Source: an uncultured SAR86 cluster bacterium
Lineage (GTDB): Bacteria > Pseudomonadota > Gammaproteobacteria > Magnimaribacterales > D2472
DNA: 37,777 nucleotides
Assembly: GCA_902518715.1 (NCBI GenBank)
Contig: CABYHU010000003.1
Span: 118,985-156,761 of the forward strand
Reading direction: 5' to 3'
In this document: one piece after another, positions 1 to 37,777 of the stretch
How positions within the stretch are numbered: the first letter of the stretch is position 1
Layout: the number at the start of each line of letters is the position of its first letter
Translations under genes and position numbers: made by a program
The notes under the pieces: generated by a model
What the model was told of the DNA's origin: nothing
The model's database searches: none
The model's input: the letters and a program-made list of their open reading frames with translations, nothing else

Positions 1-72
1 ATAGTCAACTCCATTTTCAATAAGGAAATTAAGTGTTTCTATTTCTGTTATTCCACAAATTTTTATTTTCAT
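1..72 (-). CDS. trpF: Phosphoribosylanthranilate isomerase, N-terminal fragment
   Basis: The first 24 codons of a gene that runs off the left edge of the window. The translation begins MKIKICGIT and continues to GVDY; the KICGIT strand near the N-terminus is the hallmark of TrpF, where the Cys serves as catalytic base. TrpF isomerises phosphoribosylanthranilate in tryptophan biosynthesis in the cytoplasm. The start codon lies two bases after the truA stop, so it is probably co-transcribed with truA. The truA-trpF order is the usual gammaproteobacterial one, which supports the call despite the short fragment. Confidence 0.88.
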   Translation of the reverse strand, partial: MKIKICGITEIETLNFLIENGVDY

Positions 73-74
73 AT

Positions 75-845
75 TCAAATTAAAGGACTCTTTTCCGGTT
101 TAAGCTTTGTATTATTTTCATAACTAGGGCCAAGAAAAATTAATCCTCTAGGATTTACAGTTGTTCCAGCATTATTCCTATCCTTGCTTTCAAGTATTTC
201 TTTTAATGGGATTTTAATTTGGTATTTACCAATTTCTAATAAAGTCCCAACAATTATTCTAACCATATTTTGTAAAAATGCATTTGCAGTTATTTTTATT
301 TCGACGATATTTCCTAATTTATTAATTTCTATTTTTTTTATATTCCTTTCGGGATTATTAGATCCGCAACTTAGACTCCTAAATGATGTGAAATCATGTT
401 TTCCAATTAAGCACTTGGACTCCTCGTTCATTTTCTTAATGTCTAACTCTGCTTGCTCCCAATAATAAAAATCATCAAGCAAAACATTCCTTGATGGACT
501 ATTAAAAATTAAATAAGAGTATGTTCTATCAATTGCATCAAATCTTGAATGAAATGAGTCTTTTACTTTATCTAAATCAACTACAGATATGTCTTTAGGA
601 AGATTTGAATTTAGGCCATTGATCCATTGCATATCTGATCTATCCTGACTTACAACTACATCGAAAACCTGACCAAGCGCATGAACGCCTTTATCAGTTC
701 TCCCTGAGTAATTCATCTGCACATTATCAACAGAAATTCTTTTGAAAGCTCTTATAAGCTCATCTTGAATAGAGTTAGCATTTTTTTGAGATTGGAAACC
801 GGAATAATTAGTTCCTTTATATTGAATCTTGAAGGCTAGTTTCAA
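75..845 (-). CDS. truA: tRNA pseudouridine(38-40) synthase TruA
   Basis: The 256-residue protein is close to the usual TruA length. It converts uridines 38-40 of the tRNA anticodon stem to pseudouridine. The catalytic aspartate is Asp51 in the conserved GRTDKGVHA segment (residues 48-56), and the N-terminal strand with YKGTNYSGFQ (residues 9-18) is typical of the family. The C-terminal half carries the FLQNMVRIIVGTLLEIG segment that packs the active site. It lies 9 bases after the fimV-like gene and 2 bases before trpF, inside the long minus-strand unit that begins at aroC. Nothing is missing or unusual. Confidence 0.97.
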   Translation of the reverse strand: MKLAFKIQYKGTNYSGFQSQKNANSIQDELIRAFKRISVDNVQMNYSGRTDKGVHALGQVFDVVVSQDRSDMQWINGLNSNLPKDISVVDLDKVKDSFHSRFDAIDRTYSYLIFNSPSRNVLLDDFYYWEQAELDIKKMNEESKCLIGKHDFTSFRSLSCGSNNPERNIKKIEINKLGNIVEIKITANAFLQNMVRIIVGTLLEIGKYQIKIPLKEILESKDRNNAGTTVNPRGLIFLGPSYENNTKLKPEKSPLI

Positions 846-854
846 CTTTAACCC

Positions 855-2063
855 CTATATTTTTGATCTCAGATCAACCGCCTGCTGAATAAGTTTTTGA
901 TTTTTGGCTTTATCGATAATTTCATCTAATAAAATTTTGGCTTTTTCATAATCCTTCATTTCATATAGAGTTATAGCTAAATCAAACTGCTGAATGAAAG
1001 GATCATTTTTGATACTAAGTCCCTTAGGCATCGATGATAAAGCATCATCTGGTTTAGATTCATTTTTAGCAGTAACTAAATTCCTTTTTATTAAAAAAAT
1101 TGCTATTAGAAATCCTACTGCAAGGCTTACTAAACTTACTATTAATAGTTGCAAAATATTTACTCCAGAATTAATTTCTCCATTTGAAATTTCTATTTCC
1201 TCATTTCTTTCAATTTCAATTATTCTTGTTTGAGATTCAATTATAGCTTGAGGGTCTAAAGTAGTTTGTTCTTGATTTTGGATATCAAAATTTTGGGTTT
1301 TCTCTTCCTGAGTTACTTCAATTTCCTGTTCAATAATTGCTTCTGGTTCTGGAGCCACCAATGTAAGCATTTGCTGTGTTTCAAAAGTATTAGTATCTAT
1401 CATCTCCCTAATACTAAACTTTGCATAAGACTTATCAATTTCTCTAATTGACTGTAATTCAGGAATAAGAATATCCATATCATTTCTAATTAAATTAATG
1501 TTATCGTCAATAAAAGCGCCTCTATTATTTTCGAAAATACTCCACATTACTTGATAAATACTTAGATCATCATAATTAAGCGATTCAGCCATAGACCAGA
1601 CGGTAGTAATTTCATCAGCTAATATGACTATCTCGTTTGAAGGTTTTTCTTCCTCAATAATTTGAGGGCTAGAGACCTCAACTGTTTCATTTTGAAGAAT
1701 AGAAGTATATGAGTCGTCTGAAAGAAAAATAAAAAAGTCTTTTCTGTTATCTTTAATCTCAATTGTGAATAGAGCATAAGGAGTATCAGTGTCTTTTAGT
1801 TTTTCAAAACTTAAATTGTATTCACTAATATTTACTCTACTTAGACTCAAATTAAAAAGTGAATCTTTTATTGAAGATGATGTTTGATACTCAAAAATAC
1901 TGATATCGCTTTTATCGATTTCTTCTGTGGAATTAATTGATATTATTATCTGTATAGCATTTTCATCTTGAAATGTTTTTGAAGATAAATAGGTAATTTC
2001 TGATGATAAAAGTGATGAAAAAATTATAAAAAAAAGAAAAAAACTTATCTTTTTAATTTTCAT
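855..2063 (-). CDS. fimV: Compact FimV-like inner-membrane protein
   Basis: A 402-residue protein with a signal peptide (about residues 1-20), a periplasmic segment, a FimV-type conserved block around residues 153-200 (VWSMAESLN to DMDILIPEL, matching the 'LW.IA...NP.AFI..NIN.L..G..L..P' pattern), an acidic Glu/Gln-rich linker (about 236-295), one membrane helix (about 301-326), and a short cytoplasmic tail ending in a helical repeat (about 356-402) like the FimV C-terminal TPR-like domain. In Pseudomonas and Vibrio, FimV/HubP organise the cell pole and type IV pili. This version is less than half the usual length, and I see no clear LysM motif apart from the conserved block. Its place between asd and truA is the normal FimV position. 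It overlaps the end of asd by 11 bases. Confidence 0.82.
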   Translation of the reverse strand: MKIKKISFFLFFIIFSSLLSSEITYLSSKTFQDENAIQIIISINSTEEIDKSDISIFEYQTSSSIKDSLFNLSLSRVNISEYNLSFEKLKDTDTPYALFTIEIKDNRKDFFIFLSDDSYTSILQNETVEVSSPQIIEEEKPSNEIVILADEITTVWSMAESLNYDDLSIYQVMWSIFENNRGAFIDDNINLIRNDMDILIPELQSIREIDKSYAKFSIREMIDTNTFETQQMLTLVAPEPEAIIEQEIEVTQEEKTQNFDIQNQEQTTLDPQAIIESQTRIIEIERNEEIEISNGEINSGVNILQLLIVSLVSLAVGFLIAIFLIKRNLVTAKNESKPDDALSSMPKGLSIKNDPFIQQFDLAITLYEMKDYEKAKILLDEIIDKAKNQKLIQQAVDLRSKI

Positions 2064-3051
2064 CAGCTTTTTTCATTAATTCTAAGATTTGGACTGCATT
2101 AAAAGCAGCACCTTTACCAAACACATTATCAGCTACAATCCAGCAGGATATCCAATCTTCATTATTTATTTTACTTGAACGAATTCTTCCAACATAAACA
2201 TCATTTGTTTTATTTGCATTTTCAAGAGCAGTTGGGAAAGCTTCTTTTGATGGATCATCAATTACTTTTATGCCCTCTTTACCTTCAAGTAATTTTATTA
2301 TGCTTAATCTTGAGGCTTCATTTCTTACTTTTATAAAAACTGATTCAGAATGTCCATTTATTACCGGAACTCTTACGCAAGTGGAAGTTACATTAATTTT
2401 TTCATCTAATATTTTTTTTGTTTCCCAGTTGAGCTTCATTTCCTCTTTCGTAAAACCATTATCTAAAAATTTATCGCACTGAGGTATTACATTTCCTGCT
2501 ATGGTTTTAGAGAATACATTGGAAACAGCAGAGATTGACTGAGATTGATTTTCAAGCTCTTTTATACCCTGTTCACCTACACCTGATACTGCTTGAAAGG
2601 TAGTGATCATTACACTTTCGATACTAAACTCTTTATGGATATGATCGAGGATCATCAAAAGCTGAGCTGTTGAGCAGTTAGGGTTAGCAACCAGACTGGT
2701 TTCCTTACATATGATATGCCCATTAATTTCTGGAATTATAAGTGGTACATTATCTTCATATCTAAAGTATGAAGACATATCTAAAACCTTACAGTTGGCT
2801 TCGATAAACTTATTCGCATAATCTCTTGCAACATCAGAACCAGCAGACAATATTGCATAGTCAGGCTTATTAAAATCAAATTCATCAATGTCTTCAATTC
2901 TGCAATCTTTGTCTAAAAAATTTATTGAAGAGCCGGCTGATTTTTTACCTAATAAAAAAATCTCATCGATTTTAAATTCTCTTTTTTGTAGTTGTTCTAG
3001 TAAATTTCTTCCAACCAATCCAGATGCCCCAACTATAGCTAACTTAGACAT
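2053..3051 (-). CDS. asd: Aspartate-semialdehyde dehydrogenase
   Basis: A 332-residue enzyme that reduces aspartyl phosphate to aspartate semialdehyde with NADPH, feeding lysine, diaminopimelate, methionine and threonine synthesis. The N-terminal nucleotide-binding loop is VGASGLVG (residues 7-14). The catalytic cysteine is Cys126 in ANPNCSTAQ, followed by [13 protein letters not shown] and the substrate-binding [13 protein letters not shown] segment. In pseudomonads the gene directly before fimV is a dehydrogenase-like paralogue (Usg), so the intact Cys126 and His of GHSES matter: they indicate a working Asd. It overlaps leuB by 8 bases and fimV by 11, so translation is probably coupled. Confidence 0.95.
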
Positions 3052-4129
3052 TAGATTTTTCCTTGATTATTGAAATAAGCTCGGAAGCAACTTCATCAGT
3101 CTCTAAAAATGATGAATCATCGGTTAAATCTTTTGTTCTAAAACCTCTTGAGATAAATTCTTTTACAGATTTTTCGATTATGCTTGCTGCTTCAGAATTT
3201 CCAAGAGTGTACCTAAAAGCCATTGCTAGGGAGAGGATCATTGCTAAAGGGTTTGCTAAATTTTTACCAGCAATATCAGGTGCGCTGCCATGACATGGTT
3301 CGTACATTCCCTGAGAAGAGCTGTTGAGTGATGCGGAAGGAAGCATACCAATAGAGCCAGTTAGCGTTGCAGCAATATCAGATAAAATATCACCAAATAG
3401 ATTACTAGAAACAATTACATCGAACTGATTGGGATCAAGTACTAATTGCATTGCAGTATTGTCAGCAAGCTGATGTGTCAATTCAACATCAGGATACTCC
3501 TTTGATAGGTTTGTAATTATTTCTCTCCAAAACTTTGAAACCTCAAGAACATTTGCTTTTTCTACTGAACATAGTTTTTTATTCCTTTTTTGAGCTGATT
3601 CAAAAGCTACTCGACCAATTCTTTCGATCTCTTTTTCGTCATAAATCATTGTATTAAAAGCATGTGGAGGGTTTGAAGAAGTATCAATTCCTCTTGGCTC
3701 ACCAAAATAAATACCGCCTGTTAACTCTCTTACTATCAAGATATCTAAATCATTGATAATTTCCTCTTTTATTGGTGAAGCTGAAGCAAGCTCATTAAAA
3801 AGGAAGGCAGGTCTTAAGTTAGCAAATAATCCTAGCTCTTTTCTTAATCCTAACAATGCTTGCTCTGGTCTTTTATCCCAATCTAAATCCTCCCATTCTG
3901 GGCCACCTACAGCTCCGAAGAGAATAGCATCAGATTTTCTAGCTATCTCTAAAGTCTTATCAGGAAGAGGATAACCAGTCTTATCATATGCTGCTCCGCC
4001 AACATCATGAGTTTCAATATCAAGATCAAGAGAGTATAGATCTTTAACAAATCTTAATATCTCCATTGCAGAACTTGTTACTTCAGGGCCGATGCCGTCA
4101 CCTGGCAAAATAAGAATCTTTTTATTCAT
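3044..4129 (-). CDS. leuB: 3-isopropylmalate dehydrogenase
   Basis: LeuB oxidatively decarboxylates 3-isopropylmalate with NAD in leucine biosynthesis. The sequence begins [17 protein letters not shown], the classical N-terminus of the family, and contains [15 protein letters not shown], the Lys of [15 protein letters not shown], and [16 protein letters not shown] (substrate, metal and cofactor sites). I chose the ATG at 4129 (361 residues) rather than an in-frame ATG at 4141 because it gives a four-base ATGA overlap with the leuD stop and the standard N-terminus. It overlaps asd by 8 bases. Confidence 0.96.
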
Positions 4130-4755
4130 TCGAAAATCCATGGGTTATTTTCTTTTCTATGTTCTTCAAATTTCTTAATTAATTCTGAATCTTTAAGAGT
4201 AATATCGATCTCATCAAGGCCATAGATGATTCTTTCAGCTAAATTATTATCAAGTTCAAAATCAATAGAGAGCTTATCTTTAAAAAGTATAACTTTATCT
4301 TTTATATTTACTGAAATAGATACTGGACTATCTGTAGACAATGAAAATAGTTTTTCAATTTCAGTTTTTTTGAGCTTTAACGGTAAAACACCATTTTTGA
4401 AACAATTATTATAAAAAATATCGCCAAATGAGCTTGCTATAACAACTTCAATACCAAAGTCTCTGAGAGCCCAAACTGCATGCTCTCTACTTGAGCCGCA
4501 TCCAAAATTATCTCTTGTAAGCAAAACTTTAGATTCATCATAGGGCGAATTGTTAAGAATAAATTCATGATTGATTTTTCTTTCACCTTTTTTCATTCCA
4601 AGACGACCCTGATCTTTATATCTCCAGCCATCAAAAAGATAATCCTCATATCCAAATTTTTTAATAGATTTTAAATATTCTGTTGGGATAATTTGATCGG
4701 TATCTATATTATCTCTATCAATTGGAGCTACAATGCCTTCAATAAAATCTTTCAT
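4126..4755 (-). CDS. leuD: 3-isopropylmalate dehydratase, small subunit
   Basis: The 209-residue swivel-domain subunit of isopropylmalate isomerase pairs with LeuC to interconvert 2- and 3-isopropylmalate. Family marks are [13 protein letters not shown] near the N-terminus, LFDGWRY, and the [15 protein letters not shown] loop that closes over the substrate. The length is near the E. coli protein. It starts one base after the leuC stop and overlaps the leuB start by four bases, so the leuCDB genes form one tightly packed unit. No regulatory element of its own is visible. Confidence 0.97.
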
Positions 4756-4756
4756 C

Positions 4757-6157
4757 TTAAATCTCTTTTACAATCCTTCCATTTATTGCGGTTAGAGCAG
4801 CCATCTTTGGACTCATTAAATGTGTTCTTCCTAAATTACCCTGCCGGCCCTCAAAATTTCTATTTGAAGTTGAAGCACATCTTTCATAAGGACTCAATTG
4901 GTCTGGATTCATACCTAAGCACATAGAACAACCCGGTGCCCTCCACTGAAATCCAGCATCGATGAATATTTTATGGATTCCCTCCTTCTCTGCTTGTTCT
5001 TTAACCATTCCAGACCCAGGAACAACAATAGCTTCTTGGATATTTTCAGAAACCTTTTGACCTTTCAAAACTTCTGCGGCTTCTCTTAGATCTTCAATTC
5101 GAGAATTAGTGCATGATCCAATGAATACTTTATCGAAATCTAAATCGCTCAATTCCTGATTATCTGACAATCCCATATAATTTTTAGCTAGATCTAAGCT
5201 TTTTCTTTTTTCAGCAGAAAAAATTGAGCTCGATGGAATCTTTTCGTTGAAATCAATTACCATTTCTGGTGATGTGCCCCAAGAAACTTGAGGATTAATT
5301 TTTGATACATCAATATCAATTTCTTTATCGAACATTGCTTCTTTATCAGTTGTTAAATTTTTCCATTTTTTAATAGCATCATTTATTAAATTAGCTTCAA
5401 GATTTGAATGTTTTTTAACGTATTCAATAGTTTTGTCGTCAACAGACACTAATCCTACTTTAGCTCCTGCTTCAATAGACATATTACATATTGTCATTCT
5501 GGCTTCCAAAGAGATATTTCGTATATATGATCCCGCAAATTCAACTGCATATCCTGTTCCACCTGCAGTTCCTATTGTCCTAATTAAATATAAAATAATA
5601 TCTTTCGAGGATACTCCTTCTTGTATCGACCCCTCAAAATTTATTCTCATATTTTTAAGCTTCCTTACTTTTAAACTTTGAGTGGCAAGAACATGCTCCA
5701 CTTCAGATGTTCCAATTCCCATTGCAAGACAACCGAAAGCACCATGAGTTGAAGTATGGGAGTCGCCGCAAACAATACTCATTCCAGGTAGCGTTAAGCC
5801 TAATTCTGGTCCAATTACATGAACTATGCCTTGATTATTTGAGTTGATATTAAATTGTTTTATGCCAAAATCATTACAATTTTTATCTAACTCAACAACC
5901 TGCAACTTTGAGATATTGTCCTCAATGCTCTCAATGCTAAATTTGTTATCCCTTGTAGTTGGAACATTGTGATCTGGAGTAGCAATGTTTGCATTAATTC
6001 TCCATGGTTTGAGTGATTTTTTTTTGAGGCCCTCAAAAGCTTGAGGAGATGTTACCTCATGAAGAAAATGCCTATCAATATAGATAAGCGAGTCTCCATC
6101 ATCATAGGATCTTATTAAGTGCTCATTCCAGAGCTTGTCATATAAGGTGTATCCCAT
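4757..6157 (-). CDS. leuC: 3-isopropylmalate dehydratase, large subunit
   Basis: The 466-residue large subunit carries the [4Fe-4S] cluster of isopropylmalate isomerase. The cluster cysteines are visible as Cys349 in GSCTNSR and Cys410 and Cys413 in [13 protein letters not shown]. The N-terminal part shows [17 protein letters not shown] and [14 protein letters not shown], both typical of LeuC rather than aconitase. The start codon shares one base with the aroC stop (TAATG), so ribosomes finishing aroC probably reinitiate on leuC. I see no leader-peptide attenuator, which many leucine operons have, because there is no space between aroC and leuC. Confidence 0.97.
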
Positions 6158-7245
6158 TATTCCGTTACAAATGGGAGTTTTTGATCAACATCACCGCACT
6201 GTGCCTTGTTTCTTAGAAGATGGTCAATTAAAACAAGGTTCACCATTGCCTCAGCAATTGGTACTGCTCTAATTCCAACACAAGGATCATGTCTTCCTTT
6301 AATTTCAAGCTCAACCTCATTTCCATCTTTATCTATGGATGTTGTGGCTTTACTTATGCTAGATGTGGGTTTAATTAAAAAACTTATATCAATATCATCA
6401 CCATTTGAAATCCCACCAAGGATTCCACCAGAATTATTTGAATCGAATCCAGTCTTGGTAATTTCATCTCTTAGCTCAGATCCTTTAGAAAATGGAATCT
6501 TGTCAGAGTTTCCAATAGAAACCGATTTTACGGCATTGATACTCATTATGGCTTTTGCCAAATCAGCATTTAATTTATCAAAAACAGGTTCTCCAAGGCC
6601 AACTGGGCAGTTTTGGACTTTAATATTTAGCTTGGCACCTATTGAGTCTCCTTCTTTGATGAGTTCTTCAAAAAACCCTTCAAGTGAGCTAATTTTTGAT
6701 CTATCAGGAAAGAAGAATTTATTTTCATTTACAAATTCAAGATCAACTGTATCAGCAGAAATACTTCCAACTTGTGATACAAAGCCCTTAGTTATAATTC
6801 CATGTATATTTAAATACTTCTTAGCAACTGCTCCCGCAGCAACTCGCATTGCTGTCTCTCTTGCGCTTGATCTGCCGCCACCTCTGTAATCTCTAATACC
6901 ATACTTTGCTTGATATGTGAGGTCAGCATGATTTGGCCTAAATGTATCTTTAATATTTGAATAATCTTTTGAAATCTGGTCTTCATTTCTAATTAACAAT
7001 GCTATAGGAGTTCCGAGGGTTTTTCCTTCAAAAACTCCTGACATGATTTCAACTTTGTCGTCCTCTTTCCTTTGGGTAGTAACATCTGATTGGCCAGGCT
7101 TTCTTCTGTCAAGCTCCATCTGAATATCTTCATTTTTTATTTCAAAATTAGGAGGACATCCGTCAATTATGCAGCCCATAGCTTCGCCATGACTTTCACC
7201 AAAAGTCGTTACAGAAAAGATTTTTCCAAATGTGTTACCTGACAT
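6157..7245 (-). CDS. aroC: Chorismate synthase
   Basis: A 362-residue FMN-dependent enzyme that makes chorismate from EPSP, the last common step to aromatic amino acids. Signature segments are [17 protein letters not shown] near the N-terminus, the [30 protein letters not shown] region split over residues of the central part, and [18 protein letters not shown] near the C-terminus. It is the first gene of the minus-strand unit running to trpF, and it overlaps leuC by one base. A strong -10 box lies 8 bases before its ATG, so the message may have almost no leader. There is no Shine-Dalgarno sequence in that short gap. Confidence 0.97.
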
Positions 7246-7253
7246 AGCGGAGT

Positions 7254-7259
7254 ATTATA
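7254..7259 (-). promoter_or_regulatory. Putative -10 box of the aroC-leu operon
   Basis: A perfect TATAAT on the minus strand is followed by eight bases and then the aroC ATG. With the usual 6-8 base distance to the transcription start, the mRNA would begin at or one or two bases before the ATG. No good -35 hexamer is seen at 16-18 bases upstream, and a second TATAAT-like sequence occurs further upstream in the same gap. The prpD stop lies only 37 bases upstream, so read-through from the prp operon is also possible. Confidence 0.55.
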
Positions 7260-7295
7260 TGCTATTTTTTAAAAAACGCTGAGATTATAAGTGTT

Positions 7296-8741
7296 TCAGA
7301 GAGATAGAAGCTTTTGAAAATCAACTACACTCATAGATGTAAGCTTATCAAAATCTAAGAACTCTTTATAAATCTGCTTTGATTTGTCATCGTCAAAAAC
7401 AGTCTTTAGGTTACTTAAAAACTTTTTCTCAAGCACTGGAATGCCTTCATTTCTTCTTCTTCTATGGCCAATAGGATACTCAACCTCAATTTCTTGAGTG
7501 GAAGAACCATCTTTGAAAAGTACTCTCAATTTGTTAGCTATTGATCTCTTTTCAGGATCAAGATAATCCTCAGAATATTTTTTATTCTCGGTAACAACCA
7601 TTTTTGATCTTAATGCATCAATTCTTGGATCCTTTGCGACTTCATCTTCATAGTCCTCAGCTACTAAATCACCTTTAAGAAGGCCAATAGCGACCATATA
7701 TTGAAGACAGTGATCCCTATCTGCAGGATTGTTGAGTTCGCCAACTTTGGAAATGATTCTTATTGCTGACTCATGTGTTGTTATCTCAATTTTATCAATT
7801 TCATCAAGCCTATCGATAATTTCAGGATGCATGCTCACTGCTGCCTCAACTGCTGTTTGTGCGTGGAATTCAGCAGGAAAACTAATTTTAAATAAAACAT
7901 TTTCCATGACATATGAACCAAAGCTTTGTGGAATTCTTAAAGACTCACCTTTAAAAAGAACATCCTCAAACCCCCATGTTTTTGCAGTTAAAACACTTGG
8001 ATACCCCATCTCTCCTGATAAGGTAATCATTGCTAGTCTTACTGCGCGACTTGTCGCATCACCTGCAGCCCAGCTTTTTCGTGACCCTGCATTTGGAGCA
8101 TGTCTGTATGTTCTCAAGCTTTGTCCATCCAACCAAGCATGAGTTAAAGCATTAATTACATCTTCCTTATTTCCACCTAAAATTTTTGTTGCTACCGCAG
8201 TTGATGCTACTTTGACAAGAACTACATGATCTAAACCAACTCTGTTGAAGCTATTTTCGAGAGCTAAAATACCTTGGATTTCATGAGCTTTAATCATCAT
8301 TTCCAGAATATCCAATACTTTCAGTGGTTCTTTGCCGGCTTCAATGTTCTTTTGAGAGACATAATCTGCGCAAGCAAGTATTGCACCAAGATTATCTGAT
8401 GGATGTCCCCACTCAGCTGCAAGCCAAGTATCATTAAAATCAAGCCATCTTATAATACATCCGATATCAAATGCTCCCTTTACGGGATCTAATAAATTAG
8501 AGGTTCCTGGAACTCTAACGCCATATGGTACTTCTGTTCCCTCAATAACTGGCCCAAGTAATTTTGTGCAAGCTGGAAAACTTAAAGCTAGCAAGCCACA
8601 CCCTAGAGTATCTATTAAACAGCTTTTTGCAGTTTCATATGCTTCATCTGATTGGATCTCATAATCCATAACATAGTCAGCAATCTGGATTATTAATTCA
8701 TCAGGATCTGGTCTTGAGTTAATATCAAAGAATTGTGACAT
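7296..8741 (-). CDS. prpD: 2-methylcitrate dehydratase (MmgE/PrpD family)
   Basis: A 481-residue protein, nearly the length of E. coli PrpD, that dehydrates 2-methylcitrate to 2-methylaconitate in the methylcitrate cycle. Visible PrpD features are [20 protein letters not shown] at the N-terminus, [24 protein letters not shown] (the family's acidic/His active-site region), [23 protein letters not shown], and [16 protein letters not shown] near the C-terminus. It shares one base with the upstream DUF4399 gene. No acnD or prpF is present nearby, so the cycle here probably uses the PrpD route. Other MmgE/PrpD members act on related acids, but the neighbouring prpB and prpC make this assignment firm. 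Confidence 0.95.
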
Positions 8742-9172
8742 TACCTAACCTCAATAATCAATTCATCTGAGATAATTGGGTCTTCATGAGGAATATGTGC
8801 GAAGTTTCCAAGAACTAACCTTAATGTGTGTACTCCTTTTGGTAACTCGATAGTATCTGAGGTTTGTCCTTTGCCGTAATGTATGTGATTTTCGTCTGAA
8901 GGAATTGGCCTAGTTAAATCGGGAAGCGGAACATTGATAAGAAGATGATGATGTCCGGAATCACAAGCCATTTGACCAGCTGGTGCAATATTAAAATTTT
9001 TAATGCCAAACTCTAAATTTATTACTCCTGTAGAGGTTACTAAATTTTGATTGGGGGTGATAAAAAATACTTCTGGCTTGCCGTCTCTGCATTCTAATGA
9101 ATCAAAATCATTAGAAGTTGTTTCTAAAGAAAAAAATAGAAATGGGATAATTAAGCTAAAGATTTTTATCAT
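8741..9172 (-). CDS. Secreted histidine-rich DUF4399 protein
   Basis: A 143-residue protein with an N-terminal signal peptide (about residues 1-20) and one compact domain. The domain has three conserved histidine clusters: [20 protein letters not shown], and [21 protein letters not shown]. This is the pattern I know as DUF4399 (function not established). The histidines suggest a periplasmic metal site, possibly for copper, but that is inference. It is embedded between prpC and prpD, starting directly after prpD's upstream neighbour prpC ends and overlapping the prpD start by one base, so it is co-expressed with the methylcitrate genes. Two cysteines (in LECRDG and MACDSG) could form a disulfide. 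Confidence 0.75.
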
Positions 9173-10297
9173 TTAATCTCTATCTTGAAGATCAACCCAA
9201 GTTGCAGATTCGGGTCCAATATATTCTTCACTAGGTCTTATAATTCTATTATCTGCTCTTTGTTCCATCACATTGGCAGCCCATCCAGAGGTTCTACCAA
9301 TTACAAAAAGTGGCGTAAAGATTGGTGTTGGTATGCCTAAAAAATTATATGTAGATGCCATATAAAAATCTGTATTTGCAAAGAGATTTTTTTCTTCGCT
9401 CATTACCTTTTCAATTTCTTCCGAGACCTCATAAATGACAGGGTTGGATGCATTTGAGCTAAGTTTCTTTGCCCATGCTTTTACAATCTTGTTTCTAGGA
9501 TCCTCATCTGAATAAACCGCATGACCGAAACCCATAATCTTTTCTTTGTTTGCTAGCATATTCTTCACACCAACATTAGCATCTTCCCTTGAAGAAAATC
9601 TTTCTATCATTTCCATAGCTGCTTCATTAGCACCACCATGAAGTGGTCCTCTTAATGTTCCTATTGCCGCAGTAATACATGAATGCATATCAGACAGTGT
9701 TGATGCACACGTCCTAGCTGTAAATGTCGATGCATTAAAGCCATGTTCTGCATAGCAAATAAGAGAAGTATCAAGTGCTCTAATGTGTTCATCACTTGGC
9801 TTGCTTCCTGTAAGTAAACTTAAAAACTGGCCGCCCATAGTTTTATGATCTGTAAGAGTATCTATATCTTCGCCAAAATGAGATGCTCTGTACCAATATG
9901 TCATTATTGAAGGCATGGCAGCAAGAATTCTATCAGCTGCATCATTTTGATTAGTAAAATCTCCTTCTGGCTCAAGATTTCCTAACATAGAAGTACCAGT
10001 TCGAAGCACATCCATGGGATGAGTTTCTTTTGGTATTGCTGTTAAAACATTTTTTAACTCTCTTGGTAAATCTCTATATTTCCTAAGCTTAGAGGTATAA
10101 GAGTCATATTCATCTTGATTAGGTAATTTTCCATAAAGAAGCATATAGGCAACTTCTTCAAAAGTTGCTTTCTCCGCTAAATCTTCAATCGCATAACCTC
10201 TGTAAGTCAGGCCTTTACCCTCTTTACCTACGGTTGAAAGTGCAGTTTCTCCTGCGACTTGACCTCTTAATCCGGCTCCTTCAAGCTTCTTTCCCAT
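9173..10297 (-). CDS. prpC: 2-methylcitrate synthase
   Basis: A citrate synthase-family enzyme of about 374 residues that condenses propionyl-CoA with oxaloacetate. The three catalytic residues are visible: His in GPLHGGANE, His in GFGHAVYSDEDPR, and Asp in ANTDFYMAS. Short length, the GLRGQVAGETALSTVG N-terminus and the prp neighbours favour 2-methylcitrate synthase over the larger proteobacterial GltA. I chose the ATG at 10297, which shares one base with the prpB stop (TGATG); an in-frame TTG one codon earlier is less likely. Confidence 0.95.
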   Translation of the reverse strand: MGKKLEGAGLRGQVAGETALSTVGKEGKGLTYRGYAIEDLAEKATFEEVAYMLLYGKLPNQDEYDSYTSKLRKYRDLPRELKNVLTAIPKETHPMDVLRTGTSMLGNLEPEGDFTNQNDAADRILAAMPSIMTYWYRASHFGEDIDTLTDHKTMGGQFLSLLTGSKPSDEHIRALDTSLICYAEHGFNASTFTARTCASTLSDMHSCITAAIGTLRGPLHGGANEAAMEMIERFSSREDANVGVKNMLANKEKIMGFGHAVYSDEDPRNKIVKAWAKKLSSNASNPVIYEVSEEIEKVMSEEKNLFANTDFYMASTYNFLGIPTPIFTPLFVIGRTSGWAANVMEQRADNRIIRPSEEYIGPESATWVDLQDRD

Positions 10298-11175
10298 CAA
10301 TGATCCTCCATATTCTTTATGTACTCGTCAAGATTCTTTTCAAAGTTCAAGTAATCTAGTCTGTCATAAAGTTCATCACGCGTTTGCATTATATCTAAAA
10401 CATTTTCCTGCGTCCCATTTTTTAGTATTGATTCATATACTTTTTCAGTGGCTTTAGAGGAAGCTCTAAAAGCAGACAAAGGAAATAGCATCATATCTAC
10501 CCCAGCATCCATTAATTCATGATCTTTGAAAAGAGGAGTTTTACCAAACTCGGTGATATTTGCAAGAATTGGTTTTTGAATAGCTTCTTTTAGCTCTTTA
10601 TAGTCTTGAAGAGAGGTTATAGCTTCAAGAAATATTCCATCAGCTCCTGCATTAATATATTCTTTTGATCTTTGGATACAGCCTTCAATGCCCTCTGAGG
10701 CGAAAGCATCCGTTCTTGCAATAATAAAGAAATTTGGATCAGTTCTTCCTTCAACTGCGCTTTTAATCCTTTCACACATCTCTTTTGATGAAATCAACTT
10801 TTTATTTGGTCTATGTCCACATCTTTTTGCTTCGATTTGATCCTCTAGGTGAACAGCAGCAGCCCCAGCTTCAATCATTTTTTCTATACTATTTGAAATA
10901 TTAGTTCCATCACCCCATCCTGTATCAATATCTACCAATAGTGGTAATGAAGTTGCTTTAGAAATCCTTTTAACATCAATTAATACATCTTCAAGAGATG
11001 TTAAGCCTAGATCAGGAATACCATATGATGCAGAAGCTACTCCACTTCCAGATAAATAAATACATTTGTGACCCGATCTCTCTGCGAGAATTGCAGAATA
11101 TGCATTTATAGCACCAACAATCTTCAAGGGATTGTTTTCTTCTAGTGCTTCTCTAAATCTTTTTCCTGCCGACAT
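10297..11175 (-). CDS. prpB: 2-methylisocitrate lyase
   Basis: A 292-residue TIM-barrel enzyme that cleaves 2-methylisocitrate to pyruvate and succinate, the last step of the methylcitrate cycle. The catalytic cysteine is Cys119 in KRCGHR (residues 117-122), and the metal/substrate residues sit in VDIDTGWGD (81-89) and HLEDQ (109-113). FIIARTDAFASEG is also typical. The protein is much smaller than isocitrate lyase, which supports the call. It begins two bases after the queH stop and shares its stop with the prpC start. Confidence 0.96.
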   Translation of the reverse strand: MSAGKRFREALEENNPLKIVGAINAYSAILAERSGHKCIYLSGSGVASASYGIPDLGLTSLEDVLIDVKRISKATSLPLLVDIDTGWGDGTNISNSIEKMIEAGAAAVHLEDQIEAKRCGHRPNKKLISSKEMCERIKSAVEGRTDPNFFIIARTDAFASEGIEGCIQRSKEYINAGADGIFLEAITSLQDYKELKEAIQKPILANITEFGKTPLFKDHELMDAGVDMMLFPLSAFRASSKATEKVYESILKNGTQENVLDIMQTRDELYDRLDYLNFEKNLDEYIKNMEDH

Positions 11176-11177
11176 TT

Positions 11178-11837
11178 TTATGAGTAAAACTTTACTCCTC
11201 TAATAATTCTGTCTCTATTATTTTCTCTTCTCCATCTATTTGTATCTCTGAGACTATAGACACATCCGCAATACTCTTGCTGATAAAACTTTTCACGTTT
11301 TGAGATCTCTATCATTCTTGAGGAGCCACCATCTTTTCTCCAATTAAAATCCCAGTAACTCACATTTTTATACCTTTCTGCAGCTCGTTTTCCAGAATCA
11401 TTTATTTGATTCATATCTTTCCATCTTGAGATACCCAGTGTTGTGGCGAAATAGTTGAAATTATTTTCATGAGCATAAAGTGCTGATCTTTCAAATCTCA
11501 TATCAAAGCAAACTGTACATCTTTTTCCTCTTTCGGGTTCATTCTCTAGGCCTTTTACTCTTTGAAACCAGTTATCCTTATCATAGTCAGCATCAATAAA
11601 ATCAAATCCAAGTTTTTCGCAGAATCTTTTATTTTCTTCTTTTCTTATTTCATATTCTTCTAACGGATGGATATTTGGATTATAGAAGTAAACCGTAGTT
11701 TTAATGTTCGCTGCTGCAACAGCCTCCATAATTTCACCTGCACATGGTGCGCAACAGCTGTGCAGAAGAAGATTATTTTCTCCTTCACTTAATTCAAGAT
11801 CAGGTCTTATGTATTCTTTCAAGGACAGTTTATTCAT
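11178..11837 (-). CDS. queH: Epoxyqueuosine reductase QueH
   Basis: A 219-residue member of the QueH (DUF208) family, the non-B12 enzyme that reduces epoxyqueuosine to queuosine in tRNA. The metal and redox cysteines are all present: Cys28-Cys29 and Cys32 in HSCCAPC, Cys107 and Cys110 in RCTVC, and Cys190 and Cys192 in EYCGC. The segment [15 protein letters not shown] is also family-typical. It overlaps the end of thrH by 8 bases and sits 2 bases before prpB, so it is in the same operon as the methylcitrate genes although the functions are unrelated. Confidence 0.93.
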
Positions 11838-12441
11838 ACTGATAAATAGAATTTTCTAAAAGTTTGGCTTCTAGGTCATTATAGTCCTTTACTACCTCTA
11901 TTTCAGGATGCTTAGATGTAACTTTCTCTGGAGCATTTATAAAAAAACCTTTTTCACAAACTTCAAACATCTGAATATCATTGAACGAATCACCAGCAGC
12001 AAAACACCTATATCCTAAACCCTGAAATGACTTAATGGCTTCTTGTTTAGCTTTTTCTTGCCTAAGCTTATAAGAAGAAATCATGCCATCTTTAACATTT
12101 AGGGTATGACAGAGTAATAGAGGAAAGCCTAATTTCTCCATAAGCGGAGAAGCAATTTCATGAAATGTATCAGATAGGATTACTACCTGAAAATTTTGTC
12201 TTAGGTTATCTAAAAAATCTCGCGCGCCATCAAGAAGTTTTACTTTTGAAGATGACCTTTGAATATCTTTTAAAGTTATCCCTTTTTGCTCCATAACCAC
12301 AAGGCGAGCATCCATTAAATCTGAGTAGCTGGGAATATCTCTGGTAGTTTTTGCAAAATCTTCTATTCCTGTATCTTCAGCAACCTGTTGCCAAATTTCT
12401 TCGGTCAACGTGCCTTCCATATCCAAACACACAATTTCCAA
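11830..12441 (-). CDS. thrH: ThrH phosphoserine phosphatase / homoserine phosphotransferase
   Basis: A 203-residue HAD-family protein, almost the same length as Pseudomonas ThrH (about 205). The nucleophile loop is CLDMEGTL with Asp7 and the general acid two positions later, which is the ThrH form (DxE) rather than the DxD of SerB. Motif II is [10 protein letters not shown], and the motif with the metal acidic residues is [27 protein letters not shown] is also characteristic. ThrH dephosphorylates phosphoserine and can transfer the phosphate to homoserine. It starts directly after the nucleotidase stop and overlaps queH by 8 bases. Confidence 0.93.
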
Positions 12442-13341
12442 TTACTTCACCTCGTTTTTTACACCATAAGGAACATGAGCTGAAGTAATTTTACCCGATG
12501 CATCTTGAATATTCTTCAATTGATCATCAAAAAAGATGTCGGCTTGAAATGATTTTAAAAAATCTTCTTTTGACATGCCTCCCAGAAAAAGAGATTCGTC
12601 AATTCTTACTCCCCATTCACGAAGAGTTTTAATTACTCTTTTATGAGTTGGTGCTGATCTAGCAGTTACCAGAGCAGTCCTTATTGGACACTCATCAAGA
12701 GTAAACTCTCTTTGAAGTCTGTTTAATTCCATCAAAAAAGGTTTCATTGGTCCTGGTTCTAAGCTAATCTTCTCGCCCTTAGTTTCATTCTTTATAAATG
12801 CTGAAATCCCTTTTTCATGATAGATTTTCTCAGATTCATCTGAAAAGATCACAGCATCTCCATCAAAAGCAATTTTTAATAGATGGCTATCTTGCTTGAA
12901 GTTACTTTTACCGGAAATTATCGTTGCAGAAGCAACATTGCTTTCGATAGCCATTCTTACATCTTCACTGCTACTTGAAAGAAAGAGGTCAATGTTGAAA
13001 TCTTTCACATATTTATGAGGACTTTCTCCGCCGCAAAAAACAGCTCTTGAAATATCAAGACTATGAGCTTCAATAGAATTAAAAACTCTCAAGCCTGTGT
13101 CTGCTGAGTTTCGAGATAACAAAATGACTTCTACTCTATCTTTGGATTTATATAAATTATTTATTTCAAGGATTTTTTTAACTAGCCCAAAAGCATTGCC
13201 AGGGTTTAAGATCTTTTCTTCATTGAGGATTTGATATTCTCTATATGCATCGACACCATCTCTTTCAAAAATTTTATGGCTTTCATCAAGATCAAACAAT
13301 GCTCTAGAAGAGATACCAATTACTAATTTTGATTTTTTCAT
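12442..13341 (-). CDS. Cytosolic-type 5'-nucleotidase
   Basis: A 299-residue protein matching the bacterial relatives of cytosolic 5'-nucleotidase I (the PF06189 type). Recognisable parts are VIGISSRALFDLDESHKIF at the N-terminus with its HAD-like Asp, PGNAFGLVKKIL, EVILLSRNSADTG, IAFDGDAVIFSDESE, and the C-terminal FLGGMSKEDFLKSFQADIFFDDQ. It probably removes phosphate from nucleoside monophosphates in the cytoplasm. It is the first gene of the operon that continues through thrH and queH to prpD, and is divergent from lexA with only 56 bases between the two start codons. The LexA box in that gap may control it too. Confidence 0.85.
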   Translation of the reverse strand: MKKSKLVIGISSRALFDLDESHKIFERDGVDAYREYQILNEEKILNPGNAFGLVKKILEINNLYKSKDRVEVILLSRNSADTGLRVFNSIEAHSLDISRAVFCGGESPHKYVKDFNIDLFLSSSSEDVRMAIESNVASATIISGKSNFKQDSHLLKIAFDGDAVIFSDESEKIYHEKGISAFIKNETKGEKISLEPGPMKPFLMELNRLQREFTLDECPIRTALVTARSAPTHKRVIKTLREWGVRIDESLFLGGMSKEDFLKSFQADIFFDDQLKNIQDASGKITSAHVPYGVKNEVK

Positions 13342-13347
13342 TTCAAG

Positions 13348-13376
13348 TTGATTATAAAGTAAATATTATTTATACT
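13348..13376 (+). promoter_or_regulatory. lexA promoter
   Basis: TTGATT at 13348-13353 and TATACT at 13371-13376 are separated by exactly 17 bases, close to the sigma-70 consensus. Transcription would start near 13383, leaving a leader of about 15 bases before the lexA ATG with no clear Shine-Dalgarno sequence. The LexA box overlaps the -10, as expected for autorepression. Confidence 0.75.
13351..13356 (-). promoter_or_regulatory. Putative -10 box of the nucleotidase-thrH-queH-prp operon
   Basis: A perfect TATAAT on the minus strand lies nine bases before the nucleotidase ATG, so the transcript would have only a one- to three-base leader. Its -35 region (17 bases upstream, reading TACAGT) falls inside the LexA box. 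The -35 is weak by consensus. No Shine-Dalgarno sequence fits in the gap. Confidence 0.5.
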
Positions 13377-13392
13377 GTATATATATTCAGTA
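13373..13392. promoter_or_regulatory. LexA (SOS) box
   Basis: The site reads TACTG, ten AT-rich bases, then CAGTA, with CTG at 13375-13377 and CAG at 13388-13390. This fits the gammaproteobacterial LexA operator CTG-N10-CAG, with an alternating TA core as in E. coli. It ends 5 bases before the lexA ATG, overlaps the lexA -10, and covers the -35 region of the divergent nucleotidase operon promoter. Confidence 0.92.
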
Positions 13393-13397
13393 AAATT

Positions 13398-14006
13398 ATG
13401 AAAGAACTTACAATTCAGCAAAAGAAAGTACTTCAATGCATTAAATTTTATATTAAAAAGACTGGTTTCCCACCAACTAGAGCGGATATTTGTAGAGAGC
13501 TAGGCTTTAAATCCCCTAATGCAGCGGAGAGCCACTTAAGGGCTCTTGAAAAAAAGGGCTATATAACAATTGAAAATGGAGCATCTAGGGGTATAAATCT
13601 GACCGAAAACATTGCTGAAAAATCTCAAACAATTCCTGTTATTGGTTTAGTCGCTGCGGGATCACCAACTCTTGCAGATGAGAATATTGAAAAACATATA
13701 CCATATCAAGAGTCACTTTTCTTATCTGACTTCGATTACTTTTTAAGAGTAAAGGGCCTTAGTATGAAAGATGCTGGAATCATGGAAGATGATCTTGTTG
13801 CCATTAAGAAGACATCAGAGGTTAGAAATGGCGATATAGTTGTAGCGAGGATAGATGATGAGGTAACTCTAAAATACTTCCAGTCATCGGGTAATCAAAT
13901 AAAACTTATCCCGGCAAACGACGACTTCGATGAAATATACATCAACAAAGAAACAGAAGGGTTCTTCATAGAGGGAAAAAGCGTAGGTTTAATTAGAGAA
14001 AATTAG
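13398..14006 (+). CDS. lexA: LexA repressor
   Basis: A 202-residue SOS repressor, the same length as E. coli LexA. The N-terminal winged helix-turn-helix spans about residues 1-65, with PPTRADICRELGFKSPNAAESHLRAL holding the recognition helix over two segments. The self-cleavage site is Ala87-Gly88 in VAAGSP, and the catalytic dyad is Ser122 (GLSMKDAGI) and Lys159 (VTLKYF). I chose the ATG at 13398 because it gives the standard MKELT start; an in-frame ATG at 13329 lies inside the divergent gene and upstream of the promoter. The gene is autoregulated through the box just upstream. Its 3' end overlaps the convergent small gene by four bases. Confidence 0.97.
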   Translation: MKELTIQQKKVLQCIKFYIKKTGFPPTRADICRELGFKSPNAAESHLRALEKKGYITIENGASRGINLTENIAEKSQTIPVIGLVAAGSPTLADENIEKHIPYQESLFLSDFDYFLRVKGLSMKDAGIMEDDLVAIKKTSEVRNGDIVVARIDDEVTLKYFQSSGNQIKLIPANDDFDEIYINKETEGFFIEGKSVGLIREN

Positions 14007-14260
14007 TGAAGAGTAACTTCTTTTTTCTTTATATTATCTAACTGCGAATCAAAAAATTCATCAAAATCAGAAACATTACCACTTATTGATTCAATGCCAG
14101 CTCTAATCATCTCTTTAGCAATGTGAAGTTCTTGTCCTTGAAGTAACTGCTTTGATTCGCCAGAAAACTTAATTTTAACTAAAGGATTTTCCTTATCATC
14201 AGACCTTCTAAGGACAATCGTGCCATCTGATAATTGGGCTAATTCAAGATAGTTATTCAT
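14003..14260 (-). CDS. Small conserved protein beside topA/lexA
   Basis: An 85-residue soluble protein with no signal peptide or membrane segment. It begins MNNYLELAQLSDGTIVLRR and has a short beta-rich N-terminal half (about residues 1-35) followed by helical and acidic C-terminal parts. From memory, pseudomonads carry a similar small protein with a 'YLELAxLxDGxIVLRRxD' start near lexA and topA, so it is probably a conserved gammaproteobacterial family of unknown function; I cannot check this. It is downstream of topA on the same strand, 88 bases away, and its stop overlaps the lexA stop. Confidence 0.7.
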   Translation of the reverse strand: MNNYLELAQLSDGTIVLRRSDDKENPLVKIKFSGESKQLLQGQELHIAKEMIRAGIESISGNVSDFDEFFDSQLDNIKKKEVTLH

Positions 14261-14348
14261 TTTTTTTGATTTAGTTCAGCGTAACACCAACTTCATAAAA
14301 AGCAAGCTACTATTCTTATTTAATGAGTTTTAAAAAGATTTCAAGTGG

Positions 14349-16949
14349 TTATTTTTCTTTTCTCTGCCAACTACCTTCCTCAAAGAAGTAGTTGTTTCCA
14401 GTTCTCTTACCATCTTTTTCTGCAGACAAATAATGAATGTCTAAATTTTTGTTATATCTAATGACCAAGGGTGACCCATCCAGGTCATTATCAGGACCAT
14501 CGATAAGGTAATGGTGCTTTTCGGGCAGAAGTTCCTTTACTTCATCAATAACTTTTAATTCAGATGACTTTATTGCCCTTGTTTCCCTATTCTTTGGAAA
14601 TTGACTAGCTGCCAAGAAAAGTCCCTTTAAACTATCTCTGAGGAGGAATATATCTTCGACCTTCTCACATGCAATGTTTGTATTTATTGGATCCATAACA
14701 ATTGGTTTGGGTTCTCCATTCCTCATTAATTGTCTAGTTGCTCTGCAATTATCATTTTGACAAAGAAAATACTTTCCAAATCTTCCAGTTTGCAATTGCA
14801 TATCGGACCCACATTTATGACATTCAAGGGTTGGTCCATCGTATCCTCTAATTTTAAACTGACCTTCTTCAAGAAGAAATCCAGAGCACTCAGGATTATT
14901 TGCACACACATGAATTTTCCTATTTTCATCTATTAGGTAATTATCCATACTAGTTCCACAAATATGACATCGTTTTTTAATGAAGAGATTTGATGCTTCT
15001 TCTTGATCATCGACACTTACTGCCTCATCACCACTTATAAGGTTCATAGTATGCTTACATTGTTCATCACCAGACTTGAAATAGCCTGCACAACCTAAGA
15101 AAACACCATTAGCTGAGTTTCTAATTAACATATTACTCTTGTTGCAAGAGGGACAAATAATGTTTGTTTCAGTTGGTTCATTTGGCTTCATTCCATCTTC
15201 AGCTGATCCTGCATTATTAAGATCATCTTGAAATGTTTGATAAAACTTATTAAGAACTGATTTCCACTCAAGATTGCCAGAAGCTATTTCATCAAGTTCA
15301 TTTTCTAAATTGGCTGTAAAGTCATAATCCATGATTTCATTGAAACTTTCCATCAGTCTGTCAGAAACAATCAAGCCAATTTTATTCACAAAGAATCTTT
15401 TATTCTCAAGCTTTACATAGCCTCTAGCCTGAATTGTAGAAATAATTGCTGCATACGTAGACGGTCTTCCTATCCCTTTGCTTTCAAGCTCCTTTACAAG
15501 TGCTGCCTCGGAGAATCGTGCTGGAGGCTTAGTAAACTTTTTCTCATTTTTTACTTCGACCAATTTTAGAACTTGCCCTTCTTCTAAACTTGGAAGATTT
15601 TCTTCGTCTGCTTTCTTAACATTTTGTGAAGATATTTTTGTATAACCATCAAAGATTACTTCTCTTCCTCTTGCACTGAAAACATAATCATCAAGAATGA
15701 CTTTTGCATTAATTGATAAATACTTTGCATCAGGCATTTGGCATGCAATGAATTGTCTCCAAATTAAGTCATATAATTTTACTTCTTCTTCTGAGTGACC
15801 GGTGAGCTTTTCAGGAGTTAAGCTTGCACTTGTTGGTCTTATTGCCTCATGCGCCTCTTGAGCATTTTCTTTCCCTGAATATATTCGAGGTTTTTCCGTT
15901 AGGTATTCATCAGCTAGAGTATCTTTAATAAACAGTCTTGCATCTTCAATCGAATCATTACTTAAGCTAGGAGCATCGGTTCTCATATAGGTGATTCTTC
16001 CAGCTTCATAAAGCTTTTGGGCAACTCGCATTGTTCTTGAGACCCCAAAACCCAACCTCGAGCTAGCGGCCTGCTGAAGAGTTGATGTTATAAAGGGTGC
16101 TTTTGGTTTAACTGTAGTAGGTTTTTTAGTGATTTCAGATATTTCTAAACTTGAACTACCTACGAGCTCCTCTATTTTCTTCGCTTCATCCTCTTTTAGA
16201 AGAGGGTCGCTTTTTTTTCTATTTAACTTAAATAAGATTTCTTCATGATTAAAATCTTTTAACGTTGCTGAAACTTCCCAAAATTCCTCTGGTTGAAATT
16301 GTGAAATTAATTTTTCTCTTTCGCAAAGCAATCTTAATGCAACAGATTGAACTCTTCCTGCAGATAAACCTCTTGCAATTTTTTTCCACAATAATGGAGA
16401 CAGTTCAAAACCTACCACCCTATCAAGAAATCTTCTTGCTTGTTGGGCATTTACTAGATCTTGATCTATTTCCTTAGGATCTGAGAAAGATTCTAGTATT
16501 GAACTTTTTGTAATTTCATTAAATCTTACTCGGTGATATTCAAATTTATTTTTTCCTAAAGCTTCTTTCAAGTGCCAAGCTATAGCCTCTCCCTCTCTAT
16601 CAAGATCAGTAGCAAGATAAACTTTTTCCACTTCCTTTGAAGCTTTCCTTAAATCTTTTATAACCTTTTCTTTATCAGGGATAATTTCATAATTGGCAGA
16701 CCATCCATCATCAGGATTTACACCCATTCTCCTAATTATCCTTCTTCTTTCTTGTTCTTTTTTTAATCTAGCCTTTTCTTCAGGACTAGCATCTTTTGGG
16801 ATTGAATTTTGTCTCTTAGCTTTTGATTTTCCCTTTGGTAAATCTCTGATATGACCTACACTTGATTTAACAATATATTCGTTACCAAGATATTTTGATA
16901 TCGTCTTTGCCTTTGCAGGGGACTCTACAATTACAAGTGATTTTGACAT
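14349..16949 (-). CDS. topA: DNA topoisomerase I
   Basis: An 866-residue type IA topoisomerase, the same size as E. coli TopA (865), that relaxes negative supercoils. The TOPRIM domain starts with LVIVESPAKAKTISKYLG (residues 5-22) and contains the metal motif TDLDREGEA (114-122). The DNA-cleaving tyrosine is Tyr321 in GRITYMRTD. The C-terminal region carries zinc-ribbon repeats: CPSC, CHICG with CANNPEC, and CHKCG with CQNDNC. A purine-rich GGGAGAG on the minus strand (16960-16966) is a plausible ribosome binding site about 10 bases before the ATG. The upstream small membrane-protein gene ends 55 bases before. Confidence 0.97.
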   Translation of the reverse strand: MSKSLVIVESPAKAKTISKYLGNEYIVKSSVGHIRDLPKGKSKAKRQNSIPKDASPEEKARLKKEQERRRIIRRMGVNPDDGWSANYEIIPDKEKVIKDLRKASKEVEKVYLATDLDREGEAIAWHLKEALGKNKFEYHRVRFNEITKSSILESFSDPKEIDQDLVNAQQARRFLDRVVGFELSPLLWKKIARGLSAGRVQSVALRLLCEREKLISQFQPEEFWEVSATLKDFNHEEILFKLNRKKSDPLLKEDEAKKIEELVGSSSLEISEITKKPTTVKPKAPFITSTLQQAASSRLGFGVSRTMRVAQKLYEAGRITYMRTDAPSLSNDSIEDARLFIKDTLADEYLTEKPRIYSGKENAQEAHEAIRPTSASLTPEKLTGHSEEEVKLYDLIWRQFIACQMPDAKYLSINAKVILDDYVFSARGREVIFDGYTKISSQNVKKADEENLPSLEEGQVLKLVEVKNEKKFTKPPARFSEAALVKELESKGIGRPSTYAAIISTIQARGYVKLENKRFFVNKIGLIVSDRLMESFNEIMDYDFTANLENELDEIASGNLEWKSVLNKFYQTFQDDLNNAGSAEDGMKPNEPTETNIICPSCNKSNMLIRNSANGVFLGCAGYFKSGDEQCKHTMNLISGDEAVSVDDQEEASNLFIKKRCHICGTSMDNYLIDENRKIHVCANNPECSGFLLEEGQFKIRGYDGPTLECHKCGSDMQLQTGRFGKYFLCQNDNCRATRQLMRNGEPKPIVMDPINTNIACEKVEDIFLLRDSLKGLFLAASQFPKNRETRAIKSSELKVIDEVKELLPEKHHYLIDGPDNDLDGSPLVIRYNKNLDIHYLSAEKDGKRTGNNYFFEEGSWQRKEK

Positions 16950-17004
16950 AAATTTCGCTCTCCCTTTTTAGGAATAACATGTTTCTAATAATTTTGGCAA
17001 GAGA

Positions 17005-17445
17005 TTATATAGAAAAATTCTTTAATTGTTTCTCAATTTTTTCCAATTCATCAATGCCAAGATTCTCATTCCATAAAAACGATATGTATGAATCATTAAA
17101 AATAATTTCAAGTATTGAGCCAGGTAGATTTGATATTTTATTTTCTATTTCTTCAAAATTTTCATCGAATTTTAGTTTTATTGGATCATACAAAGTAAGA
17201 GAAGATTCTTTTAAAACATAGTGTGCATTTTTTAAATTACTTATATTTTTGAGCGAGTAACAAACAAACTTAATGTTTTTGGTAACAAACTTTTGCTTTG
17301 AAGTTAAGGATGAGATTTGAAATCCCTTTTTCCTAGCTTTGAGTCTCAAATCTGAAAGCATGCGTGTTTGTTTAGTAGGAATTACTAAATTTACTGAGCC
17401 CACTAAAAATAATATCACCAAGCCTATGATGATGTAGGTATTCAT
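17005..17445 (-). CDS. Small single-pass membrane protein of unknown function
   Basis: A 146-residue protein I do not recognise. It has an N-terminal membrane helix (about residues 4-23, uncleaved-looking) followed by the basic segment TKQTRMLSDLRLKARKKGFQISS and then a mixed, lysine-rich cytoplasmic domain with a short C-terminal helix (about 130-145). The 'LRLKARKKGFQI' stretch reminds me of small gammaproteobacterial membrane proteins sometimes labelled YajC-like, but the similarity is not enough for a name. It overlaps the pyrD stop by four bases (ATGA) and is the last gene of the nadK-glpG-galU-pyrD unit. Confidence 0.65.
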   Translation of the reverse strand: MNTYIIIGLVILFLVGSVNLVIPTKQTRMLSDLRLKARKKGFQISSLTSKQKFVTKNIKFVCYSLKNISNLKNAHYVLKESSLTLYDPIKLKFDENFEEIENKISNLPGSILEIIFNDSYISFLWNENLGIDELEKIEKQLKNFSI

Positions 17446-18425
17446 CTAGATAAGATTTTTTTTACTATTGCAGGCCCTTCAAAAATGAATCCAGTATAAA
17501 TCTGCACCAAACTAGCACCTAATGTTATCTTATTTTCATAATCCTCTTTTGTGAAAACTCCACCCACGCCAACTAAGAAAATGTCTTTATCAAGTTCATG
17601 TATCTTTTTTAATAGTTGATTAGATTTTTTAAATAAAGGTTTGCCAGAAATCCCACCATCATGAGAGCATCCTTTAAGAATGTCCTTGTCAATTGAAGTG
17701 TTCGAAACTATCAATCCATTAATTTTTAAAGTTTTATATATGTTAACAATTTTAAGAATTATCTCTTCGCCTTCATCTGGAGATATTTTAAGAAAAACTG
17801 GAATGTCTGTCTGATTTATAGTTTTGATTTCATTAATTCTTTTAAAAATCTTCTCAAGCTCATCTGGATTATGGAGTTTCCTTAATTCTGGAGTATTTGG
17901 CGAGGAAATGTTTACTGTGACGTAATCACAATATTTGTAAACTTTTTCAAAGCAGAAGACATAATCCTCTATCCTTTGATCATTTGTGCTTTCTTTGTTA
18001 GCTCCAATATTAACTCCAATTACTGCATCATATTTTTTATTCTTTATTTTAGAAACTAAATAATCTACGCCTTTGTTATTAAATCCTAACCTGTTGACTA
18101 CAGCTTCTTGATGGATGTATCTAAAAACTCTGGGTTTCTCGTTGCCTAATTGTTGCCTCGGTGTAGTTGTTCCCAACTCAATAAAACCAAATCCAAGGGA
18201 ATCCAAAACGTCAACATAGTCACCATTTTTATCAAGGCCTGCTGCAACACCTAATCTGTTCCTAAAATGTAAATTAAGATAATTTTTTTGCCCATGTGAA
18301 TAATTTTTAGTTGGAAAGAGAATTTTCATGATTCCCAACTTTTTAAGTAATTTTAAGCTTTCTAAAGCTAAATAATGGGAAACCTCTGGGGGGAAGAATC
18401 TAAAGATCTTAGTTAGTGTTTTCAA
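17442..18425 (-). CDS. pyrD: Dihydroorotate dehydrogenase, quinone-dependent (class 2)
   Basis: A 327-residue FMN enzyme that oxidises dihydroorotate to orotate in pyrimidine synthesis and passes electrons to quinone at the inner membrane. The N-terminal amphipathic region (about residues 1-40, FFPPEVSHYLALESLKLLKKL) is the quinone-tunnel extension that marks class 2. The FMN region has GVAAGLDKNGD and FIELGTTTPRQQLGN. The catalytic base is Ser175 in NISSPNTPELR, the serine used by class 2 enzymes. VSNTSID and GGISGKPLF complete the site. It starts one base after galU. Confidence 0.97.
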   Translation of the reverse strand: MKTLTKIFRFFPPEVSHYLALESLKLLKKLGIMKILFPTKNYSHGQKNYLNLHFRNRLGVAAGLDKNGDYVDVLDSLGFGFIELGTTTPRQQLGNEKPRVFRYIHQEAVVNRLGFNNKGVDYLVSKIKNKKYDAVIGVNIGANKESTNDQRIEDYVFCFEKVYKYCDYVTVNISSPNTPELRKLHNPDELEKIFKRINEIKTINQTDIPVFLKISPDEGEEIILKIVNIYKTLKINGLIVSNTSIDKDILKGCSHDGGISGKPLFKKSNQLLKKIHELDKDIFLVGVGGVFTKEDYENKITLGASLVQIYTGFIFEGPAIVKKILSR

Positions 18426-18426
18426 T

Positions 18427-19278
18427 TTATTTTTTTAAAATTTCTCTAAAATTTTCTAAATGAGATGCTCTATCTACTATTGCGGATACATAACCTTCCT
18501 TACTGCCGCAGTCAAAACGCCTTCCTTGAAATTCAAAAGCAAAAACTGAATCATTAGATAAAAATGATCTAATTGCATCAGTAAGCTGTATTTCTCCGTT
18601 AAGCCCTGGCTTAGTCTCCTCAAGAACATTAAAAATACTTTTAGAAAGTATGTATCTTCCAAATACAGCAAGGTTTGAGGGTGCCTCATTAATACTTGGT
18701 TTTTCGATGATGCTATTTAACTTCAGCAAATCATTTTCTTGAACAGCATCAATGACACCATAATTCTTTAATTCGCTATCTGATGCAGAAAAAACTCCTA
18801 AAACTGATGAATTTGTTTTGCCATGGATGTCCTTTAACTGTCTTAAACAACCAACATCAGAAAGAATAAGATCATCTGCTAAGACAATTCCAAAGAAATC
18901 TTCTGTAATTAAATTTTTTGCCTGCAAGATAGCATGACCCAAACCGTTTGGTTCATTTTGTCTTACAAATGAAAATTTAATATTTTTTAAATAGTCGGGA
19001 TGAATTGCTTGGATTAATTCACTCTTGTTTGAATCTCTTAATCTTGTTTCAAGCTCAGAGTTTTTGCTGAAGTAATCTTCAATTGCTGTTTTAGTGTGAC
19101 TTGTAACAAAGATAATTTCCTCTGCTCCTGCCTGAATTGCTTCTTCAACAGCAAATTGTATAAGTGGTTTATCTATTATTGGGAGCATCTCTTTTGGTAT
19201 AGACTTTGTTACTGGAAGAAATCTTGAACCAAGTCCTGCAACCGGAAAAACTACTTGCTTTAGTTGAGCTTCACTCAT
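18427..19278 (-). CDS. galU: UTP-glucose-1-phosphate uridylyltransferase
   Basis: The enzyme makes UDP-glucose from UTP and glucose-1-phosphate for envelope polysaccharides. The N-terminal nucleotide-binding loop reads PVAGLGSRFLPVTKSIPKEMLPI, diagnostic of GalU, followed by DKPLIQFAVEEAIQAG, FVRQNEPNGLGHAIL and DDLI. I chose the ATG at 19278 (283 residues, MSEAQLKQ); an in-frame upstream start adds 13 unrelated residues and lies further inside the rhomboid gene. It overlaps the rhomboid gene by 8 bases and is followed by pyrD after one base. Confidence 0.96.
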   Translation of the reverse strand: MSEAQLKQVVFPVAGLGSRFLPVTKSIPKEMLPIIDKPLIQFAVEEAIQAGAEEIIFVTSHTKTAIEDYFSKNSELETRLRDSNKSELIQAIHPDYLKNIKFSFVRQNEPNGLGHAILQAKNLITEDFFGIVLADDLILSDVGCLRQLKDIHGKTNSSVLGVFSASDSELKNYGVIDAVQENDLLKLNSIIEKPSINEAPSNLAVFGRYILSKSIFNVLEETKPGLNGEIQLTDAIRSFLSNDSVFAFEFQGRRFDCGSKEGYVSAIVDRASHLENFREILKK

Positions 19279-19900
19279 AATTTTTCCGATTATTATACAT
19301 CTGAAATAAATAACCACACATGATTCCTGAGATTAGTCCTCCTAGATGAGCAAAATTTGCAATCTTTCCAAAACCTAATAGATCTAAAAATCCTGTAAAA
19401 CCAATAAATAGCCAAATAAACATAAATAAATAAATTGCAGGTGGAAATGAATATTTATTAATTCTTGAAAATGTTTCTTGGACAAAACAAAAACCTAACA
19501 GTCCATATACAACTCCAGAGAGACCGCCAAATATTGACGGACCAGAAAAGGCATACTGAGCATAATTACTAGAAGCTGAAGTAATTAAAATTAAGATCAA
19601 AAAAAGCCATTTACCATCAAAATTTTCTATTTCCTTACCCAAAATATAAATCCATAAGCAATTAAATATTAGGTGCGTGGGAGAAAAGTGTATAAGCATT
19701 GGTGTTATGAGTCTCCACCATTCATTACTTATTAAATAGGTTGTTTGAAAGTCATAAAATTGAATTTGATTGAAACTTATCAGGAATTTACTAAAAAATA
19801 TTGGCTCTATGAGACTTAGTTTAGAGCCAAAGCTTGAAGAAAAAGATACTAAACAAGCAAAAGCTATTAACCAGATAAATATTTTATTTGAGAGTTGCAA
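19271..19900 (-). CDS. glpG: GlpG-type rhomboid intramembrane serine protease
   Basis: A 209-residue polytopic inner-membrane protease with about six helices. The catalytic serine is Ser128 in FGGLSGVVYGLLG and the catalytic histidine is His185 in ANFAHLGGLISG. The oxyanion-hole residues His71/His76 and Asn80 lie in HFSPTHLIFN. These match the GlpG arrangement closely. The soluble N-terminal domain of E. coli GlpG (about 90 residues) is absent; the protein starts almost at the first helix. It is placed between nadK and galU, two bases after nadK, not near glpD/glpE. Its substrate is unknown. Confidence 0.9.
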   Translation of the reverse strand: MQLSNKIFIWLIAFACLVSFSSSFGSKLSLIEPIFFSKFLISFNQIQFYDFQTTYLISNEWWRLITPMLIHFSPTHLIFNCLWIYILGKEIENFDGKWLFLILILITSASSNYAQYAFSGPSIFGGLSGVVYGLLGFCFVQETFSRINKYSFPPAIYLFMFIWLFIGFTGFLDLLGFGKIANFAHLGGLISGIMCGYLFQMYNNRKNYE

Positions 19901-19902
19901 GA

Positions 19903-20757
19903 TTATCTTTTAGTGACATCCAATGCCCAGCCAAGCTTATCTCGACATGCTTCAAAGAAATTATAATTAGAGGGGTGGACTAATTTAAGGACATCACTTT
20001 TTTCAGATATATTTAACTTTGAACCATAACTTATAGGTATTTCGCTTTGGCCGTCTGCAGATATATATGCATTTTTATCAGGGCCACTAGTTACTTGTAT
20101 CTCAACTTTTCTATCAGAAGAAATAATAAATGGTCTTGAGGAAAGATTATGTGGCAACATCGGAATAATGCTCCAAACTTTAAGATTGGGATATATAATT
20201 GACCCTCCAGCAGATAATGAATATGCAGTGGATCCTGTCGGAGTAGAAATAATTAATCCATCTGCCCTCTCTTCGAAAATGAGTTGGTCATCAACACTGA
20301 CACTGAATTTCATCATTTGTGCATAAGATCCTGAGTGAAGAACTATTTCATTAAGTCCAAAAATTTCTTTGTCATCGAATTGAGCTTTTACAAATGATCT
20401 TTCTTCTATTTTAAAGTTATCATTAAAAACGTCATCGATTGATTGCTTGAAGTTATTTTCAGAGCTATCTGTTAGAAAGCCAACTTGCCCAAAATTTACA
20501 CCCATTATTGGTATGTCATAACCAATAAAGTCTCTGGCAGTTGAAAGCATTGTTCCATCACCACCAAATACAATTATTAAATCAGATTGATCGCCTAGTT
20601 CATCTTTAGATAGCTTTGGAAAATCATTTGGAGCATCTTCAGCTGATTCATGGAAATACAATTCTTTAGAGTGTGAAAGAATGGTTTCAATATGAGGAGA
20701 TATATCTTTATCAAAAGATAAGGATTCCTTATAAATTACTCCAATTTTTTTAAACAT
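19903..20757 (-). CDS. nadK: NAD kinase
   Basis: The enzyme phosphorylates NAD to NADP. The catalytic GGDGTMLSTAR motif, FGQVGFLTD, ERSFVKAQ, LNEIVLH and the GLIISTPTGSTAYSLSAGGSIIYP substrate loop are all present (the last given here as adjoining parts of one conserved block). I place the start at the ATG at 20757 (284 residues, MFKKIGVIY). An in-frame ATG at 20772 would include the -10 box as codons. It heads the nadK-glpG-galU-pyrD unit. Confidence 0.96.
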   Translation of the reverse strand: MFKKIGVIYKESLSFDKDISPHIETILSHSKELYFHESAEDAPNDFPKLSKDELGDQSDLIIVFGGDGTMLSTARDFIGYDIPIMGVNFGQVGFLTDSSENNFKQSIDDVFNDNFKIEERSFVKAQFDDKEIFGLNEIVLHSGSYAQMMKFSVSVDDQLIFEERADGLIISTPTGSTAYSLSAGGSIIYPNLKVWSIIPMLPHNLSSRPFIISSDRKVEIQVTSGPDKNAYISADGQSEIPISYGSKLNISEKSDVLKLVHPSNYNFFEACRDKLGWALDVTKR

Positions 20758-20763
20758 AATTGA

Positions 20764-20769
20764 ATTATA
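20764..20769 (-). promoter_or_regulatory. Putative -10 box of the nadK operon
   Basis: A perfect TATAAT on the minus strand is followed by six bases (TCAATT) and the nadK ATG. Transcription would begin at about the start codon, so the message is probably leaderless. The -35 region is not recognisable. Confidence 0.5.
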
Positions 20770-20841
20770 CATCCATTAAAAAAGAATTTATTAACCGTTT
20801 TTTGGAGATCATTTCTTGATATTCAATGCAAAATATTTAAA

Positions 20842-20857
20842 AATTGATTTCTCAATT
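20842..20857. repeat. Inverted repeat over the acyl-CoA dehydrogenase promoter
   Basis: AATTGA and TCAATT form a perfect 6-base inverted repeat separated by TTTC. It overlaps the putative -35 (TTGATT, 20844-20849) of the divergent dehydrogenase operon. The position suits a repressor operator, but such short AT-rich palindromes also arise by chance. Confidence 0.35.
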
Positions 20858-20873
20858 AACTTACATATATAAA
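20844..20873 (+). promoter_or_regulatory. Putative promoter of the first acyl-CoA dehydrogenase operon
   Basis: TTGATT at 20844-20849 and TATAAA at 20868-20873 are spaced by 18 bases. The ATG follows four bases after the -10, so the transcript would begin at the start codon. There is no Shine-Dalgarno sequence. Confidence 0.5.
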
Positions 20874-20877
20874 TAAT

Positions 20878-22071
20878 ATGAACGACTTAGAAAATTTTAG
20901 AGTTGAAGTCAAAGATTGGCTTGATAAAAATTGCCCCTCAACTATGAGAGCTGGAGCACCTGCTGACACACCTATTGATGAAGTGTGGGGAGGTAGAAAA
21001 GCAGTTTATAAGAATCCTGATTCAAAATTATGGCTCGATAGAATGGGAGAAAAAGGTTGGACTATGCCCACGGTACCAAAAGAATATGGTGGTGGTGGCC
21101 TAAATAAAGAGGAAGTAAAAATACTTAACGAAGAAATGTTTGCTATTGGAGCTCGAGCTCCTCTTCTTAGTTTTGGTATATGGATGCTTGCCCCTGTTTT
21201 ACTTGAGTATGGTAATGAAGCACAAAAAAGAGAACATCTTCCTAAAATAATTAAAGGTGAAATAAGATGGTGTCAGGGGTACTCAGAACCTGGTTCAGGA
21301 TCAGATTTAGCTAGTCTTGCTACTAAAGCAGAAGATATGGGAGACCATTTCTTAGTAAATGGACAGAAAGTTTGGACATCATATGCAGATAAAGCTGATT
21401 GGATCTTTGCTCTTGTCAGAACTGGACCAAAAGAACCAAAACATAACGGGATAAGCTTTTTGCTGATTGATATGGAAAATCCGGGAGTTTCTACTAAACC
21501 TATTACATTGATAAGTGGCAAGTCACCATTTTGTGAAACGTTTTTTGATAACGTTGAAGTTCCAAAAGAGAATCTTGTGGGCGAGCTTAATGCAGGTTGG
21601 ACAATTGCAAAAAAATTGCTACAGCATGAAAGAAAATTTATATCTAACTTTGGACTTGCTGCAGGAATGGGTAGTAAAAAAGATGTTGTTTCATTAGCAA
21701 AAAAACATTTTGGTGAAGATGAAGGAAAAATATCTAATCCAATATTTAGGTCAAAAGTTATAGATCATAAAATGAAAGAACATGCTTTTGGATTAACCCT
21801 TCAAAGAGCTGCAGATGAGGGCGGTAAAGCTTCTGCAGTAGCTTCAATGTTCAAGTACTATGGAACTGAACATAACAAAAGAAGGCATGAGCTAATGGTT
21901 GCAGCCTCTGGAGTTAATGGACTTGCATGGGACGGAAATGAGTTTGATGATAGTGAAAAAAATCTTACAAGGGCATGGTTAAGAACAAAAGGTAATTCTA
22001 TAGAAGGAGGTACCTCAGAAGTGCAACTAAATGTAATTTCTAAAAGAGTACTTGAACTTCCATCTGGATAA
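20878..22071 (+). CDS. Acyl-CoA dehydrogenase, catalytic-type subunit
   Basis: A 397-residue flavoprotein that would introduce a double bond next to a CoA thioester. The FAD/substrate motif WCQGYSEPGSGSDLASL (131-147) and NGQKVWTS (161-168) are clear. Glu251 in LLQHERKF lies where isovaleryl-CoA dehydrogenase has its catalytic base, while the C-terminal loop (IEGGTSEVQ, 375-383) has Gly at the classical catalytic position. This is the pattern of the large subunit in two-gene dehydrogenases such as steroid side-chain or pimeloyl-CoA enzymes. The next gene overlaps by one base and encodes the matching small subunit. The substrate cannot be read from sequence. Confidence 0.88.
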   Translation: MNDLENFRVEVKDWLDKNCPSTMRAGAPADTPIDEVWGGRKAVYKNPDSKLWLDRMGEKGWTMPTVPKEYGGGGLNKEEVKILNEEMFAIGARAPLLSFGIWMLAPVLLEYGNEAQKREHLPKIIKGEIRWCQGYSEPGSGSDLASLATKAEDMGDHFLVNGQKVWTSYADKADWIFALVRTGPKEPKHNGISFLLIDMENPGVSTKPITLISGKSPFCETFFDNVEVPKENLVGELNAGWTIAKKLLQHERKFISNFGLAAGMGSKKDVVSLAKKHFGEDEGKISNPIFRSKVIDHKMKEHAFGLTLQRAADEGGKASAVASMFKYYGTEHNKRRHELMVAASGVNGLAWDGNEFDDSEKNLTRAWLRTKGNSIEGGTSEVQLNVISKRVLELPSG

Positions 22072-23210
22072 TGAAGTTAACCTTAAACGAAGAACAAAAC
22101 TATCTTAAAGAAACAGCGCTTAGTTTTGTATCTGAAAAAACTCCTGTCTCTCATTTAAGGCAGCTACGAGATTCAGATGATCAACTCCGTTGGGATAAGG
22201 ACATATGGAGTGAGATGGTTAAGCTTGGGTGGTCAGGAATTTTGATTCCTGAAGAGTACGGAGGTTCAAACTTCGGATTGACTGGCATGAGTGTAATTCT
22301 CCAAGAATGTGGAAAAACTCTCACACCCTCTCCATTGTTTGCCACAGGAGTTTTAGGGGCAACAGCATTAACAAAATTTGGATCAGAGGAACAAAAACAA
22401 AAGTACTTGTCAAAAATAGCATCTGGTGAACTAACTACTGCTCTGGCAATAGATGAAAATAGTCATCACAATCCAAATATTTGCGAATTAAAAGCAATTA
22501 AAGATGGCTCAAACTATCTTCTTAATGGGAAAAAAATATTTGTTGTAGATGGCGCGAGTGCAGATATTATCATTGTTGTGGCAAGAACTTCTGGTGAAGA
22601 TGATGATGTTGGCGGATTGAGTATGTTTCTAGTTGAATCTGATAGTAGCAACTTAAAGACAGTAAAACTTGATATGGCTGATTCAAGAAACTATGCAAAT
22701 ATTACTTTTGACAATGTATCTGTTGATGAAAAAATGATTTTGGGTGAAATCGATATAGGTCTTGAGCCGATTAATGAGATTTTGGATGTTGGAAGGATTG
22801 CTCTTTCTGCTGAAATGTTAGGCTCATGCGAAAAAGCATTTGAAATAACAATTGAATACCTTAAAGAGAGAAAACAATTTGGTGTTCCAATAGGATCATT
22901 TCAGGCGCTCCAACACAGAGCAGCTGAAATGTTCTGCGAAATTGAATTAACAAAATCAGCTGTTATGGCTGCAATGCAAGGAGCAGAGGAAAATTCAAAT
23001 GATCTCCAAAGGCTTTCAAGTCTTGCAAAATCAATTGTTGGTGAAACTTCTCATCTTGTAAGCAATGAAGCGGTTCAAATGCACGGCGGTATAGGTGTTA
23101 CTGATGAGTACGACATAGGTTTTTATCTTAAAAGAGCAAGGGTTGCCGAGACAATTTTGGGAAATTCGACTTTCCATCAGGAAAGATATGCTAATCTAAC
23201 AGGGTTTTAA
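22071..23210 (+). CDS. Acyl-CoA dehydrogenase, apparently non-catalytic partner subunit
   Basis: A 379-residue acyl-CoA dehydrogenase fold with the LGWSGILIPEEYGG N-terminal motif (52-65) and the flavin-contact motif VQMHGGIGVTDEYDIG (335-350). Both known positions for the catalytic glutamate are altered: the helix position has Gly241 (LDVGRIAL) and the C-terminal loop reads ILGNSTFHQ (362-370). The NGKKIFVVDGASAD region (152-165) is also loose compared with active enzymes. Known heterotetrameric enzymes (for example the mycobacterial ChsE pairs) have one subunit like this. The start shares one base with the upstream stop (TAATG), so a 1:1 product is likely. Confidence 0.85.
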   Translation: MKLTLNEEQNYLKETALSFVSEKTPVSHLRQLRDSDDQLRWDKDIWSEMVKLGWSGILIPEEYGGSNFGLTGMSVILQECGKTLTPSPLFATGVLGATALTKFGSEEQKQKYLSKIASGELTTALAIDENSHHNPNICELKAIKDGSNYLLNGKKIFVVDGASADIIIVVARTSGEDDDVGGLSMFLVESDSSNLKTVKLDMADSRNYANITFDNVSVDEKMILGEIDIGLEPINEILDVGRIALSAEMLGSCEKAFEITIEYLKERKQFGVPIGSFQALQHRAAEMFCEIELTKSAVMAAMQGAEENSNDLQRLSSLAKSIVGETSHLVSNEAVQMHGGIGVTDEYDIGFYLKRARVAETILGNSTFHQERYANLTGF

Positions 23211-23218
23211 AAGAAAAC

Positions 23219-23224
23219 GGAGGT
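23219..23224 (+). promoter_or_regulatory. Strong ribosome binding site before a GTG start
   Basis: GGAGGT lies four bases before the GTG start of the acyltransferase gene, in an 18-base gap after the dehydrogenase. Such a strong site is rare in this window and decides the GTG start. Confidence 0.75.
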
Positions 23225-23228
23225 ATCC

Positions 23229-24113
23229 GTGAGAACAATAAAATCTTTTTTAATTGGAATAATTACATTTATTAATATAGCTATAATCTTATTTATTGGC
23301 TTTGGAACATTAACAGTAATTAACTCTCCAAGAATAATTATAAAATACCGCCCTTTCAAAAGATCTCTTCATAAGTTTTCAAATTTAATTGGGGATCTTA
23401 CCGTTAAATCTTTAGCAATCTCTATTCAATTCCTTCATCAAAAAAAATGGGAGTTCATAATTGAAAATGAAGTATCAATGGATGAATGGTATTTAGCTAC
23501 TTCAAATCACGCATCATGGGGTGATGTCTTCTGTGTTTTAGCAGCAACAAATTTTAAAGCCCCTTTGTTTAAAATATTTATGAAGAAAGATCTTTGGTGG
23601 CTACCGCCAGTATTTCTTGCAAATGTTACTCTTAATATGCCCTTCGTGAATAGACATTCGAAGCAACAATTAAAAAAAAATCCAAATTTAAGAAAACTTG
23701 ATTACCAGAATACTATTGCATCATGCAAAAGATTTGAAAGACAGCCAACAACCATATTTAGCTTTGCTGAGGGCACCAGAAATAATCCAAAAAAACATGC
23801 TGAGCAAAATTCTCCATATAAAAATTTACTTGCGCCAAAGATAGGTGGTATTGCATTAGGTCTATCTGCTGTTCCTAAAATCGATTATCTCTTGGACTTC
23901 ACAATTGTATATAAATCAAAGAAAAGATCATTTTGGGATTTTTGTATTGGTGATCTATCAGATGTAAAGGTTTTTGTGAAAAAGTTAAGGATTCCGGAAA
24001 GTTTAAAAAGAAGAGATTATCTTAATGATCCTTCTTATAGAACTGAGTTTCGGGATTGGCTTGACAATGTTTGGGTTGAAAAAGACAAACTTATAGATTC
24101 AGTTAATTTCTAG
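23229..24113 (+). CDS. PlsC/YihG-type membrane acyltransferase
   Basis: A 294-residue protein with one or two N-terminal membrane helices (about residues 5-35) and a PlsC-type acyltransferase domain. The catalytic motif I is NHASWGD (the HX4D box), motif III is FAEGTRNNPKKH, and the NLLAPKIGGIALGL region follows. The segment around LWWLPPVFLANVTLNMPFVNRHS matches E. coli YihG better than PlsC, so it is probably a lysophospholipid acyltransferase of the YihG kind. It starts with GTG behind a strong ribosome site. It could be part of the same transcript as the two dehydrogenases. Its 3' end overlaps the convergent rraA-like gene by 15 bases. Confidence 0.85.
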   Translation: MRTIKSFLIGIITFINIAIILFIGFGTLTVINSPRIIIKYRPFKRSLHKFSNLIGDLTVKSLAISIQFLHQKKWEFIIENEVSMDEWYLATSNHASWGDVFCVLAATNFKAPLFKIFMKKDLWWLPPVFLANVTLNMPFVNRHSKQQLKKNPNLRKLDYQNTIASCKRFERQPTTIFSFAEGTRNNPKKHAEQNSPYKNLLAPKIGGIALGLSAVPKIDYLLDFTIVYKSKKRSFWDFCIGDLSDVKVFVKKLRIPESLKRRDYLNDPSYRTEFRDWLDNVWVEKDKLIDSVNF

Positions 24114-24581
24114 GGGTTCCTTCGAAACTAACCATCCATTCTTATCTGCATATAGCCAAGAATCTTCACTTAAAATAACGCCACCAAAAATAATATCTTC
24201 TCCAAGAAAGCCTTTATTATTTTTGTTTGTCTTAGTTGTCGTTGATCCAAGGGCTAAGATGCCTAAATCCATCTGCCTAAGGAGCTCAACATCTCTCACG
24301 TACCCAGCAACAAAAATTCCATTCCATTCATTATCAATAGCTTTTTGAGCAATTTCATCTCCAATCATTGCCGCATGAGTTATCAAATTTGAGTTAATGA
24401 CTAGCACTTTTCCCTTGCCATTAGTGCCGAGTATTTCCTTCACTTTAGAATTATCATCGTGACATGTAACAGTTTTAATTTGTCCAAAAAAGGAGTCTCT
24501 ATTTCCAAAAGATTTCATTGATTCAAATCCTTGAAAAACTCTTTTTTGATATTTATCTTTGAGATCTGGAGTTGAAAACAT
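24099..24581 (-). CDS. rraA: RraA-family protein (RNase E regulator or aldolase-like)
   Basis: A 160-residue RraA-fold protein. E. coli RraA binds and inhibits RNase E; other members of the fold are 4-hydroxy-4-methyl-2-oxoglutarate aldolases. The segment MIGDEIAQ to YVRDVELL holds a GD followed by exactly 20 residues and RD, the D-x20-R-D pattern of the aldolase active site that RraA also keeps. ILALGSTTTKTNKNNKG and the C-terminal LSEDSWLYADKNGWLVS are RraA-like. Its length equals E. coli RraA (about 161). RNase E regulation is the more likely role, but the aldolase possibility stays open. It is monocistronic and converges on the acyltransferase gene. Confidence 0.8.
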   Translation of the reverse strand: MFSTPDLKDKYQKRVFQGFESMKSFGNRDSFFGQIKTVTCHDDNSKVKEILGTNGKGKVLVINSNLITHAAMIGDEIAQKAIDNEWNGIFVAGYVRDVELLRQMDLGILALGSTTTKTNKNNKGFLGEDIIFGGVILSEDSWLYADKNGWLVSKEPLEIN

Positions 24582-24659
24582 TTTTAAATTATTACTGTTT
24601 TATATTTTCCATGCAAATAAAAAACTGGGTTAAAATAAATTCTAAAAATAGGAAAAAAA

Positions 24660-25814
24660 ATGAAATCACAAATTTGCGAATTATTAAATATAGAGTTTCC
24701 AATGGTTGCTTTTAGTCATTGTAGAGATGTTGTTGCTGCTGTTTCAAAAGCTGGAGGTATGGGAGTTTTAGGAGCTGTCGGACTTTCTCCAGAAAAGCTT
24801 GAGATTGAACTTAATTGGATAGATGAGCATGTTGATGGCAAACCATACGGTGTGGATGTCCTTGTACCTAATTCTTACGTTGGTAAAGGTGAAAACTTAA
24901 CTACAGATGATCTTAGAGCCATGATTCCTCAAGAACATAGGGAATTTAGAGCTGATGTTCTAGAAAAACATGATATTGAAGCAAATGATTTGAGGTCTGA
25001 TGCAGGCTCTCAAAGAACCGAGCAAAATTCTAACCAAGTCCTCGGAGCTGGTCTAGATGGAGCCAAAGAAGTGCTTGAAGTTGCTTTTTCACACCCTATA
25101 GGCCTTGTTGCAAATGCCCTTGGAGTCCCTCCAAAATGGATGCTTGATATGGGCAAAGAACACAATGTTCCTGTTGCTGCGCTAATTGGTGCAAAACAAC
25201 ATGCAGTTAAGCAAGTTGAGGCCGGTGTCGACATTATCGTGGTATCAGGCACAGAGGGAGGTGGTCATTGTGGAAGCGTTTCAACAATGGTCCTTGTTCC
25301 TGAAGTAAGAAGAGCACTAAAACCTTATGGAGATGTTCCAATTCTTGCCGCTGGAGGAATCTGCACTGGAGAACAAATGGCAGGAGTTATGGCAATGGGT
25401 GCTGATGGAGTTTGGTGCGCATCTGTATTTCTTCCAACAACAGAAGCTGAAACATCTGATAATGTTAAAGAAAAAATGATTGCTGCATCATCAAGTCACA
25501 CAGTAAGATCAAAAAGCAGAACTGGGAAGCATTCTAGACAGTTAAAATCTCCATGGGTTGATGCGTGGGAATCAAAAGATGCACCAGAGCCTCTTCCTAT
25601 GCCTCTTCAAACCATGGTAAGTGAGCCCGCCCTCAAAAAAGTTGCTGATCAAGCAGCAATTGGTCATGAAGGCGCAAAACAACTTGAAACCTACTGGGTT
25701 GGTCAAGGAATTGGACTGGTAAATGAAACCTTAAGTGCTGGGCAAACTGTTCAAAAGTTTAAAGAGGAATTTGTTAAGTCTTATGAAAGAGTTAATGGTT
25801 TCTTTTCAGACTAA
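24660..25814 (+). CDS. Nitronate monooxygenase-family FMN enzyme
   Basis: A 384-residue TIM-barrel flavoprotein of the NPD/2-nitropropane dioxygenase type, which includes nitronate monooxygenases and FabK-like enoyl reductases. The N-terminal PMVAFSHCRDVVAAVSKAGGMGVLGAV, the catalytic-histidine motif GTEGGGHCG (His203) and the phosphate-binding PILAAGGICTGEQMAGVMAMGADGVW segment (given in parts) are present. An extra polar segment of roughly 55 residues (about 75-130) sits between the first barrel strands and is unusual for the smaller members. An AGGA lies about 8 bases before the ATG. The substrate is unknown; proximity to acyl-CoA genes hints at, but does not show, an acyl-CoA-linked role. 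Confidence 0.8.
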   Translation: MKSQICELLNIEFPMVAFSHCRDVVAAVSKAGGMGVLGAVGLSPEKLEIELNWIDEHVDGKPYGVDVLVPNSYVGKGENLTTDDLRAMIPQEHREFRADVLEKHDIEANDLRSDAGSQRTEQNSNQVLGAGLDGAKEVLEVAFSHPIGLVANALGVPPKWMLDMGKEHNVPVAALIGAKQHAVKQVEAGVDIIVVSGTEGGGHCGSVSTMVLVPEVRRALKPYGDVPILAAGGICTGEQMAGVMAMGADGVWCASVFLPTTEAETSDNVKEKMIAASSSHTVRSKSRTGKHSRQLKSPWVDAWESKDAPEPLPMPLQTMVSEPALKKVADQAAIGHEGAKQLETYWVGQGIGLVNETLSAGQTVQKFKEEFVKSYERVNGFFSD

Positions 25815-25835
25815 ATAAATAATTGGATCAGTTAA

Positions 25836-27776
25836 TTGATAGGCATTAAGAGTATATTTAAATATATATTTTATTTACTGCTTTCACTACTAATAATTCT
25901 TTTAGTTCTTCTTTCTTTCAAACTTTTAAAGCCTGTTGAGAAAATAAAAATAAATAGGGCCTTATCAGGAGAAGTTAATACCTTAACTATAGACGGGCAA
26001 GAATTTAGAGATCTAAATAAGAATGGGCAATTAGATATTTATGAAGATCATGGAAATTTACCAGTTGATCGTGCCAATGATCTTTTAAGAAAAATGACTC
26101 TTGAGGAGAAAGTTGGTCAAATGTTTCACCCTCCTTTTATTCTCAAACCAGATTTATTGATGTTCCTTTATGAAATTGCAATAAGAGGAAATTCATCAAC
26201 GGAATCACAAATAATTTTTGATCATATTACTCATTTCAATCTTTATGGAAATCCTAGTCCAGTTGAGTTAGCAAAGAAGGTAAATTCTCTTCAAAAAACT
26301 GCATCAAAATCAAGATTAGGTATCCCAATAACAATAAGCTCAGATCCTATTCATGAAGTTCCAAAAGGTGGAGGTGTAGCATCTTTTTCTGTTGATGGTT
26401 TCTCAAAGTGGCCATCTCAATTAGGATTTGCTGCAACATCAAACCCAAAAATAATTAGAGAATTCGCAGAAATTGTTAGGGATGAGTACTTAGCTGTAGG
26501 CATAAGAACAGCTTTACATCCAATGTCAGATCTAGCCACTGAACCAAGATGGGCTAGAAACTTTGGCACCTTTGGATCAAATGCTGAGATGTCTTCAAAA
26601 ATGACCATCGAATACATGAATGGCTTTCAACAAAACGACATAAGCAATAAAAGCGTTTTGACAATGGTGAAACATTTTCCTGGGGGCGGACCACAAGAAA
26701 ATGGACTTGATCCGCATCTTTTTAGCGGAAGAAACCAAATCTACCCAGGTGGTAATTTTGAATATCACTTATTGCCCTTCAAAGAGGCAATAAAGAATAA
26801 TCTTAAAGTTATTATGCCTTATTATGGCATTCCAGTTGGTCAAACAGATGAGGATGTTGCTATGGCTTTCAACAGTTACATTCTCAAAGATCTTCTGAGA
26901 AAAGAGCTTAACTATGATGGAGTAATTTGTTCTGATTGGGGGATTATTACTGGAAGACATTGGGGAGTTGATGAGCTTTCAATTGAACAAAGATATGAAA
27001 AGTCTATTAAAGCTGGAATCGATCAATACGGAGGAGAAAAGGATACAGACTATTTAATAGATCTCGTAAAAGATGGTCAAATTACAGAAGACAGAATTGA
27101 TGAATCTGTAAGAAGAATTCTTTTAAATAAATTTGAATTAGGTCTTTTTGATAACCCTTATGTAAATGAAGAGCTCGTCCAGTATAAAGTCAATACACAA
27201 GATAATATCGAAGCTGGCTTAGAGGCCCAGAGAAAATCGATAGTTCTGCTAGAAAATAATGGGATATTACCCCTAAAAAAAGGATCAAAAATATTTATCG
27301 ATGGTTTAAGCGAAGAAGAAGCAAGAGAATTTGGTGAATTAGTAAAGGATCCGGATGATGCCGATGCAGTTATTATGTATATTCACACTGTATTCAATGG
27401 GAATCAAGAATCTGGATTAAATAGAGCTTTTGATAACTTTCTAAGTACATTGTTTCCGAATGGAGACTTAAATTTTAATAAAGAAATAAATAAAAAAATT
27501 GAAGCCTATTCAAATGAAAAGAAGCTAATTGTAGTTGTAGATCTTAATAGGCCAGCTATTCTTAAAAGTATCAAGGAAAGCTCATCTGGTTTAATTGGTA
27601 CTTTTGGTGTTCAAGATCGGATAATTTTTGAGGGACTGTTTGGAGAATTTAATCCATCTGGTAAATTACCTTTTGAAATACCATCCTCAATGGAATCAGT
27701 ACTTAATCAAAAGGAAGACTTACCAGATGACTCTGCAAACCCAACTTATGAATTTGGGTATGGGATTTCTTATTAA
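25836..27776 (+). CDS. Membrane-anchored glycoside hydrolase family 3 enzyme
   Basis: A 646-residue exported beta-glycosidase. An N-terminal hydrophobic helix (about residues 8-31) acts as signal peptide or anchor. Residues 59-70 form a complete 12-position EF-hand-like calcium loop (D-x-N-x-N-G-x-L-D-x-x-E), a feature often seen just before the GH3 barrel in marine relatives. The barrel follows (about 75-440), with MVKHFPGGG (278-285) and the nucleophile Asp367 in DGVICSDWGI. A shortened second GH3 domain follows (about 455-646) and no Fn3 domain is seen. The start is TTG at 25836, because an in-frame stop lies immediately before it and no ATG precedes the signal helix. The last four bases overlap msrAB. 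Confidence 0.88.
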   Translation: MIGIKSIFKYIFYLLLSLLIILLVLLSFKLLKPVEKIKINRALSGEVNTLTIDGQEFRDLNKNGQLDIYEDHGNLPVDRANDLLRKMTLEEKVGQMFHPPFILKPDLLMFLYEIAIRGNSSTESQIIFDHITHFNLYGNPSPVELAKKVNSLQKTASKSRLGIPITISSDPIHEVPKGGGVASFSVDGFSKWPSQLGFAATSNPKIIREFAEIVRDEYLAVGIRTALHPMSDLATEPRWARNFGTFGSNAEMSSKMTIEYMNGFQQNDISNKSVLTMVKHFPGGGPQENGLDPHLFSGRNQIYPGGNFEYHLLPFKEAIKNNLKVIMPYYGIPVGQTDEDVAMAFNSYILKDLLRKELNYDGVICSDWGIITGRHWGVDELSIEQRYEKSIKAGIDQYGGEKDTDYLIDLVKDGQITEDRIDESVRRILLNKFELGLFDNPYVNEELVQYKVNTQDNIEAGLEAQRKSIVLLENNGILPLKKGSKIFIDGLSEEEAREFGELVKDPDDADAVIMYIHTVFNGNQESGLNRAFDNFLSTLFPNGDLNFNKEINKKIEAYSNEKKLIVVVDLNRPAILKSIKESSSGLIGTFGVQDRIIFEGLFGEFNPSGKLPFEIPSSMESVLNQKEDLPDDSANPTYEFGYGISY

Positions 27777-29032
27777 ATAGAACCTTTTCTAGGAACAAAT
27801 TCTAAAACGGTTGCATTTATACAATATCTTGGCAATCCATTTGGGCCATCATCAAAAACATGACCTAGATGAATGTCGGAAGATACAGATCGAATTTCAG
27901 TTCTACGCATGCCGTAACTATTATCAGGTTTTTCATAAACTGAGCCCTCTACTGGTCTTGTAAATGAAAGCCATCCTGATCTTGATACGAATCTATCTCT
28001 AGTATCAAATAGAGGCTCTCCGCTTAGCTTATCTATAAATATGCCATCAGGAGTATTTTTAAAGATTTCATATTCCTTACAAAATCTTGCATCAGTCCCA
28101 TTATTAAATGCAACATCATATGCTTCTGTGTCTCCTAATTTGAATTTTCCAAGCATCAAATAGAAATCTTTTTGATCAATATAGCCTTGATGTGAAAAAA
28201 CCTCTTTACCATCTTCTAAGAAGATTACAGATGGAGTTGCCCAAGTGGGAGCATTAATTTCTAAGTCATGCAATTGATCGGATGTTCTATAAGACATCGG
28301 AATGCTTCCTTTGTATTCATTAGTTACATCAAGTTTTAATTTCTCACAATAGGGGCAATAATTTTGCGAGTCTAGGATCAATATTTGCTTACCGATAAGC
28401 AGATCTTGATTATCTAAAATATCTTTTTCTTTTTCATTGAATACAACACCAGTTGATAAGTCTGGACAATAGCCGTTAGGATTTTTCTTTAAATAATCCT
28501 GATGATAGTTTTCAGCTAAATAAAAGTTGTCTAATGGCTCTATAAAGGTAACTACTCTCCCATAACCCGCTTCAAAAAGAAGAGATTGATACTCATTCAA
28601 AATATCTTGAGCAAGTTTTCTTTGAGTTTCATTCGAGAATAGGATCACTGATCTATACTGAGTTCCAATATCATTTCCTTGTCTATTAAGTTGTGTTGGA
28701 TCATGGGTTTCAAAGAAATGTTTTAGAATTTCATCAAGTGAAATTGCATTGCTGTTAAAGGTTACTTTTACCACCTCTGCAAAATTATTTTCATTATATT
28801 TGTTCTTAAGCTGGATGATAGATCTATAATTTGGATTTACTCCATACCCATTCGCATAACCTGAAACTGCATCAATAACTCCATCAAGGGACTCATATCC
28901 CTTTTCAGCGCCCCAAAAACATCCTGAACCAAGATAAATGGTTTGAATATGATTAGTTTTATTTGCATATACAAAAGAATTTATAAATAGGATAATTGAG
29001 AAAAAAGTAACTAATCTAAGTTTCAGGTTCAT
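27773..29032 (-). CDS. msrAB: Periplasmic MsrA-thioredoxin-MsrB fusion
   Basis: A 419-residue exported methionine sulfoxide reductase. A signal peptide (about 1-23) is followed by MsrA (about 30-190; catalytic Cys38 in GCFWG, resolving Cys189 in NGYCP), a thioredoxin-like domain (about 210-298; CPYC at 226-229 and the cis-Pro TWATPSVIF), and MsrB (about 300-419; catalytic Cys404 in RYCINA). MsrB lacks the zinc-binding CxxC pairs, and the usual recycling-Cys region reads FVSRSGWLSF without cysteine; Cys318 in DARFCKEY is the only other MsrB cysteine. Neisseria PilB has thioredoxin first, so the middle position is unusual. The protein would repair oxidised Met-S and Met-R outside the cytoplasm. 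It overlaps the upstream gst by 17 bases. Confidence 0.9.
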   Translation of the reverse strand: MNLKLRLVTFFSIILFINSFVYANKTNHIQTIYLGSGCFWGAEKGYESLDGVIDAVSGYANGYGVNPNYRSIIQLKNKYNENNFAEVVKVTFNSNAISLDEILKHFFETHDPTQLNRQGNDIGTQYRSVILFSNETQRKLAQDILNEYQSLLFEAGYGRVVTFIEPLDNFYLAENYHQDYLKKNPNGYCPDLSTGVVFNEKEKDILDNQDLLIGKQILILDSQNYCPYCEKLKLDVTNEYKGSIPMSYRTSDQLHDLEINAPTWATPSVIFLEDGKEVFSHQGYIDQKDFYLMLGKFKLGDTEAYDVAFNNGTDARFCKEYEIFKNTPDGIFIDKLSGEPLFDTRDRFVSRSGWLSFTRPVEGSVYEKPDNSYGMRRTEIRSVSSDIHLGHVFDDGPNGLPRYCINATVLEFVPRKGSI

Positions 29033-29639
29033 ATTTAAAGCCTTTGCTTTTTATAAAAGCAGGTCTAGAAAAAAGATTATCTGTCCATCGCTTTATATTT
29101 GGCTTAAATGCTTGCTCTATTCCTAGAGCTTCAGCAAGGTTTATTGCATAACTGACACATATATCAGCCAAGGTAAAACGGTTTGAACACAAATACTCCC
29201 TGTTATCTAGGGTTTTTTCTAAAAGTTTCAACCTTGAAACAAACCATCTGCTATACCCCTCTACTGCAGCGTCAGCAACGCCTGGCTCTTGGAGTTTATA
29301 TCTTAGAACAACAGTTTGTGGAAATGTCAGAGTAGCGTCAGAATGAAATAACCAATTTAAGTAATTTGGATAATCATCCTCGTCTGGCGTAACTTGAAGA
29401 TCGCTTGGACCATATTTTTCTACTAAGTATTGAGAAATTGCAACAGATTCGGTCATTTTTACAGATCCATCAACCATGAATGGAACAGTACCAAGGATGT
29501 TGGTTTCTAGATATTCTTTCATAAAAACTCTTGGTGGAAATGGCATCATTATCAACTCATAATCTAATCCCATTTCTTCTGCTGTCCAAATTGGTCTAAC
29601 TCCTCTTGAATTCTCACAACTATAAATTTTTATTGCCAT
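29016..29639 (-). CDS. Glutathione S-transferase family protein
   Basis: A 207-residue two-domain GST. The N-terminal thioredoxin-fold domain (about 1-80) starts MAIKIYSCENSRGVRPIWTAEEMG (in two parts) and holds the cis-Pro strand GTVPFMVD and the glutathione-binding TESVAISQYL motif. The helical C-terminal domain (about 90-200) carries FTLADICVSYAINLAE, the N-capping box of GSTs. Its substrate is not evident; SRGVRP suggests a serine-type active site. An AAGGA lies about 8 bases before the ATG. It overlaps msrAB by 17 bases, so the two are co-transcribed and may share a stress role. Confidence 0.88.
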   Translation of the reverse strand: MAIKIYSCENSRGVRPIWTAEEMGLDYELIMMPFPPRVFMKEYLETNILGTVPFMVDGSVKMTESVAISQYLVEKYGPSDLQVTPDEDDYPNYLNWLFHSDATLTFPQTVVLRYKLQEPGVADAAVEGYSRWFVSRLKLLEKTLDNREYLCSNRFTLADICVSYAINLAEALGIEQAFKPNIKRWTDNLFSRPAFIKSKGFKYEPET

Positions 29640-29668
29640 CTTAATTTCCTTATTTTTACTATTGTTAA

Positions 29669-29674
29669 TATAAT
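29669..29674 (+). promoter_or_regulatory. Putative -10 box of the carboxylase (atu-like) operon
   Basis: A perfect TATAAT lies 20 bases before the ATG of the carboxyltransferase gene, giving a leader of about 13 bases with no Shine-Dalgarno sequence. The -35 at 17 bases upstream (TTCCTT) is weak. The divergent gst promoter shares this 55-base gap. Confidence 0.45.
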
Positions 29675-29694
29675 ATCATCTCTCAAATTGCATT

Positions 29695-31353
29695 ATGAAA
29701 AATAAGAATTTAGCCCCCATTTTGAAATCAAACATTGATCAAAACTCCTCACAATTTCAAGAAAATAAAGAGGTAATGCTTAACAAATTGGAATTTCTAG
29801 ATGGCCTTTTAGATCAAGTAGAGCTTGGTGGAGGTAAACATCATCACGAAAGATTGGCAAAAAGAGGTAAAATGCCTGTCAGGGAAAGAGTAATGAAAGT
29901 CCTAGATCCTGATACTCCATTTCTTGAGATTAGTCCTTTTGCAGCATATGGCACTGACTATACAGTTGGTGGTGGTTGCGTTAGCGGAGTTGGAGTTATT
30001 GCAGGTGTTGAGTGTGTAGTATTTGCTAATGATCCATCTGTTAAAGCTGGAGCAATGACAGTTTATGTTGGTGAAAAATGGGCGAGAGCAATTGAGATAG
30101 CAAGAGTTAATCAAATTCCATTCATAAGTTTTGTTGAGTCTGCTGGTGGAGATCTGAGTATGGGAACCGGAAGTAAAAGTGGGCAGGCTCCTATAGCGCC
30201 TACACTTCATACGACTCATTTTGCTGCCACGGGAAGATTCTTTTATGAGATGACCGAGCTGTCAAAATTTCGTATTCCGGTCATTTCTGTTGTTTTTGGG
30301 TCATCTACTGCAGGCGGTGCATATCAACCAGGAATGTCAGACTACAATATTTTTATAAAAGACCAATCAAAAGTATTCCTTGCTGGACCTCCCCTAGTAA
30401 AAATGGCTACTGGAGAAGAGTCTGATGATGAAACTCTTGGAGGTGCAAAAATGCATTCAGAAACCTCCGGCTTATCAGACTATCTTGCTGAGGATGAGAT
30501 GGATGCACTTAGGATTTGTAGAGAGGTTGTTTCACACCTTAATTGGGAGAAGAAAGGTATTGGTCCAATAAAAGAATCTAAAAGTCCTAAATATGATCAA
30601 GATGATCTTCTAGGATTGATAAGCGAGGATTTGAAGTCTCCCGTTGATATAAGAGAGATTATTTCTAGAGTAACCGACGGTTCACAATTTGAGGAATTCA
30701 AGCCTCTTTATGGTCAAACTATGATTTGTGGATGGGCTTGTATTCACGGCTATCAAGTTGGTGTGCTAGGTAATAATGGCCCAATTTATCCAGAATGTGC
30801 TGAAAAGGCAGCTAGCTTCATTCAGTTATGCAATAAAAGAGATATCCCGTTGATCTTTTTACAAAATGTAACAGGTTTCTTGGTAGGTAAGGATTTTGAA
30901 AGGCAGGCAATCATCAAAAAAGGTTCGCAAATGATAAATGCTGTATCAAATTCAACAGTTCCTCATATAACCATAATTGTTGGTGCCTCCTATGGTGCAG
31001 GAACTTATGCGATGTCTGGAAGAGCATATAACAATCGTTTTACTTTTTTGTGGCCGACTGCAAAAATTGCTGTGATGGGTCCAGAGCAAATCGCAGGAGT
31101 AATGTCTATAGTCAGGAAAGCAAAAGCAATGAGGACTGGCGAGAAGTTTGATGAAAAAGCAGATGCAGAAATTGTAAAGATGGTTGAAGACGCTGCAGAG
31201 AGAATGTCACATGCTTTAGTAGCAAGCAGTATGCTAACGGATGATGGAATAATTGATCCAAGAGATACAAGAAAGATAATTGCTTTTTGTTTATCAATTT
31301 GTAACAACACTCCAATAGAGGGCGCCAAAGAGTATGGGGTGTTTAGGTTGTAA
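29695..31353 (+). CDS. Acyl-CoA carboxylase, carboxyltransferase (beta) subunit, AtuC-like
   Basis: A 552-residue biotin-dependent carboxyltransferase of the methylcrotonyl/geranyl-CoA carboxylase type. It has two crotonase-fold halves with oxyanion loops VFGSSTAGGAY (200-210) and GASYGAGTYAM (430-440), plus VGGGCVSGVGVIAGV and QNVTGFLVGKDFE. It transfers CO2 from carboxybiotin to the gamma-methyl of a 3-methyl-2-enoyl-CoA. Residues about 153-185, with a Gly/Ser-rich MGTGSKSGQAPIAPT stretch, differ from the usual MCC/GCC sequence. The neighbouring AtuA-family gene favours a geranyl-CoA-like substrate over 3-methylcrotonyl-CoA, but I cannot decide this from sequence. It overlaps the next gene by one base. 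Confidence 0.85.
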   Translation: MKNKNLAPILKSNIDQNSSQFQENKEVMLNKLEFLDGLLDQVELGGGKHHHERLAKRGKMPVRERVMKVLDPDTPFLEISPFAAYGTDYTVGGGCVSGVGVIAGVECVVFANDPSVKAGAMTVYVGEKWARAIEIARVNQIPFISFVESAGGDLSMGTGSKSGQAPIAPTLHTTHFAATGRFFYEMTELSKFRIPVISVVFGSSTAGGAYQPGMSDYNIFIKDQSKVFLAGPPLVKMATGEESDDETLGGAKMHSETSGLSDYLAEDEMDALRICREVVSHLNWEKKGIGPIKESKSPKYDQDDLLGLISEDLKSPVDIREIISRVTDGSQFEEFKPLYGQTMICGWACIHGYQVGVLGNNGPIYPECAEKAASFIQLCNKRDIPLIFLQNVTGFLVGKDFERQAIIKKGSQMINAVSNSTVPHITIIVGASYGAGTYAMSGRAYNNRFTFLWPTAKIAVMGPEQIAGVMSIVRKAKAMRTGEKFDEKADAEIVKMVEDAAERMSHALVASSMLTDDGIIDPRDTRKIIAFCLSICNNTPIEGAKEYGVFRL

Positions 31354-33275
31354 TGTTTGATTCAATTTTAGTTGCAAATAGAGGAGAAATTGCATTAAGG
31401 ATAATGAGGACTGCTCAAGCAATGGGCATCCAAACTATAGCAATTTATGTTGAAGCAGATAAGGATGCGCCTCATGTTAGGTTTGCTGATAAAGCAGTGC
31501 TTCTTCCAGATGGAGGATATCTTGATATAGATGCAGTTTTAGATGCAGCACAAAAAAGTAATGCTGGCGCTATTCATCCAGGTTATGGTTTCTTATCAGA
31601 AAATTCTGAATTCGCCAAAAGAGTCATTAAAGAAAAGATTGTTTGGGTTGGTCCATCCCCTAAAGTCATTTCTGTAATGGGTGATAAGTTAAAAGCTAAA
31701 GAGCTTGCTATAAAAGCTAGCGTTCCCACTCTTCCAATGACCTCAAATGAGAAAGAAGTCAAAAAAATTGGATATCCACTTCTAATAAAAGCAGCTGCAG
31801 GTGGAGGCGGAAAAGGAATGAGGGTTGTGACTGATAAAAAAGATCTACAAGAGTCGCTTGAAGGTGCGAAAAGAGAGGCTTTATCAGGTTTTGGAGATGA
31901 GAGAGTTTTCATTGAAAGATATGTAGAAAAATCTCGACATATAGAAATCCAAATTCTCGGGGACTCTCACGGCAATATTATTCATCTTGGTGAGAGAGAA
32001 TGCTCAATCCAAAGAAGACATCAAAAAATAATTGAAGAGTCTCCATCTCCGAGGATAACTGAAGAGATAAGATTCGCAATGGGTAATGCAGCAGTTGACC
32101 TTGCAAAAAAAATAAAATACGAGTCTGCAGGAACTGTTGAATTTCTTTTTGATGATAAGAGTGGTGAATTTTGGTTCCTAGAGGTCAATACAAGACTTCA
32201 AGTTGAGCACCCAGTTACGGAAGAAGTTACTGGAATAGATTTAGTAGCTGAACAAATAAAAATTGCCAGAGGTGAAAAGCTACAGTACTCGCAAGAGGAC
32301 ATTGAGTGGACAGGGTCCTCAATTGAGGCTCGTCTGTATGCTGAAAATCCAAATAATGATTTTTTACCTGAAACAGGAAACATGTTTGCTTATGAACAAG
32401 CTGAAAATGATTTTATAACTAGGTGGGATTCTGGTGTTCATAAAGATTCAGTTATTGGTACTAACTTTGATCCAATGCTTGCAAAAGTTATTTCCTACGG
32501 TGAAACAAGGGAGGATGCTGCAAGAGTTTTAGCTAAATCTTTAGAAGATTCTCATATTGGCGGCGTTATTACTAATAAAGATTTTTTAATTGCAACACTA
32601 AGGTCTGATGAGTTTTTAAAAGGAAATACAACAACAGACTTTATAGAGAGAGTTAAACCACCGAGAGTAAAAAACCTTACTAATGATGAGCTTAATCTTG
32701 CACTAACAGCTGCAGCCATGTGGAAACAAATGAGAAATAGAATCTCTTCAGATATTGCACCTTACATCCCATCCGGTTGGACAAATGGAAGACTTCCAAA
32801 TCCTAACATTACATTTCTCCTCGATGGTGAAGAAATATTCGTTGAATATAAGTTGATAAATAAAAATAAATTCCTTGTTTTCAATTCGGAAGTTGAAGTA
32901 GTTGATATTGATGATAAGTATATAGATCTTGTTTTTGATGGTGTAAGAATCAAATCTAGAATTTCTGAGGATGCTGAATTTATATTAGTTCATATCCCAA
33001 GCGGTGATGTATCTTTTGAAGTTAAGCCTAGATTTTCAATGCCGGGTCTTGAGGTGCAAGCTGGTGGATTGATAGCTCCAATGCCGGGCAAAGTAGTCGA
33101 TTTGAAAGTAAAAAAAGGATCAAAGGTAAAATCAGGAGAGACTCTAGTAATTCTAGAGGCTATGAAAATGGAACACTCTATAAAGGCAAGTGAAGATGGA
33201 GTTATTTCTGATATTTTTATCAAGGAAAATGATCAGGTCGAGAATGGTGCCGTTTTGATGGTGGTTGATTCTTAA
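31353..33275 (+). CDS. Acyl-CoA carboxylase, biotin (alpha) subunit, AtuF-like
   Basis: A 640-residue subunit that carboxylates its own biotin. The biotin carboxylase part (about 1-445) has SILVANRGEIALRI, the ATP-grasp glycine loop AAAGGGGKGM (147-156), ECSIQRRHQKIIEESPSP (216-233) and EVNTRLQVEHPVTEEVTG. A middle linker domain (about 460-560) is followed by a biotinyl domain with Lys605 in EAMKMEH. The layout and length fit the alpha subunits of MCC and GCC. Its start shares one base with the carboxyltransferase stop (TAATG), consistent with a fixed subunit ratio. Confidence 0.92.
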   Translation: MFDSILVANRGEIALRIMRTAQAMGIQTIAIYVEADKDAPHVRFADKAVLLPDGGYLDIDAVLDAAQKSNAGAIHPGYGFLSENSEFAKRVIKEKIVWVGPSPKVISVMGDKLKAKELAIKASVPTLPMTSNEKEVKKIGYPLLIKAAAGGGGKGMRVVTDKKDLQESLEGAKREALSGFGDERVFIERYVEKSRHIEIQILGDSHGNIIHLGERECSIQRRHQKIIEESPSPRITEEIRFAMGNAAVDLAKKIKYESAGTVEFLFDDKSGEFWFLEVNTRLQVEHPVTEEVTGIDLVAEQIKIARGEKLQYSQEDIEWTGSSIEARLYAENPNNDFLPETGNMFAYEQAENDFITRWDSGVHKDSVIGTNFDPMLAKVISYGETREDAARVLAKSLEDSHIGGVITNKDFLIATLRSDEFLKGNTTTDFIERVKPPRVKNLTNDELNLALTAAAMWKQMRNRISSDIAPYIPSGWTNGRLPNPNITFLLDGEEIFVEYKLINKNKFLVFNSEVEVVDIDDKYIDLVFDGVRIKSRISEDAEFILVHIPSGDVSFEVKPRFSMPGLEVQAGGLIAPMPGKVVDLKVKKGSKVKSGETLVILEAMKMEHSIKASEDGVISDIFIKENDQVENGAVLMVVDS

Positions 33276-33277
33276 AA

Positions 33278-35059
33278 GTGGGTTCTGAAGTAATAAAAAT
33301 AGCAAATTGCAGTGGTTACTATGGCGACAGATTATCTGCTGCAAAAGAAATGGTTGAAGGAGGTCCGATTGACGTCCTAACTGGTGATTACTTGGCAGAA
33401 CTTACTATGACCATTCTTTTTAACCAAAAGCTGAAAAGAGGAAACGATAAAGGATATGTTGGTACATTCCTTAAACAGCTAAAAGATGTTGCAAAAACTT
33501 GTAAGGAAAAAGAAATAAAGATTGTTACTAATGCTGGAGGCTTAAATCCAAAGTCTATGGCAAATGAAATTGAAATTATTTTAAGTGAATTAGGTTTAGA
33601 GATGCAGGTTGCCTATATCGATGGTGATGATTTAATGCCAAGAATGAGCGATCTTCAAAACGTTGGTGAAGAGTTTATAAATATCGATAAAGAAATCTCT
33701 CTTAAAGATTCTGGCTACACTACATTGACTGCTAATGCTTATCTTGGTGCATGGGGGATAAAAGAGGCTTTAGATAGAGGTGCTGAAATTGTAGTTTGCC
33801 CTCGTGTCACAGATGCAGCAGTCGTAATTGGTCCAGCTGCGTGGAAGTTTAATTGGAAAAGAGATGATTATGATCAACTTGCAGGTGCTCTTGCTGCTGG
33901 CCACATTATTGAATGTGGCTGTCAGGCAACAGGAGGCAATTACGCTTTCTTTGAAGAAGTTCCAAGTTTCGAAAATGTTGGTTTCCCAATTGCTGAAATT
34001 CAATCTGATGGTAGTTTCTTTATAACAAAACATCCAGGTACTGGTGGCTTGGTGTCTACGGGAACTGTGACTGCTCAGCTTTTATATGAGATTAGTTCAC
34101 CTGCTTATATTAATCCTGATGTGGTAGCTCATTTTGATACGTTAAAAATAGAGGATGTTGATAAAGATAGGGTATTTGTTTCAGGCTGCAGAGGTAGCTC
34201 CCCTCCTAATAAGCATAAAGCATGTATTAATCTTGCTGGAGGTTATAGAAATGGTATGGATTTAATCTTAACTGGTCTTGATATTGAAAAAAAAGCTCAA
34301 GCATTTACAGATACTCTCTTTAATCTTGTTGGTGGTAGAGAGCAGTTTGATGAAGTACGAACAGATCTTCACAGAACGGATAAAGAAAATCCAAACTCAA
34401 ATGAAGAGGCAATGGCAACACTTTCTCTTTCAGTAAAATCAAAGGATCCTGATTTGGTAGGCAGACTTTTTAGCGCAAAGATTGTTGAACTTTCTCTTGC
34501 TAACTATCCAGGCTTTTTTGCTCAAGGCGGTGTAAAGGCTAGCGGTCCTGTAATTGTTTATTGGCCTGCATTAGTAGAAAGCAAGTATATTAAAGAAGTG
34601 GTTCACTTTAATGATGAGGTGTTCGAAATTACTCCAACAAGCGAGTTAGGGCTTGATGATATTTACTATCAAAAAGAACCTGTAGATATTCTCCCCTGCC
34701 CTGAGGATGAATTTGAAAAAATAGCTTTTGGAAGAATTTTTGGGACTAGGTCTGGAGACAAAGGCGGATGTGCCAATTTAGGAGTGTGGGCAAAGACTGA
34801 TATGGCTTTTTCTTTTCTAAATTCTTATTTATCCGTTGAAAAGTTAAAAGAGCTTCTTCCAGATTTATCTGAATTCAAAATTGAAAGATATGATCTCCCA
34901 AATATAAAGTCATTAAATTTTTATATTCATGGCATTCTGGAAGATGGAATTTCTTCTAATAATAGAAAAGATGGACAAGCAAAATCACTTGGTGAATACT
35001 TAAGGGCTAAACATATTGAAGTTCCTAAGATACTAAAAAAAGAAAATAAAAATGGATAA
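33278..35059 (+). CDS. AtuA-family protein (DUF1446 plus C-terminal domain)
   Basis: A 593-residue protein of the acyclic terpene utilisation AtuA type. The N-terminus has IANCSGYYGDRLSAA, the family signature, followed by GGPIDVLTGDYLAELTM. A C-terminal domain (about 470-590) carries FGTRSGDKGGCANLGVWA, as in full-length AtuA. In Pseudomonas AtuA is needed for growth on citronellol and geraniol; a lyase role on the carboxylated, hydrated intermediate has been proposed but I would not call it proven. The start is GTG at 33278, three bases after the biotin subunit stop. It overlaps the hydratase gene by 8 bases. Confidence 0.88.
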   Translation: MGSEVIKIANCSGYYGDRLSAAKEMVEGGPIDVLTGDYLAELTMTILFNQKLKRGNDKGYVGTFLKQLKDVAKTCKEKEIKIVTNAGGLNPKSMANEIEIILSELGLEMQVAYIDGDDLMPRMSDLQNVGEEFINIDKEISLKDSGYTTLTANAYLGAWGIKEALDRGAEIVVCPRVTDAAVVIGPAAWKFNWKRDDYDQLAGALAAGHIIECGCQATGGNYAFFEEVPSFENVGFPIAEIQSDGSFFITKHPGTGGLVSTGTVTAQLLYEISSPAYINPDVVAHFDTLKIEDVDKDRVFVSGCRGSSPPNKHKACINLAGGYRNGMDLILTGLDIEKKAQAFTDTLFNLVGGREQFDEVRTDLHRTDKENPNSNEEAMATLSLSVKSKDPDLVGRLFSAKIVELSLANYPGFFAQGGVKASGPVIVYWPALVESKYIKEVVHFNDEVFEITPTSELGLDDIYYQKEPVDILPCPEDEFEKIAFGRIFGTRSGDKGGCANLGVWAKTDMAFSFLNSYLSVEKLKELLPDLSEFKIERYDLPNIKSLNFYIHGILEDGISSNNRKDGQAKSLGEYLRAKHIEVPKILKKENKNG

Positions 35060-35861
35060 TAAGAATTTATCTTTAGAAGGACTAATATTTGAGGCAATTG
35101 AATTGTCGGTTGAAAATAATATCATGAGTATTACTCTGAATAGGCCTGAAAAAAAGAATGCCATTAATCCAGTAATGGCTAATGAAATTATTTACTCATT
35201 GGCATTTGCTGCCCAGGAAAGAGACATAAGAGTTGTAGTAATAAAAGCAAATGGTGATGTTTTTTGTGCAGGTGGTGATCTTGGAACTATGTCGGGCAAA
35301 TCATCTGAGAGCACTTCGAATGTGCCATCACTCGGAGGTGGAACTGAAGAAATAAGCCTTAAAATAAGGAGTTTGAATAAGCCAGTGATTTGTGAAATAC
35401 AGGGCCCTGTTCTTGCTGGCGCTCTTCTTATGGTTACAAATTCAACTCATGCAATTGCTGTTGAAGAAGCTACTTTTTCTGCGCCTGAGATTAAAAGAGG
35501 AATTTGGCCTTTCATGGTCATGGCTGGTCTATTTAGAGTTATGCCTAAAAGACAAGGTCTAGATTTCATTATGAGAGGAAATAAAATTAGTTCTCATGAT
35601 GCAGAAAGATTTGGTCTTGTTAATAAGGTTGTTCATAAAGAGAAGCTAAGTGAAGAAGTGAATAAGATTGCAGCCGAGCTTTCAAAACTAGCTCCAGGAA
35701 CAATGAAATTGGGACTTGAAGCATATAACCATCAAGATAAAATGGATTTTGATGAAGCTGTTCCTTTCCTTAAAGAGCAGCTAGAAAAATGTCTAAAGAG
35801 TGATGATGCAAAAGAAGGTATTACAGCATTTTTAGAAAAAAGAGATCCGGACTGGAAATAA
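35052..35861 (+). CDS. Enoyl-CoA hydratase-family protein, AtuE-like
   Basis: A 269-residue crotonase. The CoA-binding and oxyanion segments are NRPEKKNAINP (30-40), VFCAGGDLGTM (70-80) and GPVLAGALL (118-126). Of the two classical catalytic glutamates, the second is present (Glu146 in APEIKRGIWP) but the first is replaced by a hydrophobic residue (about Leu126). With the carboxylase and AtuA genes around it, it most likely hydrates the glutaconyl-CoA-type product of the carboxylase, as AtuE does. A plain hydratase or isomerase role cannot be excluded. It begins inside the atuA-like gene by 8 bases. Confidence 0.85.
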   Translation: MDNKNLSLEGLIFEAIELSVENNIMSITLNRPEKKNAINPVMANEIIYSLAFAAQERDIRVVVIKANGDVFCAGGDLGTMSGKSSESTSNVPSLGGGTEEISLKIRSLNKPVICEIQGPVLAGALLMVTNSTHAIAVEEATFSAPEIKRGIWPFMVMAGLFRVMPKRQGLDFIMRGNKISSHDAERFGLVNKVVHKEKLSEEVNKIAAELSKLAPGTMKLGLEAYNHQDKMDFDEAVPFLKEQLEKCLKSDDAKEGITAFLEKRDPDWK

Positions 35862-35864
35862 AAA

Positions 35865-36272
35865 ATGAAAGTATTTAATAAATTATCTCCAAATGATGAA
35901 CAACTTAATGGTTTTGTGGAAGGAGACGTAGAGACTCCAATTGCTATGGTAAATCTCCTTAAATTTAAAGAAAAGGCAGAGTATGAGGATGGTAGAGAAA
36001 CTGATTTATCTGGTGCTGAGGCATATGCTATTTATGGAGAAAAAGTTAAAGAATGTCTCAAGAAGGTTGGTGCTGAAATTGTTTTCTCTGGTGTTGTTAG
36101 CAGACTAATGTTGGGAGAAGTTGAGGATATCTGGGACTCTATTGCAATAGCAAGATACCCAAGTAGAAAAGCAATGCTTGAAATGATTATGGATCCCTAT
36201 TACCAAGAGATTGAAAAACACCGATCAGCAGGTCTTGAGGGTCAACTTAATATTGAAACAAAGGACTTATAA
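35865..36272 (+). CDS. DUF1330-family protein
   Basis: A 135-residue soluble protein with the DUF1330 ferredoxin-like fold pattern: PIAMVNLLKFKEKAEYEDG at the N-terminus, AYAIYGEKVKECLKKVGAEIVFSG, and ARYPSRKAMLEMIMDPYYQEIEKHRSAGLEG near the end (each given in short form). Members of this dimeric alpha/beta-barrel group have no established common function; some are suspected to be small isomerases or monooxygenase-like. Its place between an enoyl-CoA hydratase and an acyl-CoA dehydrogenase, with a one-base overlap (TAATG) to the latter, suggests it works on the same pathway. Confidence 0.8.
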   Translation: MKVFNKLSPNDEQLNGFVEGDVETPIAMVNLLKFKEKAEYEDGRETDLSGAEAYAIYGEKVKECLKKVGAEIVFSGVVSRLMLGEVEDIWDSIAIARYPSRKAMLEMIMDPYYQEIEKHRSAGLEGQLNIETKDL

Positions 36273-37498
36273 TGGATTTAAATTATGGCCCACAATATGA
36301 AGATTTTAAAAAAGAGGTCCAATCTTTTTGTAATGAATATAAGGATCTAAAATTTGTCGATAGCTCCCAATCACCTCTTGCATCAGATGGAAAAGGGAAA
36401 CATGGTCCAGAGCTTACAAGAGCTGACTGGCAAAAGTTGCTTATTAAAAGAGGATATTTTGCAAGGTCAGTGCCAAAAGAATATGGTGGATATGGTGGCG
36501 ATCCGGACATTATAAAATCAAGAATAATAGCAACAGAGTTCTCTAAAGCTAAAATTCCCTCAGGAATGGGTGGACAAGGAATTGATATGCTTGTCCCTAC
36601 TCTCCTAGAGCTAGGAACAGAAGAGCAAAAACAAAAATATATAATGCCAACCCTTCATGGAGAGATGATTTGGTGCCAAGGCTACTCTGAGCCCAATGCA
36701 GGAAGTGATCTTGCAAGTCTTCAGACAAAAGGAGAGCTCATTGATAATGAGTGGGTCATAAATGGTCAGAAAATCTGGACTAGTACTGCCCAATATGCCC
36801 AAATGATGTTTTGTCTTGTGAGAACCGAACCTGATGCTCCTAAACATGGCGGTATTAGTTATTTGCTTATTCCAATGGATACACCAGGAATAGAAATAAG
36901 ACCTTTAGTTGATATGACTTTAAAAGCTGGATTTAATGAGGTTTTTTTTACAGATGTAAAAGTTCCAGCAACGAATATTGTTGGAAATAGAGGTGAAGGT
37001 TGGGCTGTTGCAAATGCAACCTTAAGCCATGAGAGAGGTTCTCTTGCTGACCCAAATGCCACAATGAATAGAATCAATATGCTTATTGATCTAATGAAAG
37101 AAGAGTCAATTGATGGGAAGAAACTTATTGATATTCCAGTCTACAGAGATAAACTAATGGCGCTTCAAGGAAAAGTAGTTGCTTTTCAATCTCACAGTCT
37201 TAGAACTCTATCTTCAAAAATTAATCCTGGGCAAGATGTGAAACTGGGAAAGATGATCCAAAAATTAGTTGGGACAGAATTAAGGCATGAACTAGAGGGA
37301 TTTGCTATCGATATCATGGGAGAAATAGGAACATTATATGAACAAAGTCCCCTTTTAAGGGATGGCGGGAGTTGGCAATTCATATACATGTATTTCTTAG
37401 GTCTAATAATTGGCGGCGGAACAAGTCAAATTCAAAAAAATATTATCTCTGAAAGGGGTCTTGGAATGCCCCGTGAACCGAAGGTTAAGGATAATTAA
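36272..37498 (+). CDS. Acyl-CoA dehydrogenase, catalytic-type subunit (second pair)
   Basis: A 408-residue acyl-CoA dehydrogenase resembling the one at 20878-22071. It has VPKEYGGYGGDP (68-78), WCQGYSEPNAGSDLASL (134-150), NGQKIWTS (164-171) and the C-terminal GGGTSQIQKNIISERGLGMP (381-400). Glu254 in LSHERGSL is at the isovaleryl-CoA dehydrogenase catalytic position, while the C-terminal loop has Gly in place of the classical Glu. The next gene, starting one base after the stop, is a small-subunit-like partner. By position it could act like citronellyl-CoA dehydrogenase (AtuD), but the sequence class is the two-subunit one. Confidence 0.88.
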   Translation: MDLNYGPQYEDFKKEVQSFCNEYKDLKFVDSSQSPLASDGKGKHGPELTRADWQKLLIKRGYFARSVPKEYGGYGGDPDIIKSRIIATEFSKAKIPSGMGGQGIDMLVPTLLELGTEEQKQKYIMPTLHGEMIWCQGYSEPNAGSDLASLQTKGELIDNEWVINGQKIWTSTAQYAQMMFCLVRTEPDAPKHGGISYLLIPMDTPGIEIRPLVDMTLKAGFNEVFFTDVKVPATNIVGNRGEGWAVANATLSHERGSLADPNATMNRINMLIDLMKEESIDGKKLIDIPVYRDKLMALQGKVVAFQSHSLRTLSSKINPGQDVKLGKMIQKLVGTELRHELEGFAIDIMGEIGTLYEQSPLLRDGGSWQFIYMYFLGLIIGGGTSQIQKNIISERGLGMPREPKVKDN

Positions 37499-37499
37499 A

Positions 37500-37777
37500 A
37501 TGTATTTTGGACTCTCAGAAGATCAAGAATTTTTTCAAGAAAACATAAAGAAATTCTTAGATGACAACGCATCAGTAGATGTTATAAGGAAGATTACAAC
37601 GGATCATCCTGAGCATCAGAAAGATATTCAAGAAGGTCTTGTTTCCCTTGGTATCAATAGCTTGTTAGTACCTGAAGAATACGGTGGGTTAGGTCTTAAT
37701 ATTCTTTTTGCAACAGCTGTAAGTCAGGCATTAGGGTCAGGAATTGCACCTTCCGCATTTATAGGATCATATGTTAT
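37500..37777 (+). CDS. Acyl-CoA dehydrogenase, partner subunit, N-terminal fragment
   Basis: The first 92 codons of a gene cut by the right edge of the window. The translation begins MYFGLSEDQEFFQENIKKFL and includes LGINSLLVPEEYGGLGLN, the N-terminal helical domain of acyl-CoA dehydrogenases. The start lies one base after the upstream stop. Its N-terminus resembles the partner subunit at 22071-23210 (same LVPEEYGG position), so I expect a second catalytic/non-catalytic pair, but the residues that would show this lie outside the window. Confidence 0.85.
   Translation, partial: MYFGLSEDQEFFQENIKKFLDDNASVDVIRKITTDHPEHQKDIQEGLVSLGINSLLVPEEYGGLGLNILFATAVSQALGSGIAPSAFIGSYV

Follow-up and report, generated by a model that had tools for sequence, protein, structure and literature searches.

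At the 3' end of the window (the whole 37,777-nucleotide stretch of DNA that was analysed, from SAR86, a group of very common ocean bacteria) lie seven genes, all on the + strand. The first encodes CT, the biotin-dependent carboxyltransferase or beta subunit (29695..31353; PF01039), and overlaps by 1 base the gene for the alpha subunit BC/BCCP, which combines biotin carboxylase and biotin carrier (31353..33275; PF00289, PF02786, PF02785, PF00364). After a gap of 2 bases comes AtuA, a predicted C-C lyase with a C-terminal AtuA_ferredoxin domain (33278..35059; PF07287 and PF23544), whose gene overlaps by 8 bases that of ECH, a crotonase-fold protein (35052..35861; PF00378) predicted with the help of its residues to be a 3-substituted glutaconyl-CoA hydratase. 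A DUF1330 gene (35865..36272; PF07045) begins after a gap of 3 bases and overlaps by 1 base the gene for ACD1 (36272..37498), which its PDB matches and Glu-Arg motif mark as the putative larger, and probably catalytic, subunit of a two-subunit acyl-CoA dehydrogenase. The putative partner subunit, ACD2 (identified with Pfam), starts with an ATG at 37500, following a gap of 1 base, and is represented by its 5' part (37500..37777); the gene is incomplete because the window ends where the contig ends (base 156761), i.e. at an assembly cut. In 8 other loci of the window's SAR86 family ACD2 measures 360-393 aa, and in locus L048 genes for a Prc-type protease and an exo/endo-phosphatase-family protein lie 3' of it. 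A GST-like gene (29016..29639, - strand; Pfam GST) diverges from CT across a spacing of 55 bases, and recurs near AtuA operons in 8 of the 27 compared AtuA loci outside SAR86 (47-55% identity). Among the matches listed (at most 25 rows per protein), none of the 8 proteins has an NCBIfam family above its cut-off. ORF coordinates and Pfam domains thus bear out the seven co-directional and tightly joined genes of the original prediction, while domain content and gene order support its description of an Atu-like gamma-carboxylation operon.

The same prediction counted DUF1330 as a component of the operon, which the genome comparison does not support: it sits inside the operon in just seven genomes, all from a single genus. 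The domain itself is weak but above cut-off (30.4 vs 23 bits), and close relatives of the protein (54-100% identity) are present in 55 of 61 SAR86 genomes, with 2 more genomes having only weak matches (32-33%) and 4 having none. The gene lies within the operon in 7 of the carriers, all of the window's genus and including that of the window, and outside it in the other 48. We consider it highly improbable that the gene functions in the pathway: its place inside the operon, with joints of 3 bases and 1 base, and its position about 10 kb from AtuA in G042 and G060 (family f4) would favour such a role, but genes of other types (metallo-beta-lactamase-fold, alpha/beta-hydrolase, NMO, GST) recur around it in 14 regions, G006, of the window's genus, has the operon without it, and no relative of this kind was found in the other AtuA loci compared. 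We therefore rejected DUF1330 as a pathway component on the basis of its widespread SAR86 occurrence outside the operon, and the protein probably stands outside the pathway.

With the atu operon of Pseudomonas (compared at loci L200 and L202) the SAR86 genes have in common AtuA, the gamma-carboxylase subunits, a crotonase-type hydratase with one Glu and an acyl-CoA dehydrogenase. However, the SAR86 CT falls in another clade, the SAR86 AtuA is 30-32% identical to nine canonical-type AtuA proteins, the dehydrogenase is paired in SAR86 and single in atu, and Pfam places neither an AtuB/AtuG short-chain dehydrogenase nor a CoA ligase among the seven SAR86 genes. The one-glutamate hydratase that had been pointed out is real, in that ECH keeps one of two catalytic Glu positions in a residue alignment, yet it had to be discarded as a distinctive mark, since the hydratases of six canonical atu loci (L193-L195, L200-L202) likewise have only one Glu; the first Glu position is Leu in SAR86 and Gly in atu. 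The operon of methylcrotonyl-CoA carboxylase (MCC), liu, shares with the window the gamma-carboxylase lineage and a carboxylase adjoining a hydratase, but the SAR86 CT is 43% identical to P. aeruginosa MCC, and its carboxylase adjoins AtuA, not HMG-CoA lyase.

The expectation of a divergent carboxyltransferase is upheld by phylogeny. CT and ECH sequences were gathered from all six frames, and CT rows were admitted only with an open frame of at least 420 aa and an alignment of at least 430 columns; of 116 rows, 11 were removed (8 duplicates or near-copies and 3 distant paralogues) and 2 paralogues were restored as outgroup. In the resulting tree, SAR86 CT falls outside the MCC clade and the separate clade of geranyl-CoA carboxylase (GCC; 15 sequences), in a third clade (support 0.999) that comprises 54 of the 105 in-group sequences and has members in other phyla as well as in SAR86. 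This clade is recovered in a tree of 66 of the 107 rows (SH-aLRT 99.9), and AU tests on the same rows reject a placement inside MCC (p-AU 1.4e-6) or GCC (p-AU 6.6e-5). By alignment, CT belongs to the gamma-carboxylase lineage (it shares the N-terminal extension of GCC and MCC, its residue 8 corresponding to GCC residue 1 and MCC residue 22), and it matches MCC at E 5e-143 and GCC at E 1.7e-131, most PCC chains being matched at 2e-67 or weaker with the exception of 9tps_A, labelled propionyl-CoA carboxylase (E 5.7e-138). Judged from the sequences, this is a putative gamma-carboxylase type that belongs to neither of the known types, GCC and MCC.

These two types are separated by Gly162 in GCC versus Phe191 in MCC, and MCC carries a 3-residue insertion immediately before Phe191 (PMC4673880). 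The residue aligned with both is Thr179 in CT (30229-30231; position 179 by manual count along the alignment), and this pocket position is Thr or Ser in the aligned SAR86 CT rows. Furthermore, the Gly/Ser-rich stretch at residues 153-185 (30151..30249, +, including Thr179), previously flagged as divergent, is confirmed by the alignments as a long variable loop directly before the separating residue; the MCC insertion is absent, the loop of CT being longer and placed elsewhere in the alignment. With its small residue (Thr or Ser) and long loop, the substrate pocket should accept a bulky chain.

Membership of the AtuA family is clear (PF07287, 529.3 bits against a cut-off of 22.8; AtuA_ferredoxin, 54.8 bits against 27). 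The predicted structure (pLDDT 93.7) matches 9evf_A, titled 'Citramalate lyase - ADP - pyruvate complex', with a Foldseek E of 5e-20 and a VIA Z of 31.0 over 409 residues (rmsd 3.6); fold-search matches below 9evf mostly cover AtuA residues 321-424 and were left unused. A profile search of the PDB returns the same protein, 'AtuA family protein | Citramalate lyase, subunit A' (E 1.3e-5). Identity with the solved enzyme is 17%, and of 38 positions invariant across the aligned stretch of 53 AtuA rows, 19 are identical in citramalate lyase (among them D117, R176, D179, E212, C213, Y270, E271 and K314) and 19 differ. Citramalate lyase (PDB 9erq, 9evf), itself of the AtuA family, consists of two chains where SAR86 AtuA is one protein, and its substrate is, by title, a small acid; its small chain B also matches the AtuA model (Foldseek prob 0.99, E 0.037). 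In an excerpt of PMC4847356, AtuA appears as the lyase that releases acetate, in a list of enzymes 'characterized or tentatively identified', and an excerpt of a review (PMC12016498), drawing partly on unpublished results, describes AtuA-like ThnQ/ThnS of anaerobic naphthalene degradation as cleaving a CoA ester that bears a tertiary hydroxyl, a likeness by description alone, and one to enzymes that act on a cyclic substrate in anaerobic sulphate reducers. From its modelled structure, AtuA is probably the C-C lyase of the pathway, a shared fold not being proof of reaction. In 51 loci with a full CT, AtuA of the SAR86 clade adjoins both GCC-type (4) and MCC-like (8) carboxylases, and so AtuA alone does not tell the substrate.

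Of the 61 SAR86 genomes searched, some of which are incomplete, 47 carry both CT and AtuA, 2 carry one without the other and 12 carry neither. HMG-CoA lyase is above cut-off in 6 of the 48 AtuA-positive genomes and in none of the other 42. Outside SAR86, 19 of 28 genomes with this AtuA clade have HMG-CoA lyase above cut-off, and AtuA is consequently no simple substitute for it everywhere. A leucine/isovalerate pathway, with the carboxylase acting on 3-methylcrotonyl-CoA, ECH yielding HMG-CoA, AtuA replacing HMG-CoA lyase and the dehydrogenase pair oxidising isovaleryl-CoA, would be consistent with the scarcity of HMG-CoA lyase in SAR86; it would also fit the 8 loci with AtuA beside an MCC-like carboxylase (mostly Desulfobacterota), 6 of whose 8 genomes are without HMG-CoA lyase above cut-off, and our failure to find a second MCC- or GCC-like CT in the 61 genomes, where no further match at E 1e-20 or better exceeds 33% identity. 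However, we judge such a pathway improbable, as CT lies outside MCC and has neither Phe191 nor the 3-residue insertion, and ACD1 is closest to enzymes other than isovaleryl-CoA dehydrogenase. Moreover, E1 alpha of branched-chain 2-oxoacid dehydrogenase seems nearly absent: excluding frames of about 810-970 aa, which we read as 2-oxoglutarate dehydrogenase, PF00676 matches above 150 bits occur in 3 of the 61 genomes (G021, G035 and G037, with frames of 666, 349 and 332 aa), and weaker ones (up to 38 bits) in many.

The best PDB matches of ACD1 are 4x28_A and then 6wy8_B, both ahead of isovaleryl-CoA dehydrogenase; it aligns with these two chains over most of its length and keeps the Glu-Arg motif, both matches being distant (E 3e-42 to 4e-47). 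A full ACD2 copy (from L048) matches 6fah_C first (5.1e-23) and 6wy8_A second (4.5e-22, distant), such that ACD1 and ACD2 each have as second-best match a partner chain of one solved two-subunit dehydrogenase, 6wy8 (Tcur3481/Tcur3483); 4x28 is likewise a two-subunit acyl-CoA dehydrogenase. With their genes side by side and a different partner chain of a solved dehydrogenase as relative of each, the two resemble a two-subunit enzyme, in line with the paired acyl-CoA dehydrogenase originally proposed. Adjacent dehydrogenase pairs recur beside AtuA in 6 non-SAR86 loci (L117, L133, L146, L148, L153, L154), in a survey whose automatic ORF selection settled on incorrect reading frames for part of the high-GC loci (7 'noAtuA' rows). 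Among the SAR86 loci examined, the pair stands beside the operon only in the window's family, and it was not found there in any of the 11 examined loci of the other three families; the operon thus also exists without it.

We take 4x28 and 6wy8 to be steroid-type enzymes, and their kinship with ACD1 and ACD2 could point to a sterol side-chain module, in which the pair would act on the C26-oyl-CoA of C24-methylated sterols and carboxylation of the C28 methyl, with cleavage thereafter, would remove the branch. Homologues of fadE26/27, fadE34 and cyp125 are also reported for SAR86 in an excerpt of PMC11582366. We nevertheless regard this substrate as rather unlikely, since in other SAR86 families the operon occurs with no dehydrogenase pair beside it. 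Such a module is a special case of our main explanation with a different substrate.

That explanation, to which we assign a probability of roughly 0.7, is that the operon encodes a gamma-carboxylation (Atu-type) module, complete in itself, which would strip a beta-methyl branch from an activated acyl chain and so let beta-oxidation continue. Given the domains, the fold of AtuA and the scarcity of HMG-CoA lyase, the operon would provide for all four steps: dehydrogenation, gamma-carboxylation, hydration and cleavage by AtuA. In the order that we infer, ACD1-ACD2 would oxidise a 3-methylacyl-CoA to a 3-methyl-2-enoyl-CoA, a step that in the other SAR86 families must come from elsewhere, the pair being absent beside the operon there; CT and BC/BCCP would carboxylate the methyl (gamma) carbon with ATP and bicarbonate; ECH would hydrate the 3-substituted glutaconyl-CoA to a tertiary alcohol; and AtuA would cut the C-C bond adjoining this alcohol, giving an acetate unit and a 3-oxoacyl-CoA for thiolysis. 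The substrate would most likely be a long beta-methyl-branched isoprenoid acyl-CoA (e.g. from phytol) or a C24-branched sterol acyl-CoA. More tentatively, the module may represent an order-wide SAR86 route for isoprenoid (phytol) or C24-branched sterol chains, one that relies on a gamma-acyl-CoA carboxylase of a third class and finishes with an AtuA-type lyase in place of HMG-CoA lyase.

An isolate-based SAR86 study of 2024 (PMC11582366) names, in an excerpt, beta-oxidation, steroid side chains and phytanoyl-CoA dioxygenase, and the terms 'terpen', 'carboxylase' and 'geranyl' are absent from its main text. In the library searched, no paper joins SAR86 and 'geranyl-CoA carboxylase', and a search on phytol/isoprenoid degradation gave nothing relevant among the matches listed. 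For enzymologists, the third carboxylase clade is a means of testing the Gly/Phe rule, and the link between AtuA and citramalate lyase opens the Atu-pathway lyase to direct tests. If the more tentative order-wide route is real, part of the annotation of SAR86 steroid side-chain dehydrogenases would be re-read. A pathway that handles methyl-branched chains would link SAR86 to chlorophyll phytol, carotenoids or sterols.

The operon consists of seven plus-strand genes extending from position 29695 to the end of the window, which encode a carboxyltransferase (CT), a BC/BCCP subunit, AtuA, a crotonase-fold hydratase (ECH), DUF1330 and the two subunits of an acyl-CoA dehydrogenase (ACD1, ACD2). The co-directional arrangement and tight joints described in the original prediction are confirmed, with genes overlapping by 1 or 8 bases or separated by 1-3 bases, and the Atu-like reading of the operon is partly supported overall. 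The window stops where contig C3 stops (source genome 1.06 Mb, 24 contigs, 85% complete) and holds only the first 278 bases of ACD2. In the SAR86 locus L048, a Prc-type protease gene and then an exo/endo-phosphatase-family gene lie downstream of ACD2, which is therefore read as the last operon gene there. A near-identical locus, L138, encodes an AtuA 98% identical to that of the window.

A FastTree phylogeny of 107 CT sequences separated three clades, namely geranyl-CoA carboxylases (GCC; 15 sequences, support 1.0), methylcrotonyl-CoA carboxylases (MCC; 36, 0.986) and a third type that includes SAR86 (54, 0.999), the last also receiving an SH-aLRT of 99.9 in a quick mixture-model search of 66 of these sequences. 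Grouping SAR86 CTs with MCC (p-AU 1.4e-6) or with GCC (p-AU 6.6e-5) was rejected in AU tests, for which the groups had been defined with the first tree already in view. The divergent stretch of this CT is real: SAR86 CTs and their nearest relatives possess a long variable loop before the pocket position, which is missing from the five earliest-branching third-type sequences (L169, L172, L179, L183, L187). According to the part of Jurado et al. (PMC4673880) consulted, Phe191 of MCC blocks, and Gly162 of GCC admits, a larger substrate, and swapping these residues shifts preference. The equivalent residue is Thr or Ser in SAR86 CTs, and Ser, Gly or Ala in other third-type sequences.

Within the phylum, 56 of 299 genomes have an AtuA in the broad sense, against 0 of 14 control genomes. 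In a class-wide sample of 321 genomes, 96 have a CT that matches at E 1e-60, but identity rises above 47% in just 4 of them, each a member of the SAR86 order; third-type CTs are consequently not common in that sample. The best 80 loci of a scan of genome contigs with an AtuA alignment, which constitute a sample, include 51 with a full-length CT (39 third type, many from SAR86; 8 MCC-like; 4 GCC-type). Third-type loci outside SAR86, among the matches listed, include ones from Gammaproteobacteria, Caulobacteraceae, a Myxococcales and a Deltaproteobacteria MAG, Dactylosporangium, Amycolatopsis and a Pirellulales MAG. AtuA is also found next to an MCC-like carboxylase, in L125, L130, L134, L143, L147, L159, L160 and L175; these eight CTs combine the MCC insertion with Gly at the Phe191 position, an HMG-CoA lyase over the cut-off is lacking in 6 of the 8 genomes, and the loci are another Atu-like variant. 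L117, L146, L151 and L157 combine an AtuA from the SAR86-like clade (identity 55-67%) with an adjacent GCC-type carboxylase, which suggests an exchange of carboxylase and AtuA.

Recurrent neighbours in 27 hand-chosen AtuA loci outside SAR86 are ACD1-like (9/27), ACD2-like (6/27) and GST genes (8/27), together with a further gene (6/27) whose single tested representative is a TetR-type regulator. Recurrence beside AtuA elsewhere holds for the dehydrogenase pair, with similar adjoining pairs in at least six non-SAR86 loci (L117, L133, L146, L148, L153, L154; ACD1 only 33-40% identical to that of the window), but not for DUF1330, as a profile built from the seven in-operon copies had no match in any other AtuA locus compared, L138 and L185, which it did match, being the genomes G008 and G009 again rather than independent loci. 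The GST-like gene of the window (29016-29639, minus strand) is divergent from the operon, with 55 bases between them, and is a recurrent neighbour of AtuA operons. The GSTs of the eight non-SAR86 loci are 47-55% identical to it, are not always divergent and lie up to 9 kb from AtuA; within SAR86, the gene is present in L038, L040 and L043-L050 and was not found in L032-L037, L039, L041 and L042.

Our AtuA structure model (pLDDT 93.7, pTM 0.92) has a sole strong full-length Foldseek match, the citramalate lyase structure 9evf_A (VIA Z 31.0 over 409 residues; next row Z 9.5). A search of PDB sequences with the AtuA profile has a single match, again this protein, which is listed under names such as 'AtuA family protein' and 'Citramalate lyase, subunit A'; within the aligned stretch, it keeps 19 of the 38 positions invariant in AtuA. 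In the sections consulted, PMC4847356 gives AtuA as an acetate-releasing lyase, in a list of enzymes either characterized or identified tentatively, and the review PMC12016498 reports AtuA-like ThnQ/ThnS as lyases; consequently, a lyase role for AtuA is not new here. What is new is its pairing with a third-type carboxylase in genomes mostly lacking HMG-CoA lyase, which exceeds the cut-off in 7 of 61 SAR86 genomes, 6 of the 48 with AtuA, and 2 of the 29 AtuA-positive genomes at least 90% complete. A general replacement of HMG-CoA lyase by AtuA is disfavoured, since 19 of 28 non-SAR86 genomes with the same AtuA clade, among the matches listed, have an HMG-CoA lyase over the cut-off.

Across 61 SAR86 genomes (that of the window and 60 relatives), AtuA and a CT of the window's type (63-100% identical) each occur in 48, with both in 47, AtuA alone in 1, CT alone in 1 and neither in 12. 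AtuA is missing from 4 of 33 genomes at least 90% complete and from 5 of 8 in family f4, and the operon is therefore common in SAR86, not universal. In three loci of family f3 (L032, L033, L042), CT-BC lies next to AtuA-ECH on opposite strands. L129, L132 and L135 encode a CT 67-68% and an AtuA 75-77% identical to those of the window, which could reflect replacement of the carboxylase within SAR86.

DUF1330 does not hold up as an operon component. Among loci L001-L050 it lies inside the operon only in the window's genome and L002-L007, i.e. in 7 of 8 same-genus genomes having AtuA (the operon of G006 lacks it). Close relatives (54-100% identity) occur in 55 of 61 SAR86 genomes, in 48 of these outside the operon, mostly distant from AtuA or on a separate contig (about 10 kb away in G042 and G060); 2 of 61 have only weak 32-33% matches and 4 none. 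In 14 regions with such extra-operon copies (L221-L234), DUF1330 is repeatedly accompanied by metallo-beta-lactamase-fold, alpha/beta-hydrolase, NMO and GST genes, not all in every region, in a variable cluster that also includes sulfatase and DUF2855 genes; L221 carries two tandem DUF1330 copies.

ECH retains one of two glutamate positions that we take to be catalytic. The one-glutamate hydratase was correctly described, but is not distinctive, as six canonical atu loci (L193-L195, L200-L202) also keep just one; the two positions read Gly/Glu there and Leu/Glu in SAR86 operons, which thus differ at the first. Two hydratase types occur beside the window's AtuA clade. Within stretches of at most 20 kb, every one of the 8 further loci from the window's family has ACD1-ACD2 next to ECH, as against none of the 11 from the three remaining SAR86 families. 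In L050, a 115-aa piece between ECH and ACD1 (11793-12140; 63% identical to ACD1) is possibly a partial duplication. A second acyl-CoA dehydrogenase pair in the window (20878-23210, plus strand; 397 and 379 aa) is followed by an acyltransferase-like gene (23229-24113), an arrangement similar in L048. The closest solved relatives of ACD1 are 4x28_A and 6wy8_B, and those of ACD2 (L048 copy) 6fah_C, then 6wy8_A. We take 4x28 to be FadE26-FadE27, an enzyme type whose substrates are steroid CoA esters.

Three features, namely the pocket residue, the loop and the type of dehydrogenase, point to a bulky beta-methyl acyl-CoA as the operon's substrate; isoprenoid chains and the side chains of C24-branched sterols are the candidates, neither favoured by the data. 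That the operon instead serves leucine use is less likely, given that branched-chain dehydrogenase E1 alpha seems nearly absent (3 of 61 SAR86 genomes, on our reading of which frames encode it). The consulted part of a SAR86 isolate study reports fadE26/27, fadE34, cyp125 and phyH homologues (PMC11582366), and some of its fadE-type dehydrogenases may be the operon's ACD1-ACD2 pair. What makes this Atu-type variant notable is the SAR86 host, the third clade to which its carboxylase belongs and a predicted lyase that can be tested.
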